DNA of 64,000 nucleotides from Thomasclavelia spiroformis DSM 1552 (GTDB taxonomy: Bacteria; Bacillota_I; Bacilli_A; Erysipelotrichales; Coprobacillaceae): assembly GCF_025149465.1 (NCBI RefSeq), contig NZ_CP102275.1:1798001-1862000 (forward strand), in the 5' to 3' direction. Positions 1 through 64,000 of the stretch are shown piece by piece. How positions within the stretch are numbered: the first letter of the stretch is position 1; every line of letters starts with the position of its first letter. The position numbers were made by a program, and so were the translations under genes. Below the pieces are notes generated by a model, which was given only the letters and a program-made list of their open reading frames with translations, was not told the DNA's origin and searched no databases.

Positions 1-496
1 GAACTGTTTGCACACCTACCACTGATGCCTCTTTAGACATATAGGCATCAATTAATTGTTTTAATGCAGGTTTCCCTCCTTCATTTACAACAATATCATC
101 TCCTAATAACACTGCAAATGGTTCATCACCAATAAATGATTTTGCACATAATACCGCATGACCTAATCCTTTTGGTTCTTTTTGGCGAATGTAGTAGATG
201 TTTGCCATATTAGCAATATCTTGAATCATTTTAACTTGTTCCATTTTCCCAGATTCAGTTAAGCGAGCTTCTAATTCATAGTTTTTATCAAAATGATTTT
301 CCATCGAGTGTTTATTACTGTTAGTAATAATCAAAATTTCTTCAATCCCACTATCTACTGCTTCTTGAATAATATATTGAATTGTCGGTGTATCGACAAT
401 TGGTAACATCTCCTTTGCTAATGCTTTAGTTGCTGGTAAAAATCTCGTCCCTAATCCAGCAGCTGGAATAATCGCTTTTCTTACTTTTTGTTTCAT
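1..496 (-). CDS. galU: UTP-glucose-1-phosphate uridylyltransferase, 3' end cut by window edge
   Basis: This enzyme makes UDP-glucose from UTP and glucose-1-phosphate for cell-surface glycans. About 165 N-terminal residues are visible, opening [24 protein letters not shown]: the nucleotide-binding G-x-G-T-R-x-L-P-A-T-K loop near the N-terminus is intact, followed by KEMLPIVD and the GLGHAVLCA motif typical of GalU/GtaB. The ATG is preceded by AAGGAGAA at good spacing. It lies 24 bases after the rhomboid gene and looks like the last visible member of the asparaginase-dprA-rhomboid-galU run. The C-terminal part lies outside the window, so intactness cannot be judged. Confidence 0.93.
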
Positions 497-520
497 AATT
501 TTTCTCCTTATATTCTATAT

Positions 521-1165
521 CTAATTGAAGGTATTATAATTACTATGTGCCCCATAACTTTTCCAAATATCTAGAGGCATAAATTTAATTATCAATAACA
601 TAGCTATAAAACCACCAATCATTCCCGAAACATGGCCTACCAAAGATATCGAAGGAACTAGAAATGATATCAATAACATCAATATCACACTAGATGCTAT
701 TTGTTTAAACACATATGCATATACACTTTTAAACTCCATCGCCAGTGCTAACAACGCTCCCATCAAACCAAATATTGCTCCAGATATACCACCCATAACA
801 CTATTTGCCCCACTGCCATTAATCAAATATAAAGCACATGGAAATATGGTTGTAGCAAACATTGAAGCAATCATTACAATCGCATAACGTTTTTGTCCTA
901 ATAAATATTCCATTACTGAACCAAAATTTAAAAGCGAATAACAATTACAAAAGATATGCATTAATCCAAAATGAATAAAATTAGCAGTTATCAAACGATA
1001 ATAATCTTTTAAATGGATTACTAATATCGGATTAAATCCGCCACTTTCAATTCCTTGATATACATTCATTTCAATTCCATATTTTAAAGTTGTATATATA
1101 TATACTATCATACATATACCAATTACTACACTAGTAATTGGATATTTTTTATAATCAAATTTCAT
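521..1165 (-). CDS. Rhomboid family intramembrane serine protease
   Basis: A six-helix type membrane protease of 214 residues. All rhomboid hallmarks are readable: the HxxxxHxxxN element in the second helix (H65, H70, N74), the catalytic GxSG serine (S128 in GGISG) and the catalytic histidine H178 in a GHVSG context, giving an S128/H178 dyad. Hydrophobic stretches fill most of the chain, and there is no extra soluble N-terminal domain. It follows the DprA-like gene by one base and precedes galU, so it is probably co-transcribed. The substrate cannot be inferred from the sequence. Confidence 0.93.
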   Translation of the reverse strand: MKFDYKKYPITSVVIGICMIVYIYTTLKYGIEMNVYQGIESGGFNPILVIHLKDYYRLITANFIHFGLMHIFCNCYSLLNFGSVMEYLLGQKRYAIVMIASMFATTIFPCALYLINGSGANSVMGGISGAIFGLMGALLALAMEFKSVYAYVFKQIASSVILMLLISFLVPSISLVGHVSGMIGGFIAMLLIIKFMPLDIWKSYGAHSNYNTFN

Positions 1166-1166
1166 T

Positions 1167-2156
1167 TTATTCTCCTAAAAACTCAAATATTGACATTTGA
1201 TCAATATTGATTTCTGTAACTTCCATATCATTTTTATTTTTATCATAAATTTTATCAAACGAATCATCAGATAAAATATCTTTAACATATATTGGTGTAA
1301 CACCCATATCCAATAAACGATCATTACCTAAATATAATCCTTCAACCGCTAAAGGAATTGTCCAATTATTATGTAAATTTTGTAAAGCTGTAAACCATGT
1401 TGCACCATTATTAATACTACTAGAAATAATTATTTGATATTTAGAAAGCGCACAAACATAACTATTACGATCAATTGCATTAGTAATATCAAAATAGCAA
1501 TAAGGATCCTCAGCACTTAACATTACCAAACATCCTGATTTTAAATATCTTTTAAAATCACTTTGTTTTGCTGCTAATCTTTCACAAACAAAATTAACAC
1601 ATGAACAACCACGTCTTAAAGCATAATGCAATGCTACTTCATCTATTCCTTTAGAATCATTAGAAATATAAGATAAATTATTATCAATAATTTTATCAAC
1701 TAATTTTCTAGTATACGTACGATCTTTTTTACTAACTTTTGTTAATCCTGCTAAAGATATTCCATCTTTTATATTTTCAATATTACCACAATAGAACAAA
1801 TAAAGCGGTGCTCTTTTTTTTAAATGCTTCACTAGTCTAATTGGATAATCTTCTTCATATTTAGTAGTAATATTAATTCCATTATTTTCTAGATTATTAA
1901 GCACACTTAAAAATAAATTAAGTGTACTTAATCTTTTAACCATTTTATAAGCAATGAATTCATTAATTTCTAAAATATCCTCTAATTCATTTCTTGTCAT
2001 TGAAAGTAAACTCGCTGGTCCATTTAATCCTTTTTTTCTAATCGTCTGTTCAACCATCTGCCATTCATCTGTAGTTAAAGGAACTTCTTTATACGCTTTT
2101 AAACGAGCACAAAATAACATCATTGCAAGACTATCTAAATTTAACTTAATCCGCAC
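1167..2156 (-). CDS. DprA/Smf-like protein with divergent nucleotide-binding loops
   Basis: 329 residues with the architecture of DprA/Smf, the loader of RecA onto incoming ssDNA: an N-terminal helical region (about 1-90), then a Rossmann-like domain with YPIRL and APLYLFYCGN followed by a GID-A-LHYALRRG helix. The usual GSR loop is replaced by GLTKVS, and the glycine-rich SGGA-GID loop by SNDSKGID, so ssDNA binding may be altered. The C-terminus (IDQMSIFEFLGE) lacks a clear winged helix. comFA/comFC elsewhere in the window make a competence role plausible, but the divergence leaves the function uncertain. It lies 16 bases after the asparaginase gene. Confidence 0.72.
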   Translation of the reverse strand: MRIKLNLDSLAMMLFCARLKAYKEVPLTTDEWQMVEQTIRKKGLNGPASLLSMTRNELEDILEINEFIAYKMVKRLSTLNLFLSVLNNLENNGINITTKYEEDYPIRLVKHLKKRAPLYLFYCGNIENIKDGISLAGLTKVSKKDRTYTRKLVDKIIDNNLSYISNDSKGIDEVALHYALRRGCSCVNFVCERLAAKQSDFKRYLKSGCLVMLSAEDPYCYFDITNAIDRNSYVCALSKYQIIISSSINNGATWFTALQNLHNNWTIPLAVEGLYLGNDRLLDMGVTPIYVKDILSDDSFDKIYDKNKNDMEVTEINIDQMSIFEFLGE

Positions 2157-2172
2157 TAAATGTCAGCCTCCT

Positions 2173-3153
2173 TTAATATTCATCAAAAATTCTCTTAATT
2201 TCACTTACATTTTTGGTTTTACTCATTGCAAGCATTAACAACACTCGTGCTTTTTGTCCAGATAATGTATTAGAAGGAATACATCGATTATTAGGATCAA
2301 ATATTTCACTTTCATAAACAATTCCTTGATTAACTCTTGAAGCACGAACAAAAATGATTCCTATTTTATTTAATCTTTCAATTTCATCCAACCAAGCTTT
2401 ACTATAATTGCCACTTCCACTACCAATAATTATAATTCCTTGGTGTATTTTTGCCATTAATGTTAATATTTCAACTTTAGCACCAGCATAATAATAAACA
2501 ATTCCAACTGATGGTAATGATTCAGGTAAATTTTTACTAAAAATTGAATGTAAAGTATGTTTTTTAAATGTCCTAGAAAACATATTTACCTTATCATCAT
2601 GCATATATCCTAAACATCCAAATTCTTTTTGATCAAAAGCATCTATTTTAAAATTACTTACTTTTTGAATATCTCGACCAGAATAAATAGTACTTGAAAA
2701 TAAAGCCATTACTCCATGTCCTAAAGCTTCATCACTAGACGCTAGGCAAACTGCTTGATATAAATTCATTGGTCCATCTGCACTAGTTGCACTAGCCGGT
2801 CTCATTGCTCCTGTTAATACAACTGGTTTATATGTATGAATAGTCAAATTTAAAAAATAAGATGTTTCGTCTAAAGTATCTGTACCATGGGTAACAACAA
2901 TTCCATCAACGTCATCACAGTCTACTAATTCATTTATTTTATTAGCTAAAATAAGCCAATGTTTTTCATCTATCTCATTACTATCAACATTAAAAAGTTG
3001 AATAGCTTTTAATTTTGCAACTTCATTGATCATTGGAATTGAATCAATTATTTCATCAATATTGATCTTTCCAGCTTGATAATTTGTTGCTTTTCCCATC
3101 TTACCACTACCAGCAATCGTTCCACCCGTTGCTATAATAACTATATTTTTCAT
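2173..3153 (-). CDS. L-asparaginase (AnsB-like sequence without signal peptide)
   Basis: Hydrolyses asparagine to aspartate and ammonia. At 326 residues it carries both catalytic threonine motifs: ATGGTIAGSG (T12) and VVTHGTDTLDET (T91, D92), plus the family segment TGAMRPASATSADGP. The N-terminal half resembles the type II (high-affinity) group, but translation starts directly at MKNIVIIATGG with no signal peptide or lipobox, so the enzyme is predicted to be cytoplasmic. It is first in the run asparaginase-dprA-rhomboid-galU. The ATG is preceded by GGTGAT, and TATAAT a little further upstream could be the -10 element. Confidence 0.92.
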   Translation of the reverse strand: MKNIVIIATGGTIAGSGKMGKATNYQAGKINIDEIIDSIPMINEVAKLKAIQLFNVDSNEIDEKHWLILANKINELVDCDDVDGIVVTHGTDTLDETSYFLNLTIHTYKPVVLTGAMRPASATSADGPMNLYQAVCLASSDEALGHGVMALFSSTIYSGRDIQKVSNFKIDAFDQKEFGCLGYMHDDKVNMFSRTFKKHTLHSIFSKNLPESLPSVGIVYYYAGAKVEILTLMAKIHQGIIIIGSGSGNYSKAWLDEIERLNKIGIIFVRASRVNQGIVYESEIFDPNNRCIPSNTLSGQKARVLLMLAMSKTKNVSEIKRIFDEY

Positions 3154-3191
3154 TATATCACCGGTATCATTATAACAAATTTATTGAAGCA

Positions 3192-3229
3192 TAAAAAGAA
3201 AAAACGTCTCTTTAAACCAAAGAGACGTT
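3192..3229 (-). terminator. Rho-independent terminator of ppdK
   Basis: A perfect 10-bp stem (AACGTCTCTT with AAGAGACGTT) and a 7-base loop lie directly after the ppdK stop codon. On the minus strand the stem is followed by TTTTTTCTTTTT. It separates ppdK from the asparaginase operon. Confidence 0.9.
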
Positions 3230-3237
3230 AATAATCA

Positions 3238-5905
3238 TTATTTATCTGCAACTAATACTTTGTCAGTAGTATGTTCAAGAATAATTTCTTCAGCAGCAGC
3301 TTGTGCAGCAGCAAGACGTGCAATTAATACACGATATGGTGAACATGAGACATATGTTAAACCTTTTTTATGACAGAATTTAATTGATTCTGGATCTCCA
3401 CCATGTTCTCCACAAATACCTAATTTAATATTTGGACGAACACTACGACCTTTTGTAGCTGCAATTTCAATTAATTGACCTACACCACTTTGATCTAAAG
3501 AAACAAATGGGTCAACTTGAATTACCTTACGATTAATATATTCTGGTAAGAATGATCCAACGTCATCACGTGAGAATCCATAAGTCATTTGAGTTAAGTC
3601 ATTAGTACCAAATGAGAAGAATTCTGCATGTTTAGCAATTTCATCAGCTGTTAAAGCAGCTCTTGGAATTTCAATCATTGTACCAATCTTATATTCAATT
3701 TTAGCATTTTTAGCCATGATTGCAGCTTCAATAGCTTTTGTAACATTATCTTTTACATAAACAATTTCCGCTTCACTACCAATTAATGGTAACATGATTT
3801 CAGGAACAATTGTACATCCTAATTCTCTTTCAACATCAATAGCAGCATCAACAATAGCTTTAACTTGCATATTATAGATTTCTGGATAAGTAACAGCTAA
3901 ACGAGAACCACGATGTCCTAACATTGGGTTAGTTTCTTTTAAAGCAGCTCCTTTAGTTTTAACTTCTTCTAATGTCTTACCTAATTTATCAGCTACAGCT
4001 TGATATTCTTCATCTGTATGAGGTAAGAATTCATGAAGAGGTGGATCTAATTAAACGTACAGTAACTGGTAATCCAACCATCGCACGATAAATTCCTCTA
4101 AAGTCTTCAACTTGGAATTTATATAACTCATCTAATGCTTTAATTCTTTCTTCAACAGTATCAGATAAAATCATTTGTCTTACATATTCAATTCTGTCCC
4201 CTTCAAAGAACATATGTTCAGTACGACATAATCCAATACCTTCTGCACCAAATTTAATTGCCACAGCAGCATCACGTGGACTATCAGCATTAGCACGTAC
4301 TTGTAATTTTTTAATTTCATCTGCCCATGACATCAATTCAGCAAAATCACCTGTTAATTCAGATTCTTCTGAATCTAAAACACCTAAATATACTTTACCA
4401 GTAGAACCATCTAATGATAATTCTGTTCCTTCTGGATATGTTTTTCCATCAATTGTAAATGTTCCTGCTTCATAATCAATAGATAAAGCTTTTGCACCAA
4501 CGATACAGCATTTACCCATACCACGAGCAACTACTGCTGCATGGCTAGTCATACCACCTGTAGAAGTTAAGATACCTTCACAATCAACCATACCTTGGAT
4601 ATCTTCAGGAGAAGTTTCATGTCTTACTAAGATAACTTTTTCTCCAGCAACAGCTTTTTCATGTACTTTTTCAGCAGTTAAGTATACTTTACCAGCTCCA
4701 GCTCCTGGTGATGCAGGTAATCCTTCAAGAACAGGATCTGCAGATTTTAATGCTTCGGCAGTAAAATTAGGATGTAATAATTGAGAAATTTGATCAGGTT
4801 CAACTCTAGTCATTGCTTCATATTTATTGATTAAACCTTCATGTACTAAATCAACAGCAATTTTTAAAGCAGCTTTACCTGTACGTTTCCCATTACGTGT
4901 TTGTAATATATATAATTTACCATTTTCAACAGTAAATTCACAATCTTGCATATCTTTATAATGTTTTTCTAAACCTTTAACAATTTCAACTAATTGTTTA
5001 TAAATTTCTGGCATATCTTCTTCTAATTTAGCAATTTTTTGTGGTGTACGAATACCAGCAACAACGTCTTCACCTTGAGCATTGATTAAATATTCCCCAT
5101 AAATATGATTATCACCATTAGCCGCATTACGAGTAAATAATACACCTGTACCAGAATCATTTCCCATATTTCCAAATACCATTTGTTGAACATTTACAGC
5201 AGTTCCTAAATCATGTGGAATTCCATTTAAGTTACGATAAATGATTGCACGTTCATTATTCCAAGATCTAAATACAGCTAAAATTGCCCCCATTAATTGT
5301 TCTTTAGCATCTTGCGGGAAATCTCTTCCTAATTCTCTTTTGAAAATTTCTTTATATTGAGGAATAATTGTATTTTCAAAATCTTCAGCAGTGATATCCA
5401 AATCACTTTCATATCCTTTAGAATTTTTTAATTCAGTCAATTTTGCTTCAAATAATTCTTTGTCAACTTCACAAACAACATCAGAATACATTTGAATAAA
5501 TCTACGATAACTATCAAAAGCAAAACGACGATTATCTGTTTGTTTAGCAACAACTTCAACAGTTTCATCATTTAAACCTAAGTTAAGAATAGTATCCATC
5601 ATCCCAGGCATAGAGAATTTTGCCCCAGAACGAACTGAAACTAATAATGGATTTTCTAATCCTCCAAGTTTTTTATCAGCTAATTTTTCTAATCTTTCTA
5701 AGCATTCATCAATTTGTTTTTTCATTTCATCATTGATGATTTTTCCATCAGCATAATATTCATTACATGCTTCTGTAGTAACAGTAAATCCTTGTGGTAC
5801 TGGTAACCCTAAATTAACCATCGCAGCTAAGTTAGCACCTTTACCACCAAGAAGGTCACGCATCATTTCGTTTCCTTCACTAAACATATAGACATATTTT
5901 TTCAT
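3238..5905 (-). pseudogene. ppdK: Pyruvate, phosphate dikinase, disrupted by one extra base
   Basis: Pyruvate phosphate dikinase interconverts PEP, AMP and PPi with pyruvate, ATP and Pi. The start (MKKYVYMFSEGNEMMRDLLG) has a strong AGGAGGA site. The first 616 or so codons are intact and include the phosphohistidine loop TGGMTSHAAV with H455. At about 4048-4053 the coding strand reads CGT TTA ATT A GAT CCA; removing one A restores R-L-L-D-P-P-L-H-E-F-L-P and the reading frame continues through NPMLGHRGSR and GICGEHGGDP (catalytic Cys loop) to the normal end. As written the enzyme stops after RLIRSTSS and loses the C-terminal PEP/pyruvate domain. Corrected length would be about 888 residues. 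All other sequence is pristine, so a sequencing error or very recent mutation is likely. Confidence 0.9.
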
Positions 5906-5940
5906 TAATATAATCCTCCTTAGAATTAATCCATGATTAT

Positions 5941-5969
5941 ATTATACACATGTTAGCCCTTCCATTCAA
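5941..5969 (-). promoter_or_regulatory. Sigma-A type promoter of ppdK
   Basis: On the minus strand TTGAAT and TATAAT are separated by exactly 17 bases. The -10 box lies about 36 bases before the ppdK start codon. It is one of the best matches to the vegetative consensus in the window. Confidence 0.75.
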
Positions 5970-5970
5970 G

Positions 5971-5984
5971 TGGAAGCGCTTTTA
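5971..5984. promoter_or_regulatory. cre-like catabolite response element next to the ppdK -35 box
   Basis: TGGAAGCGCTTTTA matches the CcpA cre consensus TGWAANCGNTNWCA with two mismatches and keeps the central AGCGCT. It lies directly upstream of the -35 hexamer of the ppdK promoter, a position that in Bacillus is usually linked to CcpA activation. CcpA itself is not in the window, so this is inference from sequence only. Confidence 0.4.
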
Positions 5985-6080
5985 AATTTTTATATTTTAT
6001 TACAATAAAATCATAAAAAAACTATTTTATTTGATATAATCGCTTAAAATCAAACAATCATCATTAAAAAACATTTTTAA

Positions 6081-6115
6081 ACAAAAAAAGATTGTATTAA
6101 TAAAACACAATCTTT
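6081..6115 (-). terminator. Rho-independent terminator of the DEAD-box helicase gene
   Basis: A 9-bp stem (AAAGATTGT with ACAATCTTT) just after the helicase stop codon. Read on the minus strand, it is followed by TTTTTTTGTTT. Confidence 0.85.
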
Positions 6116-6125
6116 CATCTTAAAA

Positions 6126-7721
6126 CTATCTTCTATTTGCAATTTCAATTTCAACTTTACGATTATTAAGCTTTCTTTTATTACAATTTTTAACCACTTT
6201 ATTAACAACTTTTTTCTTAATATCAACAAACGTAAATTTACGTTTTAAATCAATATCACCAATATCATCTTTTCTAATTCCTGCATTAGTAATAAAAAAA
6301 TCAATAATTTGCGGAACTTTAACTCGATCCATTGTTCCAACAGTTAAAAATAATCTAGTATAATTTTTATTATTTCTATCATACTTTTTAGAATTTATTT
6401 CTTGAATTACATCACGTTGATAATCATAACCAAGCTGTTCTTGATAACTTATATATAATAGTGCAGCTGTAAAATCACTTAACATCGTTGGATCAATTTC
6501 ATTTACAAGTTGTTTAAATCTTTTATGGTTACCAGCTAAAATAACATCTTCAACATCACTAATCAATGCCCCAATTCTAGCTTCAAAAATTTCTTGCAAT
6601 GTTGGAACATTTACTTTTGTAATCGTTGATTTAGTTACTCGCTCAATTTGTTTTAAAAAACTTACCTCTTTAGGGCTAATTATCGAATAAGCTAAACCTT
6701 CTTTATCAGCTCTTCCTGTACGTCCAATTCGATGAACATATGATTCAATATCTTGAGGTAATTCATAATTAATTACATGAGTTACATTTTCAACATCTAT
6801 CCCTCTTGCAGCAACATCAGTTGCAACTAAGAAATTAATTGTCCCTTTTTTAAACTTACGTAATGTATTCATACGATGATTTTGATTCAAATCACCATGC
6901 ATTGCTTCAACATTATAATTAGATTGTTGCATTTGTTCAGTTACTTCATCTACACTACGTTTAGTACGACAAAAAATAATTCCTGTTTTAATATTAGCAA
7001 CATCTATTAAACGACACAATGTTTCAAAACGATCTTTTGGCTTTACTTCATAATAAAATTGTTTTACAGAAGTAGCCGTAGTTTGTTTTGAAAGTACTGC
7101 TACATGTTTAAAATCATCATGCATATAATTTTGAGCAATCTTTTTAATTCCAGCTGGCATTGTTGCTGAAAATAATATCGTTTGACGAGCATCATCAACT
7201 TTTTCTAATATTGTTTCAATATCTTCAACAAAGCCCATATTCAACATTTCATCAGCTTCATCTAAAACAACATATTTGACATTGTCAAACTTTAAAACCT
7301 TTCGACGCATTAAATCCATAACACGTCCTGGAGTTCCTACAACTATATCTACTCCTTTTTTTATTGAGCGAATTTGTTTTTCAATATCACTTCCACCAAA
7401 CACACAAACTATTTTGCTTCCATTATGCTTACCAATACGATTCATTTCTTCATGAATTTGCATTGCTAATTCTCTAGTTGGTGACAAAATTATTGCTTGA
7501 GGGAATCTATCATCAATAGGTTTTATTTTTGATAATAAAACACTACCAAAAGCTAAAGTTTTACCAGTTCCTGTTTGAGCTTGACCAATCGCATCAACAC
7601 CAGTCAATAATATTGGAATTGCTTTTTCTTGAATTTGTGAGGGTTTAGAAAAACCCATATCTTTAATTGCTTTTAATACTTCTTCACTTAATCCTAATTG
7701 TTCAAATTTATTTTCAATCAT
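6126..7721 (-). CDS. DEAD-box ATP-dependent RNA helicase with DbpA-like C-terminal RNA-binding domain
   Basis: An RNA-remodelling ATPase acting on ribosomal or structured RNA. From the chosen ATG the protein has 531 residues with the full motif series: Q-motif (FSKPSQIQ), AQTGTGKT, PTRELA, TPGR, DEAD, SAT and HRIGRTGR, spread over two RecA domains (about 1-370). The C-terminal end, with LFLTVGTMDRVK and a basic tail, resembles the RRM-like DbpA/CsdA RNA-binding domain. The frame is open 19 codons further upstream, but the internal ATG is preferred because GAAAGG sits 8 bases before it. Monocistronic, with its own terminator. It is a CshA/DeaD/DbpA relative; the exact subfamily is not resolved. 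Confidence 0.93.
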   Translation of the reverse strand: MIENKFEQLGLSEEVLKAIKDMGFSKPSQIQEKAIPILLTGVDAIGQAQTGTGKTLAFGSVLLSKIKPIDDRFPQAIILSPTRELAMQIHEEMNRIGKHNGSKIVCVFGGSDIEKQIRSIKKGVDIVVGTPGRVMDLMRRKVLKFDNVKYVVLDEADEMLNMGFVEDIETILEKVDDARQTILFSATMPAGIKKIAQNYMHDDFKHVAVLSKQTTATSVKQFYYEVKPKDRFETLCRLIDVANIKTGIIFCRTKRSVDEVTEQMQQSNYNVEAMHGDLNQNHRMNTLRKFKKGTINFLVATDVAARGIDVENVTHVINYELPQDIESYVHRIGRTGRADKEGLAYSIISPKEVSFLKQIERVTKSTITKVNVPTLQEIFEARIGALISDVEDVILAGNHKRFKQLVNEIDPTMLSDFTAALLYISYQEQLGYDYQRDVIQEINSKKYDRNNKNYTRLFLTVGTMDRVKVPQIIDFFITNAGIRKDDIGDIDLKRKFTFVDIKKKVVNKVVKNCNKRKLNNRKVEIEIANRR

Positions 7722-7879
7722 TGTATATACCTTTCTAAACACTTTGGAGAGTATAGCATAAATATTACTTATATACAAACCTATTTTTTAATTTTATTAT
7801 ATTTTTCCTATAAAATTTTAATTTTTTTACATTAATGATCATATTATTATCATATCTTTAAAATAAAATAACCATACAA

Positions 7880-7912
7880 ACAAAAATAATTGCTTATCCA
7901 TTAGCAATTATT
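7880..7912 (-). terminator. Terminator downstream of the cat remnant
   Basis: A 9-bp stem, AATAATTGC with GCAATTATT, has a 10-base loop and TTTTTGTTTG after it on the minus strand. The proximal arm overlaps the last codons of the chloramphenicol acetyltransferase remnant. Confidence 0.7.
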
Positions 7913-8512
7913 TCAAATAAATATTAAGTAATTTCTGTAATTCATTTACAAAACGATATATATGAAAACCATCACAAACAACATGATGAACTTAAATTGC
8001 TAAAGGTAATAAAATCTTATCATTTTCTTTATAATATTTATCCATTGTAAATATCGATTGTAAAAAACCATAACTCTTTTGAAAATTCAAATTAGACCCT
8101 TTAAATAAAGTCCATAAAATCATTGAAACAGGAAAATTATTTTTAAGAACATTCGCTGTTACAAATAATCCCCTTTGATTTGCATACTTAAGCATATCAT
8201 CTTCATACGCTTTACAAAAATCTTCATATTTACAATAATATTCTGTCCAAAGATTAGAAAAAGTTTTCGTATCTTGATGAAATATCGTATAACTCGCTAG
8301 CATTGTATCAAACATACCTAATCTACTATTTTAATCAATTGCCATTTTAAATTCATCATATTTATTTACAACTTTAGTAATATAATACAACATCGCTGGA
8401 TATATAGTTATATCCATTTTAATTGTCATACTATAAGTACATGGAACATTAAAAAAAATAGTGATCAAAATATTCTTTTCCAATTACCTTTATCAATAAG
8501 TTTAAATTCCAT
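7908..8512 (-). pseudogene. Chloramphenicol acetyltransferase remnant (type A CAT)
   Basis: The remains of a CAT trimer subunit, which would acetylate chloramphenicol with acetyl-CoA. Joining frames gives a nearly full-length protein: the start MEFKLIDKGNWKR, then after a frame change CTYSMTIKMDI and YPAMLYYITKVVNKYDEFKMAID, an in-frame TAA, then RLGMFDTMLASYTIFH through NFPVSMILW and IFTMDKYY to LPLAI. There a TAA replaces the expected CAA (Gln). Beyond it the frame is still open and encodes the active-site segment VHHVVCDGFH (HHxxxDG). So there are at least one frameshift and two nonsense changes, and the gene is dead. It lies 20 bases after the TIGR04076 gene, probably one former transcription unit. 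Confidence 0.85.
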
Positions 8513-8532
8513 CTATAATCCCTTCAACTAAC

Positions 8533-8877
8533 TTAATGAACTGGAGTATAATCAATCTTCGAATCAATATCCGTTGCCTCTAATTTAAAAATAACCGGTC
8601 TTAACCCATCATTACAGCTACAAATCGCTACACCAGGTTTTCTAATCCAGTCTCCATAATAAAACACATCACTACTTGCTCCATGTGAAAGTGCAAAAAC
8701 ATATTGATAAATTGCTTTCCATGCCTCATCACAAAAACCTTCAGGTTTAGCATAATCCCCATAAAATACTTGTCCTTCTTTTAACATCGGACAAGCAGTT
8801 AACCCATCTGCACCATATTCCTTGGCTAGCTCTTTATCAAACGTAGTTTTTAAAACAGTTATCTTTACTTTTTTTAT
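8533..8877 (-). CDS. TIGR04076 family small protein, apparent AUA start codon
   Basis: A small conserved protein of unknown function. The recognisable body is GLTACPMLKEGQVFY, then YAKPEGFCDEAW, YQYVFALSHG and PGVAICSCNDGLRPVIFKLE. The first ATG (8787) would remove about 30 residues of conserved family sequence (KKVKITVLKTTFDKELAKEYGADG). Upstream, the frame is open without ATG, GTG or TTG back to AAGGGGGA; 7 bases after this site stands ATA where family members have ATG. Either AUA is used as a rare start, translation begins internally, or the gene has lost its start. Cys residues are conserved (CP, ICSC), but their role is unknown. Confidence 0.7.
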   Translation of the reverse strand: MKKVKITVLKTTFDKELAKEYGADGLTACPMLKEGQVFYGDYAKPEGFCDEAWKAIYQYVFALSHGASSDVFYYGDWIRKPGVAICSCNDGLRPVIFKLEATDIDSKIDYTPVH

Positions 8878-8904
8878 TTTAATTCCCCCTTAAATAATTT
8901 TTAT

Positions 8905-8939
8905 TTAAAAATAAAATGTCATCTATTTAAAGATGACAT
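8905..8939 (-). terminator. Rho-independent terminator
   Basis: A 9-bp stem (ATGTCATCT with AGATGACAT) lies immediately after the stop codon of the minus-strand hypothetical gene. It is followed on that strand by TTTTATTTTTAAA. Confidence 0.8.
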
Positions 8940-8941
8940 AC

Positions 8942-9766
8942 TTATTCAATCCAATATTTATCATCAGCAAAATCATATACTAAACACTTATCATGACCAG
9001 CAAATAAATAATCACTATCTATACTATTAAACATATGAGTTATGCGATTTATGGCATTATATATATTTTCAAACTCACCAGGTATAATAGTTTCATCATT
9101 TTTATATAATACAAAAATATTACGATTACTTCCTTGATACCCTTTAAAATAAGCCCTATTCGTATCATAAAAAGTGATTAAATAACTATATAATTTATTT
9201 TTTAATTCATCCATAGAATCATATAAATATAATTCATATTTATCATCCAACATATAATATATTAATGTTACAAATAAATAATCATTTCCTTTTCTTAGTA
9301 TTCGATAATGATATTCACCACCAAAACTATGATTTTCTAATGAATCATAACAATCTTTTAATACTGTATCAATAAATTTTCTTTGTGCTTTATTTAAATA
9401 ACAAATTTGTTTAGGCTTTTCTTGATCCATTTTCTTAACCAATTTCATAAATTTTTTAATTACAGCATCATCAGTATCAATAACATAATCCCAAACAATT
9501 ATTTTTATAAAATATGGATTAGATTTCAATCCCGTATGATATATCAATTCCTGTTCTAATTCTAAATAGTCTTTTAAAATAACATCTTCTTTATTTACAC
9601 TATCAATAATTTGATCATTATGAATAAATTCATAAAACTTGCATTTATTCAATAACAATTTTTCATTAATTATTTCACTTAACATTTTAAATGTTATATT
9701 TTCATCAACATCTATTGTTATTTTATTTTCCTTATATGCTACTTTTAGTCGAAATTTATTAATCAT
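8942..9766 (-). CDS. Hypothetical protein, N-terminus resembling the pRiA4b ORF-3-like fold
   Basis: I do not recognise this protein with certainty. It is soluble, charged and has no signal peptide. The first 90 residues (FRLKVAYKENKITIDV, then ITFKMLSEIINEKL, CKFYEFIHND, ILKDYLELEQELIYHTG) resemble in pattern the beta-alpha pRiA4b ORF-3-like family found in mobile elements. The remaining 180 residues have no family I can name. The start used here is MINKFRL, eight codons inside the longest frame, because a GGGGGA site lies just before it. The longest frame would overlap the exonuclease stop by 8 bases. Probably co-transcribed with the exonuclease gene upstream. Confidence 0.55.
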   Translation of the reverse strand: MINKFRLKVAYKENKITIDVDENITFKMLSEIINEKLLLNKCKFYEFIHNDQIIDSVNKEDVILKDYLELEQELIYHTGLKSNPYFIKIIVWDYVIDTDDAVIKKFMKLVKKMDQEKPKQICYLNKAQRKFIDTVLKDCYDSLENHSFGGEYHYRILRKGNDYLFVTLIYYMLDDKYELYLYDSMDELKNKLYSYLITFYDTNRAYFKGYQGSNRNIFVLYKNDETIIPGEFENIYNAINRITHMFNSIDSDYLFAGHDKCLVYDFADDKYWIE

Positions 9767-9782
9767 TTTATCCCCCACAAAG

Positions 9783-10568
9783 CTATTCACTTATTTTAAA
9801 AAGAACTGCTGCCATGTGCTTACATTTATTACCACTAGAAGCATTTGGACAATCACAAACTATTTTCTTTATGCTACTTTTATTAAATTCAATTGATATC
9901 ATATGTGTAATATCTTCTTTAACAGAAGCAACTATTTGTTTATCCCCATAATAAATAACATCAACTAAATCATCTTCATAATATTTTTTACCTTGTTTAA
10001 TAACTAATGGTTCAAATAATAACTTCCAATTATTCAAATATGACTTTTCAATTTTACCATTTTTATATGCTTCAATTTGTTCAAAACAATATCTAGTTGC
10101 CTTTACATCTTCTAATGCATCATGAGCTGCAAAATTGTATCCAAAATATTTAGCACATGTTGATAATGACTGCCATTTATAACCTCCATGATATCCTCTT
10201 TCACCATAAATATAAGCAAAATCTTTCATCGGATCTTTAAATACATATTTACTTATATCTATTCCATAATTCTTTAACATTCCTTGTTCAAAAGCAATAT
10301 TATAACATACAATAAATTCACTATTATCAAATATTTCTATTATCCTATCAATATAGCTTTCAAAACAAAGCTTATCTTTTACCATCAATGGTGAAATACC
10401 ATTTATTCTTTGAGCACTTGGCCAAGAAAAATGATGCTTAGGTTTACACAATTCATTAATCAAAACTTCATCATCCTGATTAACGATTGCTACTTGTACA
10501 ACTTCATCATTATGATATCTATTGACTCCAGTAGTCTCAAAATCTAAAACCACATACTTATTTTTCAT
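9783..10568 (-). CDS. DEDDh 3'-5' exonuclease fused to a C-terminal SWIM zinc finger
   Basis: The N-terminal 180 residues form a DnaQ/RNase T-type exonuclease: YVVLDFETTG (DxE), a central CYNIAFEQGML segment, and HDALEDVKATRY (H and D of ExoIII), so the DEDDh residues appear present. The C-terminal 50 residues read IVCDCPNASSGNKCKHMAAVLFK, a CxC...CxH SWIM zinc finger, a small nucleic-acid or protein-binding module. The start is the ATG preceded by GAGGTG; an upstream in-frame GTG is too close to that site. The substrate is unknown. It heads the leftward pair with the 8942-9766 gene and is divergent from the Nudix gene. Confidence 0.85.
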   Translation of the reverse strand: MKNKYVVLDFETTGVNRYHNDEVVQVAIVNQDDEVLINELCKPKHHFSWPSAQRINGISPLMVKDKLCFESYIDRIIEIFDNSEFIVCYNIAFEQGMLKNYGIDISKYVFKDPMKDFAYIYGERGYHGGYKWQSLSTCAKYFGYNFAAHDALEDVKATRYCFEQIEAYKNGKIEKSYLNNWKLLFEPLVIKQGKKYYEDDLVDVIYYGDKQIVASVKEDITHMISIEFNKSSIKKIVCDCPNASSGNKCKHMAAVLFKISE

Positions 10569-10805
10569 ACTCACACCTCATGTAAGTAAAGTTTATCATA
10601 ATTTATTAAATCATGCTATTTATATTATTAATTACTAAACAGTAAATGAACACATATTTCTAACATTATCAAAATTAATTATAAATTATTACATATTTTA
10701 ATGTTTGATTTAATCATACAAATTCAATGATTTAAATATAGATATAACACATTTCTTTAAATAAAAGACTAATATTGTTATAATATCGAACAGGAAGGTG
10801 ATTAA

Positions 10806-11192
10806 ATGAAAACAATAAAAGTTGCTGCTGCAATTATAAAAAAAGACAATAAAATATTGATTGCTAGTAGAAAAACAGGTGAATTTGCGGGAATGTTTGA
10901 ATTTCCTGGTGGAAAAGTAGAACCTGGAGAAACAAGTAAACAAGCTCTAATTAGAGAAATTCAAGAAGAATTGGAAACATCTATAAATATTGATGAATTT
11001 TTCATGAATGTTAATTATACATATCCAACATTTATCTTAGATATGGATTGTTTTATTTGTTCATTAAAAGATGAACAAATAACATTAAATGTTCATGATT
11101 CAATTAAATGGATCACATTAGATCAACAAGATATTAATTGGATTCCTGCTGATATTCAAATTATTGAAAAACTCAAAGAACGAGGAATCTAA
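10806..11192 (+). CDS. Nudix hydrolase, MutT-like
   Basis: 128 residues with a perfect Nudix box: G36-x5-E42-x7-R50-E51-x2-E54-E55 (GGKVEPGETSKQALIREIQEEL spans it). The short MutT-like body and the IASRK segment fit (deoxy)nucleotide or nucleotide-derivative cleanup, such as 8-oxo-dGTP. Its stop is two bases before the ATG of the PLD-helicase-DUF3427 gene, so the two are almost certainly translated from one message. Some DUF3427 helicases occur with Nudix proteins, which suggests a functional pair, although the substrate is unknown. The site before ATG is GGAAGGTGA. Confidence 0.92.
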   Translation: MKTIKVAAAIIKKDNKILIASRKTGEFAGMFEFPGGKVEPGETSKQALIREIQEELETSINIDEFFMNVNYTYPTFILDMDCFICSLKDEQITLNVHDSIKWITLDQQDINWIPADIQIIEKLKERGI

Positions 11193-11194
11193 AC

Positions 11195-14056
11195 ATGACG
11201 CTAACATTACAACCAAACATAAATTTACATACACTAAATACAGTTAATCAAACATATCAACCACAATTATTATTCAACGATTACAAACAAGGTATGAAAC
11301 TATCATATGAAATAATCCAACAATTAAACTCATGTGATAGTTTTCAATTATCAATTGCCTTTATTAGTTTATCAGGACTAGCTACACTAAAACAAACATT
11401 ACTAGATTTACAAAACAAAAACATTTCTGGTAAAATCATCACTTCAACTTATTTAGGTTTTAACGAACCAAAAGTATTCAAAGAATTACTTAAATTCAAT
11501 AACCTAGAAATAAGAATATATGATGATCCTAAAATTGGTTTTCATCCAAAAGGTTATATTTTCAAAAAAAATGACACATATAACATTATCATTGGTAGCT
11601 CTAATTTAACCCAAAACGCACTATCAATAAACCAAGAATGGAATTTAAAACTCTCTTCAACATACAATAGTGATATTTCAAAACAAGTTTTAAAAGAATT
11701 CAATCAACAATGGCAAAATTCATTTCCTTTAACAAACCAATGGATCAATGAATACAGCAAAACATACACTAAACAAAAAAATAAAATACAACTAAAAACA
11801 AATACAAAAATCAAGCCCAACAAAATGCAAATAGCTGCATTAAACGCACTAAAATCAATTAGAAACGAAAATAAGAATAAAGCCTTACTAATATCCGCAA
11901 CAGGTACCGGTAAAACTTATTTAAGTGCTTTTGATGTCAAAGCATTTAATCCAAAAAGAATGCTCTTTGTAGTTCATCGAGAAAACATTGCACAAAACGC
12001 CATGATGTCATTTCAAAAAATAATCAACAATCATAGTTTTGGCATTTTTACTGGTAATAAAAAAGAAACTGATGCTGATTACATCTTTTCAACAATTCAA
12101 ACAATTCATAAACAAGAATATCGTAAAATGTTTGATCCAGATGATTTTGATTACATCATTATCGATGAAGTTCATCGAGCTGGAGCTAATTCTTATCAAG
12201 AATTAATAAATTATTTTAAACCAAAGTTTATGTTAGGAGTGTCTGCTACTCCTGAAAGAAGCGATGATTTTGATATTTATCAAATGTTTGATTATAACAT
12301 TGCTTATGAAATTCGTTTACAACAAGCAATGGAATATGATTTACTTTGTCCTTTTCATTATTATGGAATAACTGATTTACAAGTCAACGGAGTATCACTA
12401 GAAGATAAAAGTGATTTTAATCATTTAACTTCTCAAAGTCGTGTTGATCATATTATTGAACAAATAAATAATTATGGATTTTCAGGTGATCGTGTCCGTG
12501 GTTTAGTCTTCTGTAGTCGTAAAGGTGAAGCTAAAGAGTTATCTAATTTATTTAATCAACGTGGTTATAAAACTGTTGCTTTAACTGGTGAAGATGATGA
12601 AAATAAAAGACGTGATGCTATGGATAAACTAGAAACAGATGATTCTGTTGATTATCTAGATTATATTTTTACAGTTGATATTTTTAATGAAGGAATTGAT
12701 ATTCCTAAAGTTAATCAAGTAATTATGCTTCGACCAACTGAGTCAGCAATTGTATTTGTACAACAATTAGGTCGTGGTTTACGCAAAGATCATTCAAAAG
12801 AATGTGTAGTTGTGATTGATTTTATTGGTAATTATGAAAAGAATTTTTTAATTCCAATTGCTTTAAGCGGTAATCAAAGTTATAACAAAGATACATTAAG
12901 AAGATTTGTTAGTGAGGGTTCTTTACTTATACCTGGCGCCTCAACAATTAATTTTGATCGTATTTCAAAAAAGAAAATATTTGAATCAATTGATAAAGCT
13001 AATTTTTCTGATATAAAAATCATCAAAGAAAGCTATTTACAATTAAAACAAAAACTTGGACGTATTCCAAGTTTACAAGATTTTGATAAATATGATTCTA
13101 TTGATGTCTTAAGAATTTTTCAAAACAAAAATCTTGGTTCATATCATAAATTTTTATCAAAATACGAAAAAGATTATTCAATAAAATTCAACCCTATCCA
13201 AGAACAATATCTAGCATACATATCAACAAAACTAGCTTCTGGGAAAAGAATTCATGAATTAGAAGCAATTAAGGTTTGTATAAAAAACCAATCAGATTTA
13301 CTTAATAATCTAAAAGAAAAGCTAAAAAATGTATATGATATTGATTTACCTAAAATTAGTCATACTACTATTATAAATATATTAAGTCAAAATTTTGCAA
13401 CCGGCGGTGCCAAAGCAACCTTTAAAGATGCTATTTTTATTGATAAAAATTTAAAGATATCAACACAATTTAAAGCTCAATTAAATGATCTAAATTTTAA
13501 ACAACAAATCATGGATCTTATCAATTTTGGAATAACTCGTTATAAAAAAAATTATACCAATACATATAAAGACACTTCACTATGCTTATATAAAAAATAT
13601 ACTTACGAAGATGTTTGTAGATTACTAAATTGGGAGCAAAATCTAGTTCCTTTAAATATTGGTGGCTATAAATATGATAAACATACAAATACTTTTCCTG
13701 TATTTATTAATTATGATAAAGAGGAAGGTATAAGCAAAACAATTAAATATGAAGATAAATTAATTGATCAAAATACAATAATTTGTTTTTCTAAACCAAA
13801 ACGTACATTAACATCAGAAGAAGTAGTTAGAATATACAACGAAGATACAAATCATGTTAAAATACATCTTTTCATTAGGAAAAATAAAAATGATAACACT
13901 TCAAAAGAATTCTATTACTTAGGACTTATGCATACATATGGAAAACCAATTCAAACAATCATGCCAAATACTAATAACAATGTTGTACAATTCACTTATA
14001 AACTCGAAAATGAAATTAGAAAAGATATTTTTGATTATATAACTAATAATGATTAG
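11195..14056 (+). CDS. Superfamily II helicase with N-terminal phospholipase-D nuclease domain and C-terminal DUF3427
   Basis: A 953-residue nuclease-helicase. Residues 1-180 are a PLD-type domain with a single H117-x-K119 motif and a GSSN segment at 134-137; one motif per chain implies a dimeric nuclease site. Residues 205-570 form an SF2 helicase: Walker A ATGTGKT (K240), DEVH (324-327), GVSATPERSDD, the second RecA domain with GEDDENKRR, and motif VI QLGRGLRKD. The remainder, about 380 residues, fits DUF3427. This architecture is common in bacterial restriction- or defence-like loci but its function is not established to my knowledge. It is coupled to the Nudix gene (2-base gap) and followed by a shared terminator. 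Confidence 0.88.
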   Translation: MTLTLQPNINLHTLNTVNQTYQPQLLFNDYKQGMKLSYEIIQQLNSCDSFQLSIAFISLSGLATLKQTLLDLQNKNISGKIITSTYLGFNEPKVFKELLKFNNLEIRIYDDPKIGFHPKGYIFKKNDTYNIIIGSSNLTQNALSINQEWNLKLSSTYNSDISKQVLKEFNQQWQNSFPLTNQWINEYSKTYTKQKNKIQLKTNTKIKPNKMQIAALNALKSIRNENKNKALLISATGTGKTYLSAFDVKAFNPKRMLFVVHRENIAQNAMMSFQKIINNHSFGIFTGNKKETDADYIFSTIQTIHKQEYRKMFDPDDFDYIIIDEVHRAGANSYQELINYFKPKFMLGVSATPERSDDFDIYQMFDYNIAYEIRLQQAMEYDLLCPFHYYGITDLQVNGVSLEDKSDFNHLTSQSRVDHIIEQINNYGFSGDRVRGLVFCSRKGEAKELSNLFNQRGYKTVALTGEDDENKRRDAMDKLETDDSVDYLDYIFTVDIFNEGIDIPKVNQVIMLRPTESAIVFVQQLGRGLRKDHSKECVVVIDFIGNYEKNFLIPIALSGNQSYNKDTLRRFVSEGSLLIPGASTINFDRISKKKIFESIDKANFSDIKIIKESYLQLKQKLGRIPSLQDFDKYDSIDVLRIFQNKNLGSYHKFLSKYEKDYSIKFNPIQEQYLAYISTKLASGKRIHELEAIKVCIKNQSDLLNNLKEKLKNVYDIDLPKISHTTIINILSQNFATGGAKATFKDAIFIDKNLKISTQFKAQLNDLNFKQQIMDLINFGITRYKKNYTNTYKDTSLCLYKKYTYEDVCRLLNWEQNLVPLNIGGYKYDKHTNTFPVFINYDKEEGISKTIKYEDKLIDQNTIICFSKPKRTLTSEEVVRIYNEDTNHVKIHLFIRKNKNDNTSKEFYYLGLMHTYGKPIQTIMPNTNNNVVQFTYKLENEIRKDIFDYITNND

Positions 14057-14062
14057 TACATT

Positions 14063-14084
14063 AAAAGACGTTTAAGCGTCTTTT
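14063..14084. terminator. Bidirectional terminator between helicase and macrodomain genes
   Basis: An 8-bp stem (AAAAGACG with CGTCTTTT) with a 6-base loop and a T-run on both strands lies between two convergent genes, 7 bases after one stop and 1 base before the other. Confidence 0.85.
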
Positions 14085-14085
14085 T

Positions 14086-14547
14086 TCATTTATACAACAC
14101 TAAATAAACATCCATATCATTGCCAATTAAAAACTTATTAATTGTCTCTTTAGCAACTTCTAATGCCTCATTGTAAGGATATCCATATATCCCTGATGAT
14201 ATTAATGGAAAAGCAATAGAACGAAGTTTATATTGCTTTGCTAGAAGTAAAGAATTACGATAAGCAGCTTCCAAAACCTCTCTTTCACCATGGTTTCCAT
14301 CACGATAAATTGGACCCACTGCATGAATAATATATTTTGCCTTTAAATTATATCCCTTTGTTATTATCGCTTCACCTGGTTTACAATACCCTTTTTGATC
14401 ACATTCATTTTGTAATTCTTTAGCTCCAGCTTTATTAAAAATAGCTCCACAAACACCACCACCTTGGCGCAAATATGAATTTGCTGCATTTACAATTGCA
14501 TCACTTTCTATTTCTGTAATATCCCCATTTATAATTTTAAATCCCAT
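14086..14547 (-). CDS. Macrodomain protein (ADP-ribose binding/deacylase, YmdB-like)
   Basis: A single macrodomain of 153 residues that binds ADP-ribose or its O-acyl derivatives. Diagnostic segments are present: INGDITEIESDAIVNAAN (the ribose-binding D and N), the GGGVCGAI loop, and the second phosphate loop LISSGIYGYP. It is slightly short at the C-terminus compared with 170-180 residue relatives, but all core strands appear present. It sits convergent to the Nudix-helicase pair, which might reflect nucleotide-derivative metabolism, but convergent position alone is weak evidence. An AAGGAGG site precedes the ATG. Confidence 0.92.
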   Translation of the reverse strand: MGFKIINGDITEIESDAIVNAANSYLRQGGGVCGAIFNKAGAKELQNECDQKGYCKPGEAIITKGYNLKAKYIIHAVGPIYRDGNHGEREVLEAAYRNSLLLAKQYKLRSIAFPLISSGIYGYPYNEALEVAKETINKFLIGNDMDVYLVLYK

Positions 14548-14659
14548 AAACCATCCTCCTTTTATACTATAGTAACACTATCTATTTTACTGCTCAAGAG
14601 CAAAAAAAAACTGCTTTTCATCAATAAAAATGTTATTATATAAGCAAAGGAGAATTAAT

Positions 14660-15043
14660 ATGGAAGCAAAAGAAATTTTATTAAACAAACAAAACTTTGC
14701 TGTTATTGGTGTAACTACTAATCAAGAAAAATATGGTTATAAAATATATCAGCGATTAAAAAAATTAAATAAAAATGTATATGGTGTTTCCCCAATTTAT
14801 AATGAATTAAATGGAGAAACAATTTATCCTAATTTATCTAGTATTGATAATCAAATAGATGTTGCTGTTTTTGTTGTTAATCCCAAAATAGCACTAACAT
14901 ATATTGAGAAATGCAAAAAATTAAAAATAAAACATATTTGGTTACAACCAGGTACTTATGATGATAACTTGATCAAAATAATTAAAGAATCAAAACTAAA
15001 TTATTATCTTAACTGTGTCTTAGTTGAAAGTGAAAATATGTAA
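14660..15043 (+). CDS. CoA-binding (YccU-like) Rossmann protein
   Basis: 127 residues with the CoA-binding domain pattern: NFAVIGVTTNQEKYGYKI (nucleotide loop), VYGVSPIYNE, IDVAVFVVNP and the conserved KHIWLQPGTYDD, ending near C-x-L-V. The function of this widespread family is unknown; members bind CoA or a related nucleotide. The start chosen is the ATG with AAAGGAGAA upstream; an ATG ten codons earlier lacks a ribosome site. It stands alone, 50 bases before an amidohydrolase with its own AGGAGG site. Confidence 0.87.
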   Translation: MEAKEILLNKQNFAVIGVTTNQEKYGYKIYQRLKKLNKNVYGVSPIYNELNGETIYPNLSSIDNQIDVAVFVVNPKIALTYIEKCKKLKIKHIWLQPGTYDDNLIKIIKESKLNYYLNCVLVESENM

Positions 15044-15093
15044 ATTATTACATATTTTTATTTTAACAGTCTATACTAAACTAGGAGGTATGT

Positions 15094-16641
15094 ATGAAAA
15101 CATTATATTATAATGGCGATATCTTAACTATGGAAAATACTAGTTATGAAGCTATCTATGTTGAAAATGGTTTAATTAAAAAATGTGGTAATTATAAAGA
15201 TTTAAAGCAATATATTTCTAGTGATGTTAAGTTAGTTGATTTAAATAATAAATGCTTAATGCCGGCATTTATTGATAGTCATAGTCATGTTGTAGCATTA
15301 GCTAAAACACTAAATCTAGTTGACTTAACTAAATGTACTAGTATTGACGAAATTATTGAACAATTCAATAATTTTATTAAAATAACTCATTACCCCGAAA
15401 ACAAATTGATAGTTGGCTTTGGCTATGATCATAACTTCTTAAAAGAACAACGTCATCCCCACGTAAGTGAACTTGATAAAATACCTTATCCTACATTAAT
15501 TTCACATGCTTCAGGCCACATGGGTGTTATTAATCATAAAGCTATGCAATTATTAAAGATTGATGATAATATTAAAGATCCAATTGGCGGCAAATATGGA
15601 CGTGATGAAAATAACCAATTAAATGGTTATTTAGAAGAACAAGCCTTTATTACCACATCATCTAAAATAAATATTTCTGTTGATTTAAAAAAACAACTTT
15701 TAGATGCCTTAAATATATATGCAAGTTATGGTATTACTACTTTACAAGAAGGCTATATAAAAAAAGAAGAATTTAATTTACTAGATACATTAGCTAAAGA
15801 AAATAAATTGTTTCTAGATATAGTTGGATATGTGGACATAAAAGATAATCAAGAAATATACCAGCAAAATAAAGCTTATCATCAGTATCAAAATCATTTT
15901 AAATTAGGAGGTTACAAACTATTTTTAGATGGCTCACCACAAGGTAAAACTGCTTGGATCTCGAGACCTTATGAAAATAGTAATGATTATTGTGGTTACC
16001 CAATTTACCAAGATAAGGAAGTAGAAAATTACGTTAATACAGCATTAAAACACCACGTACAATTAATTACTCATTGTAATGGCGATATGGCTGCAAAACA
16101 ACTATTAGATGCTTTTAAAAACATTCCTACTGACACTCGCCCAGTAATGATTCATTGTCAAACTTTACGACCAGATCAACTACCACAACTAAAAAATATT
16201 AATATGATTCCTAGCTTTTTTGTAAATCATATTTACTATTGGGGTGACATTCATCTAAAAAATTTAGGCAAACGCGCTAAAAAAATCTCATGTATCAATA
16301 GTGCTTTAAAACATGATCTAATATATACTTTTCATCAAGATACACCGGTAATTATGCCAAATATGTTGGAAAGTGTCTGGTGTGCATGTAAACGCATTAC
16401 TAAAAATGGTATAATTTTAGGTAAAGATGAAAGAGTTTCTGTCTATGATGCTTTAAAAGCAGTTACTATCAATAGTGCTTATCAATATTTTGAAGAAGAG
16501 TATAAGGGATCAATTAAAGAAGGAAAACATGCAGATTTGATTATTTTAGATAAAAATCCATGCAAAGTAGAAATTGATGAAATTCTTGACATTAACATTT
16601 TAATGACCATCAAAAATGGAAAAATCATCTATCAAAAATAA
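15094..16641 (+). CDS. Amidohydrolase family protein (YtcJ-like)
   Basis: 515 residues of the metal-dependent amidohydrolase superfamily, amidohydrolase 3/YtcJ type. The N-terminal beta-sandwich leads to AFIDSHSHV (HxH metal ligands), followed by GFGYDH, SHASGHMGVIN, a GGYKLFLDGSPQGKTAW segment, ITHCNGDMA (metal His), MIHCQT and FHQDTPV (metal Asp), then the C-terminal NPCKVEI strand that closes the sandwich. Family members hydrolyse amide or imine bonds, but the substrate cannot be inferred. Cytoplasmic, no signal. AGGAGG before ATG, and a terminator directly after. Confidence 0.9.
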   Translation: MKTLYYNGDILTMENTSYEAIYVENGLIKKCGNYKDLKQYISSDVKLVDLNNKCLMPAFIDSHSHVVALAKTLNLVDLTKCTSIDEIIEQFNNFIKITHYPENKLIVGFGYDHNFLKEQRHPHVSELDKIPYPTLISHASGHMGVINHKAMQLLKIDDNIKDPIGGKYGRDENNQLNGYLEEQAFITTSSKINISVDLKKQLLDALNIYASYGITTLQEGYIKKEEFNLLDTLAKENKLFLDIVGYVDIKDNQEIYQQNKAYHQYQNHFKLGGYKLFLDGSPQGKTAWISRPYENSNDYCGYPIYQDKEVENYVNTALKHHVQLITHCNGDMAAKQLLDAFKNIPTDTRPVMIHCQTLRPDQLPQLKNINMIPSFFVNHIYYWGDIHLKNLGKRAKKISCINSALKHDLIYTFHQDTPVIMPNMLESVWCACKRITKNGIILGKDERVSVYDALKAVTINSAYQYFEEEYKGSIKEGKHADLIILDKNPCKVEIDEILDINILMTIKNGKIIYQK

Positions 16642-16648
16642 TATATAT

Positions 16649-16687
16649 AAAAGCAATTACTATTAAATATAATAATTGCTTTTTAAT
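16649..16687 (+). terminator. Rho-independent terminator after the amidohydrolase
   Basis: An 11-bp stem (AAAAGCAATTA with TAATTGCTTTT) continuing into TTTTAATTT, starting 7 bases after the stop codon. Confidence 0.85.
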
Positions 16688-16769
16688 TTAAAAAAATTAA
16701 GTTTTTTTATTCTTTTTACAAATATATAAGACAAATTTTACCAAAATATAACAAATAAATAATAAACCG

Positions 16770-16799
16770 TTGACTTTATAATTACCTTTTTATTATAAT
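16770..16799 (+). promoter_or_regulatory. Promoter of the NSS symporter gene
   Basis: TTGACT and TATAAT separated by 18 bases, with the -10 box 33 bases upstream of the symporter start codon. Confidence 0.65.
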
Positions 16800-16832
16800 A
16801 AAGCATGAGAAAATAACATATAGGAGAAACAA

Positions 16833-18197
16833 ATGGAAACAAAAAACAAACGTAGTACCTTTTCAGGACAACTAGGCTATGTAATGGCAGTTGCAGGATC
16901 TGCAGTTGGTCTAGGAAATATTTGGCGCTTTCCATATTTAGCAGCCAAATATGGTGGAGGTATTTTTTTATTGACTTATTTTATCCTTGCAGTTACTTTT
17001 GGTTTTGCTTTATTAATAAGTGAAACTTCTTTAGGAAGAAAAACTAAAAAAAGTCCAATCGCTGCATATAAAAAATTAGGAGCAAAAAAACTTCGAATTG
17101 GAGGATGGTTAAATGCTATTGTACCAATGCTGATTGTCCCTTATTATTGTGTTGTAGGTGGCTGGGTATGCAAATACTTATTTGAGTATATTAAAAATAA
17201 TGCTGCCAATTTAGTTAGTAATAATTATTTTTCAAATTTTTCATCATCATCTATTCAACCAGTTTTATGGTTAATTGTTTTTGCAATACTTGTTTTTGTC
17301 GTTGTATTGCTAGGAGTTGAAAAAGGAGTTGAAAAGTGCAGTAAAATCTTAATGCCAGCTTTAATTATAATGGCTATTTTTATTGCGGGATATACATTAT
17401 TTACACCTGGTGCAATCGAAGGAGCAAAATATTATTTAATCCCTGATTTTTCGAGATTTTCAATTATGACAGTAGTTGCAGCTATGGGACAAATGTTTTA
17501 CTCACTTTCAATTGGAATGGGAATCTTATTTACATATGGCTCATATATGAAAAAAGAAATTGATATGGAACGTTCAATTACTCAAGTTGAAATTATGGAT
17601 ACAGTTGTTGCTTTTTTAGCTGGATTAATGATTGTACCTGCAGTTTTTGCTTTTTCCAACGGTGATCCAAATACATTAAATGCTGGACCATCATTAATGT
17701 TTATAACTTTACCAAATGTATTCAACAGTATGGCATTAGGTAATATTATTGGAATTGTGTTCTTTTTATTAGTTTTATTTGCAGCATTAACATCTGCAAT
17801 TTCATTAATGGAATGTTGTGTATCAATTATTCAAGATCGTTTTGATCTTTCTAGAAAAAAATGTTGTACAATTATTTTAGCAGGCATCCTTATTTTAGGA
17901 ATTCCTTGTTCTCTAGGTTTTGGTGTACTAGATTTTATTAATCCACTTGGTTTAAGCATTCTTGATTTCTTTGATTTTATGACTAATTCAATTATGATGC
18001 CAATTTCAGCTATTTGTACTTGTTTATTAATTATAAAAGTTACTGGATTTAAAACAGTTATTAATGAAGTTGAAATTAGTTCTAAATTTAAACGTAAAAA
18101 AGCTTATTTATTTTGTATGAAATATATTGTAGTTCCAGGATTAATTATTATTTTATTAAGTTCAATCTTGTCTACAATTGGAATTATTTCAATCTAA
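16833..18197 (+). CDS. Sodium-dependent amino-acid transporter, neurotransmitter:sodium symporter (NSS/SNF) family
   Basis: A 454-residue secondary transporter importing an amino acid with Na+ (relatives: LeuT, MhsT, TnaT). The N-terminus is diagnostic: SGQLGYVMAVAGSAVGLGNIWRFPY, with the unwound helix 1 (GSAVGLGN) that binds Na+ and substrate, followed by GGGIFLLTYF. About 11 hydrophobic segments are visible, including LFAALTSAISLMECC, the helix-8 Na+ site. The bacterial 11-helix form is suggested by the length. The substrate (Trp, Tyr, Leu or Ala) cannot be told from sequence. Own promoter, RBS TAGGAGAAA and strong terminator. Confidence 0.93.
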   Translation: METKNKRSTFSGQLGYVMAVAGSAVGLGNIWRFPYLAAKYGGGIFLLTYFILAVTFGFALLISETSLGRKTKKSPIAAYKKLGAKKLRIGGWLNAIVPMLIVPYYCVVGGWVCKYLFEYIKNNAANLVSNNYFSNFSSSSIQPVLWLIVFAILVFVVVLLGVEKGVEKCSKILMPALIIMAIFIAGYTLFTPGAIEGAKYYLIPDFSRFSIMTVVAAMGQMFYSLSIGMGILFTYGSYMKKEIDMERSITQVEIMDTVVAFLAGLMIVPAVFAFSNGDPNTLNAGPSLMFITLPNVFNSMALGNIIGIVFFLLVLFAALTSAISLMECCVSIIQDRFDLSRKKCCTIILAGILILGIPCSLGFGVLDFINPLGLSILDFFDFMTNSIMMPISAICTCLLIIKVTGFKTVINEVEISSKFKRKKAYLFCMKYIVVPGLIIILLSSILSTIGIISI

Positions 18198-18200
18198 ACA

Positions 18201-18237
18201 AAAAGATGAATTATCGTATCTTGATAATTCATCTTTT
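18201..18237. terminator. Bidirectional terminator between symporter and exoA
   Basis: A 15-bp perfect stem (AAAAGATGAATTATC with its complement), loop of 7, and T-rich tails on both strands, placed between convergent genes. Confidence 0.9.
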
Positions 18238-18243
18238 TTATTA

Positions 18244-19002
18244 TTAATCAAGTTCAATATCTAAACCTACTGGACAATGATCACTTCCCATAATATCTTT
18301 AAAAATATAAGCATCTTTAATTTTCTCTTTTAAACAATCAGATACAATAAAATAATCAATTCGCCATCCAGCATTATTTTTACGAGCATTAAAACGATAT
18401 GACCACCAAGAATAAGCTCCTTGTAAATCAGGATATAAATATCTAAAAGTATCAATAAAACCATGATTCAACAATTGAGTCATTTTAGCTCTTTCCTCAT
18501 CACTAAATCCAGCATTTTTACGATTAGTCTTAGGATTCTTTAAATCAATTTCTTGATGAGCTACATTAAGATCTCCACATAATATAACTGGCTTTTTTTC
18601 TTCCAATGATTTTAAATATGCTAAAAAATCATCTTCCCAAACTTGGCGGTATTCCAAACGTTTTAAGCCATCTTGACTATTAGGCGTATAACAATTCACC
18701 AAATAAAACTTATTATATTCTAAAGTGATTACACGTCCTTCTTGATCATGCTCTTCAATATTAATTCCATAACTATAACTAAGAGGTTTTACTTTTGTAA
18801 AAACTAAAGTACCACTATAGCCTTTTTTTACAGCACTATTCATATACAAATAATACCCATGATCTTCTATTTCAATCTGTCCCTCTTGCATCTTTGTTTC
18901 TTGAATACAAAATATATCTGCATCAAAATCTTTTAAAATATCATAAAAACCTTTATTGATACAAGCTCTAATTCCATTTACATTCCACGATATTAATTTC
19001 AT
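18244..19002 (-). CDS. exoA: Exodeoxyribonuclease III / AP endonuclease
   Basis: A base-excision-repair enzyme that cuts 5' of abasic sites. At 252 residues it has the standard length of the ExoA/Xth family: [13 protein letters not shown] (metal Asn), FCIQETKM (metal Glu), [21 protein letters not shown] (D and N), WRIDYFIVS and [10 protein letters not shown] (catalytic Asp-His). All catalytic residues are present. Monocistronic, sharing a terminator with the symporter. Confidence 0.96.
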
Positions 19003-19115
19003 CTATACTTACCTCACTTACTAGATTATATCTTAATTACTATTTATATGGAAATAATATGAACAAATTTTTATAATTCTATAGTTATTTGTCAATAATA
19101 TTATTGGTGATACTA

Positions 19116-19577
19116 ATGAAAAAATATAAATATATTATTTTAAATATTACAATCTCTCTTGGCATTGGTGCTTTAAGCGTTCTTTTAACAATGAATTCTA
19201 TGGATTTATATAAAAAAATAAATATCCCTAAAATAGCACCACCAAGTATTGTTTTCCCTATAGTTTGGACTATTTTATATATTTTAATTGGACTTGCAAG
19301 CTACTTAATTCATCGAGAAAAAAATAATAATAAAGAATCAGCCTTAATTTTATACTATTTTTTATTAATACTTAATTTTAGTTGGCCTATAGTTTTTTTT
19401 AATTATCAAAACTTTCTTTTAGCTTTAGCAATTTTATTAGCTTTAAATATCTCTACTATTTTTTTAATTTATCTTTTTTACAAAATCAAACATAGTGCCG
19501 CTTATCTTTTACTTCCATATTTTATCTGGATTATTTTTGCACTTTACTTAAATTTCTGGATATTTTTGCATAATTAA
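19116..19577 (+). CDS. TspO/MBR family membrane protein
   Basis: A five-helix membrane protein of 153 residues from the selected ATG. TspO landmarks are present: P-x-x-F-P-I-V-W-T-I-L-Y in helix 2, then LIGLAS, LNFSWPIVFF in helix 3, and WIIFALYLNFWIF at the C-terminus. Family members bind porphyrins and other ligands; the bacterial role is usually stress related. The longer frame begins 9 codons upstream, but GGTGAT lies 6 bases before the internal ATG, so that start is preferred. Monocistronic, convergent with the permease. Confidence 0.88.
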   Translation: MKKYKYIILNITISLGIGALSVLLTMNSMDLYKKINIPKIAPPSIVFPIVWTILYILIGLASYLIHREKNNNKESALILYYFLLILNFSWPIVFFNYQNFLLALAILLALNISTIFLIYLFYKIKHSAAYLLLPYFIWIIFALYLNFWIFLHN

Positions 19578-19598
19578 AAGGCTTATTAAAAGCCTTTT
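19576..19598. terminator. Bidirectional terminator between tspO and the purine-type permease
   Basis: An 8-bp stem (AAAAGGCT with AGCCTTTT) and a 7-base loop. It touches the stop codons of both convergent genes. Confidence 0.8.
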
Positions 19599-20914
19599 TA
19601 AATAAATGCAAAATATAAAACAAACACCAGAATCAATATCCATACGATTGGTTTAATATCTTTTCCTTTTCCAGCAACAACACTAGTAAGACCATAGACA
19701 ATAAATCCAAATGCAATTCCATCAGAAATCGAATACGTTAAAACCATTATAATTACCGTAATAAAACCTGATGAAGCATAGATAATATCATCCCAATCAA
19801 TACCACCTAGTTGACTTGCCATAGATATTCCTACAGCAACTAAAGCCGGTGCCGTAACAGCACTAGTTACCACACTTAATACCGGTGCAAAAAAGATTGA
19901 TAACAAAAATAAAACTGCTGTAACACAAGCTGTTAATCCCGTTCTTCCACCTGCTTCAACTCCAGCCGTAGATTCGACAAACGAAGTAACTGTTGATGTT
20001 CCAAGAATCCCACCAATTACCGTTCCAACAGAATCAGCAACTAATGCTTGTTCAATATTTTCAAGTTCACCATTTTGATCAACTAAATTAGTTTTATTAG
20101 CAACAGAAATCAAAGTTCCTGCAGTATCAAAAAAATCAACAAATAACAATGAAAATAAAGCAACGACACAATCAGGATGTGAAAATAGTTCACCAAAGCC
20201 ATTCATAAATAATCCAAAACCGCTTGTATCTAAATCAAACGAAACAATAGCACTAGGCATTTTAGGCATACCTTCTACACCAAATAACCCAAAAATAATT
20301 CCTACAACAGCCGTAATGACCAAACCATAAAACACAGCTGCCGGAACCTTTTTAGCCATCAAAATAATCGTAATCAATATACCAAATAATGCCAATAAAA
20401 CAACTGGATTTGTTAAATCTCCTAACGCGACAAACGTCGAATCACTTCCAACGATAATTCCAGCATTTTTAAAACCAATAAAAGCAATAAAAAATCCAAT
20501 CCCAGCTCCAATCGATAACTTTAATTGATGAGGAATAGCATTAATAATTGCTTTTCGAATACCAGTAACCGAGATAATTAAAAAAATCAATCCTGATACC
20601 ACAACTGCAGCAAGTGCAGCTTCGGGACTATAACCCATAGTAAGAACTATGGTATATGTAAATAATGCATTTACACCCATTCCTGGTGCTAAAGCAACTG
20701 GATAATTTGCAAGTAAGCCCATTATCAAAGTTGCAATTCCAGCTGATAGAGCTGTTGCTAAAAAGACACTATCATAAGATAATCCTGCTTCTTTTAACAT
20801 GGTTGGATTAACTGCTAAAATATAAGCCATTGCTAAAAATGTTGTCACACCTGCAATAACTTCTGTTTTAATCGTTGTTCCTTTTTCTTTTAATTTAAAC
20901 AATTTTTCAAACAT
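19598..20914 (-). CDS. NCS2 family purine-type permease (AzgA/PbuG subfamily)
   Basis: A proton-coupled importer of hypoxanthine, guanine or adenine in the best-known relatives. 438 residues with about 13 hydrophobic segments and AzgA-type motifs: EVIAGVTTFLAMAYILAVNP at the N-terminus, ALAPGMGVNA, IGAGIGFFIAFIGFKNAG, SLLFVDFFDTAGTLISVANK and STVTSFVESTAGVEAGGRTG. The length and the last two motifs favour AzgA over the uracil/xanthine branches. RBS AAAAGGAGAA. The leader carries a structured element (20937-20982), and an IS110 element has landed just beyond it, so the native promoter may have been displaced. Confidence 0.93.
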   Translation of the reverse strand: MFEKLFKLKEKGTTIKTEVIAGVTTFLAMAYILAVNPTMLKEAGLSYDSVFLATALSAGIATLIMGLLANYPVALAPGMGVNALFTYTIVLTMGYSPEAALAAVVVSGLIFLIISVTGIRKAIINAIPHQLKLSIGAGIGFFIAFIGFKNAGIIVGSDSTFVALGDLTNPVVLLALFGILITIILMAKKVPAAVFYGLVITAVVGIIFGLFGVEGMPKMPSAIVSFDLDTSGFGLFMNGFGELFSHPDCVVALFSLLFVDFFDTAGTLISVANKTNLVDQNGELENIEQALVADSVGTVIGGILGTSTVTSFVESTAGVEAGGRTGLTACVTAVLFLLSIFFAPVLSVVTSAVTAPALVAVGISMASQLGGIDWDDIIYASSGFITVIIMVLTYSISDGIAFGFIVYGLTSVVAGKGKDIKPIVWILILVFVLYFAFI

Positions 20915-20936
20915 CTATTATTCTCCTTTTTTTCCT

Positions 20937-20982
20937 GGTATATTGAAGTTACTCATACAAAGAGTAATAAATCTAATATACC
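20937..20982 (-). promoter_or_regulatory. Structured leader element before the NCS2 permease, type unknown
   Basis: On the permease strand: an 8-bp outer stem GGTATATT/AATATACC, an asymmetric internal loop (7 and 4 bases), an inner 6-bp stem TTACTC/GAGTAA and a 7-base loop. It ends 22 bases before the permease start codon. Purine-riboswitch hallmark segments are absent. It could be an RNA regulator, a protein operator or a decayed terminator. Confidence 0.4.
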
Positions 20983-20995
20983 AATTCTCCTTTCT

Positions 20996-21023
20996 ACCTG
21001 AATTATTTGGTATCACTTCAGGT
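20996..21023. repeat. Inverted repeat between the permease leader and the IS110 element
   Basis: ACCTGAA and TTCAGGT separated by 14 bases form a perfect 7-bp stem. It may belong to the permease leader or to the outer left end of the IS element; sequence alone does not decide. Confidence 0.4.
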
Positions 21024-21038
21024 TGTGTTAAAATGTGT

Positions 21039-21049
21039 AATTGTGAATG
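21039..21049 (+). repeat. Putative left subterminal inverted repeat of the IS110-family element
   Basis: AATTGTGAATG, perfectly complementary to the copy at 22462-22472. A chance match of 11 bp in so AT-rich a region is possible but not very likely. Confidence 0.45.
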
Positions 21050-21228
21050 TGGATTTGTATTTTTTTCCTTATTGCTTTGACTTTTCAGAAAGGATCTTAC
21101 CACTTCTTTGTATCGCATTTATTATTAGTTGTATGAGTCTTTTGAATTCTGAACACACCAGGTTTTTGATACCTTTGAAGTGGATCTGATTTCACAATCA
21201 CAAATCATCTTAAGAAAGGAATTGATAA
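21050..21228 (+). ncRNA. Candidate bridge RNA region of the IS110-family element
   Basis: In the IS110 subgroup, the noncoding stretch upstream of the recombinase encodes a bridge RNA with target- and donor-recognising loops. Here this stretch contains no gene and can form several short hairpins, for example AGGT/ACCT near 21160-21176 and TGATTT/AAATCA near 21188-21208. No conserved bridge-RNA fold was verified, so boundaries and structure are guesses from position. Confidence 0.3.
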
Positions 21229-21230
21229 TT

Positions 21231-22391
21231 ATGAAACTTGTTGGAATTGACATTGCCAAATATAAACATGCCGCTTTTATCATGGATGCTTCTACTGGCG
21301 AATCTTTATGTGATCCTTTTTTATTCAAAAACAATAAAGATGGATTTCAAAAATTTTATGACGAACTTAATAAATACACACAAGATGAACTTTTAATCGG
21401 TATGGAAGATACAGGACACTATAACTTTGCCATTGAAAGCTGTTTATTGGCTAAAGGTTATAAAGTTGCTTTAATCAATCCTATTACCACTAAGAACCTT
21501 AGAAAAGCTTCTTTAAAAACTGTTAAAAGTGATAAAGAAGATGCTATTTTAATTACCAAAGCTCTCCTAGATAAAGATTACTATCGCATCATCTCTATTC
21601 AAGATGAGAAATTAAAGGAGGCCAGAGAATTAACTCGCTATCGTACACAATTGACAATTGAAATGAATCGTAAGAAGAATATTCTTCAAAGACATATTGA
21701 TATTGTTTTTCCTGAATTTAATACATTATTTAATAATGAATACACCATTACATATTTAAATATTTTAAGAAAATATGGTGATGCCTATACCATTGCACAT
21801 ACAGATATTCGTTCTTTAAGAAAATGTTTTAAATACTGTAATATCTTCTCAGCAGAAGACTTAAAAGAATTAGCTTCTAATTCTGTGGGTATTCATGATG
21901 TTTCTATTTCTTTTATCATTCAATCGGTTATTTCCAGTATTGATTTAATAAACTTTCAAATTGAAGAATTAGATAAAAAAATAGAAGAACTCGCCATCAC
22001 ACAAGATTCTTCTATCACATCAATACCAGGAATATCAATTATTACTGGTACTTCTATTTTAGCTGAACTTGGTGATATAAGTAAATACTCAAATGCAGGA
22101 AAATTAATTAAATTTGCAGGTGTGAATCCATATATCAGTGAATCTGGCGAATTTTCAGCTGATAAAACAGCCATAACCAAGAAAGGTTCTAAATATCTAA
22201 GGGCAACACTTTATCGAGTCATCATACCTGTAATACGCCACAACCCTGCATTTAATAACTACTATCATTTAAAACGAAGTCAAGGCAAAGGACATCTTTG
22301 CGCTTTAGGTCATTGTGTAAGAAAACTTTTAAGAATCATTTATCATCTTGAAATAAATCATATTACTTTTGATATAAATTCTCTTAAATAA
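21231..22391 (+). CDS. IS110-family transposase (DEDD recombinase)
   Basis: 386 residues. The N-terminal RuvC-like domain shows the DEDD set: D7 (VGIDIAK), E59 (GMEDTGHY), D101 and D104 (KSDKEDA). A coiled middle region follows, then the C-terminal Tnp_20 domain with SITSIPGIS, GDISKYSN, KLIKFAGVNP and TKKGSKYLRATLYR, where the catalytic serine of the family is expected. The reading frame is intact, so the element could be active. The start is the ATG after AAGAAAGGA; the frame extends 17 codons further upstream without a ribosome site. Confidence 0.95.
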   Translation: MKLVGIDIAKYKHAAFIMDASTGESLCDPFLFKNNKDGFQKFYDELNKYTQDELLIGMEDTGHYNFAIESCLLAKGYKVALINPITTKNLRKASLKTVKSDKEDAILITKALLDKDYYRIISIQDEKLKEARELTRYRTQLTIEMNRKKNILQRHIDIVFPEFNTLFNNEYTITYLNILRKYGDAYTIAHTDIRSLRKCFKYCNIFSAEDLKELASNSVGIHDVSISFIIQSVISSIDLINFQIEELDKKIEELAITQDSSITSIPGISIITGTSILAELGDISKYSNAGKLIKFAGVNPYISESGEFSADKTAITKKGSKYLRATLYRVIIPVIRHNPAFNNYYHLKRSQGKGHLCALGHCVRKLLRIIYHLEINHITFDINSLK

Positions 22392-22461
22392 TCAAAACAT
22401 TTATCGAACTAAATTCTATTAAAATAAGCTATTTTTACGATAGTTCTTTTTAACATTTTTT

Positions 22462-22472
22462 CATTCACAATT
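22462..22472 (+). repeat. Putative right subterminal inverted repeat of the IS110-family element
   Basis: CATTCACAATT, reverse complement of the left copy, 71 bases after the transposase stop codon. Confidence 0.45.
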
Positions 22473-22606
22473 TCAAAGATCAAATACTATATTTTCAAGT
22501 AATTTATTTTCATACTATTTCATAATCTACTACTTGACTTTAATATAGTTGTCTTTCTCATTATATCTTAAATTATAACCATTTCAAGAAAAATAATAAT
22601 GTTACC

Positions 22607-23011
22607 TCAATAAACATTTACATAAAATAAAAATTCCTCCAAAGCCCTTGTTTTTAACCGATAATAAGTTGCACGACTATAATAATCAACCCACCATTCA
22701 TTTTCTTTTTGTTCAACATACTCATTAACAATAATCAATTGACTATCATGAGACAATGCCTTAATAATCATTTCAAACGAAGAAATTAAACTCTTTAACT
22801 CATCTTTATCCTCAATTCCACTATTTAAACGTTCTGCCATAGATTTCTTATATTGATTCTTAGTCTCTTTAATTACACTTGTACTTACTTGAGGATAATA
22901 ATTCATATTTTCTAAACAATACAATCTTAACTTAGCTCGATGATATTGCTTAAATAAACTCTTAACTACAGCTTGCTTTTGTTTAAATGTTAACGTATTT
23001 GTTCCCTTCAT
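22607..23011 (-). CDS. MG284/MPN403-like regulator with sigma region 4-type helix-turn-helix
   Basis: 134 residues, mostly helical. The C-terminal 40 residues (LIIVNEYV, then WWVDYYSRATYYRLKTRALEEFL) match the ArpU/MG284-MPN403 pattern, a sigma-region-4-like DNA-binding helix-turn-helix in which YSRATYYRLK is the recognition helix. Related proteins occur in Mollicutes and low-GC Firmicutes; their targets are not established to my knowledge. It is the last gene of a leftward group with the phosphatase, radical SAM and kinase genes. Its AGGAGG site lies in the 3' arm of a hairpin ending in a T-run. Confidence 0.65.
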   Translation of the reverse strand: MKGTNTLTFKQKQAVVKSLFKQYHRAKLRLYCLENMNYYPQVSTSVIKETKNQYKKSMAERLNSGIEDKDELKSLISSFEMIIKALSHDSQLIIVNEYVEQKENEWWVDYYSRATYYRLKTRALEEFLFYVNVY

Positions 23012-23049
23012 AAAAAACCTCCTATTATCATATACACTATAAATAGGAG
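23012..23049 (-). promoter_or_regulatory. Hairpin containing the ribosome-binding site of the MG284-like gene
   Basis: CTCCTATT pairs with AATAGGAG across a 15-base loop, followed by GTTTTTT and then the ATG. The second arm is the Shine-Dalgarno sequence itself. The structure could act as a partial terminator after the phosphatase gene or as a translational lock. Confidence 0.5.
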
Positions 23050-23059
23050 ATTTTCTTCA

Positions 23060-23794
23060 TTAAATTATAAAATTTTCGATTATATCCATAATTTTCTCTT
23101 CATCAAAACCACAACTAATCAGATATTCTTTAGCACTACCATAATTACTTCTTAAATAATCTAGTAACTCCATCATCATTCGTGGCTCGGATTCTAAATA
23201 AACATGATTTTTAGCATCAATAATTTTTTCTAATTCTGGAATCAAACTCAAATTATTTTCATAAGATTCTGAATAATCTTTAACAATATCATATTCATGA
23301 CACCCTGCTAAATCTAATAATAATGCAGCAACTACTCCAGTTCGATCCTTACCAGCTGAACAATTAAACATAATTGCATCATAAGGATGGTCATAAAAGA
23401 CTTCAAAAAGTTCTTTAAATTGCTCTTTATTAGCCTCTAACATATAAATATAAAAACCAGCTAAATCTTTATAATTTGCAATTTCCTTAGGCAAAACATT
23501 TAAATTTTTAGTTTTCATTAAATCAATTCTAATATATTCAATATCCTTATATCCAATAAGTGAACTAGGTTGTTGTTCTATTTCAAAATCACTTCTTAAA
23601 TCAATTTGTAATCTAATTCCATAATTATACAAATATTCCTTTTCTTCATCCGTTAATTTACTAGGATTAGTAGAACGAATAAATTTGTGACTTTTAGTAT
23701 AATATCCACTTTGTGTTTCATAACCACCTAAATCACGAATATTCGTCATACTTTCAACTTGTAACATTCTTTCTTCTCGACTTAATTGCATCAT
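23060..23794 (-). CDS. Tyrosine-protein phosphatase (family 3, dual-specificity type)
   Basis: 244 residues with the protein tyrosine phosphatase P-loop NCSAGKDRTG (C-x5-R, near residue 145). N-terminal markers of the bacterial Y_phosphatase3 family are present: SMTNIRDLGGYET and IRSTNPSKLTDEE, the latter near the start. LRLQIDLRSDFE precedes the general-acid region. Cytoplasmic, no signal. Relatives remove phosphate from tyrosine or phosphoinositides; the substrate is unknown here. GAGG lies 8 bases before the first of two ATGs. Confidence 0.88.
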   Translation of the reverse strand: MMQLSREERMLQVESMTNIRDLGGYETQSGYYTKSHKFIRSTNPSKLTDEEKEYLYNYGIRLQIDLRSDFEIEQQPSSLIGYKDIEYIRIDLMKTKNLNVLPKEIANYKDLAGFYIYMLEANKEQFKELFEVFYDHPYDAIMFNCSAGKDRTGVVAALLLDLAGCHEYDIVKDYSESYENNLSLIPELEKIIDAKNHVYLESEPRMMMELLDYLRSNYGSAKEYLISCGFDEEKIMDIIENFII

Positions 23795-23850
23795 TGTAAA
23801 TACCTCACTTGATAAACCATTATATCACAAGAACTATTAATAAACAATTT

Positions 23851-24495
23851 TTACTCTTCAAATGGACGCACTCTCAATACAACATTTAAATCATCTGCAA
23901 TTTTTTGACATTTAGTAATTTTTTCTTTTCCAATAATATCAACTACTGTTAAAACAACATTTTTTACATGCTTTTTTGATTTTGAAGCAAAATCCAACAT
24001 ATGATCAAAAGAATCAATTCCATATTTAGATCTAGTTATTTGATAATATTCTTCTTTATTAGGCGCATTTAAACTAATTGATAATGTATCAATCAAATTT
24101 TCAAAATCAGGCGTAATATCTCTATTTAAAGCAACAGAAGCTAATCCATTAGTATTAATTCTAATTGGCAAATCACTTCTTTTTGACTTTAAATATCCTG
24201 CTACTTCCATCACATCATCATGACGAATCAATGGCTCTCCAAAACCACAAAATACCACTTCTTTAAAATCATTCAAATTATATTTTTCAAACTCATCAAT
24301 AATCATTTCAACTGATGGCTCATATTCTAACCATAACGAATTATCCTTGATCATCTGTTTAGTATTTCTTAGACAAAACGTACACGCTAGAAAACAACGA
24401 TTAGTACAATTCACATAACAAGTGACACCTGTTAAATCATTTAATTCCTTAATGTCAATATAACTATTTTCATATAAAGTATACAAAATTACCAT
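23851..24495 (-). CDS. Radical SAM protein, TatD-associated type
   Basis: 214 residues. The [4Fe-4S] cluster motif is C34-x3-C38-x2-C41 (CFLACTFC), preceded by TCYVNCTNR and followed by LRN, NLWLEYEP-like spacing, the GFGEPL segment (SAM binding) and RINTNGLA. This layout matches the small TatD-family-associated radical SAM group (TIGR04038-like). TatD itself is not next to it in this window. The reaction is unknown. It lies 13 bases downstream of the pyridoxamine kinase gene and has an AAGGGGGA site. Confidence 0.8.
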   Translation of the reverse strand: MVILYTLYENSYIDIKELNDLTGVTCYVNCTNRCFLACTFCLRNTKQMIKDNSLWLEYEPSVEMIIDEFEKYNLNDFKEVVFCGFGEPLIRHDDVMEVAGYLKSKRSDLPIRINTNGLASVALNRDITPDFENLIDTLSISLNAPNKEEYYQITRSKYGIDSFDHMLDFASKSKKHVKNVVLTVVDIIGKEKITKCQKIADDLNVVLRVRPFEE

Positions 24496-24508
24496 TTTAC
24501 TTTCCCCC

Positions 24509-25327
24509 TTATAATTCTTTTAAAAACGGTTCAAAACATAAACCTAAATGATTATCAACACCAAGTTCTTGACTATATTTAATACATTTCGAAGCAAAAT
24601 CAGCAGCTACCACTACGCTTTTATAAAAATCCTGTTCTAATAAATATTTTCCAGCAATAACACCACTAATAACATCACCCGTTCCACTTCTTTCCTCCCC
24701 AATTTTTTCCACTTCAACAATACGATATTTTTTACCTTCTTCATAAACAAAATTAATCAACTTATTTTTAACATTTATTCCTGTTACAACGATCATTTTT
24801 GCTCCTTTATCCACTAAACATTTACACATTTTTTCTAACTCATCATAACTAGGAATCTCACTTGGATATTCAATATCTAAAAGAGCATATAATTCTGTAA
24901 GATTCGGTGTTAAAATTGTTGCATATGGAATCAATTCACGCATTTTAGCTTGCATTTGAGGCGTATAAGTTTTATATAATTTTCCATGGTCCCCCATTAC
25001 TGGATCAATTAATACAAATGTATCTTTTTGTTTAAATGTTTTGATAAAATCAATTACTATTTCTATTTGTTTACTTGATCCTAAAAAACCTGTTACAATT
25101 CCATCAACTTCTAAATTAATTTGTTTATAAGTATTAATATAATCATTCATCTTACTTGTATAATCGTCAAAAAAATAATTTGAATGATAAGTATTAATTG
25201 ACAAAATTGCAGTTGGAATAAAAACACATTCTATTGACATCGCTGAAATAATTGGTAGTTGTGCAGCAATTGAACAGCGACTATAGCCCGTTATATCATT
25301 AATTAAAGCAATTCTTTTTTGTCTCAT
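24509..25327 (-). CDS. Pyridoxamine/pyridoxal kinase (PfkB/ribokinase-like)
   Basis: Phosphorylates a B6 vitamer with ATP for PLP salvage. 272 residues with a kinase N-terminus RIALINDITGYSRCS, LSINTYHSNYF, VDGIVTGFLGS, LIDPVMGDHGKLY, LTPNLTELYALL and the anion-hole and catalytic-base motif RSGTGDVISG (Asp of GTGD). The domain order and length match Firmicutes pyridoxamine kinase. First gene of the leftward group with radical SAM, phosphatase and MG284-like genes. Confidence 0.87.
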   Translation of the reverse strand: MRQKRIALINDITGYSRCSIAAQLPIISAMSIECVFIPTAILSINTYHSNYFFDDYTSKMNDYINTYKQINLEVDGIVTGFLGSSKQIEIVIDFIKTFKQKDTFVLIDPVMGDHGKLYKTYTPQMQAKMRELIPYATILTPNLTELYALLDIEYPSEIPSYDELEKMCKCLVDKGAKMIVVTGINVKNKLINFVYEEGKKYRIVEVEKIGEERSGTGDVISGVIAGKYLLEQDFYKSVVVAADFASKCIKYSQELGVDNHLGLCFEPFLKEL

Positions 25328-25469
25328 AAAAAACCTCTTCTTTCATTGTCATTTATTTTATCATATTTTTATAACATTTAATCATGTCAGTTTTAATTAT
25401 TTTTATATGGACAAGTAATATTATTTTTTTGTATAATAATATATACAGAGAAAAAGAAAAGGAGAAACT

Positions 25470-26069
25470 ATGAAAAAATTATTTAAATTTGGGATGGTTA
25501 TGCTTCTAGCTATTAGTTTAGTAGGATGCGGTGGTGACAATGATTCAAAAGATAAAAAAGATGATTTATTAAGTGGCAATCATCATGCAGTAATTGATGT
25601 TAAAGATTATGGTGTAATTAAAGTAGAATTAAACGCTGATGAAGCACCAATTACTGTTACTAATTTTGTTAAACTTGCTAAAGATGGATTTTATGATGGT
25701 TTAACATTCCATCGAATTATTAATGGTTTTATGATTCAAGGTGGTGATCCTGAAGGAAATGGTACAGGAGGATCTGATGAAACAATCAAAGGTGAATTCA
25801 GTGCAAATGGTGTTGATAATGTTTTAAAACATACTCGCGGTGCTATTTCTATGGCTCGTTCACAGGACTATGATAGTGCAAGTTCACAATTTTTTATCAT
25901 GCATGAAACTAATGCCTCATTAGATGGTCAATACGCTGTATTTGGTTATGTATATGAAGGAATGGACGTTGTTGATAAAATTGCTACAAGTGTTCCTGTA
26001 ACTGATAATAATGGTACAGTTGAAGCACAAAACCAACCAGTAATTAATTCAATTAAAATAACAGATTAA
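25470..26069 (+). CDS. Peptidyl-prolyl cis-trans isomerase, cyclophilin type, lipoprotein
   Basis: A surface-anchored foldase of 199 residues. Residues 1-20 are a lipoprotein signal: MKK, a hydrophobic core (MVMLLAISLVG) and the lipobox LVGC, with C20 as lipidation site. The linker GGDNDSKDKK leads to a cyclophilin domain: NFVKLAKDGFYDGLTFHRIINGFMIQGGDP (catalytic R in FHRI), then GAISMARSQD, SSQFFIMH and YAVFGYV. The usual catalytic residues are seen. RBS AAAAGGAGAAA. Monocistronic, convergent with the MATE gene. Confidence 0.95.
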   Translation: MKKLFKFGMVMLLAISLVGCGGDNDSKDKKDDLLSGNHHAVIDVKDYGVIKVELNADEAPITVTNFVKLAKDGFYDGLTFHRIINGFMIQGGDPEGNGTGGSDETIKGEFSANGVDNVLKHTRGAISMARSQDYDSASSQFFIMHETNASLDGQYAVFGYVYEGMDVVDKIATSVPVTDNNGTVEAQNQPVINSIKITD

Positions 26070-26071
26070 AA

Positions 26072-26098
26072 AAATCAATGACTTTTTGTCACTGATTT
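26072..26098. terminator. Bidirectional terminator between cyclophilin and MATE genes
   Basis: AAATCAATGAC pairs with GTCACTGATTT (one A-C mismatch), loop TTTTT, with T-runs on both strands. It overlaps the last codons of the MATE gene. Confidence 0.8.
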
Positions 26099-27441
26099 TT
26101 TTTATGCATAAAATTCTTTTTTAATGATTGAATAAATAATATAACTGTAATTACAAACGCACTAAAATCTGCAATCGGTACAGCAATAAATATTCCATCT
26201 AATCCAATTAAAGAAGACAATAATAACATTACTGGAATCAAAATGATTATCTGACGTAACAAATTCAAAATACTAGCTACTTTTATTTTTCCAATACATT
26301 GAAAATAATTAGCTGCCATAATTTGAATTCCTAACACCGGTAAACAAATAAACCAAATTCTAATTGCTTTAGTTCCTAAAGTAATTACCTCAACTTCATC
26401 ATTAAACATTCTAATAATCGTATCAGGTAATAACTGTACAGCTAAAAATCCAATCAACGCAATAATTGTTCCACCAATTATTGAATATTTCAAAGTTTCA
26501 ATAACTCGATTAGGTTTATTAGCTCCATAATTATAACTAATTAATGGCTGTTGACCTTGCATCAAACCAGTTAACGGCATTTGACAGATTGTTTGAAAAC
26601 TTGTAATAATCCCTACTGTTGATATTGCAATATCTCCACCATATTTACCTAAACTGCTATTTAAAATAAAATTCAAAATACTATTGGCCATCTGCATTAA
26701 AAAAGCTGGTATTCCCGTTTTAATAATATCAATTGAATACTTTGCTTTTAATCTTAAATGTTCTAAATCTAATTTAATTAAAGAACGATTAGAACATAAA
26801 TAACAAAGTTGCCAGATCATACTTAAAAACTGCCCACCAATCGTAGCAATTGCAGCTCCTTGCATTCCCATATTCATTTTCATAATCAAGATATAATCAA
26901 ATAAAATATTAAAACCAGCTCCAATTAATTGAGATATCATTGCATTTTTAGGGTTTCCCTGAGCTCTAGAAAAATTATTACCACAAATTGCAATACATTG
27001 AAAAACAGCTCCAAATAAAATAATTGATAAATAGTCACTTGCATATGGCAATACTTGCTTACTTGAACCTAAAATTTCCAAAATTGGATTAATAAATATA
27101 TTTCCAAATATTGTAAAAATAATCCCAAAAATAACTGTAAGTATTATCGCATTTCCTTGATAAATTGCCGCATGATCCTTCTTCTTCATACCAAGTGAAA
27201 TACTAAAGCGTGTTGCTCCTCCTACTCCAATCATTAATGATATAGCCATTAATACCAGTGTAATTGGATAACTAATCGTAATTCCGGCTATTCCTACTGC
27301 TCCTAAGCCAGGAGCATTACCAATAAACATTCTATCTACAACATTATATATTGCATTTACAAGCATTCCGATAATTGCCGGCACACTAAATTCTATTAAT
27401 AACGGTAATACATTTTTACTCTCCATTCGTTCATCATTCAC
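26089..27441 (-). CDS. MATE family efflux transporter (MepA-like)
   Basis: A 12-helix Na+ or H+ driven exporter of 450 residues. N-terminus PLLIEFSVPAIIGMLVNAIYNVVDRMFIG is the typical MATE helix 1, and a second copy-like start occurs halfway (AFLMQMANSILNFILN). IGVGGATRFSISLG and GLMQGQQPLISYNYGA are MepA/DinF-branch motifs. Substrates may be cationic drugs or metabolites and cannot be assigned. Monocistronic and divergent from the trp operon. RBS AAGGGGG before the ATG. Confidence 0.92.
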   Translation of the reverse strand: MNDERMESKNVLPLLIEFSVPAIIGMLVNAIYNVVDRMFIGNAPGLGAVGIAGITISYPITLVLMAISLMIGVGGATRFSISLGMKKKDHAAIYQGNAIILTVIFGIIFTIFGNIFINPILEILGSSKQVLPYASDYLSIILFGAVFQCIAICGNNFSRAQGNPKNAMISQLIGAGFNILFDYILIMKMNMGMQGAAIATIGGQFLSMIWQLCYLCSNRSLIKLDLEHLRLKAKYSIDIIKTGIPAFLMQMANSILNFILNSSLGKYGGDIAISTVGIITSFQTICQMPLTGLMQGQQPLISYNYGANKPNRVIETLKYSIIGGTIIALIGFLAVQLLPDTIIRMFNDEVEVITLGTKAIRIWFICLPVLGIQIMAANYFQCIGKIKVASILNLLRQIIILIPVMLLLSSLIGLDGIFIAVPIADFSAFVITVILFIQSLKKNFMHKKNQ

Positions 27442-27579
27442 TTTATTACCCCCTTTAAATACCCTTATTAAATTCTTTGATAACTCTTAATTATTATAAT
27501 CCATCAACAAAATGTGTCAATGACAAACATCTTAGATAAAACATATAAAAATCTCATAAATATTCTAATCAAAGAATTA

Positions 27580-27623
27580 TATATTTTGTTTTTTTAAACT
27601 TGTATATTTTGTTTTTTTAAACT
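27580..27623 (+). repeat. Two tandem 21-bp repeats just upstream of the trp promoter
   Basis: The unit TATATTTTGTTTTTTTAAACT occurs twice with a 23-base period (27580-27600 and 27603-27623), ending 5 bases before the -35 box of the trp promoter. It may be an A-tract UP element or a protein site, or simple slippage. Confidence 0.8.
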
Positions 27624-27627
27624 CCTA

Positions 27628-27656
27628 TTGACAGAATAGATAAAAAATAATATATT
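27628..27656 (+). promoter_or_regulatory. Promoter of the trp operon
   Basis: Perfect TTGACA, spacer of 17 bases, then TATATT. The T-box leader starts about 25 bases downstream of the -10 box. Confidence 0.75.
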
Positions 27657-27680
27657 ATAAATAACTAAATAAATTAAACC

Positions 27681-27968
27681 GTTGAAGAGGAGATAACGGC
27701 AATGATGCCTTTACAGAGAGCCTGAGATGCTGAGAGTCAGGTAAGAAACAAGTTGTCAAATGGACCGCTGAGGGCGCAGTCAAATGTGATTTTCACAAAG
27801 TATTCTGCGACGTTGTAGGCAGACGTCATTTGCCGGGGATATGTTGGTATCCTGCTAAGTGCATAGGGTCATTCCTATGAATCAAGGTGGCACCGCGGAT
27901 AGTGTTTTTATCATTGTATTATTCGTCCTTGACAGATTTATTATTCTGTCATGGGCGTTTTTGTTTAC
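27681..27968 (+). promoter_or_regulatory. Tryptophan T-box riboswitch with terminator/antiterminator
   Basis: A tRNA-sensing leader that lets transcription proceed when tRNA-Trp is uncharged. The T-box core AAGGTGGCACCGCG is at 27884-27897; stem I begins with GAAGAGGAGATAACGG and the probable specifier codon TGG (Trp) is at 27761-27763, in AAATGGACC. The intrinsic terminator is CGTCCTTGACAGA paired with TCTGTCATGGGCG (27924-27957), followed by TTTTTGTTT. trpE begins about 70 bases further on. The specifier agrees with the downstream genes. Confidence 0.93.
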
Positions 27969-28037
27969 TTAAAACTCCTTTGACAGTAATAAGTTAAAGG
28001 AGTTTTTCTTTATAAAATTTTATAGGGGGTAAAAAAT

Positions 28038-29504
28038 ATGAAAATTTCACCAAATTTTAGTGAAGTAAAAAAAATTGCAGCAATAGGTAAGTATAATATA
28101 CTACCTATCAGCTGTGAAATTTTATCAGACTTCACAACACCAATTGAAACGATGAAAATCCTAAAAAACGTATCAACACACTGCTATATGCTTGAATCAG
28201 CTTATACAGATGATAAATGGGGACGATATACTTTTTTAGGTTTTAATCCCAAACTTGAAATTACTTGTATAAATGGAGAAATGAAAATTGGTAATTTCAA
28301 GATAAAAACAAATTGTCCATCAAATTACTTGCGTCAAATTCTTGCAGATTACAAAAGCCCTAATTTTGATTATCTACCGCCTTTTACCGGTGGTCTTGTT
28401 GGATATTTTTCGTATGATTATCTTAAATACAGTGAACCTTCGGTTAAATGTAATGCACAAGATCTTGAAGATTTCAAAGATGTTGATTTAATGCTTTTTG
28501 ATAAAGTTATTGTCTTTGATAATGTTAAACAAAAAATTATTCTTATTGTTAATATGTCACTAAATGATCTAGAAACAGGATACAATAAGGCAGTTATGGA
28601 AATAAACCAACTTGTAGAACTTATCTATAAAGGTAAGAAAAAAATTGAACCTAATGGAAAATTACTTGGAGAAGTTACACCACTTTTCAATAAAGAACAA
28701 TTTTGTAGTATGGTCGAAAAAGCCAAATATCACATTCATGAAGGCAATATTTTTCAAATCGTACTTTCTAATCGACTATCAGCGCCTTTTGAAGGTAGTC
28801 TTTTAAATACTTATCGTATTCTTCGTACCATCAATCCTTCACCTTACATGTTTTATTTTTCAGGTACTGATGTAGAAATAGCTGGTGCATCACCAGAAAC
28901 TTTAGTAAAACTAGAAAATGGAATTTTACATACCTTTCCTCTAGCAGGAACCAAACCACGTGGTAAAAATAAAAAAGAAGATAAAACACTTGAAATTAAA
29001 TTACTAAGCGATGAAAAAGAACTTGCTGAACATAACATGTTAGTAGATCTTGGTAGAAATGATTTAGGTAAAATAAGTAAGTTTAATACAGTAAAAGTAG
29101 AAAAACTTCATTCTGTTGAACGTTACTCTCATGTAATGCATATTGGCTCTACAATCCGCAGTGAGATTAGTGATAAATACGATGCTTTAAATGCTATTGA
29201 AGCAGTACTACCAGCTGGAACACTTTCTGGTGCACCTAAAATTAAAGCCTGTCAGCTTATAGATAAATTAGAAAATAATAAACGTGGCATTTATGGTGGA
29301 GCCATTGGATATATTGATTTTACTGGAAATATGGATACCTGTATTGCTATTCGCATTGCTTACAAGAAAAATGGCAAAGTATTTATAAGAAGTGGAGCAG
29401 GTATTGTTGCTGATTCAATTCCTGAAAAAGAATTTGAAGAATGTATTAATAAGGCTCAAGCTGTTATTAATGCCTTGAAAATTGCAAGGGAGGTAAACAT
29501 ATGA
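28038..29504 (+). CDS. trpE: Anthranilate synthase component I
   Basis: Condenses chorismate with ammonia to anthranilate, together with TrpG. 488 residues: an N-terminal domain with CYMLESAYTDDKWGRYTFLG (the LES element involved in tryptophan feedback binding in relatives) and the chorismate-binding domain with GNIFQIVLSNRLS, INPSPYMFY, GASPETLVKLE, FPLAGTKPRG, DLGRNDLGKI and GAPKIKACQLID. Complete. Its last four bases overlap the trpG start (ATGA). RBS AGGGGGTAAAAA. First gene behind the T-box. Confidence 0.97.
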   Translation: MKISPNFSEVKKIAAIGKYNILPISCEILSDFTTPIETMKILKNVSTHCYMLESAYTDDKWGRYTFLGFNPKLEITCINGEMKIGNFKIKTNCPSNYLRQILADYKSPNFDYLPPFTGGLVGYFSYDYLKYSEPSVKCNAQDLEDFKDVDLMLFDKVIVFDNVKQKIILIVNMSLNDLETGYNKAVMEINQLVELIYKGKKKIEPNGKLLGEVTPLFNKEQFCSMVEKAKYHIHEGNIFQIVLSNRLSAPFEGSLLNTYRILRTINPSPYMFYFSGTDVEIAGASPETLVKLENGILHTFPLAGTKPRGKNKKEDKTLEIKLLSDEKELAEHNMLVDLGRNDLGKISKFNTVKVEKLHSVERYSHVMHIGSTIRSEISDKYDALNAIEAVLPAGTLSGAPKIKACQLIDKLENNKRGIYGGAIGYIDFTGNMDTCIAIRIAYKKNGKVFIRSGAGIVADSIPEKEFEECINKAQAVINALKIAREVNI

Positions 29505-30070
29505 TTTTATTAATAGATAATTATGATAGTTTTTCATATAATCTCTATCAATTAATTGGTGAGATAGATCAACATATAAAAGTTGTCCGTAATGATGAAA
29601 TAACAATAGAAGAAGTAAAAAAACTAAAACCTGACCGAATAATTCTTTCTCCTGGTCCTGGTAGACCTGAAGATGCTGGAATCATCATTGAAATTATTAA
29701 AAAACTTGGTAAAAATATTCCAATTCTTGGCGTTTGCCTTGGTCATCAAGCAATTTGTGCTGCATTTGGCACAACCATCACTTATGCAAAAAAACTAATG
29801 CATGGTAAACAATCCAAAGTAAAATTAGATACCAATTGTTTACTTTTTAAAAATTGTCCTGAAATTATTCCAGTAGCAAGATATCATTCTCTTATAGCAG
29901 ATAAAAATACTATTCCTAAAAGCCTAAAAATAACTGCTTTTACTCTTGATAATGAAATAATGGCAGTACAACATAAAAAATATCCTATCTACGGCGTTCA
30001 GTTTCATCCAGAATCAATCATGACACCTAATGGTATAACTATACTTAAAAATTTCATTAAGGAGATATAA
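29501..30070 (+). CDS. trpG: Anthranilate synthase component II (glutamine amidotransferase)
   Basis: Supplies ammonia from glutamine to TrpE. 189 residues of a class I amidotransferase: ILLIDNYDSFSYNL at the N-terminus, SPGPGRPEDAG, the nucleophile elbow GVCLGHQAI (C79), and the HPES end of the catalytic triad (H169, E171). It is a free-standing subunit, not fused to TrpD or TrpE. Translationally coupled to trpE through an ATGA overlap. Confidence 0.96.
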   Translation: MILLIDNYDSFSYNLYQLIGEIDQHIKVVRNDEITIEEVKKLKPDRIILSPGPGRPEDAGIIIEIIKKLGKNIPILGVCLGHQAICAAFGTTITYAKKLMHGKQSKVKLDTNCLLFKNCPEIIPVARYHSLIADKNTIPKSLKITAFTLDNEIMAVQHKKYPIYGVQFHPESIMTPNGITILKNFIKEI

Positions 30071-30073
30071 ATT

Positions 30074-31105
30074 ATGATTAAAGAAGCTATTATAAAAATT
30101 GTAAATAAAAAAGACCTCTCTTACAATGAGGCTTATACTGTAATGAACGAAATAATGAGCGGTAAAACAACTTCTACTCAAAACGCTGCCTTTCTTGCAG
30201 CATTATCAACAAAAAGTGCTAGAGCCGAAACAACTGATGAAATTGCCGGCTGTGCTACAGCAATGCGAGAACATGCAATAAAAGTAGAAACTGGGATGGA
30301 ACTTTTCGAAATCGTCGGTACTGGAGGTGATAATGCCCAAAGTTTCAATATTTCAACTACCTCCGCCATTGTTATTGCAGCTGGTGGAATTAAAGTTGCA
30401 AAACATGGAAATCGCGCAGCTTCTTCAAAATGTGGAACTGCTGATTGTCTTGAAGCATTGGGGGTAAATATTGATCAAAGTCCTAAAAAATGCATTGAAC
30501 TTTTAAATAAAGTCGGTATGTGTTTCTTCTTTGCTCAAAAATATCATACTTCAATGAGATATGTCGGTGCCATCCGTAAAGAACTTGGCTTCCGTACCGT
30601 ATTCAACATTCTTGGACCTCTTACTAATCCAGGTACTCCTACGATGCAATTACTTGGTGTATATGATGACTATCTTGTTGAACCACTCGCCCAAGTTCTT
30701 ATGAACCTTGGTATTAAACGAGGCATGGTCGTATATGGACAAGATAAATTAGATGAAATTTCTATGAGTGCTCCAACTACCATTTGTGAAATTCATGATG
30801 GTTGGTTCAAATCATCTGTTATTACTCCTGAAGATTTTGGCTTTAAACGTTGTACAAAAGATGCTTTAAAAGGTGGCAGTCCACAAGAAAATGCTAAAAT
30901 CACGCTTGCTATTTTAAACGGTGAAAAAGGACATAAAAGAAATGCTGTTTTAATGAATGCTGGAGCTGCATTATATATTGGCGGTAAAGCTAATAGCATA
31001 AAAGATGGTATTGATCTTGCTACAAATTTAATTGATTCAGGTAAAGCATTAAAGACTTTAAATAAACTTATTGAAATAAGTAATTATCCGGAGGCAGAAA
31101 AATGA
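30074..31105 (+). CDS. trpD: Anthranilate phosphoribosyltransferase
   Basis: Transfers phosphoribose from PRPP to anthranilate. 343 residues with the class-defining loop [15 protein letters not shown] (PRPP/Mg), [36 protein letters not shown], and [20 protein letters not shown]. It starts 3 bases after trpG and overlaps trpC by four bases. Confidence 0.97.
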
Positions 31106-31884
31106 CAATTCTTGATCAAATTACCAACTACACAAAAAAACGCATAGAGCAAACAAAAAAGAAAACACCACTTGAACAAATTAAGCAACAAGCTTTATTA
31201 CTTCCTAAAGGTGATTTTGCTTTTGAAAAAGCCCTTAAAAAAAATGATATTTCTTTTATTTGTGAATGCAAAAAAGCATCACCTTCCAAAGGAATCATCG
31301 ATCCAAATTTCCCATACTTACAAATTGCTAAAGAATATGAAGCAGCCAACGCTGATTGTATCTCTATATTGACTGAACCAAAATGGTTTCTTGGAAGTAA
31401 TGAATATCTCTATAAAATTGCCAATACCGTTTCGATTCCTTGTTTACGCAAAGACTTTACTATAGATGAATATATGATTTATGAAGCAAAAGTGCTAAAA
31501 GCATCTGCAATACTTTTAATTTGCTCTATCTTAAAAGAAAAACAAATTAAAGAATATCTCAATATCTGTAATACTCTTGGTTTATCTGCTTTAGTGGAAG
31601 CACACAGTGAAGATGAAATAAAAATAGCTTTAAATGCTGGAGCACGAATCATTGGTGTAAATAATCGTAATCTTAAAGACTTTTCAGTAGATATAAACAA
31701 TAGTCACAAACTTCGTAAACTAATTCCTCCGGAAATCCTTTTTGTCTCTGAAAGTGGTATCACTAGTAATGAAGATGTTACAAAACTTCGTGAAATTGGT
31801 GTGGATGCTATATTGATTGGTGAAACATTGATGAAAGCTTCTGATAAAAAAACAACATTAGCCAATTTAAGAGGTACGATATGA
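31102..31884 (+). CDS. trpC: Indole-3-glycerol phosphate synthase
   Basis: Closes the indole ring from CdRP. 260 residues, single-domain TIM barrel: [15 protein letters not shown] (catalytic Lys), [44 protein letters not shown] and FVSESGI with the ILIGETLM phosphate loop. Not fused to TrpF. Overlaps trpF by four bases. Confidence 0.97.
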
Positions 31885-32492
31885 CAAAAATAAAATTATG
31901 CGGTCTTTCTCGACCTTGTGATATAGATGTTGTAAATAAACTTCATCCAGAATATATTGGTTTTGTTTTTGTACCAAAAAGTAAACGTTATATTTCATTT
32001 AAAAAAGCAGCTAAATTAAAACAACAACTTGACTGTCAAATACAGACAGTGGGCGTATTTACAAATGAAAACATTGAAAATGTTGCTAATTTATTAAATA
32101 AAAATATCATTGATATTGCACAGCTTCATGGAAATGAAAGCGAAGAATATATCAAACAACTAAAAACACTTACTAATAAACCTATTATTCAAGCATTTCA
32201 AATTACTAAAAAAACTGATATTAACATAATACAAAATAGTATCGCAGATTATATCCTACTTGACTCAGGAGAAGGTACAGGAACTGTTTTTGATTGGAAT
32301 TTAATAACAAAACTTAAACGACCTTATTTTCTTGCCGGAGGTTTAAACCTCGATAACATTGAAAATGCAATCAACTTAACTAAACCATATGCTATCGATG
32401 TTAGTTCCGGTATTGAAACTAATGGATTAAAAGATAAAACAAAAATGGCAGCCCTTGTTGCCACTATTAGAAAGGAAGAAAAATATGACTAA
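31881..32492 (+). CDS. trpF: Phosphoribosylanthranilate isomerase
   Basis: Amadori rearrangement of PRA to CdRP. 203 residues: [14 protein letters not shown] (catalytic Cys in LCGL), [37 protein letters not shown], and [15 protein letters not shown] (catalytic Asp region), ending [17 protein letters not shown]. Complete and about the normal length. Its 3' end overlaps the trpB start by 8 bases. Confidence 0.95.
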
Positions 32493-33675
32493 CCCTAATG
32501 GACGCTTTGGCATTCATGGTGGACAATATATTCCAGAAACACTAATGAATGCCGTAATCGAACTAGAACAAGCATACAATTACTATAAAAATGATCCTAA
32601 ATTTAACAAAGAACTAACTGAACTTTTTAACGAATATGCAAATAGACCCTCAAAACTCTATTTTGCTAAAAAAATGACCCAAGATCTTAATGGTGCAAAA
32701 ATATATCTTAAACGTGAAGATCTAAACCATACAGGAGCTCACAAAATCAATAACGTACTTGGTCAAGCCCTTTTAGCAAAAAAGATGGGAAAAACCCGTC
32801 TTATCGCTGAAACAGGTGCTGGTCAACACGGTGTTGCTACTGCTACAGCTGCTGCTTTGATGAACATGGAATGTGTTATTTTTATGGGAGAAGAAGATAC
32901 TATTCGTCAAGCTCTCAATGTATATCGCATGCGTTTGCTTGGAGCAAAAGTTATCCCTGTAAAAACTGGAACAGCAACACTCAAAGATGCTGTATCTGAA
33001 GCTATGCGAGAATGGACTTCGCAAATTAATGATACCCATTATTGCCTTGGTTCAGTTATGGGACCTCATCCATTTCCAACTATCGTTCGTGATTTTCAGG
33101 CTATTATTTCAAAAGAAATCAAAGAACAAATCTTAGAAAAAGAAGGTAGATTACCTGATGCTATTATCGCCTGTGTAGGTGGTGGATCTAATGCAATTGG
33201 AAGTTTCCATCATTTTATTAAAGAAAAAAATATAAAATTAATTGGCTGTGAAGCTGCTGGTAGAGGAATTGATACATTCAAAACCGCTGCTACTATAGCT
33301 ACAGGTAAACTTGGAATATTCCATGGTATGAAATCTTATTTTTGCCAAAACAATGATGGTCAAATCGCTCCAGTTTATTCTATTTCTGCGGGACTTGACT
33401 ATCCTGGTATAGGCCCTGAACACGCTTATTTACACGATTGCAAACGTGCTGAATATGTTGCTATTAGTGATGATGAAGCAGTTAATGCTTTTGAATATTT
33501 AGCTAAAACTGAAGGAATAATTCCAGCTATTGAATCAGCTCATGCCATTGCATATGCAATGAAAATTGCTCCAGCAATGCCTAAAGATAAAATTATAGTA
33601 GTCACTTTATCTGGTAGAGGAGATAAAGATTGCTCTGCTATTGCTAGATATAGAGGGGAGGATATTCATGAATAA
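32485..33675 (+). CDS. trpB: Tryptophan synthase beta chain
   Basis: PLP enzyme joining indole and serine. From the chosen ATG ([13 protein letters not shown]) it has 396 residues. PLP lysine K87 lies in HTGAHKINN, followed by [13 protein letters not shown], the phosphate loop GGGSNAIG and a C-terminal [10 protein letters not shown]. It is the TrpB1 type that pairs with TrpA. The longer frame reaches 10 codons upstream, but AAAGGAAG directly precedes this ATG. Overlaps trpA by 8 bases. Confidence 0.97.
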
Positions 33676-34435
33676 TATTAAAAAAGCCTTTAAAAATGGT
33701 AAAGCATTTATACCATTTATTACTTGCGGTGACCCTGATTTAAAAACTACTGAAGAAACAATCAATGCTGCTGTAGAAAATGGTGCTGATCTTATTGAAC
33801 TTGGAATTCCATTTTCTGATCCAACTGCTGAAGGTCCGGTTATTCAAGGAGCAAATCTTCGTGCGTTAAACGGAGGTATTACTACAGATAAAATTTTTGC
33901 TTTTGTAAAAAAAATTCGTAATGATATAAAAATTCCGATGGTCTTTATGACTTATGCCAATGTTGTATTTTCTTATGGGGCAAAGAAATTTATTTCTACT
34001 TGTAAAAAAATTGAAATTGATGGTATTATTATTCCAGATTTACCCTTTGAAGAAAAAGAAGAGTTTCTGTCTCTTTGTCAAGAATACGATGTTGCTTTAA
34101 TCTCACTCATTGCTCCAACCTCAAAAAATCGTATCGCAATGATTGCCAAAGAGGCAGAAGGTTTTTTATATATTGTTTCAAGTCTTGGTGTCACTGGTAT
34201 ACGAAGTGAAATTAATACTGATCTTGCTTCTATTATTAAGATTGTACGTGAAAATACTGATATCCCCTGTGCAATTGGCTTTGGCATCTCTACACCTAAA
34301 CAAGCAAATGAAATGGCTAAAATTGCAGATGGGGTTATCGTAGGTTCTGCTATTATCAAATTGCTTGAAAAATACGGAAAAGATGCTCCAAAATATATTG
34401 GACAATATGTAAAATCCATGAAAGAAGCGTTATAA
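33668..34435 (+). CDS. trpA: Tryptophan synthase alpha chain
   Basis: Cleaves indole-3-glycerol phosphate and channels indole to TrpB. 255 residues, TIM barrel: [12 protein letters not shown], then [19 protein letters not shown] with catalytic E44; the position of the second catalytic acid (Asp60 of the Salmonella enzyme) is Glu, a variant I believe occurs in other Firmicutes. [13 protein letters not shown] and [10 protein letters not shown] are the phosphate-binding segments. GGGGAGGA precedes the start. Last gene of the operon, with a terminator 7 bases after the stop. Confidence 0.95.
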
Positions 34436-34441
34436 TGATGT

Positions 34442-34477
34442 AAAGAGCGTATAATTTACCATACGCTCTTTATATTT
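34442..34477 (+). terminator. Terminator of the trp operon
   Basis: A perfect 11-bp stem (AAAGAGCGTAT with ATACGCTCTTT), 8-base loop, then TATATTTTTATAT. Confidence 0.85.
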
Positions 34478-34485
34478 TTATATAT

Positions 34486-34519
34486 TTAAAAATAACCAGA
34501 AGATTTATGCTTCTGGTTA
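34486..34519 (-). terminator. Terminator of proS
   Basis: A perfect 10-bp stem (TAACCAGAAG with CTTCTGGTTA) and 7-base loop, followed by TTTTTAAATATA on the minus strand. Confidence 0.85.
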
Positions 34520-34541
34520 GATAGTATTATAATTTTTAACA

Positions 34542-35981
34542 TTAATAAGCTTTAGCAAAATAAACAACTTTTTTAGCAGGACGTCCACAAATTGGACAAA
34601 CATCTCCAAATGCTTCTTCATCTTCTTTAATACAACGACTTGTAGCTCCAGTTTCTTCTTTAATTTTAACCTCACACTCTTCATCGCCACACCACATCAT
34701 TTTAATATATCCACCTTTAGTTTCAAGGATTTCTTTAAATTCATCATAATTGTTAGCTTGACGAATATTTTCATCACGATGTTTTAAAGCTTTTTGATAC
34801 ATTTCTTGATGGATAGTATCCAATAACTGTTTAATCGTATCCTCAAGACTTCCATCTAAAGAATAAACAGCTTTCATACCATCATTTCTTTTTGCTAGAA
34901 CACAAACATCATTAGCAATATCTTTAGGTCCAATTTCAAGTCTTAATGGAATTCCACGCATTTCAGCATCAGAAAATTTCCATCCTGGTGTTTTATCACT
35001 AGCATCAACTTTGACTCTAATCCCAACAGCTTTTAATCTTTGTTCTAATTCATAAGCTTTATCTAACACACCTTCTTTTTGCTGTTGAATTGGAATAATC
35101 ATTACTTGAATTGGTGCCACACGTGGTGGTAAAACTAAACCATTATTATCTCCATGAACCATAATAATTGCACCTAATAAACGTGTCGATACACCCCATG
35201 AAGTTTGATATACATACTCTAATTTATTTTCTTTTGATAAAAATTTCATATCAAATGCTTTGGCAAAACCTTGTCCAAAGTAATGAGTAGTTCCTGATTG
35301 TAATGCTTTTCCATCATGCATCAAAGCTTCAATTGTATATGTAGCTTCAGCTCCAGCAAATTTTTCACGTTCTGTTTTACGACCAGTAACCATTGGAATA
35401 GCAAGTAAATCTCTTGCTGTTTCTTCATATATTTTTAACATTTGTAAAGTTTCATGATACGCTTCTTCTTTAGTAGCATGAATAGTATGCCCTTCTTGCC
35501 ATAAAAATTCTGAACCTCTTAAAAAAGGCCGTGTTGTTTTTTCCCAACGAACAACTGAACACCATTGATTATATAATTTTGGTAAATCACGATATGAATT
35601 TACAATTTTTGCATAATGTTCACAAAATAAAGTTTCTGAAGTTGGACGAATAATTAAATTTTCTTCTAAATTATCCATACCACCTTTAGTTACGATTGCA
35701 CATTCAGGCGCAAACCCTTCAACATGATCAGATTCTTTTTGTAATAATGATTGGGGAATAAGCATTGGCATATAAACATTTTCATGACCAGTTTCTTTAA
35801 AACGTTTATCCATATATTGTTGTATTGCTTCCCACATTGCATAACTGTATGGTCGATAGATAATAAAACCTTTTATACTACTATAATCCATTAATTCAGC
35901 TTTTTTACATACATCGGTATACCATTGTGCAAAATCATCTTCCATTGCACATATCGCATCATTTTTCTTATTATTTGCCAT
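34542..35981 (-). CDS. proS: Prolyl-tRNA synthetase, eukaryote/archaeal type (type 3)
   Basis: Charges tRNA-Pro. 479 residues of the short class IIa form without the bacterial INS editing domain: [44 protein letters not shown] (motif 1 region), [16 protein letters not shown] (TSE proline-binding), [24 protein letters not shown] (motif 2), the GATSRC region and a C-terminal zinc-binding-like domain with CGDEEC and CPICG ending in KAY. The terminal Tyr is typical of this type. RBS AAGGAGATGAGG. Confidence 0.96.
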
Positions 35982-36034
35982 TATTTTTCCTCATCTCCTT
36001 ATAATCACCGTTTATTTTACTATTTATATCTACA

Positions 36035-39000
36035 TTATTCAATAGAAATATACGTTTCTTTATTCACTCTAGAAAGAATAATTTTATGATCTATCCTTTC
36101 TTTTAACTCACTAACATGAGAAATTATTCCGATTAATTTTCCATCTTGCTGTAAATCGATCAAACAATCAATCGCTTGATCTAATGACTGACTATCTAAA
36201 GAACCAAATCCTTCATCAATAAATAATGTATTTAGCTCAATTCCTCCAGTAAAACTTTGAATCATTTTAGATAAACCTAATGCTAAAGACAATGCTGCTT
36301 TAAACGATTCTCCCCCAGATAACGTCTTAACATCTCTAAGCATCCCATTTTCTAAATCCAAAACATCTAATTCCAATCCTTGTTTTCCCGCCCCTTTAGA
36401 GCGATTATCACGCCGATATAACTGATATCTTCCTTGAGACATTCGTTTCAATAAAATATTAGCATAAGTTAAAATATTTTCAAAATAAGCAGCTAAAACA
36501 TATCGTTCAAATGAAATTCGATACTTATTTTTACCTGATGTCAATTCACTTAAATCCAAATACTGTTGATAAATATCATAACTATCATTTAATTGTTTAT
36601 CAATATTTATAATATTTTCAATTGTATTACGAAGAGTAATTAATTTTACTTTTTGCTTATTCAAATCAATTTGTAAATTATTTAACTGTTCTTTTAAACA
36701 ATTACTATATTTTTTCATTTGAGTAATATCAATATATTTTACATCTTTTAACTCTTCTTTTAATTCTTTAATTTGATTTTGTAACGTCTCTTTACCAATT
36801 AAATAATCATTATATTCTTTTTCTTTATCAATCAATGTATCTAATTGCAATGATAAAGCTAAAAATACTTCTTCACTATCAAACAATTCATTAAGTCCAT
36901 TTTTATAAATAGTCATTAATTTTTGATAATTACTATTTTCATCACTTAATTGTTTATCAATCAACTGTGTATTAGTTTCTAATTGAATATACTTATCATT
37001 TAAACTGCGATACTCACTTTCAAGACGATTAATCAATAAATCCAAATTAATAATTTCTTTTTCATTATCACTAATCATCTTATTAATCTTATCATCACTT
37101 AATTCTTTTAAATGATCCAAAGACTTAATTCTACCAACAATTTGATTTAAGGACGCTTTATAAAGATCCATCTGTTCAATAGCATCACTTATTTGCTTTT
37201 CAATTATTTTTAAATCATTACGATGATTATCTAAACTAATTTTTAATTTATTCAAATAAATAATTTCATCATTTAGCTCTTTAGCTCTATCAAACAAACT
37301 CTTTTCTTCAATATTAACACTCCCAAGTACCTTAATAAAAACTTCCTTATCTAACTCCTCTTCAATTCCTAAACGCTTAGAATCACTATTTAACTTATTT
37401 TGAAGCAAAACAATTTCTTGTTTTTTTAACATTAATGTATTATACAAATCATTTCTACGCTCGCTACATTTATCAAATACCTGTTTAGCATTTTTTAAAT
37501 CCTCCTGATAAACAATTCCTTCATTAAAATTAGCTAAATGAGGATGATTTAATGAACCACACACAGGACAAGGCTGATTTTCCTTCAATTGACTAGCTAA
37601 AATCCCCGCTTGGCTTAAACGAAAACGATTTTCAAGAGTATCATATTTTACCTTTTCTTCCATATAAATACTTTCTACTCTTTGGTATTCATCTTGCAAA
37701 TCATAATTTTCCTCTTCAGCAAATAATAATTTATCATAATCTTCACTTAATTGATGTACTTGTAATTTATATTGATGTAATTTTTGATATTCTTTATCAA
37801 CTAATTTATAATCACTTTTCAATTTATCTAATTTAGAAACACTATCATTATCACTTTCAATCATCTTCTGATATTTTTGTTGCTTATCTTCTAAACCTAC
37901 TAGTTTACTTTTAATAATGTTGATTTGTTTATTTATTGAAGTTTGTTTTAAAACATCTTTTTGATATTCTTGATATTTTTGTTTTAATTCTTTATTTTTT
38001 TGTAGTTCTAGTTGTAATTTAGATTTTTGATTTTGATAAGTAGATTTTTTTTGATATTTTTTTTCTTTATCTACTAATTCTTTTTTTATTTTTTCTTTTG
38101 TATCTTTTGTATTTTGATAATCTTTTAATAATTTATCAATTTTTATTTTACAATGTACTGTATTTTGATAATCTGTTTGTAAACTCATTGCCTTTTTTAA
38201 CAGAGCAATATTTTCTTTTAATTCTTGATAATATTTTTCATTATCTAGATAATTATTTAATTTTATTTTTAAATTATCAAGTTTATCAAGTCTTTGATTA
38301 TTCAAAGTTGTAATATTTAATAATTGATTTATTTGGGTATATTTTTCAAACTGCTCTTGATATCTTTTTTCATCATCATTTAATTTTTTTTCAAAATCGT
38401 TTAAATAATCCTGATAATTATCATCTTCAATATCTAAATTTTCTTTTAATAATTCACGTTGTCTAAATAATACATCATATTTATTACGATATTCTCTTAC
38501 TTTATCTTTTAACTGTTCTTCTAAATAAACTAGATTATCAGTTTTAAACAAATTTCTTAATACCTTTTCTCTTTCATCACTACCAGCATATATCAACTCT
38601 GTAAATTTACCTTGGGCAATCATTGCAATTTGTTTAAATTGCTTTTCATCAATTCCTAAAAGCTCTTTTACTTTAGCATTTACTTCTTTTACTCCATCAA
38701 CAATTTTACCATTAGGTAATGTTAATAATGCCGTAGGCATTTTAGGAGTTTTTCTTCCTTCTAAAGTATATTTTGGTGAACGTTTAATCACATACCGTTG
38801 ATTATGCAATGTAAAATCTAAAATTACATATGTAGCAACATCATTTTCAGCATTATTACATCTAAATTGTTCTACACTACGTTCACCCCCACTAGAAACA
38901 CCATATAAGGCAAATGTAATAGCATCAAAAATCATCGTTTTACCAGCCCCTGTTGGTCCAGTAATTAAAAATAGACCATCTTGTTTAAAAATATCAAAAT

Positions 39001-39061
39001 TAATTTCTACAACATTTTGATAAGGACCAAAAGCTGACATTATTAAACTATTTGGTATCAC
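36035..39061 (-). CDS. sbcC: Exonuclease subunit SbcC (Rad50-like ATPase)
   Basis: The DNA-hairpin-cleaving SbcCD nuclease ATPase. 1008 residues: Walker A GPTGAGKT near residue 35-42 and Q-loop (AQGKFTELIY) in the N-terminal half of the ATPase; two long coiled coils rich in Lys, Asp, Leu and Gln (about 170-860); the zinc hook CPVCG near residue 500; then the signature LSGGESFKAALSLALG and Walker B LFIDEGFGSLD near the C-terminus. Its start overlaps the 3' end of sbcD by 14 bases. Complete. Confidence 0.96.
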   Translation of the reverse strand: MIPNSLIMSAFGPYQNVVEINFDIFKQDGLFLITGPTGAGKTMIFDAITFALYGVSSGGERSVEQFRCNNAENDVATYVILDFTLHNQRYVIKRSPKYTLEGRKTPKMPTALLTLPNGKIVDGVKEVNAKVKELLGIDEKQFKQIAMIAQGKFTELIYAGSDEREKVLRNLFKTDNLVYLEEQLKDKVREYRNKYDVLFRQRELLKENLDIEDDNYQDYLNDFEKKLNDDEKRYQEQFEKYTQINQLLNITTLNNQRLDKLDNLKIKLNNYLDNEKYYQELKENIALLKKAMSLQTDYQNTVHCKIKIDKLLKDYQNTKDTKEKIKKELVDKEKKYQKKSTYQNQKSKLQLELQKNKELKQKYQEYQKDVLKQTSINKQINIIKSKLVGLEDKQQKYQKMIESDNDSVSKLDKLKSDYKLVDKEYQKLHQYKLQVHQLSEDYDKLLFAEEENYDLQDEYQRVESIYMEEKVKYDTLENRFRLSQAGILASQLKENQPCPVCGSLNHPHLANFNEGIVYQEDLKNAKQVFDKCSERRNDLYNTLMLKKQEIVLLQNKLNSDSKRLGIEEELDKEVFIKVLGSVNIEEKSLFDRAKELNDEIIYLNKLKISLDNHRNDLKIIEKQISDAIEQMDLYKASLNQIVGRIKSLDHLKELSDDKINKMISDNEKEIINLDLLINRLESEYRSLNDKYIQLETNTQLIDKQLSDENSNYQKLMTIYKNGLNELFDSEEVFLALSLQLDTLIDKEKEYNDYLIGKETLQNQIKELKEELKDVKYIDITQMKKYSNCLKEQLNNLQIDLNKQKVKLITLRNTIENIINIDKQLNDSYDIYQQYLDLSELTSGKNKYRISFERYVLAAYFENILTYANILLKRMSQGRYQLYRRDNRSKGAGKQGLELDVLDLENGMLRDVKTLSGGESFKAALSLALGLSKMIQSFTGGIELNTLFIDEGFGSLDSQSLDQAIDCLIDLQQDGKLIGIISHVSELKERIDHKIILSRVNKETYISIE

Positions 39062-40178
39062 TATTATGTTCCTCCTTTAATATTTCTGCAACCAATGCTT
39101 TTGCCTCCTTATCTAGCTTACTTCCTTTGATTTTTTCATAAAATTGCTCAAATAATTCAAGTGAAGAAAGTTTTTCAAAACCAATATCAGCTTTGGTATT
39201 ATTTGTAATTTGTTTTGAAATTAAATTTGGATATGTTATTTGTAAAACATTTTCATATTTCTTTCTTAAATAATCGATAGCATTAGGAACAATTTTTGTA
39301 TCTAATAATTCAACTGCAATAAAATCATTATGATTATTATCATAATTCATAACTTCATCAAAATATCCTGTTATTTTGATTAAATCTTGCTTTGGTTTTA
39401 ACTCAACTAATTGATATGTCGCTTTTTTATTAGCTATTGAAACATCAACAATACTCTTTTTTTGTTTAACTTCATCAAAAGAATAACGCATTAAACTACC
39501 ACTATAACGAATCGTATCACAAGAAATTTGTTGTGGTGCATGAATATGACCCAAAGCAACATAATCAAATTGCTTAACTAGCGAAACATCAATAATTTCA
39601 CTACCACCAACACTTAATACAGCTTCACTTTCACTTTTTATAACCTCTTTATTACCAGCAATAAATTGATGTGTAATCAAGACATTAGTTTCATCAAGAT
39701 TGATCTTTTGTCTTTTCATATAAGCTGCAAATGCATCTTGATAAGTAGTAATGCTTTCATCATTATATAAATAACGAATATATGATGGTTTAAAAAACGG
39801 TAATAAATAAAAATTAACTCCGTCAATTACAACTGGTTTCATTTCCTCTTGAACAAAAGCCTCAATATATAATCCCTCTTGTTTCAATAATCCACTTGCA
39901 AAAGATAATCTTGTAGCACTATCATGATTACCAGCAATCATCAATACTTTTTTATGATGCTTTAATATCAATAAAGATAAAAAATCATTTAAAGCCTCAA
40001 TTGCTTCGTTACTAGGTACGCTACGATCATAAATATCTCCAGCCATAATTAAAACATCTATATCATTATCAACTAAATAATTAATTATTTGATTCAATAA
40101 ATCAATCTGTATTTCTAGTAAATTCTGTTGAAACAGTAATTTACCTAAATGTATATCACTAATATGTAAAAATCTCAT
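39048..40178 (-). CDS. sbcD: Exonuclease subunit SbcD (Mre11-like nuclease)
   Basis: Mn-dependent nuclease partner of SbcC. 376 residues with the metallophosphatase motifs in order: FLHISDIHLGK, MAGDIYDRSVPS, IAGNHDSATR, VLITHQF and ALGHIHAPQ. A capping and dimerisation region follows. Lies 3 bases after the acetyltransferase gene stop and overlaps sbcC. Confidence 0.96.
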   Translation of the reverse strand: MRFLHISDIHLGKLLFQQNLLEIQIDLLNQIINYLVDNDIDVLIMAGDIYDRSVPSNEAIEALNDFLSLLILKHHKKVLMIAGNHDSATRLSFASGLLKQEGLYIEAFVQEEMKPVVIDGVNFYLLPFFKPSYIRYLYNDESITTYQDAFAAYMKRQKINLDETNVLITHQFIAGNKEVIKSESEAVLSVGGSEIIDVSLVKQFDYVALGHIHAPQQISCDTIRYSGSLMRYSFDEVKQKKSIVDVSIANKKATYQLVELKPKQDLIKITGYFDEVMNYDNNHNDFIAVELLDTKIVPNAIDYLRKKYENVLQITYPNLISKQITNNTKADIGFEKLSSLELFEQFYEKIKGSKLDKEAKALVAEILKEEHNSDTK

Positions 40179-40181
40179 CTT

Positions 40182-40592
40182 CTACCTTCCTAACTCTAAT
40201 AAATATACTTCTTTTTTGATTTCATCTTCATCAAAATCTTTTCTTAATTCCTTTGGAATCATTACTGTTTGTAAATACTGAGCATTTAATTTTAAAATTG
40301 TCTTTTTAGATGCTAAATTATCAGGAGAACACGTTATTATTAACTTATCAAAACCTAACAACAATGCTTCTTTTTTTAATAACATTACTGCTTGATAAGC
40401 ATAATTATGCCCTCGATATTGTTTATCAACACTATAACCAACATGACCGTCATAATAACGCTCTTCAAGTGTTCCTTCACGTAATACTACTTTTCCTACT
40501 ACTTCATTATTTACAACTATTTGATAAATATAATAAGGTTTCCAACCTCTTGGTAAACCTTTATCTACATACTCTTGTTTAATAAGTTTCAT
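40182..40592 (-). CDS. GNAT family N-acetyltransferase
   Basis: About 136 residues. GNAT core: an N-terminal beta-hairpin (VVNNEVVGKVVLRE), VGYSVDKQYRGHNYAYQAVMLLKKEAL with the acetyl-CoA loop variant Q/R-G-H-N-Y-A, then LIITCSPDNLASKKTILKLNAQYLQ typical of RimJ/RimL-like members. The substrate is unknown. The start is the ATG after AAGGTGA; an in-frame GTG three codons upstream lies within that site. First gene of the leftward group with sbcD-sbcC. Confidence 0.85.
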   Translation of the reverse strand: MKLIKQEYVDKGLPRGWKPYYIYQIVVNNEVVGKVVLREGTLEERYYDGHVGYSVDKQYRGHNYAYQAVMLLKKEALLLGFDKLIITCSPDNLASKKTILKLNAQYLQTVMIPKELRKDFDEDEIKKEVYLLELGR

Positions 40593-40654
40593 TATAATCA
40601 CCTTATTTTATTATACCATATCTTTATAACCACCATAAATAAGTAAATCCAGTT

Positions 40655-40685
40655 ATTTAAAAAGTCATGTGATTTTCACATGACT
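40655..40685 (-). terminator. Terminator after the DUF3788 remnant
   Basis: A 10-bp stem (AGTCATGTGA with TCACATGACT) and 3-base loop, followed by TTTTTAAATAA on the minus strand. Confidence 0.8.
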
Positions 40686-40712
40686 ATGTAATCAAACTAA
40701 AAGTTCATTGCG

Positions 40713-41117
40713 CTAATCGCTAAAATCTTTTTTTACATCTTCATAACAAATATCATGATCTTTTAAATCTATCATTAACCACCTTTGACCATTTCCTTTT
40801 TTTGTTTGTTTATAAATATCTCGTATTTTTTTACCAAAAGAAGTTAAACTACTTTCAAAATATTCCTTTTCTTTACGATCAATAACGATCATCACTGTAA
40901 AATAATTTTTTTAGGATATATTGTACATAATGTCTTGTTTCCTTTTTTAAATTTAACATTCCAGCCAAATTCATAACTGCATTTACTAAATTCAAATAAC
41001 GTTTAAATGATAAATATCTGTTATATGTAAATGAAAATCACTCCATAATGAATTATCAATATAGTCCTTTAATTCCATGATTGTAAGATGATAAGAACTA
41101 TTTTCTCGTTCAAACAT
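40713..41117 (-). pseudogene. DUF3788-like protein, broken by frameshifts
   Basis: Conceptual joining of frames gives a protein similar to the DUF3788 family: MFERENSSYHLTIMELKDYIDN and LWSDFHLHITDIYHLN, then in another frame SYEFGWNVKFKKGNKTLCTIYPKK, then in a third frame YFTVMIVIDRKEKEYFESSL through QRWLMIDLKDHD. The second break lies in a run of seven A. The family is small, cytoplasmic and of unknown function. The 60-codon frame at the 3' end is only its C-terminal part. The ATG has GAAAGTGAG upstream. Confidence 0.7.
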
Positions 41118-41160
41118 AGTGTCAACTCACTTTCAATTTATCATTAATTATAACATATAT

Positions 41161-41195
41161 TAAAGAAAATAGCACTTAGATTAATCTAAGTGCTA
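41161..41195 (-). terminator. Terminator of the small Cys-containing protein gene
   Basis: A 26-base perfect palindrome (TAGCACTTAGATT and its complement) followed on the minus strand by TTTTCTTT. Confidence 0.85.
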
Positions 41196-41207
41196 TATAC
41201 TAGCAAG

Positions 41208-41486
41208 CTAACATACACGCCCACTAAGTTCGTCAATAACTGCAATTGCTTTATCTTTAAGCATTTCTTCAAGTGTACTAACAGCTTGAATTGTATTAGT
41301 AACAGATTCATTGACATTCAAAAGATCATCAACACATTTTGCTTCACATACTACTCTTTGAATTTTTTCTCCTTCAGCATTTAAGATATGTGCTAATGCA
41401 GCTTCTTGTAATGCAATTGATTGTAACAAAGATGTTAAAGCACTTTCTTTTTTAATTGGCATACAATCGATTTGTGGCATTCCCAT
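41208..41486 (-). CDS. Small helical protein of spore/surface-associated type
   Basis: 92 residues from the chosen ATG (GMPQIDCMPIKK...). The core LLQSIALQEAALAHILNAEGEKIQ is a motif I associate with small proteins and exosporium-like surface proteins of spore-forming Firmicutes; this recollection is not verified. Cysteines are at both ends (DCMP near the N-terminus; the last residue is Cys) and in the middle (VVCEAKC), so disulfide cross-linking is possible. The rest is a helical NVNESVTNTIQAVSTLEEMLKDK region. AGGAGGTGATAATA precedes the ATG, an exceptionally strong site; a GTG in the same frame lies within that site. Confidence 0.6.
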   Translation of the reverse strand: MGMPQIDCMPIKKESALTSLLQSIALQEAALAHILNAEGEKIQRVVCEAKCVDDLLNVNESVTNTIQAVSTLEEMLKDKAIAVIDELSGRVC

Positions 41487-41610
41487 TATTATCACCTCCT
41501 AATATAACTTATGTTTAGATAAGATAAGATCACATGCGAATGTTTACATTTATCTAAAATTAATTTACAAATACTAATTACATGTTAAAATATTAAACAA
41601 GGAGAATACT

Positions 41611-43386
41611 ATGTTAATAAGTGTAAAGAATTTATCTAAAACAAACGGAATTAAAAAAATTGTCGATGAAGTTTCTTTTTCAATTGAAGAAAATGATAAA
41701 GTTGCTTTAATCGGCATCAACGGTACTGGAAAAAGTACATTACTAAAAATACTCGCCAACCAAGAAACATATCAAGGTGAAATTATTCAAAAAAAAGATA
41801 TAACAATTTCATATTTACCTCAAAACCCTGATTTCAATGAAAATAATACTGTAATTGAACAAGTATACGATATCATTGATCAAAGTAAAGTAAATGAATA
41901 TGAAATTAAAGCCATGTTAAATAAATTAGGGATAACAAATCATCAACAATTAATCAAACAATTATCTGGTGGTCAACAAAAAAGAGTTGCTCTTGCAATT
42001 ACTTTATTAAAACCATGTGATTTATTAATTCTTGATGAACCTACTAACCATCTAGATAATGAAATGATTGAATATCTAGAAAAATATCTAATCAAATTCA
42101 ATAAAGCTATTTTTATGGTTACACATGATCGTTATTTTTTAGAAAGAGTTGCTAATAAAATTATTGAAATCGATCGTTGCAAAATATATGAATATAAAGC
42201 TAATTATTCTAAATTTCTTGATTTAAAGGCTAAACGTGAAGAAGAAGCACTTGCAAACCAGCGTAAAAGAAAATTATTTTTAAAAAAAGAACTTGAATGG
42301 ATTAGAGCAGGAGTACAAGCTAGAAGTACTAAAAGTAAAGAAAGAATTCAACGTTTTGAGCAGTTAAACAATATCGATGATATTCAAACTGTAAATAAAG
42401 TAGAAATGATCAATGTTGCTTCAAGACTTGGGAAGAAAACAATTGAACTTAAAAATATCAGTGTCCAATTTGATGATTTAATTTTATTTAATAATTTTTC
42501 TTATTTATTTAAACGTACTGATCGTATTGGAATCATTGGTGTAAATGGTTGTGGTAAATCAACTTTACTAAAAATTATTGCAAAAGAACTAAAACCAACT
42601 AATGGTGAAGTTATCTATGGCGATACAATCAAAATAGGATATTTTAAACAAACTTGTGATGATTTAGATGAAAATATGCGTGTTATTGATTTTATAAAAC
42701 AAACAAGTAATAATTTAATAACCCTTGAAGGTACATTTAGTGCAAAACAAATGTGCGAACGTTTTTTATTTGATTCATCGCTGCAACATACATATATTTC
42801 TAGACTATCTGGTGGGGAAAAAAGACGTCTATATTTATTAAATATTTTAATGCAAGCCCCTAATGTTTTATTATTTGATGAACCTACTAATGATTTAGAT
42901 ATTACAACTTTAGCTATTTTAGAAGATTATTTAGATAGCTTTAATGGCATTATTATAACTGTTTCTCATGATCGTTATTTTTTAGATCGTATTTGTGATA
43001 GCTTATTTGTCTTTAAAGATAGGCAAATTACATATTGTAATGGTGGTTATAGTAGTTATCTTGATATTAGTAATTCGATTTCTAAAACTAAGGGTGATGG
43101 GGCATTAAGATATAAAGAACAAAAGATGTTACAGAAACAACAACAAATAAAATTGACTTCTAAAGAAAAACAAGAACTAGAAGCAATGGAAGGAATTATT
43201 TTAGATTTAGAGCAACAGATTGAAACAATCAATGATAAAATGAATGAATATCAAAATGATTTTAATAAATTAATTGAATTATCAAACTTACGTGATGATT
43301 TAGTTAAACAATTAGATTCAAAAAATGAACGTTGGTTAGAATTATTAGAAAAACAAGAAAAGAGCCAATCTGGCTCTTTAAAATAA
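41611..43386 (+). CDS. ABC-F family ATPase (Uup-like)
   Basis: 591 residues, two ATPase domains without membrane segments, as in ribosome-associated ABC-F proteins. Domain 1: GINGTGKST, LSGGQQKR, LLILDEPTNHLD. Linker 210-290 is charged (KRKLFLKKELEWIRAG). Domain 2: GVNGCGKST, LSGGEKRR, LLFDEPTNDLD. The C-terminal extension (about 515-591) is a coiled coil ending in KSQSGSLK. Uup-like by its length and C-terminal coiled coil. Specific antibiotic-resistance function is not suggested. The last codons are also a hairpin terminator for the facing gene. Confidence 0.9.
   Translation: MLISVKNLSKTNGIKKIVDEVSFSIEENDKVALIGINGTGKSTLLKILANQETYQGEIIQKKDITISYLPQNPDFNENNTVIEQVYDIIDQSKVNEYEIKAMLNKLGITNHQQLIKQLSGGQQKRVALAITLLKPCDLLILDEPTNHLDNEMIEYLEKYLIKFNKAIFMVTHDRYFLERVANKIIEIDRCKIYEYKANYSKFLDLKAKREEEALANQRKRKLFLKKELEWIRAGVQARSTKSKERIQRFEQLNNIDDIQTVNKVEMINVASRLGKKTIELKNISVQFDDLILFNNFSYLFKRTDRIGIIGVNGCGKSTLLKIIAKELKPTNGEVIYGDTIKIGYFKQTCDDLDENMRVIDFIKQTSNNLITLEGTFSAKQMCERFLFDSSLQHTYISRLSGGEKRRLYLLNILMQAPNVLLFDEPTNDLDITTLAILEDYLDSFNGIIITVSHDRYFLDRICDSLFVFKDRQITYCNGGYSSYLDISNSISKTKGDGALRYKEQKMLQKQQQIKLTSKEKQELEAMEGIILDLEQQIETINDKMNEYQNDFNKLIELSNLRDDLVKQLDSKNERWLELLEKQEKSQSGSLK
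43351..43379 (-). terminator. Terminator of the transglutaminase gene inside the 3' end of the ABC-F gene
   Basis: AAAGAGCCA and TGGCTCTTT form a 9-bp stem with loop ATC. On the minus strand it is followed by TTCTTGTTTTT. The stem lies in the last coding codons of the convergent ABC-F gene. Confidence 0.75.
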
Positions 43387-43391
43387 ACATT

Positions 43392-44750
43392 TTATTTTTT
43401 AGTAATTTCTATTACTTCTAAATGTAACTGATAATCATCTAAATATAAACCTCGATCTTCATACTCGGCTTCTCCAGTTTGATTATCATAAGGATCTTGG
43501 CGAATAAACTTTTTGGTTGGAAATAAATCAAATTGATAATCACTATTAGCAGGCATTCTAAATGGGTCTAAATGTCCAAAATAATATTGCCATCTTTCTT
43601 TATCGCCATTTCGATAAGCACTGCCACCAAACGAACAATCTGCATATAACCAACCATATGGAGCTACATAAAATCTTGCCCAATCATGATTGCCAATATC
43701 ATATGGAGTTACATATAAACCAGCTTGCCAGGTTGCAGGAATATTTACACATCGACATAAAGTAATAAATAATAACGCTTGTATTCCACAATCACCTTTA
43801 CCACCTAATGCCCCATATTCAGGAATATTGGGAATAGTATAATAATTTCGAACAAACGAATATGTAACATGTGTTGTAATATATTCATATATTAATTTAG
43901 CTTTAACTAGATTATTTGTTTCATCTTTAACTATTTCTTTTGCAAGTTCTTTTATATATGGAGTAAAGACGATATGTGGTGCTTGTTCATGTAGATAAAA
44001 TGTTGGCTGACTTTTAGAAACCTTATTTGCATCAAGGTCAACATATTCAATCGTATTATCATATTCGTATTCAACATAATATTCTTTTTTATCATCTTCA
44101 AAATAGATTGTTCGTTGTGGATAATCACCTTTATTTAAACTTTTATATTCAGGAATTGTTTTTAATAGCTTAAAATTGCTTACCTGACAGTTTTCTAGTG
44201 GCAAGGGTAAATGTACTCTTGCTTTTTTTGGTGTATTATCATTAAGAATAATTCCAGTCTTTAAATGGAAATGATATGTCAATTTCCCTTTTTCTTTAAT
44301 TTCATGCATAGTATCATTTAACAATTTAAAATTATTTTCTCTACTTTCAATTTCATTTTTATTCTTTAATCTTTTAACATAATCATTTCTTGTCTTTAAA
44401 ATATTATCAAAAAAATCATTTCTAAATTTAGGTTTACCATTTATAAATATCCATTCTACAGCATTTTCATCTTGTAATTGAATTAACTCTTCTTCTTTAA
44501 AATCAATAAACTTACTACAACAAATATCTAATGCTTCTTGATAAGATAATGGATATTCTTTTGGCATTCTTTTAATTATTTCTTGTTCATGAATCAACCT
44601 CTTTTTTAAGCCTATAGAAATATCTTTTGACAATTTCATTTCTATGTTCTTATTCATTCTTTCAAAATCACCAAACCATTTTAATTTTAATAATTCTTCT
44701 GGTAATGGTATTTGTAAATATTTCAAGTCATCAAAACTATATTCTTCCAT
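43392..44750 (-). CDS. Transglutaminase-like domain protein
   Basis: 452 residues, no signal peptide. The C-terminal half has a transglutaminase-like cysteine-protease core: GGKGDCGIQALLFITLCR (Cys), NIPATWQAGLYV, NHDWARFYV (His) and YADCSFGG (Asp). This resembles microbial transglutaminase-like predicted proteases. The N-terminal 150 residues are helical and charged, and residues 150-250 form a beta-rich region including HLPLPLENCQVSN. The role is unknown. 11 bases downstream of the acetyltransferase gene. Confidence 0.85.
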   Translation of the reverse strand: MEEYSFDDLKYLQIPLPEELLKLKWFGDFERMNKNIEMKLSKDISIGLKKRLIHEQEIIKRMPKEYPLSYQEALDICCSKFIDFKEEELIQLQDENAVEWIFINGKPKFRNDFFDNILKTRNDYVKRLKNKNEIESRENNFKLLNDTMHEIKEKGKLTYHFHLKTGIILNDNTPKKARVHLPLPLENCQVSNFKLLKTIPEYKSLNKGDYPQRTIYFEDDKKEYYVEYEYDNTIEYVDLDANKVSKSQPTFYLHEQAPHIVFTPYIKELAKEIVKDETNNLVKAKLIYEYITTHVTYSFVRNYYTIPNIPEYGALGGKGDCGIQALLFITLCRCVNIPATWQAGLYVTPYDIGNHDWARFYVAPYGWLYADCSFGGSAYRNGDKERWQYYFGHLDPFRMPANSDYQFDLFPTKKFIRQDPYDNQTGEAEYEDRGLYLDDYQLHLEVIEITKK

Positions 44751-44761
44751 TTTATTTCCCC

Positions 44762-45436
44762 CTATAAATACCAGGATATAATATCATCTCCACGCAAAAA
44801 ACCTAATTTTTCATGGAATCTCATTGAAACATCATTATTAGTTTCTACTTGAAGATATACATCTTCTTTAGTTTTTAATAATCGATCAATTAAATATATT
44901 TCTAAAGCCGTACCAATTTTCATTCGACGATATTTTTTAAGCACTTCTACAAAGCCAATCGTTCCTTCATCATGAATCCCCGCAAAACCGACGATTTCAT
45001 CTCCAATGAATGCTCCAACAAATACATTGTCATCCAGTCTCTTTTGTAAATATTGATGATCAACTGGTGCTAAATAATTTTGTTCAATAAAATTTAGATA
45101 TTCTATTCCAATTGGTTTTATTTTTATTTCTGTTGATATTGTAACATATTTTTTTAAATAACTATATTGATAAGCAATGATTTTAGGTTCTAAATTAAAT
45201 TTTTCTTTAAGTAACTGATCATAAGAGCTATTATGAATCACTAATTTTAAATTTCCTGATAAAGTATTCAAAAAATCAATTATTGCTCTTTGTACACCTT
45301 TAATAAAATAAACATCATTAAAATAAAAAACCCATAATTGCAAATCAAATTTAATAATTTTAGCACCATGTTTATAAATATAAATAAAATCTACATTATT
45401 CAAATAATCTTCATTTAATTTCTCTATTATTTTCAT
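44762..45436 (-). CDS. GNAT family N-acetyltransferase
   Basis: 224 residues. The C-terminal 130 residues are a GNAT domain: GAFIGDEIVGFAGIHDEGTIGFVEVLKKYRRMKIGTALEIYLID (acetyl-CoA loop K-Y-R-R-M-K-I-G-T-A) and VETNNDVSMRFHEKLGFLRG. The N-terminal part, with VIHNSSYDQLLKEKF, is degenerate. The substrate is unknown. Co-directional with the transglutaminase-like gene. Confidence 0.83.
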   Translation of the reverse strand: MKIIEKLNEDYLNNVDFIYIYKHGAKIIKFDLQLWVFYFNDVYFIKGVQRAIIDFLNTLSGNLKLVIHNSSYDQLLKEKFNLEPKIIAYQYSYLKKYVTISTEIKIKPIGIEYLNFIEQNYLAPVDHQYLQKRLDDNVFVGAFIGDEIVGFAGIHDEGTIGFVEVLKKYRRMKIGTALEIYLIDRLLKTKEDVYLQVETNNDVSMRFHEKLGFLRGDDIISWYL

Positions 45437-45449
45437 ATATTTTCCCCTA

Positions 45450-45478
45450 ATAAAAACAGAAAAGAATAACCTTTTCTG
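45450..45478 (-). terminator. Terminator of ftsEX
   Basis: An 8-bp stem (CAGAAAAG with CTTTTCTG), 6-base loop, followed by TTTTTATTAGGGG on the minus strand. Confidence 0.7.
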
Positions 45479-45489
45479 CTTTTAATTAT

Positions 45490-46401
45490 TTAAATCTTTA
45501 AAAAACGTCTAATTGAAACAAAACTTCCAACTAATCCTACACCAGCACCAAGAGCTACTAAGATTAATGAAAAATCTCGAATAAATGGCATAGGTTCTTT
45601 TAATGAAAGCATTGCCGACATAAACATTCCGCCAACATAATCATAAATCATCCCATATCCAAATACTAATACAATAACTGGAATTATTGCTCCAATAAGA
45701 CCAATTAACATCCCTTCAAGCATGAATGGAATACGAATATACCAGTTACTTGCTCCAACCATTCGCATAATACTAATTTCAGTTTGACGAGCAGTAATTG
45801 TGATTTTGATTGTATTAGCAATCATAAATAATGCAACAACAGCTAAGGCAACAACAAAAATGGTTCCACCAGTTCGAATTGTTTGCAATGTCTTAACCAT
45901 ATCTTGAGTTGATTCACCACCATAGTTAACAGTATTAACTCCTGTAATACTACTAATTTTATCAGAAATATTAGCTAATTTTGAAGCATCCTTAGCTTCA
46001 ACTTCATAGGCAGCACCTAATGGATTATCATCGCGATATGATTCAAATAAACGGGCTCCATCCTCACCTTGTTTATCAATTAACTTATCTAATTCTTCAT
46101 CTTTAGTAAAGAAAGTTACTTTTTCAACACCTTTAATATTCTTAATTTCATCACCAATAGCTTGCTCTCTTGCACTATCGATATCACGTTCTAATTTAAC
46201 ATAAATACGCACACCCTCTTCAATACTAGAGCTCATATCTTGAACATTTAAAGCAAGTATTCCAATTACTCCAATTAATAACAAAGTAATTGTAACTGCA
46301 AAAATTGAAGAAATTGACATTACACCATTTCGCCAAATATTTTGAAGAGCTGTTTTTAAATGTTTCGGAAGATTTTTTACACAACTAATTAACTCATTCA
46401 T
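45490..46401 (-). CDS. ftsX: Cell-division ABC transporter permease FtsX
   Basis: Membrane partner of FtsE; activates cell-wall hydrolases at division. 303 residues: a short cytoplasmic N-terminus, helix 1 (VTITLLLIGVIGILALNV), an extracellular domain of about 120 residues (KLERDIDSAREQ...), then three helices with IVVALAVVALFMIANTIKIT, ISIMRMVGASNWYIRIPFMLEG (the RMVGAS coupling motif) and the C-terminal segment. The topology matches FtsX. Overlaps ftsE by one base. Confidence 0.95.
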   Translation of the reverse strand: MNELISCVKNLPKHLKTALQNIWRNGVMSISSIFAVTITLLLIGVIGILALNVQDMSSSIEEGVRIYVKLERDIDSAREQAIGDEIKNIKGVEKVTFFTKDEELDKLIDKQGEDGARLFESYRDDNPLGAAYEVEAKDASKLANISDKISSITGVNTVNYGGESTQDMVKTLQTIRTGGTIFVVALAVVALFMIANTIKITITARQTEISIMRMVGASNWYIRIPFMLEGMLIGLIGAIIPVIVLVFGYGMIYDYVGGMFMSAMLSLKEPMPFIRDFSLILVALGAGVGLVGSFVSIRRFLKI

Positions 46402-47084
46402 TAAATTTCATAACCTCCCAAACTAGTATCAGCATTAACACATCCATCTTCAATTAAAATAGTTCTTTTCTTATGTTCTTGTACTATTTTACTATCATGA
46501 GTAACTACTAATACTGTAGTATTTTGTTTTTCATTAATTCGTTCAAGTAAACTGATGATTTCCTTTGATGTTTCAGGATCTAAATTTCCTGTTGGTTCAT
46601 CAGCAATCAATACTTTAGGTCTATTTACGATAGCTCTTGCAATAGCAACACGTTGCTGTTGTCCGCCTGATAATTCATGTGGAAAAGAATTTACTTTATC
46701 TTCAAGTCCAACTAATTCTAAAGTAGCTCTTACTCTACGACGAATTTCTACTCTAGGTGTATCAATTACTTCCAATGCAAAAGCAACATTTTCAAAAACA
46801 GTTTTTTTAGGTAATAGTCTAAAATTTTGGAATACTACCCCAATATTACGACGGAAATATGGTACTTTACTATTTTTTATTTTAGATACATCTTGACCAA
46901 CTACCTCAACTTTTCCTGTAGTTGCCTTTTCTTCTCGATACAATAATTTAATAAAAGTTGATTTTCCTGCACCTGTACTTCCGATAACATACACAAATTC
47001 GCCTGGTTCAATTGTAAGATTCATATTATTTAATGCTCTTACTCCAGTTTTATATATTTTTGTTACATTCGTAAGTTTTATCAT
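46401..47084 (-). CDS. ftsE: Cell-division ATP-binding protein FtsE
   Basis: ATPase of the FtsEX complex. 227 residues: Walker A GSTGAGKST (36-44), Q-loop GVVFQNFRLLP, signature LSGGQQQR, Walker B VLIADEPTGNLD and H-loop VTHD. The YKTGVRALNNMNLTI N-terminus is typical. First gene of the ftsE-ftsX pair. Confidence 0.96.
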   Translation of the reverse strand: MIKLTNVTKIYKTGVRALNNMNLTIEPGEFVYVIGSTGAGKSTFIKLLYREEKATTGKVEVVGQDVSKIKNSKVPYFRRNIGVVFQNFRLLPKKTVFENVAFALEVIDTPRVEIRRRVRATLELVGLEDKVNSFPHELSGGQQQRVAIARAIVNRPKVLIADEPTGNLDPETSKEIISLLERINEKQNTTVLVVTHDSKIVQEHKKRTILIEDGCVNADTSLGGYEI

Positions 47085-47262
47085 ATATTTTGCCGTTCTT
47101 TCGACTGTCTCCTTTCCTATCTATCTAAAGCATTATACTCAAAGTATGTTAATACTTCGTGAACCATTATAGCATATTTTATCGAATAAAGGGGACAAAT
47201 CTCAATATTTTTATGCTACAATAAAATTAAATAAAAAAATATAAAGAGAAAGGAGTAAAAAT

Positions 47263-47457
47263 ATGACAGAAAAAAACTGTCCAGTCTGCAACCACATTTT
47301 AAAAGATAATTGCTTTATTAAAGATAGTGGTGTTGCATCCTTAAGTTATTTAGAATTAATCATTAAAGATGATAACTTAAAAAAAACAACTCATGAATTA
47401 AAATGCCGCTATTGCCCTAATTGTGGTCACGTAGAATTATATATTGACTTAAAATAA
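47263..47457 (+). CDS. Small zinc-ribbon protein
   Basis: 64 residues with two CxxC pairs, CPVC near the N-terminus and CPNC (within YCPNCGHVELYI) near the C-terminus, a nucleic-acid- or protein-binding zinc ribbon. No larger domain. AAAGGAG lies before the ATG. The function is unknown. Convergent with the YitT gene. Confidence 0.75.
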   Translation: MTEKNCPVCNHILKDNCFIKDSGVASLSYLELIIKDDNLKKTTHELKCRYCPNCGHVELYIDLK

Positions 47458-47462
47458 TAAAT

Positions 47463-47501
47463 AAAAAACAGAGTTTCAATTATGAAAATCTCTGTTTTTT
47501 T
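47463..47501. terminator. Bidirectional terminator between the zinc-ribbon and YitT genes
   Basis: AAAAAACAGAG pairs with CTCTGTTTTTT, with an inner TTTC/GAAA stem. It lies at the end of both convergent genes and overlaps the YitT stop codon. Confidence 0.8.
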
Positions 47502-48357
47502 GTAATTCAACAGATGGCAATGTAAACCCTCTTCCTTTAACACTATGTGTTTCATTACTAATAATAAATGCAGTAGGGTCGATTTCTAAAATCATATCAT
47601 TTAGTAAATGTAATTCACGTTTTGAAACAACAGCCATGACTGCAAGTTGTTTATCTTGATAATATCCAGTAGTAACATTTAATAACGTACATCCACGGTT
47701 AATATCATCAAATATTATTTTGCGAATTTCCTGCCACTTTGGTGAAATAACAAGTACCTGTATTTTCGTTTCACCAAGAATAATTACTTTATCTACTACA
47801 ATCGTAGTAATAATTACAACCGTTATCCCATATAAAACTGCTTCAATCGTAATTGGACAAAAAATAACTTGCAATAATAATATTCCACAATCAAATATAT
47901 TAATTAACCAAGCGACTGAGATCCCCGTTTTTTTATTCACTAATAAAGGGGGAATATCCATACCTCCAGTACTAGCACCAACTCTTAAAACCAAACCTAA
48001 ACCTAATCCAATACATAAACCACCATATAACGCTGAAAGTAAAATATCATTAGTGATATTTGCAAGCTGGGGAATTCTTTCAAATAAAGCAATAAATGTT
48101 GGATATAAAAATGTACTCAATAAAGTGCCAAAAGCAAATTTTTTTCCTAAAAAAATGAAACCAATAACAAACATAATAAAATTTATCACATACACAGTAT
48201 ATGAAATATTAATACCAGTTATTGATTTAACTGCGATTCCAATCCCTGATGCACCGCCACTAATTAACCCCACTGGAGTAACAAAGGCACATAATCCAAA
48301 TGCTAAAATTAAATTACCTATAATAATCATTATTGTTTCATAAACGCGCTTTTTCAT
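47476..48357 (-). CDS. YitT family membrane protein (DUF161 + DUF2179)
   Basis: 293 residues. Five to six hydrophobic helices (MIIIGNLILAFGLCAFV, with PVGLISGGASGIG; LGLVLRVGASTGGMDI) followed by a cytoplasmic DUF2179 domain (ILGETKIQVLVIS, RGCTLLNVTTGYYQDKQ, VVSKRELHLL, DPTAFIISNETHSVKGRGF). This is the standard YitT architecture; the function is not established in general. It starts only 1 base after prfB and may share its transcript. Confidence 0.93.
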   Translation of the reverse strand: MKKRVYETIMIIIGNLILAFGLCAFVTPVGLISGGASGIGIAVKSITGINISYTVYVINFIMFVIGFIFLGKKFAFGTLLSTFLYPTFIALFERIPQLANITNDILLSALYGGLCIGLGLGLVLRVGASTGGMDIPPLLVNKKTGISVAWLINIFDCGILLLQVIFCPITIEAVLYGITVVIITTIVVDKVIILGETKIQVLVISPKWQEIRKIIFDDINRGCTLLNVTTGYYQDKQLAVMAVVSKRELHLLNDMILEIDPTAFIISNETHSVKGRGFTLPSVELQKNRDFHN

Positions 48358-48358
48358 A

Positions 48359-49462
48359 CTATCCTCCTATTGTACTTTTTAAATAGGCATATATAAATCC
48401 ATCAAGATCCCCATCTAAAACAGCTTTAGGATTACTAGATTCATAATTACTACGATTATCTTTTACTAATGAATATGGATGCAAAACATACGAACGAATT
48501 TGAGAACCCCAAGCTATTTCTTTTTGTTCCCCTTTTAACTCTTTTAATTCACTTGCCTGTTTTTCTAACATTAATTGATAAAGTTTACTTTTAAGCATAA
48601 TCATTGCTTGTTCACGATTTTTGATCTGGCTACGCTGACTTTGACAAGTTACAACAATATTAGTAGGAATATGTGTAATTCTAACTGCTGAATCAGTTTT
48701 ATTAATATGTTGACCACCTGCACCACTAGCACGATAGGTATCAATTTTCAAATCCTCATTTTTTATATCTATCTCAATTTCATTATTAAACTCAGGCATT
48801 ACATCAACTGATGCAAATGAGGTATGTCGACGTTTAGCAGAATCAAATGGTGATAATCGAACTAATCGATGAACACCTTTTTCAGCTTTTAAATGACCAT
48901 ATACATCTTCCCCTTTAATAAGCATTGTAACCGACTTAATCCCAGCAACATCACCATCAAGATAATCAAGCACTTCAACTTTCCAATCTTTTCTTGAGGC
49001 ATAACGTTGATACATTCTAAATAACATCTCTGCCCAATCTTGACTTTCTGTTCCTCCAGCTCCAGGATGAATTTCAACAATCGCATTTAAATTATCATGT
49101 TCACCAGATAAAAGCATCATCTTTTCAAATTTATCTAAATCTTCTTGAAACTTAAGATAATCACTTTCAAGTATTTCCAAAAATTCTACTTCTTCACTAC
49201 TTTTTACTAATTCATATGTTTCATCAAGATTATTTAATGTTGTAGCTAAAACATCATATTGATCAACGATTTTTTTCATTTTATTTAATTTATCATAAGT
49301 AATTTTAGCTTTATTTGTATCATCCCAAAAATTATCCTGTTCAGTAACAATTGTAAGTCCTTCTATTTCTCTACGGTAGCTTTCAATATCAATTGAACGA
49401 TAAAACTCTTCTATTAATAAATGGGCTTTATTAAGCCCATTTTTAATCTCATATAATTCCAT
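48359..49462 (-). CDS. prfB: Peptide chain release factor 2, without programmed frameshift
   Basis: Terminates translation at UGA and UAA. 367 residues in one uninterrupted frame. The tripeptide anticodon region is not SPF alone but the SPF motif of RF2 is present in LVRLSPFDSAKRRHTSFASV, and the catalytic GGQ lies in RASGAGGQHINKTDSAVRI. The N-terminus ELYEIKNGLNKAHLLIEE matches RF2 start regions, yet there is no in-frame UGA or CTTTGA slip site near codon 25, so the classic autoregulatory frameshift is absent. The start overlaps the secA stop by one base. Confidence 0.96.
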   Translation of the reverse strand: MELYEIKNGLNKAHLLIEEFYRSIDIESYRREIEGLTIVTEQDNFWDDTNKAKITYDKLNKMKKIVDQYDVLATTLNNLDETYELVKSSEEVEFLEILESDYLKFQEDLDKFEKMMLLSGEHDNLNAIVEIHPGAGGTESQDWAEMLFRMYQRYASRKDWKVEVLDYLDGDVAGIKSVTMLIKGEDVYGHLKAEKGVHRLVRLSPFDSAKRRHTSFASVDVMPEFNNEIEIDIKNEDLKIDTYRASGAGGQHINKTDSAVRITHIPTNIVVTCQSQRSQIKNREQAMIMLKSKLYQLMLEKQASELKELKGEQKEIAWGSQIRSYVLHPYSLVKDNRSNYESSNPKAVLDGDLDGFIYAYLKSTIGG

Positions 49463-52095
49463 TATTTAAAAGTAAGTTCCATCTTTAAATGTGGGATAGC
49501 TTGTTCAATTTCACTACCTGGACGAATACCCATATGAATAATATTACGAGAAATAGTATCTGCAATTGTCATAGTCATCTGTTCAAACATATAGAATGCT
49601 TCTTCGGTATATTCTGCTAATGGATCTTTCTGAGCATAAGCTCTTAAGTAAATACCGTTACGCAATTTAGTCATAGCATCAATATGATTAATCCATGTAT
49701 AATCAATTACTCCTAAAAGAACACTTCTTTCATATTGTAATCTTCTTTCTGGTTCTAACTCTGTATTAAAACGACTATTATATTGATTATATACCAATTC
49801 AGTAAGTGTATCAATTAATTTTTTAGGATCATGCACTAATGCTTCACAATTAGTAGCATTAATTTCTACCAATAACATATAGTTTTTGGCAACAAAATCA
49901 ACAACTCCCTCAACATCAATCACATCATGTTTACCATCATTTTTAGTAAAATGTTTTACAGTCATTTCAATTGCTTGATTAAACATTCCCTTAATAATAT
50001 CATCCAAACTTTGTTCAGACATAATATCATCACGTTCTTTATACATAATTTCACGTTGTTGACGCATTACATCATCATATTCAAGAATATGTTTACGAGA
50101 ATCAAAGTTTTGACCTTCTACACGTTTTTGAGCACTTTCAATAGCTTTTGTAACAACTTTATTTTCAATTGCCTGATCATCTTCTAAATATTCTGTAAAT
50201 GATTTTAATCTTTCACCTGCAAAACGTTCCATCAATTCATCTTCAAAAGATACATAGAACACTGAATATCCTGGATCTCCTTGACGACCAGAACGTCCTC
50301 TCAACTGATTGTCAATACGTCTAGATTCATGACGTTCAGAACCAATAACAGCTAAACCACCAATTTCAGCAACACCTTTACCTAATTTGATGTCAGTACC
50401 ACGACCAGCCATGTTAGTTGCAATCGTAACAGCTCCACGTTGACCAGCTCTTTCAATAATTTCAGCTTCTTTAGCATGGTTTTTAGCGTTTAATACGTTA
50501 TGTTTAATTTTGCGACGATCTAACATTCTTGATAACACTTCTGATGTTTCTACAGAAACTGTACCAATCAAAATAGGTTGACCATATGCATTACGAGCAA
50601 CAACTTCATCACATAACGCTTTAAATTTATTAACTTTTGTTGAATAGATTTTATCATTACGATCATCACGAATAACTGGTTTATTAGTTGGAATTTCAAT
50701 AACACGCATGTTATAAATCAATCTAAATTCTTCTGCTTCTGTTTTTGCAGTACCAGTCATCCCTGCTAATTTATTAAATAATCTAAAGAAATTTTGATAT
50801 GTAATTGTAGCACGTGTCTCAGTTTCTTCTTTAATTGGTACCCCTTCTTTAGCTTCAATAGCTTGATGTAAACCATCAGAATAAGCACGTCCTGGCATTA
50901 CACGTCCAGTAAATTGATCAATAATCATAATTTTAGCATTTCTAATATCACGACTACCATCTTCAGTAGCAATCATATATTCGACATCACGAGTCATTGC
51001 ATAGTTAGCTTTTAATGCTTGATTAATATGATGAACTAATGATGTATGTTGTGGATCATATAAGTTTGAAATTTTAAATCCTTTTTCAGCTTTTGTAATC
51101 CCTTGAGCTGTTAAAGCAACAGTTTTACTTTCGATATCAACTTCATAATCTTCATCAGCCTTTAATGATTTAACAAAACGATCTGCTTGTAAATATAAAG
51201 CAGCAGTATTTTTACGTCCACCAGAAATAATTAATGGTGTTCTAGATTCATCAATTAAAATAGAATCAACTTCGTCAATTAAAGCATAATTTAAACCATG
51301 AACTAATACTTTATCTTCTAATTTAGTCACCATATTATCTCTTAAATAATCAAATCCAAGTTCAGCATTAGTTGTATAAGTAACATCACAACCATGAGCT
51401 TCTTGTTTTTGTGCTGGTGTAAGTTCACGTTTATTTAAACCAACTGTAAGCCCCAAAAAGTTAAATACCTGACCATTATTAGCAGCATCACGTCCTGCTA
51501 AATAGTCATTTACAGTAACTACATGTACCCCTTTTCCTGTTAAAGCGTTTAAATAAACTGGGAAAATAGATGTTAACGTTTTCCCTTCACCTGTTTTCAT
51601 TTCTGCAATATCACCTTCGTGTAAAGTAATACCACCCATTAACTGTACTTTAAATGCTTTTAATCCTAATTTACGATACGCAGCTTCTCTAACTACTGCA
51701 AAAGCATCAATAATAATATCATCTAATGTTTTTCCATTAGCTAAGGCTTCTTTGAATTCATTTGTTTTATTAGCTAATTGTTCATCTGTTAAAGATTCAT
51801 AAGTTGACTCTAAGGCAATAATTTGATCTGCCATTTTATCAAGCTTTTTTAATTGTTTATTTTCATCATCAAAGATTCCTTTAATTTTTCCAATTAAACT
51901 TTTTTTAGTTGAATGTGGTGTTGTACTAAAAGGAATAACATTTCCATCATATACCCCTTGGAAATCTTCTACCTTAATATCTTCACCAGTTTGGTCTTGT
52001 AAATCAACAATATTATTTACTGCTTCAGGATTAAGACCTTCTTTTTCATTCTTCTTTTTTATTTCTTTTCTAATTTCTTCTTTTCTACTTGCCAT
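49462..52095 (-). CDS. secA: Preprotein translocase ATPase SecA, with N-terminal extension
   Basis: Drives secretion through SecYEG. 877 residues: DEAD motor (MKTGEGKTLTS Walker A near residue 166; DEVDSILIDE near 273), preprotein cross-linking domain, NBD2 with TNMAGRGTDIKLG and DNQLRGRSGRQGDPG, and helical scaffold. Two features differ from the norm: about 64 extra charged residues at the N-terminus before the usual FDDENKQLKKL start, and a C-terminus that ends at LKMELTFK without the Cys-rich zinc finger. The GAGGAG site supports the long start. Overlaps prfB by one base. Confidence 0.95.
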   Translation of the reverse strand: MASRKEEIRKEIKKKNEKEGLNPEAVNNIVDLQDQTGEDIKVEDFQGVYDGNVIPFSTTPHSTKKSLIGKIKGIFDDENKQLKKLDKMADQIIALESTYESLTDEQLANKTNEFKEALANGKTLDDIIIDAFAVVREAAYRKLGLKAFKVQLMGGITLHEGDIAEMKTGEGKTLTSIFPVYLNALTGKGVHVVTVNDYLAGRDAANNGQVFNFLGLTVGLNKRELTPAQKQEAHGCDVTYTTNAELGFDYLRDNMVTKLEDKVLVHGLNYALIDEVDSILIDESRTPLIISGGRKNTAALYLQADRFVKSLKADEDYEVDIESKTVALTAQGITKAEKGFKISNLYDPQHTSLVHHINQALKANYAMTRDVEYMIATEDGSRDIRNAKIMIIDQFTGRVMPGRAYSDGLHQAIEAKEGVPIKEETETRATITYQNFFRLFNKLAGMTGTAKTEAEEFRLIYNMRVIEIPTNKPVIRDDRNDKIYSTKVNKFKALCDEVVARNAYGQPILIGTVSVETSEVLSRMLDRRKIKHNVLNAKNHAKEAEIIERAGQRGAVTIATNMAGRGTDIKLGKGVAEIGGLAVIGSERHESRRIDNQLRGRSGRQGDPGYSVFYVSFEDELMERFAGERLKSFTEYLEDDQAIENKVVTKAIESAQKRVEGQNFDSRKHILEYDDVMRQQREIMYKERDDIMSEQSLDDIIKGMFNQAIEMTVKHFTKNDGKHDVIDVEGVVDFVAKNYMLLVEINATNCEALVHDPKKLIDTLTELVYNQYNSRFNTELEPERRLQYERSVLLGVIDYTWINHIDAMTKLRNGIYLRAYAQKDPLAEYTEEAFYMFEQMTMTIADTISRNIIHMGIRPGSEIEQAIPHLKMELTFK

Positions 52096-52506
52096 GAAAT
52101 ACGCTCCTCTTTTATAGCTTTAGTCTAAGATATTATAACATTTTATAAATGTATTTAAAAGCCCAAATTATGTTACTTTCATAATTCTAAATACCTCTTC
52201 TTTTATCCAAAAATAAAAAATAAACTTCCAAATTAATTTAATAATTTTATTTGTTATATAAGAGCATTTAAAATTAATTAAATTTATATGATTAAATGAG
52301 CACTATTTAAATTCATCATCTAATTAAATAAATTTATCACCATCAAATATTAAAACACTTTTTTTACTTAATTTAAAGATAAATTTTATAAATAAATAGT
52401 AAAAACTATATAAAGAATACATATTTCAAAAGACATTTTATTAAAAAAAAACATTTAGCTATATCTTTTATTGTTTTAATTTCACTATAAATTAACATTT
52501 ATTAGT
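52096..52506 (-). other. AT-rich region without recognisable gene
   Basis: A 411-base stretch between the secA start and the PHP-domain gene. No frame with gene-like features, no tRNA, no convincing strong hairpin. The part near 52096-52145 must hold the secA promoter; TATAAT occurs there on the minus strand without a good -35 partner. Otherwise nothing was identified. Confidence 0.6.
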
Positions 52507-53238
52507 CTACAAAATACTTTTATGTGAACTTATTCTAATAAACTTTTTCAACTTATCAATATCATTATTTAATATCAATTTTTCATCTATTTTCAACTTT
52601 TCCAACAATTCATAAGCTAAATCAAATTTTCCAACCCAACTTGGATCATGAGCATCTGAACTTATTATTATAGGAACTTGATATTCCTGACAAAGACTTA
52701 ACATTTTTTCATAATTACTATAACAATTAAGCCTATATTTTTTCTTCACTAATGAGCTATTATTTACCTCTAAAGCTACATGATATTGTTTTGCAGCTTG
52801 CACCAATCTAATATAGTCTAATGGCGTATGATCATCATCAGGATGAGAAACAAAAAATACTTTTTCATTTTTCATACATTCAATAATATTATCTGTATTC
52901 TTATCTATTCCCTCATCTTTATAACACTGTCTATGAATACCTACGATTGCATAATCTAAATAATCTATATAATCTTGTTCAAGAGAAAGTCTCCCTCCAT
53001 TTAATACATTAATTTCACATCCATGAATAACTTCTATTCCATCAATTATTTTGGTAATAACTTCTAAATTAGAATAATAAAATGGATTTACTGTACCAGG
53101 TATACCAGGTCCATGTTCACTTATCCCGATTAAATATAAATTTTGTTTTTTTGCTGATAATACCATTTCTCTAATTGTACCATATGCATGTCCACTAACA
53201 ATAGTATGCATATGAATATCCGCAACTATTTTTTTCAT
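52507..53238 (-). CDS. PHP-domain phosphatase (YcdX-like)
   Basis: 243 residues from MKKIVADIHMHT. The polymerase and histidinol phosphatase domain: DIHMHTIVSGHAYGT (HxH metal pair), IGISEHGPGIPG, VIHGCEINVLN, VFFVSHPDDDH, ALEVNNSSL, and SSDAHDPSWVGKF (DAH). These give the nine-ligand trinuclear site. The layout favours YcdX-type phosphatases over histidinol phosphatase. The start chosen follows AAAGGAG; the frame opens 6 codons earlier. Confidence 0.88.
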   Translation of the reverse strand: MKKIVADIHMHTIVSGHAYGTIREMVLSAKKQNLYLIGISEHGPGIPGTVNPFYYSNLEVITKIIDGIEVIHGCEINVLNGGRLSLEQDYIDYLDYAIVGIHRQCYKDEGIDKNTDNIIECMKNEKVFFVSHPDDDHTPLDYIRLVQAAKQYHVALEVNNSSLVKKKYRLNCYSNYEKMLSLCQEYQVPIIISSDAHDPSWVGKFDLAYELLEKLKIDEKLILNNDIDKLKKFIRISSHKSIL

Positions 53239-53404
53239 TAATAAAACTCCTTTCATAAATTAAAATTTATTGATTTTTTCAAAATAATTATATCATCAAT
53301 AAATATTACAATCATTGTTTTAAAAAAATATTTTTATAATATTGATTATCCTGCAAATATATTTTACCAAATAAATATAATGATATCTTATAATGTATTT
53401 TTTC

Positions 53405-53441
53405 AAAAAAAAAGAAGGTTTAATTTTTATTAAACACTTCT
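53405..53441 (-). terminator. Terminator of the cold-shock gene
   Basis: AGAAGTGTTTAAT pairs with ATTAAACCTTCT with small mismatches, followed on the minus strand by TTTTTTTTGAAAAAA. Confidence 0.75.
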
Positions 53442-53452
53442 ATTGCATGTTT

Positions 53453-53650
53453 TTATATTTTAACAACATGCTTGGCTTGCATACCACGTTCACTTTGATA
53501 AAGATCAAATTCAACTAATTCGCCTTCGTTTAATGTCTTATATCCATCTTGTTCAATTTGACTATAATGAACAAAAACATCTTTTCCCTCACCACGATCA
53601 ATGAATCCAAAACCTTTTTCAGCATTAAACCATTTTACTTTTCCTTGCAT
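53453..53650 (-). CDS. Cold-shock protein (CspA family)
   Basis: 65 residues, single cold-shock domain: RNP1 KGFGFI and RNP2 VFVHY, opening [15 protein letters not shown]. An RNA chaperone and single-strand binder. AAAGGGGTGAATTAA precedes the ATG. It is a lone gene with its own terminator. Confidence 0.96.
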
Positions 53651-53918
53651 TTAATTCACCCCTTTAACAATGGTCAATGTTAGTATATTACACATTAGTT
53701 CAAAGATAAAATCATTTCACACGACAAATTTTGCATCTTTAAAAATGATGTCGATATATCTCTAAACAAATGTCTAAAAACCAAAAAAAATATCAAATAA
53801 AAGCCTTTTTTATCAATTAATAGCTAAACAATTTTGAAATTAAACCAAGAAAAATTAAACATAAACTTAAGATAAAATATTGGCTAATATACGCTATAAT
53901 ATAAGCGGGTGATAAAAG

Positions 53919-55025
53919 ATGATATGTCCACGTTGTAAGAATCAAGATCCAAAATATTTTTATACTTTTAATAACACTTCTTATTGTCGTAAATGTATTC
54001 ATATCGGTTTAGCAAATGAAACAATTTCAAATACTGTTAAAAAAGTAAACTTGAATGCTGACTTTAAATTAGATTATCAGTTAACTCCCCTTCAAGAAAA
54101 ATTATCAAACGAATTATTGAATCGCTACAAAAAACACCAAAATACAATTTTAAAAGCCGTATGCGGAGCTGGTAAAACCGAGATAACTTATGCATTAATT
54201 AAATATGCTTTAAACTCTGGTCATAACGTTTGTTTTACCACACCTCGAAAAGAATTAGTAATTGAACTTGCAAAAAGATTTGAAAGTCAATTTACTAATG
54301 TAACAATTACTTGTGTTTATGGTGGTCATACAACAAAAACTGATGGTCAATTTATTATTTGTACAACCCATCAATTATATAGATATCCAAATTTCTTCGA
54401 TTTATTAATATTAGATGAATACGATGCTTTCCCTTATGCAAATAATGAAGTCTTAAAAGCATTTTTAAAAAACAGTATCAAAGGTAATTACGTCTATATG
54501 TCTGCTACGTTATTAAAAACACCTGATTTATCAATGACAAAACGATATCACGGATATCCACTAGATATTCCTAAATGTTATATATCAAATACATTATTAA
54601 TGTACATTATCGCAGTTAAACTGATCTTAAAATTCAAAAAAGAAAACAAACCAGTTTTAATCTTTGTACCAACAATAAAGCTAACAAACACAGCTTATCG
54701 ATATTTCAGCGTTCTAGGAATCAAAACTAAACCCGTAAGTTCTAGAACCAAAAACATTCACATGTTAATAAATGATCTAAAATCAGGTAAACTAGATGCT
54801 CTTATCACTACAACAATTTTAGAAAGAGGCATTACTATTAGCAACATACAAGTAATTATACTCTATGGTGATAATCGTATTTATGAAACAGCAACATTGA
54901 TTCAAATATGTGGAAGAGTCGGGAGAAAAGCTAATTTTCCTACTGGATCAATTAGCATCTTTACTCCATATAAAACTAAGGCGATTAAAGAATGTATCGA
55001 AACAATCAAAAAAGACAATGTTTGA
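53919..55025 (+). CDS. comFA: ComFA, competence DNA-uptake ATPase
   Basis: Pulls transforming DNA across the membrane. 368 residues: N-terminal zinc finger C3-x2-C6 and C23-x2-C26, then an SF2 helicase with CGAGKT (83-87), LLILDEYDAFPY (DEYD in place of DEAD), VYMSATLL, and LERGITI and QICGRVGRKANFPTG in the second RecA domain. Shorter than the Bacillus protein (about 460), but all motifs are visible. Overlaps comFC by 34 bases. Confidence 0.92.
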   Translation: MICPRCKNQDPKYFYTFNNTSYCRKCIHIGLANETISNTVKKVNLNADFKLDYQLTPLQEKLSNELLNRYKKHQNTILKAVCGAGKTEITYALIKYALNSGHNVCFTTPRKELVIELAKRFESQFTNVTITCVYGGHTTKTDGQFIICTTHQLYRYPNFFDLLILDEYDAFPYANNEVLKAFLKNSIKGNYVYMSATLLKTPDLSMTKRYHGYPLDIPKCYISNTLLMYIIAVKLILKFKKENKPVLIFVPTIKLTNTAYRYFSVLGIKTKPVSSRTKNIHMLINDLKSGKLDALITTTILERGITISNIQVIILYGDNRIYETATLIQICGRVGRKANFPTGSISIFTPYKTKAIKECIETIKKDNV

Positions 55026-55621
55026 TTTGTTTCAATGACATTAATCGAGTTCCTAGTCTCTATCATCTAATTTATCAGCCATCTCTATGTTTACATTGCC
55101 TTAACCAATTTGAATTGTATAATGAATGTCATATTTATCAGGGATATCCTTTAACAATTTTATATTATTATAATGATTTTTTTAAAAAAACTTTATTCCA
55201 ATACAAAGGACAAGGAGATTATGCTTTAAAAGATGCTTTCTTTAACGTATTTTTAAATTTTAAGTACAAATATCGTAAACATCTTATTGTAACTGTCCCT
55301 AGCAGTAAAAAAGATAACCAAAAAAGACAATTCAACCCCAATGAAATGTTAGTTAAAAACTTCAGTAATAATATATTTACCGGATTATACAAAACAAATG
55401 ATTATAAACAAACTACACAAACTAATCGTACTCTTGTAAAAAAAATAATCAAGATTGAAAATGGCAAACAATTATACAATCAAGATGTATTGATTTTTGA
55501 TGATGTAATTACATCAGGTAATACTATTACTACCTGTATAAAAATTGTCGAATCTTATCATCCTAAATCAATTACTTTACTAGTTATGGCAAGCAATCAG
55601 CTAAATGAATTATTTCAATAA
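54992..55621 (+). CDS. comFC: ComFC, phosphoribosyltransferase-like competence protein
   Basis: 209 residues. N-terminal zinc finger CLIC and CLHC (with PSLCLHCLNQ), YKGQGDYALKDAF, then a type I PRTase fold with the PRPP loop VLIFDDVITSGNTITT. Works with ComFA in natural transformation. The start is ATG inside the end of comFA, with a weak AAAGA site, and is accepted because later in-frame starts would remove the zinc finger. A terminator follows 50 bases after the stop. Confidence 0.9.
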   Translation: MYRNNQKRQCLICFNDINRVPSLYHLIYQPSLCLHCLNQFELYNECHIYQGYPLTILYYYNDFFKKTLFQYKGQGDYALKDAFFNVFLNFKYKYRKHLIVTVPSSKKDNQKRQFNPNEMLVKNFSNNIFTGLYKTNDYKQTTQTNRTLVKKIIKIENGKQLYNQDVLIFDDVITSGNTITTCIKIVESYHPKSITLLVMASNQLNELFQ

Positions 55622-55673
55622 ATATCGCACACGAACATATGTTTACCACTAACGTATTTAAATTCTTTAGCTC

Positions 55674-55716
55674 AAAAGGTTGTAATAACTTTTCAGTTAT
55701 TACACCTTTTTTATTT
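55674..55716 (+). terminator. Terminator of comFA-comFC
   Basis: AAAAGGTTGTAATAACT pairs with AGTTATTACACCTTTT (one mismatch), loop TTTC, followed by TTTTATTTTT. Confidence 0.9.
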
Positions 55717-55721
55717 TTAAA

Positions 55722-55754
55722 TACCAAAACAGCACTTAATATAAAAAGTGCTGT
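55722..55754 (-). terminator. Terminator of the MarR gene
   Basis: ACAGCACTT pairs with AAGTGCTGT across an 8-base loop, with TTTTGGTATTTAAA after it on the minus strand. Confidence 0.65.
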
Positions 55755-55784
55755 AATTCGATATTTAATTGTTTATTTTTTAAA

Positions 55785-56240
55785 TTACTTATCTTCAAGT
55801 TCTTGACGATAATTATCTAAATTAATTTTTATTTGTTTTAAAGTTTGCAATAACCATTCAACATGTTCTTCTGGAATAGCACTTTGATATAAATCCGCTA
55901 ATTCCTTGTGAAATTGATCATGAATTTTTAAAGCTTCAAAACCTTTTTTAGTTAGTTTTAAATAATACACACGTTGATCTTTTTTTGAGCGTTTTTTTAC
56001 TAAAAAACCTTTTTCAATTATTCGCTTAACTGCTGTTGTCAAAGTTCCTGTAGTAATATTTAGTTTATTTGCAACATTTGTCATTGAGGGAATTTCTAAT
56101 TTATTAACTGCATCAATTACGTGTGTTTCACTCATCGATAATTCTTTAAATTTACTTTTTCTTAAATATAAGTCTTGAATAGCCATTGCCTCATTAAAAA
56201 CATCAATGACTATTTCTATTGCATCTAAGCGTTTATTCAT
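55785..56240 (-). CDS. MarR family transcriptional regulator
   Basis: 151 residues. Winged helix-turn-helix at about 40-100: LSMSETHVIDAVNKL, SMTNVANKLNITTGTLTTAVKRIIEKGFLVKKRS (recognition helix), wing KKDQRVYYLKLTKKG. N- and C-terminal helices form the dimer interface. The sequence is somewhat FabT-like (fatty-acid control) but the ligand is unknown. Divergent from the ClC gene over a 114-base gap, so self- and ClC-regulation is plausible. Confidence 0.87.
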   Translation of the reverse strand: MNKRLDAIEIVIDVFNEAMAIQDLYLRKSKFKELSMSETHVIDAVNKLEIPSMTNVANKLNITTGTLTTAVKRIIEKGFLVKKRSKKDQRVYYLKLTKKGFEALKIHDQFHKELADLYQSAIPEEHVEWLLQTLKQIKINLDNYRQELEDK

Positions 56241-56302
56241 ATTATCACCGCCTTAATTGTATATTATTTTGTTGATATTTAAAACAATAATTGAAAACAA
56301 CT

Positions 56303-56330
56303 TTGATTTTTTAAAATGATAGTTTATAAT
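56303..56330 (+). promoter_or_regulatory. Promoter of the ClC gene
   Basis: TTGATT, 16-base spacer, TATAAT, 24 bases before the ClC start codon, in the divergent MarR-ClC gap. Confidence 0.5.
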
Positions 56331-56354
56331 ATTGTCAAAAGGTGAGGGATAAAA

Positions 56355-57911
56355 ATGAAAAAAAATCTCATTAATATATTAAATTTTAAACAATTTAAAA
56401 TTGTTTTACTATTAGAGGGATTATTAGTTGGAATAATCAGTGGTTTAGTAATTGTTGGTTATCGAATTTGTCTTAGTAATGGAGCATCATTATTACAGCA
56501 AGTTTTATCATTTTGTAAGCAATCATTTCTTACCATTATATTATGGTTTATTGTACTAATTATAATCGCTTTTATTGTTTCAAAATTAGTAGATAATGAA
56601 CCGTTAATTTCAGGAAGTGGTATTCCTCAATTAGAGGGTGAGATTGCTGGTAAAATCGATGCTAAATGGTGGCGCGTACTAATAAACAAATTTATTGGCG
56701 GTTTTTTAACAAATTTTTGTGGACTTGCATTAGGTCGTGAAGGACCATCAATTCAACTTGGTGCTATGAGTGCTAAAGGGATTGGAAAAATTTTAAAACG
56801 CGGTAAAACCGAGGAACGTTATTTACTTACATGCGGTGCTAGTGCTGGTCTAGCTGCAGCATTTCATGCTCCATTAGCTGGAGTAATCTTTGCTTTAGAA
56901 GAAGTTCACAAACATTTTTCCGCACCATTACTTATTTCTGTAATGACATCATCAATTGCTGCTGATTATGTAATGAGTAGTATTTTAGGAATGGATCCAG
57001 TTTTTTCTTTTAAATTAGTTGGGGCACTACCATCAAAATATTATTGGATGATTATAATTTTAGGAATAATTTTAGGACTTGCTGGGGCTTTTTATAATAA
57101 AGCATTATTGTATGTTCAAAGTCTATATAACAAAAATGATCAATTAAAAACTTTCCATAAATTATTAATTCCATTTATTTTAGCTGGAATTCTTGGTTTT
57201 CTAACACCTCAATTATTAGGTAGTGGCGATACATTAGTTGATTTACTAATTGAAGGAAAATTAACTGCATTAATGATCGTGACGCTTTTAGTTGGAAAAT
57301 TTGCATTTGCCATTATTTGTTTTGGTTCAGGAGCTCCTGGAGGAATCTTTTTCCCATTGCTCGTTATTGGCTGTTTAATTGGTGGTCTATTTGGAATATT
57401 TGCTGTTAATTTTTTAAATTTGGACCCTAATTATATCAATAATTTCATTTTATTAGCAATGGCAGGATATTTTACTGCAATTGTTAGAGCTCCAGTTACT
57501 GGAATAATATTAATCTTTGAAATGACTGGTTCACTTAGTCATTTACTCCCAATAACAACAGTAAGTATTATTGCATATATTGTTGCGGATTTATTAAAAT
57601 CTAAGCCAATATATGAAAGTCTATTGGAAAACTTATTAAAAAAACGTAATTTTTCAGTTTATAAAGGTGTTGGAGAGAAAGTACTTCTAGATTTTATGAT
57701 CAACGTTGATTCATATTTGGACAATCATCAAATCAAAGATATTAATTGGCCTAAAAATTGTTTAATTGTTTCTTTACATCGCGATGGTAAAGAATTTATT
57801 CCTAAAGGAGATACATATTTAAAAGCTAGTGATATAATTATTGTTATGTGCGATAAAGCAGATGAAAGCTATATCTATGATGCAGTTTCATCACTTGCAA
57901 CTGAAAATTAA
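56355..57911 (+). CDS. ClC-type chloride channel/antiporter with TrkA_C domain
   Basis: 518 residues. Selectivity-filter motifs: GSGIPQ (87-92), GREGPS (127-132; gating glutamate E129 conserved), SAGLAAAFHAPLAG, and GSGAPGGIFFPLL. The gating glutamate is the acidic type required in H+/Cl- antiporters. About 12 membrane segments over 20-420, then a soluble C-terminal TrkA_C-like domain (LIVSLHRDGKEFIPKGDTYLKASDIIIVM). May bind a nucleotide-like regulator. RBS AAAAGGTGAGGG. Confidence 0.93.
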   Translation: MKKNLINILNFKQFKIVLLLEGLLVGIISGLVIVGYRICLSNGASLLQQVLSFCKQSFLTIILWFIVLIIIAFIVSKLVDNEPLISGSGIPQLEGEIAGKIDAKWWRVLINKFIGGFLTNFCGLALGREGPSIQLGAMSAKGIGKILKRGKTEERYLLTCGASAGLAAAFHAPLAGVIFALEEVHKHFSAPLLISVMTSSIAADYVMSSILGMDPVFSFKLVGALPSKYYWMIIILGIILGLAGAFYNKALLYVQSLYNKNDQLKTFHKLLIPFILAGILGFLTPQLLGSGDTLVDLLIEGKLTALMIVTLLVGKFAFAIICFGSGAPGGIFFPLLVIGCLIGGLFGIFAVNFLNLDPNYINNFILLAMAGYFTAIVRAPVTGIILIFEMTGSLSHLLPITTVSIIAYIVADLLKSKPIYESLLENLLKKRNFSVYKGVGEKVLLDFMINVDSYLDNHQIKDINWPKNCLIVSLHRDGKEFIPKGDTYLKASDIIIVMCDKADESYIYDAVSSLATEN

Positions 57912-57975
57912 AAGATTGTATTTTGAAATAAATCCACATTTGAATAATGGGGTTTACTTCACTTACAATCTTTTT
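57911..57975. terminator. Long imperfect hairpin between ClC and luxS genes
   Basis: AAAAGATTGTA and TACAATCTTTT form the base; inside, TGAAATAAATCC pairs with GGGGTTTACTTCA with mismatches. The stem is about 25 bp long, longer than ordinary terminators here, with T-runs on both strands. It probably terminates ClC. Confidence 0.65.
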
Positions 57976-57983
57976 TATTACTA

Positions 57984-58015
57984 AAAATAGATAGAAACAA
58001 TTTTCTATCTATTTT
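57984..58015 (-). terminator. Terminator of luxS
   Basis: A perfect 14-bp stem (AAAATAGATAGAAA with TTTCTATCTATTTT), loop CAAT, then TTTTTAGTAA on the minus strand. It overlaps the luxS stop codon. Confidence 0.85.
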
Positions 58016-58460
58016 ATAAATAATGATATTGATGATGCCATTTACTATTTACAAACTCTTTAGCTGATTCTTTTGCTTTATTTAAATCCATAAAAGTATA
58101 ATTTCCACATTCTTCCTTTTTAGCACCAGGAATTTCTTGATCCCATTTTGAAATTTGATCATAAATATCTCTAACTATTTTAATTACTTGATTTAAATCA
58201 AGTTCTTTAGTTATTAAATAAAATCCTGTCATACATCCCATTGGCCCAAAATAAATTATTTTATCTTTATGCTCACCATTTCTAAGCAAAGTAGCGCCAA
58301 TATGTTCGATTGTGTGTGCAGCCTTAGGATCTAAAGCAGGTTGTAAATTAGGAACAGTCATTCTAATATCATAAGTTGTTAAATTATCATCCACTCTTGA
58401 AATATAAATTCCTTTATCTAATTTTGTATGATCTACACTAAAACTTGTTATTCGTTCCAT
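58014..58460 (-). CDS. luxS: S-ribosylhomocysteine lyase
   Basis: Splits S-ribosylhomocysteine to homocysteine and DPD, the AI-2 precursor. 148 residues: metal ligands H49 and H53 in HTIEHIGATLLRN, the C76 in GPMGCMTGFY, and the third ligand Cys in KKEECGNYTFMDL. A typical length. Its start overlaps the DegV gene end by 13 bases. Confidence 0.96.
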   Translation of the reverse strand: MERITSFSVDHTKLDKGIYISRVDDNLTTYDIRMTVPNLQPALDPKAAHTIEHIGATLLRNGEHKDKIIYFGPMGCMTGFYLITKELDLNQVIKIVRDIYDQISKWDQEIPGAKKEECGNYTFMDLNKAKESAKEFVNSKWHHQYHYL

Positions 58461-59329
58461 GATACTCCCTCATATTTTCTTATATATTGATATCCAATAC
58501 CTCCTACACCCATATGAGCACCAACAACTGAAGGTAATTCTCTAACTACTATTTGACATTCTCCAATTTTATCAATCAACACTTGTTTCATTGTTTGTGC
58601 TAGTTCTTCGGCTAAAACATGTTCAATAGCAAAAATATAATCATGATTATTAACTTTACATTCATCAACCATATGTTCAATAATTCTTAAATTTGCTTTT
58701 TTTACAGTTCTGACTTTATCTAAGCTATCAATTTTTCCACCAAGTTCATAATTTAATTTCATTACAGGAACAATTTTTAATAAATTTCCTAACATTGCTA
58801 CAGCTGGTGTAATTCTTCCACCTTTTTTTAAATGTGTTAAATTAGGTGTCATAATTAAAGTAGCTGATTGTTCAATTAATGATGTTAAAACATTTTCTAT
58901 TTCTGTTACATCTTTTTGATCATCAATTAATTTTTTAGCAACCTTAATTAAATAACGATGATTATTAGCTGTACCCTTGGTATCGATCAAAGTAACTGGC
59001 ATTTGTGCCATATCACAAGCTAACTTCATTCCACTTAACGTTGATGATAATCCAGTAGCAATTGAAATAGCAATAATATGATCATAACCATTATTTATTA
59101 TTCTTTTAACTGCTGCTTGAATTACTCCAGTTGATGGCTGTGAAGTTTTAATTATCTCGCCTGTTTCATTCATTCTTTCAAAAACATCTAAAGCACTTAT
59201 TTCTTCAAAATCTAAATATGCCTTATTATTCATTGTTATAGTTAGAGGAACAATATATATACCTTGATTTTCTAATGTTCCAATTGGTAATTGGCATCCA
59301 CTATCAGCTAAAATTGCGATTTTTTTCAT
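58448..59329 (-). CDS. DegV family fatty-acid-binding protein
   Basis: 293 residues; family members bind fatty acids and act as FakB-type subunits of fatty acid kinase in Gram-positives. N-terminus IAILADSGCQLPIGTLE, motif KTSQPSTGVIQ, SIATGLSSTLSGM, LIDTKGTA, KKGGRITPAVA (fatty-acid contact loop) and LPSVVGAHMGVGGIGY. All fit DegV. Overlaps luxS downstream. Confidence 0.93.
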   Translation of the reverse strand: MKKIAILADSGCQLPIGTLENQGIYIVPLTITMNNKAYLDFEEISALDVFERMNETGEIIKTSQPSTGVIQAAVKRIINNGYDHIIAISIATGLSSTLSGMKLACDMAQMPVTLIDTKGTANNHRYLIKVAKKLIDDQKDVTEIENVLTSLIEQSATLIMTPNLTHLKKGGRITPAVAMLGNLLKIVPVMKLNYELGGKIDSLDKVRTVKKANLRIIEHMVDECKVNNHDYIFAIEHVLAEELAQTMKQVLIDKIGECQIVVRELPSVVGAHMGVGGIGYQYIRKYEGVSWNE

Positions 59330-59425
59330 TATTTTTTTCCTCCTATAATCACGTCACTAATATATCAAATTTATTAACATATTTCTAGTAATATATGCTA
59401 TGATAATAAAGAAGTGAGGGATTTG

Positions 59426-60025
59426 ATGAAATCAATTAGAGAAATTACAACATATAAATGGATAATAAAGAAATCAGAATTTATTTGCACTTTAATTCCA
59501 TGCAATGATCCAAATGATATCGATACTATTATTCACCAATATCAAGATAAATATCATGATGCAACTCATAATTGTATTGCTTATATTGTAGGTAATCAAA
59601 AAAAAGCTAATGATAACGGTGAACCAAGTGGAACTGCCGGTTTACCAATGCTAGATGTGTTAGAAAAAAATGAATTAACAAATATCATTGCTATTGTAAC
59701 AAGATATTTTGGAGGAATTAAATTAGGTGCTGGTGGTTTAACTAGGGCTTATCGCCAAAGTGTTGCTGATGCATTAAAAGAAGCTGATATCGTTGAAAAA
59801 TTCAGTGTGCCACTATATAAAATTACCATCGATTATTCATTTACTAAAAAATTTGATCATTTACTTAAGGTACATAAAATTAAATGTATTAATATTGAAT
59901 ATTTAGAACGCGTTAGTTATACTTGCTATCTTGAAGATGAATCATTTTTTTCCATTGTTCAAGATCTAACTAACAACACATATAGTAAAGAATATCTTCG
60001 AAATGATTATATTGAATTATCATAA
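59426..60025 (+). CDS. YigZ/IMPACT family protein
   Basis: 199 residues from the ATG after GTGAGGGATTT. N-terminal IMPACT domain with the pattern KSEFICTLIP, YHDATHNCIAYIV, NGEPSGTAGLPMLDVLEKNELTNI and GGIKLGAGGLTRAYRQ, then a ferredoxin-like C-terminal domain. Function unclear; related proteins interact with ribosomes. The longer frame opens with GTG four codons upstream, inside the ribosome site. Confidence 0.92.
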   Translation: MKSIREITTYKWIIKKSEFICTLIPCNDPNDIDTIIHQYQDKYHDATHNCIAYIVGNQKKANDNGEPSGTAGLPMLDVLEKNELTNIIAIVTRYFGGIKLGAGGLTRAYRQSVADALKEADIVEKFSVPLYKITIDYSFTKKFDHLLKVHKIKCINIEYLERVSYTCYLEDESFFSIVQDLTNNTYSKEYLRNDYIELS

Positions 60026-60077
60026 TTAATGAATTACATAAAAAAAAGAGTATAATAATATCAAGAGGTGATTATTA

Positions 60078-60536
60078 ATGAATGAAATTAATAAAATTTA
60101 TCAACAACATGTAATCAACGAATTAAAATTAGTTACCGATAGTAATCGAGAAGTTTTAAATAAAGATAAAGTTAAAATGAAAACATTAGCTTTTCTTTGT
60201 GAACTTGGAAAAGTCGGTGAAGTTACTAAGGTTTCAAGTTTTTGGGATAGTTCAGTTAGTGATCATGATGAAATTTTAGATTGTTTTATTGATGGATTGC
60301 ATATGTTACTTTCAATTGGATTTGAATTACATGTTGATAGTTTAAAAAATTATCAAGAAATTAGTGATCTAAATAATGTTGCTGATCAATTAATAAAAGT
60401 ATACAAAAATGCATTAAAAATAATGGACACATACAGTTTTGAAGCATTTCAAAACTGTATCGACGACTATTTTACATTAGGATTTAAAATCGGTTTAGAT
60501 TTCGATACTATTTTAAATAAATATGCACATGAATAA
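60078..60536 (+). CDS. Dimeric dUTPase-like (MazG-superfamily) protein with altered metal ligands
   Basis: 152 residues with the all-alpha dUTPase fold pattern: TLAFLCELGKVGEVTKVSSFW, then EILDCFIDGLHMLLSIGFEL. Active family members have ELGE and EYVD metal sites; here position 45 is Lys (ELGK) and position 69 is Cys (CFID), leaving E42, E48 and D72. If the alignment is right, dUTP/dUDP hydrolysis is probably lost and the protein may only bind nucleotide. It stands alone downstream of YigZ, with AGAGGTGA before the ATG. Confidence 0.65.
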   Translation: MNEINKIYQQHVINELKLVTDSNREVLNKDKVKMKTLAFLCELGKVGEVTKVSSFWDSSVSDHDEILDCFIDGLHMLLSIGFELHVDSLKNYQEISDLNNVADQLIKVYKNALKIMDTYSFEAFQNCIDDYFTLGFKIGLDFDTILNKYAHE

Positions 60537-60559
60537 AAAAATGTAATAAAAAAGTAAAA

Positions 60560-60611
60560 TGAACCATATTATTAAATACTAAATTTATGTGTACCCAGTT
60601 TTCTGGACATG
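60560..60611 (+). repeat. Right inverted terminal repeat of the IS3-family element
   Basis: TGAACCATATTATT, a 16-base spacer, then TGTACCCAGTTTTCTGGACA. Matches the left end in both blocks with a few mismatches. Confidence 0.75.
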
Positions 60612-60696
60612 TTAAAATTTAGTTTTAAAAAATTATGCCATGGATGCTAATCTGTACAAAACAGGTGGCATCCATTTTGTTTTTTTCTGTATTCTT

Positions 60697-61226
60697 TTAT
60701 TGCAGTAGATTTGTAATTTGTTTAAGATTAGGATGCAGTGATAAATCATAGGAAATAATCTCATTTGTAAACATATCTAATATTGGAGAAATATAACATT
60801 TACCCCAAGAAAAATTGAATTGAGATACATCAGTAGTCTATTTTTGTAATGGTCTACTCGCATTAAAATTTCTATTAATAATATTATCAGCTACATTCCC
60901 CACATTCTCTTTATAAGAATGGTATCTCTCTTTAGGACGTTTACCGAATAATCCCATATTATACATAAGTCGTTGTACTCTCTTATGATTTACCAGATAA
61001 CCGCGATTTAGAAGCTCTCTATGAACTTGACGAACTCCATAGCGTCCCTTATTTTGATTAAAGATTTCTTTTATCAGTTTCATCATCTCATTATTTCGAT
61101 TAGCTACAACATCGCCTTTGCTAATTTCAAAGTAATATGTCGATTTAGCGATTCCTATTGCCTTTAGAAGATGCTTTAATCGATATCCTTTTTCACAGAG
61201 TTCTTTAACGATTGCTGCTTTTTCGC
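60697..61226 (-). pseudogene. IS3-family orfB (DDE transposase) remnant
   Basis: Read in the -1 frame after a GAAAAAG slip site (near 61218-61226): KAAIVKELCEKGYRLKHLLKAIGI, AKSTYYFEISKG, then GRYGVRQVHRELLNRGY and NHKRVQRLMYNMGL. A TAG replaces the Trp before TTDVSQFNFSWGKCY, which has the first DDE Asp; PILDMFTNEIISYDLS has the second; the frame ends at LLQ. So orfB has a nonsense change and lacks roughly 110 C-terminal residues including the third acidic residue. Confidence 0.85.
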
Positions 61227-61736
61227 CTTGAGTTGCGCAACCTCTTTTTCTCGTCTCAAGGCGATTGATTTTTTTATTGCTTCATTTTCGGTTTTAAGAT
61301 ATTCAATTTCTGCTCTTAAACGTATTAGTTCCTCTTTCTCAGGAGGAGTAAGTTCACTTGATATTATAGATTTTTTCATAGGCTGCTCCTTACTGTGTCG
61401 TCCCTTCTTTAAATCGAGACCATTATATCCATATATTTTATATCGTTTTACCCAGTTTGACAATTGACTGTCATTAATATTAGCACTTATTGCAACACTT
61501 TTTTGAGATTCTCCAGCTAGAACTCTGGCAACTAAAGCGTATCTTTCTTCCGCAGTATACTCAGTACAAGTGGTAGGATGCTTTAAAGCATCTATTCCGT
61601 GTAAGTCAGCGATTTTGACCCATGTAGTAATTCTTTTTCTAAAGTTTTTTTGTCCAATTCCTTCTGGTGTTTCATGCCATCGACCATTTTTATATAGTTC
61701 AACACAATTCAACTTAAATACATAATCATATTTCAT
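61176..61736 (-). CDS. IS3-family orfA (IS150-type helix-turn-helix protein)
   Basis: 186 residues from the ATG following AAGGAGGG. Two helix-turn-helix units (FRKRITTWVKIADLHGIDAL and VAISANINDSQLSNWVKRYKIYG) bind the element ends; the C-terminal leucine-zipper-like LIRLRAEIEYLKTENEAIKK multimerises. It ends in the overlap region where -1 frameshifting would give the OrfAB transposase. The frame is intact. The frame is open 35 codons further upstream without a ribosome site. Confidence 0.88.
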   Translation of the reverse strand: MKYDYVFKLNCVELYKNGRWHETPEGIGQKNFRKRITTWVKIADLHGIDALKHPTTCTEYTAEERYALVARVLAGESQKSVAISANINDSQLSNWVKRYKIYGYNGLDLKKGRHSKEQPMKKSIISSELTPPEKEELIRLRAEIEYLKTENEAIKKSIALRREKEVAQLKAKKQQSLKNSVKKDID

Positions 61737-61754
61737 ATAAAAACCCTCCTTACT

Positions 61755-61798
61755 GGCTTGTCCAGTAAAGAGGGTACATATCAAAATAATAGGGTTCA
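61755..61798 (-). repeat. Left inverted terminal repeat of the IS3-family element
   Basis: On the minus strand TGAACCCTATTATT, then TGTACCCTCTTTACTGGACA starting 20 bases in. The inner block ends 19 bases upstream of the orfA start. Confidence 0.75.
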
Positions 61799-61893
61799 TT
61801 TTATTATATCTCTTTTCCACAAGCCCACTAAAATTATACAATAATTAGCATTCTTGAATTATTAATTATATAATATAAAAAAGGAGGATGCAT

Positions 61894-62214
61894 ATGTTAA
61901 TTACAACAACAAATCAAATCGAAGGGAAAGTCATTCGCGAATATAAGGGAATCGTGTTTGGAGAAGTCATTTCAGGGATTAATATGTTTAAAGATATCGG
62001 AGCAGGGCTACGAAATATACTTGGTGGTCGTAGTGCTGGATATGAAGATGAACTTATGGCATGTCGTCAAAATGCTTTAGAAGAAATGCAAAAGCGTGCT
62101 AAAGCACTTGGTGCAAATGCAATAATTGGAATTGATATTGACTATGAAATGCTAGGAAGCGGAAATGGCATGATGATGGTTACTACTAGTGGAACTGCAG
62201 TTATAGTTGAATAA
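61894..62214 (+). CDS. UPF0145 (YbjQ) family protein
   Basis: 106 residues from [12 protein letters not shown]. Family pattern throughout: [55 protein letters not shown] and a C-terminal [14 protein letters not shown]. Thought to form pentameric or larger rings; the function is unknown. The chosen ATG has AAGGAGG 6 bases upstream, while the ATG two codons earlier overlaps that site. Confidence 0.92.
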
Positions 62215-62283
62215 AAAATTAATAAAATAAAGAAATAAACAAATATATATTTTTTAGTTATCTAACAATTTTACAAACAAGAT

Positions 62284-62314
62284 ATCCTCTCCTTACTTTA
62301 AAGAGAGGATTTTT
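62284..62314 (+). terminator. Terminator after the UPF0145 gene
   Basis: ATCCTCTC pairs with GAGAGGAT across an 11-base loop, followed by TTTTTATA, about 70 bases after the stop codon. Confidence 0.75.
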
Positions 62315-62387
62315 ATATACAATACTATTTTAAATTGTGTAAAATTATATCAAAAAAATTATTCAATAAAAGAAATAATCATCCGTA

Positions 62388-63007
62388 CTAACATTGATAA
62401 TCATAAATAAAGAAATTCATTATCGCTTGCTGTTCTTTAATGTTAAATATATGCTTCTTTTCTAATCTTCTTTTCATACCTTGATGTTCATAAAAACCAT
62501 AATTACAACTTGTGTCTGTAAACAAATAAAATTCTTTCAGTTTTTTTTGTTTCATATAGTTCAGTACTGATTGAAAAAGCATTTTCCCTATTCCCTTTCC
62601 TCTACATGAAGAACTTACAATAAATAAGACAAGTTCTGCTGAATAGATTTTATTATTTTCATTTAATAATTGTTTATCTATTCATTAATATTGCTAAATA
62701 TTTTTGAAATCTTTCGTCCCTCTTTTGAACTAAGCAATGATAGTATTGACTTTATCTGTAATAGTCGATTAGAAAGTGGACATTTATGTTTAGCAATATT
62801 GTTTACCATTATAATACCTACAATATTCCCGTCAACTACTGCTACTCTTGAAAAAGTATAGTTTGTTAAGCAACTACTTAGAAATACCCTTGCCAACTTG
62901 ATGGCTATTTTTGGACTGCTGAAATCATCATAATGCCACGTTTCTTTAATAATAGTTTCTAAAGCCTTAAAATCTTGTTTTTGATATTCTCGTAATTTTA
63001 TTTGCAT
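62388..63007 (-). pseudogene. GNAT acetyltransferase, disrupted by one missing base
   Basis: The first frame (from MQIKLREYQ, with AAGGAGAAG upstream) gives the N-terminal GNAT half, ending ...KISKIFSNINE-stop at about 62679. Inserting one A there (GAATAG to GAAATAG) opens the frame IDKQLLNENNKIYSAELVLFIVSSSCRGKGIGKMLFQSVLNYMK, with the acetyl-CoA loop RGKGIGK, through YGFYEHQGMKRR to the end. A joined protein would have about 206 residues. The promoter and start are in order, so this may be recent or a sequencing error. MerR-controlled, by its promoter. Confidence 0.8.
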
Positions 63008-63042
63008 TATTCTTCTCCTTGCTTTCATTTTTTATATAATAT

Positions 63043-63073
63043 ATGATAAAGTATACAGTAACTGTAATGTCAA
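63043..63073 (-). promoter_or_regulatory. MerR-type promoter/operator of the GNAT gene
   Basis: On the minus strand, TTGACA and TATCAT are separated by 19 bases, the overlong spacing that MerR activators correct by DNA distortion. A perfect 13-base palindrome TACAGTTACTGTA (63054-63066) sits in the spacer. The MerR gene starts 15 bases away, in the opposite direction. Confidence 0.8.
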
Positions 63074-63087
63074 TAAGGAGATAAAAA

Positions 63088-63906
63088 ATGAGAAAAGAAA
63101 TACAAAAGTTAACAACATCCCAATTTGCAAAATTACACAAGGTAAATAAACGGACATTACATTATTATGATGAAATTGGTCTTTTCCGTCCACTTACAAA
63201 AGCTGAAAATGGTTATCGCTATTATGATATTTCACAAAGTATTGATTTTGAATATATTCGTATGTTGAAAGAATTAAATATGAGTATTGAAGAAATTGAA
63301 ACTTATCGAAAAAATCCTACATCTATTAATTTTTTAAAAATTGTTCAACAAAAAGAAAAAGAAATTAATAAACAAATTCAAAAACTAAAAGAGATTAAAA
63401 CTATAATCCAAAACAAGAAAAAACAAATTATTTTTTGTGAAACTTTGCAAAAGCAAGAAATTAGAATTGAAGTGTGTCAATCAGAAAGGATTTTAGTTTA
63501 TCCATATGATTTTTCACAAGATGATATATCACAAATTTTTTATTACTTAAAAGATGTATGGGGAATAGAGCAAATACGTATGGGAATAGGAAGTTTTATT
63601 TCACTTGATAACATAAATAAGATGAATTTTGATAAATACGAAGGAGTATATACGATTGCCTTAAACAAAAAGTCAGTTCCAAATAGCCATAGCCTTATCA
63701 AACCAAAAGGAAAATATCTTTGTGGTTATCAAAAAGGTACATGGGATAAATTACCAATCCTATATCAACAGATATTAGATTATGCTAATAAAAATAATTT
63801 ACAACTTACTGGTTACGCTTATGAAGTCGGTTTGAATGATTTTGTAATTTCTAATGAAACTGATTACATCACAAAGATTATGATTAAAATTGAAGAAAAT
63901 TCTTGA
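63088..63906 (+). CDS. MerR family transcriptional regulator with effector-binding-type C-terminus
   Basis: 272 residues. Residues 1-75: MerR winged helix-turn-helix, TTSQFAKLHKVNKRTLHYYDEIGLFRP, the YRYYD wing and an N-M-S-I-E-E-I segment; a coiled-coil dimerisation helix (about 80-125, KEKEINKQIQKLKEIKTII); then a C-terminal domain of about 145 residues resembling the BmrR/GyrI-like ligand pocket (RMGIGSFISL, KPKGKYLCGYQKGTW). The ligand is unknown. RBS AAGGAGA. Confidence 0.9.
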   Translation: MRKEIQKLTTSQFAKLHKVNKRTLHYYDEIGLFRPLTKAENGYRYYDISQSIDFEYIRMLKELNMSIEEIETYRKNPTSINFLKIVQQKEKEINKQIQKLKEIKTIIQNKKKQIIFCETLQKQEIRIEVCQSERILVYPYDFSQDDISQIFYYLKDVWGIEQIRMGIGSFISLDNINKMNFDKYEGVYTIALNKKSVPNSHSLIKPKGKYLCGYQKGTWDKLPILYQQILDYANKNNLQLTGYAYEVGLNDFVISNETDYITKIMIKIEENS

Positions 63907-64000
63907 TTTTACAATTAATCCACAGTTTAAAAAATATTCTAAATATGGAATTTTTATCGATAAATTATGATAAAACAAAAAAGATTATCCTTCATTAGAA

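What the first reader, a model, noticed from the sequence alone, without database searches (positions are those of the whole stretch)
8942..14547. Cluster of accessory nucleic-acid and nucleotide genes around a PLD-helicase-DUF3427/Nudix pair
Within 5.6 kb there are a DEDDh exonuclease-SWIM fusion, an unidentified protein with possible mobile-element affinity, a Nudix hydrolase coupled (2-base gap) to a PLD-helicase-DUF3427 protein, and a macrodomain protein. Together these cover nuclease, helicase, nucleotide hydrolysis and ADP-ribose functions, as in many defence or repair islands. No named system is claimed.
Basis: inference. Interest (0 to 1): 0.65.

Follow-up and report, generated by a model that had tools for sequence, protein, structure and literature searches.

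The report
Restriction enzyme with nucleotide-cleaning partner gene
Two of the five genes form a real unit, a DNA-cutting defence enzyme that attacks DNA carrying methylated cytosine, coupled to a small enzyme that probably destroys the methylated-cytosine building block so that the cell does not build it into its own DNA and cut itself; the other three genes are unrelated neighbours.

Summary
All five genes exist where stated, but they are not one island. The only conserved unit is Nudix + PLD-helicase-DUF3427 (10806-14056, +). The large protein is a full-length SauUSI-type type IV (5-methylcytosine-dependent) restriction enzyme (PDB 7clg, 774 bits). The Nudix is PADLOC candidate PDC-S07.

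The pairing is strong: 35 of 47 full-length SauUSI-like genes in 392 genomes of the phylum have this Nudix next door (about 0.1 expected by chance). At least 13 gene-order switches and one single-ORF fusion occur, and pairs reach Bacteroidota, Actinomycetota and an archaeon. In close relatives of the window's genome that lack the Nudix, Vsr (the 5mC-deamination repair endonuclease) takes its place, and one plasmid encodes a Nudix-Vsr fusion.

The nearest characterised Nudix enzymes, NudG and MutT2, hydrolyse 5-methyl-dCTP, and the NudG-type Asp116 is near-invariant. Genomes with SauUSI-like genes mostly lack C5-cytosine methylases.

Best explanation: the Nudix removes 5-methyl-dCTP recycled from foreign DNA, so the genome stays free of 5mC and is not self-restricted. 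The pairing is shown; the substrate and role are inferred. Co-location alone was already reported in Streptococcus suis. The exonuclease-SWIM operon and the macrodomain gene are bystanders.

The parts
10806..11192 (+). Nudix hydrolase, 128 aa, NudG/MutT-like, PADLOC PDC-S07; proposed 5-methyl-dCTP pyrophosphatase; Asp116 in a PAD motif
   Evidence: Pfam NUDIX_4 60 bits; PDC-S07 158 bits; AF2 pLDDT 91, top PDB matches include MutT2-5mdCTP 5zro Z 19.6 and NudG 2rrk Z 18.2; Asp116 in 141 of 144 relatives
11195..14056 (+). [quoted passage not shown]
   Evidence: PADLOC mREase_IV 786 bits over residues 19-951; PDB 7clg (SauUSI) 774 bits over 20-951
11312..11713 (+). PLD-family nuclease domain (aa 40-173); H117, K119, S135, N137, E148 invariant
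   Evidence: Pfam PLDc_2 44 bits; residue counts in 99 relatives
11807..12784 (+). SF2 helicase-like ATPase (ResIII aa 205-355, Helicase_C aa 433-530)
   Evidence: Pfam 136 and 49 bits; Walker A K240, D324-E325 invariant
13217..14044 (+). DUF3427: coupler and SRA-like 5mC-reading domain (aa 675-950)
   Evidence: Pfam DUF3427 273 bits; SRA fold of the homologous region of SauUSI described in PMC7913695
10756..10784 (+). promoter-like site (TTTAAA-17-TATAAT, extended -10) before the Nudix gene
   Evidence: consensus scan, 10 of 12; region as a whole not above shuffles
14063..14084 (+). terminator-like hairpin after the restriction gene
   Evidence: 9-pair stem followed by T-run
9783..10574 (-). 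bystander: DEDDh exonuclease-SWIM protein
   Evidence: Pfam; in 7 other genomes of the genus it lies away from SauUSI
8942..9790 (-). bystander: unidentified 282-aa protein, operon partner of the exonuclease
   Evidence: adjacent to the exonuclease in 7 genus relatives; AF2 pLDDT 84, no PDB fold match at E<=0.001
14086..14547 (-). bystander: macrodomain protein, backbone gene of the genus
   Evidence: Pfam Macro 142 bits; homologue in 2 of 80 SauUSI loci

Best explanation
10806-14056 is a two-gene type IV restriction module. SauUSI-like enzyme: its DUF3427/SRA domain reads 5-methyl- or 5-hydroxymethyl-cytosine in incoming DNA, the SF2 motor translocates and the PLD dimer cuts (this mechanism is known for SauUSI and inferred here by homology). 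Nudix: hydrolyses 5-methyl-dCTP (possibly 5-hydroxymethyl-dCTP) to the monophosphate and PPi. When methylated foreign DNA is degraded, its 5-methyl-dCMP could be recharged and built into the host chromosome, making target sites; the Nudix breaks that loop. A type IV enzyme has no methylase to protect the host, so here 'self' is kept unmodified by cleaning the dNTP pool. Shown: gene identity, pairing, its repeated re-formation, partners tied to 5mC, absence of C5-methylases. Inferred: Nudix substrate, anti-suicide role.
For: Identity. Pairing: in the family of 43 genomes, 10 of 11 Nudix genes of this type adjoin a SauUSI-like gene and the eleventh lies at a contig end; 35 of 47 in the phylum sample, as 10 upstream, 16 downstream, 9 convergent; 66 of 80 named loci, 62 within 300 bp. 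Genome-level co-occurrence odds ratio 59, p 8e-28. 99 pairs: Mantel r 0.62, p 0.001; 13 arrangement switches on each tree; one SauUSI-Nudix fusion ORF. 5mC link: Vsr replaces the Nudix beside SauUSI in five genomes of the genus, with 98% identical SauUSI in a Vsr/Nudix sister pair; Nudix-Vsr fusion; two Nudix without SauUSI adjoin MrcB_N proteins, one a NOV_C protein, one a C5-cytosine methylase. Substrate: nearest characterised relatives NudG and MutT2; NudG 5-methyl-dCTP kcat/Km 1.3e6 vs CTP 4.7e4 M-1 s-1 (PMC5158307); Asp116 as in NudG, Asn in MutT. Host: no C5-methylase in the window's genome; 10 of 47 SauUSI genomes have one vs 225 of 345 others, p 1e-8. Literature: 5-methyl-dCTP is readily incorporated and thought to come from degraded methylated DNA (PMC10742078).
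Against: No substrate was measured. Asp116 also occurs in relatives of other stated function (3hhj), and MutT2 is reported to hydrolyse other dNTPs too (PMC10742078). The only 5-methyl-dCMP kinase named in the papers read is phage-induced, so the recycling step is unproven in the host. The Nudix is not universal: five Gemella SauUSI loci and six genomes of the window's genus lack it. SauUSI alone is active when cloned in E. coli (PMC3874153), though E. coli has NudG. Some strong Nudix copies have no 5mC-related neighbour (G293, G183, G178). The single C5-methylase neighbour is not significant alone. C5-methylase counts are not corrected for phylogeny.
Confidence: 0.55

Rival explanations
1. 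The Nudix is itself an anti-phage effector: it depletes modified dNTPs (5-hydroxymethyl-dCTP, 5-methyl-dCTP) or dCTP that phages need, so a phage must choose between unmodified DNA and being cut by SauUSI.
For: Same linkage data. Type IV enzymes act on phage hmC DNA, and phage kinases for 5-methyl-dCMP and 5-hydroxymethyl-dCMP are known (PMC10742078). PADLOC lists the gene as a defence candidate.
Against: Pushing phages to unmodified C would help them escape the partner enzyme. No phage-side data were found. The Vsr swap and Nudix-Vsr fusion fit maintenance of host DNA better than attack.
Confidence: 0.17
2. The Nudix forms a complex with, or regulates, SauUSI (for example by sensing or removing a nucleotide), and its dNTP specificity is incidental.
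For: One natural single-chain fusion, frequent overlap or gaps under 20 bp, correlated divergence r 0.62.
Against: SauUSI is active alone in vitro and in E. coli (PMC3874153, PMC7913695). Convergent arrangements (18 of 99 pairs) and loci without the gene argue against an obligate complex. The Nudix box and PAD motif are kept in nearly all relatives, pointing to catalysis.
Confidence: 0.13
3. The Nudix is an ordinary 8-oxo-dGTP sanitiser (MutT) that happens to travel with the restriction gene.
For: Best NCBIfam score is MutT TIGR00586, 92 bits, just under its cut-off of 98.
Against: It is absent from 32 of 43 family genomes, so it is not a housekeeping MutT; it tracks SauUSI instead. It carries Asp, not MutT's Asn, at position 116.
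Confidence: 0.1
4. The five genes together form one defence or repair island.
For: They are neighbours in this genome.
Against: No co-occurrence beyond the pair: exonuclease and partner 0 of 80, macrodomain 2 of 80; the exonuclease operon lies elsewhere in the genus; a terminator lies between SauUSI and the macrodomain gene.
Confidence: 0.03

Closest known systems
SauUSI (type IV restriction enzyme of Staphylococcus aureus, PDB 7clg)
   Same: Same length (953 aa), full-length homology, same order PLD - SF2 ATPase - coupler/SRA (DUF3427), catalytic H and K and Walker motifs kept
   Different: The acidic residue of the H-x-K-x4-E motif is Lys here (common in the family); sequence specificity unknown; here preceded by a Nudix gene
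PADLOC phage defence candidate PDC-S07
   Same: The Nudix matches this model at 158 bits, as do all 11 aligned relatives; in S. suis PDC-S07 and RM type IV are co-located in 23 of 23 cases (PMC12813430)
   Different: That report gives statistics in one species only; no partner rule across phyla, fusion or mechanism was found in the papers read
E. coli NudG (Orf135) and mycobacterial MutT2
   Same: Same fold and closest characterised relatives, Asp in the PAD motif (NudG), 5-methyl-dCTP hydrolase activity known
   Different: About 28-33% identity; E. coli nudG sits in an unrelated neighbourhood; function described as general pool cleaning
Vsr very-short-patch endonuclease beside C5-methylases
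   Same: A 5mC-related maintenance gene; takes the Nudix's place beside SauUSI in five genus relatives
   Different: Acts on T:G mismatches in DNA, not on nucleotides

Membership tests
SauUSI-type type IV restriction enzyme | PLD nuclease + SF2 ATPase + DUF3427/SRA in one chain, full-length homology to SauUSI | tested here: met
   Pfam and PADLOC domains; 7clg 774 bits over 20-951
SauUSI-type type IV restriction enzyme | Catalytic residues kept (PLD H and K; Walker A/B) | tested here: met
   H117, K119, N137, E148, K240, D324, E325 invariant among 96-99 relatives; the acidic residue of HxKx4E is Lys here
SauUSI-type type IV restriction enzyme | Cuts DNA only if it carries 5mC or 5hmC | not testable with these tools
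   Indirect support only: no C5-methylase in the host and depletion of C5-methylases in SauUSI genomes
PDC-S07 (PADLOC candidate) | Match to model PDLC04899 | tested here: met
   158 bits, residues 1-125
NudG-like 5-methyl-dCTP pyrophosphatase | Nudix box and NudG-type Asp in the PAD motif | tested here: met
   Nudix-box glutamates invariant; Asp116 in 141 of 144, Asn in E. coli MutT
NudG-like 5-methyl-dCTP pyrophosphatase | NCBIfam equivalog PRK10546 cut-off | tested here: not met
   84 bits against a cut-off of 156: related to NudG, not an ortholog, so it is not filed as NudG
NudG-like 5-methyl-dCTP pyrophosphatase | Hydrolyses 5-methyl-dCTP | not testable with these tools
   Needs an enzyme assay
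MutT 8-oxo-dGTP diphosphatase | NCBIfam TIGR00586 cut-off | tested here: not met
   92.3 bits against 97.9; absent from most genomes of the family

The most novel reading that the evidence does not exclude
Modification-dependent restriction systems carry their own metabolic immunity gene: a 5-methyl-dCTP (or 5-hydroxymethyl-dCTP) hydrolase that keeps the host genome free of the modified base, the counterpart for type IV systems of the protective methylase of type I-III systems.
Probability: 0.45. Interest if true: 0.8.

Novelty: new variant of a known kind. Interest (0 to 1): 0.62.

Why it matters
SauUSI is described as a major barrier to gene transfer into Staphylococcus aureus (PMC7913695). 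How cells with 5mC-dependent nucleases avoid cutting themselves when methylated nucleotides are recycled was not addressed in the papers read here. A dedicated pool-cleaning partner would answer it, would make self/non-self discrimination depend on nucleotide metabolism, and would give a function to a candidate defence gene (PDC-S07) reported in several surveys. It can be tested with one enzyme assay and one deletion.

Tried and rejected
1) Five-gene island: rejected. 2) ADP-ribose link between Nudix and macrodomain: rejected; the Nudix is NudG/MutT-like and the macrodomain gene is not conserved with it. 3) The C5-methylase next to the Nudix in G413 taken alone: not significant (one adjacency among hundreds of methylase genes); kept only as an illustration, since the same site in sister genome G302 holds SauUSI. 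4) Fold of the unidentified protein: no PDB match at E<=0.001, only weak FERM or ubiquitin-like partial matches; unresolved. 5) Plasmid search for Nudix neighbours: mixed; a SauUSI pair in Hymenobacter and a Vsr fusion in Collinsella were informative, several others have unrelated neighbours. 7) KwaB-like weak match of the CoA-binding protein 14630-15043 (19 bits): judged chance.

Full report
What is there. The window lies in a complete 2.53-Mb genome. A genome of the same genus (G040) has a contig identical to a record titled Thomasclavelia sp. MAG.139, so the window is most likely from Thomasclavelia (Coprobacillaceae). All five genes of the finding are present at the stated positions with the stated domains. 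The Nudix and the large gene are co-directional with a 2-base gap. A promoter-like site with an extended -10 lies before the Nudix gene and a terminator-like hairpin follows the large gene (consensus matches only).

The large protein. The 953-aa protein is homologous over its whole length to SauUSI, the type IV restriction enzyme of Staphylococcus aureus (PDB 7clg, 953 aa, 774 bits; PADLOC mREase_IV 786 bits). SauUSI cuts DNA carrying 5-methyl- or 5-hydroxymethyl-cytosine in S-mC-NGS sites, using an SRA-fold reader, an SF2 motor and a PLD nuclease dimer (PMC7913695; PMC3874153). Here the PLD His117, Lys119, Asn137 and Glu148, the Walker A lysine and the DExH acidic residues are invariant among relatives. 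The acidic residue of SauUSI's H-x-K-x4-E motif is Lys here and is usually Lys or Arg in the family.

The island is not a unit. In the genus, the exonuclease-SWIM gene and the unidentified gene form their own conserved operon in seven other genomes, away from SauUSI and in some next to the DEAD-box helicase gene. Neither occurs in any of 80 SauUSI loci from other organisms. A macrodomain homologue occurs in 2 of 80 and in the genus it flanks the site as a backbone gene.

The pair is a unit. In 43 genomes of the family, 11 carry this Nudix. Ten sit beside a SauUSI-like gene and the eleventh is at a contig end. In 392 genomes of the phylum, 35 of 47 full-length SauUSI-like genes have the Nudix as immediate neighbour, in three arrangements (10 upstream, 16 downstream, 9 convergent); a divergent Nudix just under the threshold was seen in one more (G300). 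Random placement would give about 0.1. Among 80 named loci, 62 have it within 300 bp and 4 more within 1.9 kb, including a Bacteroidota single-cell genome, Collinsella and Methanobrevibacter; 8 have none although both flanks are held and 6 are cut by contig ends (5 of these 14 are Gemella). Over 99 pairs the distances of the two proteins correlate (Mantel r 0.62, p 0.001), and at least 13 switches of arrangement are needed on either tree. One genome encodes both as a single 1100-aa chain (L227). The link has therefore been kept or re-made many times, which argues for a shared function rather than inheritance of a fixed gene order.

What the Nudix acts on. Its closest solved relatives are 5x1x, 3gwy and NudG (2rrk) by sequence, and by fold a tied top group that includes MutT2 in complex with 5-methyl-dCTP (5zro, Z 19.6). 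[quoted passage not shown] Position 116 is Asp in 141 of 144 relatives and in NudG but Asn in E. coli MutT. It falls under the NudG and MutT equivalog cut-offs, so it is a relative of both and an ortholog of neither. It is missing from most genomes of the family and tracks SauUSI, so it is not a housekeeping MutT.

Links to 5-methylcytosine independent of SauUSI. (i) In the window's genus, SauUSI-like genes without the Nudix have a divergent Vsr gene 23-100 bp away in five genomes. Sister genomes G038 and G039 have 97.9% identical SauUSI proteins and shared downstream genes, yet one carries Vsr and the other the Nudix. Four of the five Vsr genomes carry a C5-methylase, three of them on the same contig. 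(ii) A Collinsella plasmid encodes a Nudix-Vsr fusion. (iii) Some Nudix copies without an intact SauUSI adjoin MrcB_N proteins (G395, G273), a NOV_C protein (G066) or a C5-cytosine methylase (G413), or SauUSI remnants (G142, G204); others (G293, G183, G178) have unrelated neighbours. In G413 the methylase unit occupies the site where the sister genome G302 has SauUSI, with the Nudix kept. (iv) The window's genome has no C5-cytosine methylase; 10 of 47 SauUSI genomes have one against 225 of 345 others (p 1e-8), and in the sampled family members it is 0 of 7 against 9 of 9. Over all 43 family genomes the trend for Nudix + SauUSI holds: 1 of 10 (that one broken) against 17 of 26. These counts are not corrected for phylogeny.

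Mechanism proposed. The SauUSI-like enzyme destroys methylated incoming DNA. The resulting 5-methyl-dCMP, or 5-methyl-dCTP from other sources, could be re-used by host polymerases, which accept 5-methyl-dCTP readily (PMC10742078), planting targets in the chromosome. The Nudix hydrolyses 5-methyl-dCTP and prevents this. Shown here: identities, linkage, repeated rearrangement, fusion, 5mC-related partners, absence of methylases. Inferred: substrate, recycling, self-protection. SauUSI works alone when cloned in E. coli (PMC3874153), but E. coli has NudG, so that experiment does not speak against the idea.

Novelty. Co-location of PDC-S07 with type IV systems is published for Streptococcus suis (23 of 23; PMC12813430). 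No paper found in nine searches proposes a role for it or joins SauUSI with 5-methyl-dCTP hydrolysis; the library holds open-licence papers only, so absence is weak evidence.

Noticed in passing
L199, L200, L201, L202, L022 (genus relatives of the window): SauUSI-like genes without the Nudix have a divergent Vsr endonuclease gene in its place, often near C5-cytosine methylases; SauUSI proteins of sister genomes with Vsr and with Nudix are 97.9% identical.
   Followed up: partly
L220:4932-5921: Collinsella plasmid gene encoding a single protein with an N-terminal Nudix and a C-terminal Vsr domain.
   Followed up: partly
L187 and L240: Same chromosomal site in two genomes of one genus: one holds MTaX1 + C5-cytosine methylase + Nudix, the other SauUSI + Nudix.
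   Followed up: partly
window 7992-8315 (-): Fragment (107 aa) of a chloramphenicol acetyltransferase-like gene (CAT, 100 bits, profile positions 80-185 only); the rest of the frame appears degraded.
   Followed up: no
window 8942-9790 (-): Genus-level protein of unknown fold, operon partner of the exonuclease-SWIM gene; model confident (pLDDT 84) but no significant PDB fold match.
   Followed up: partly
L203 (G042): The SauUSI-like gene is flanked by a SWIM-domain protein and genes resembling a Wadjet (SMC-like) system.
   Followed up: no
L217 (Selenomonas plasmid pSRC2): A Nudix of this kind is followed by an EVE-like protein (weak, E 0.003), a nucleoside deoxyribosyltransferase and a GmrSD_N protein.
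   Followed up: no
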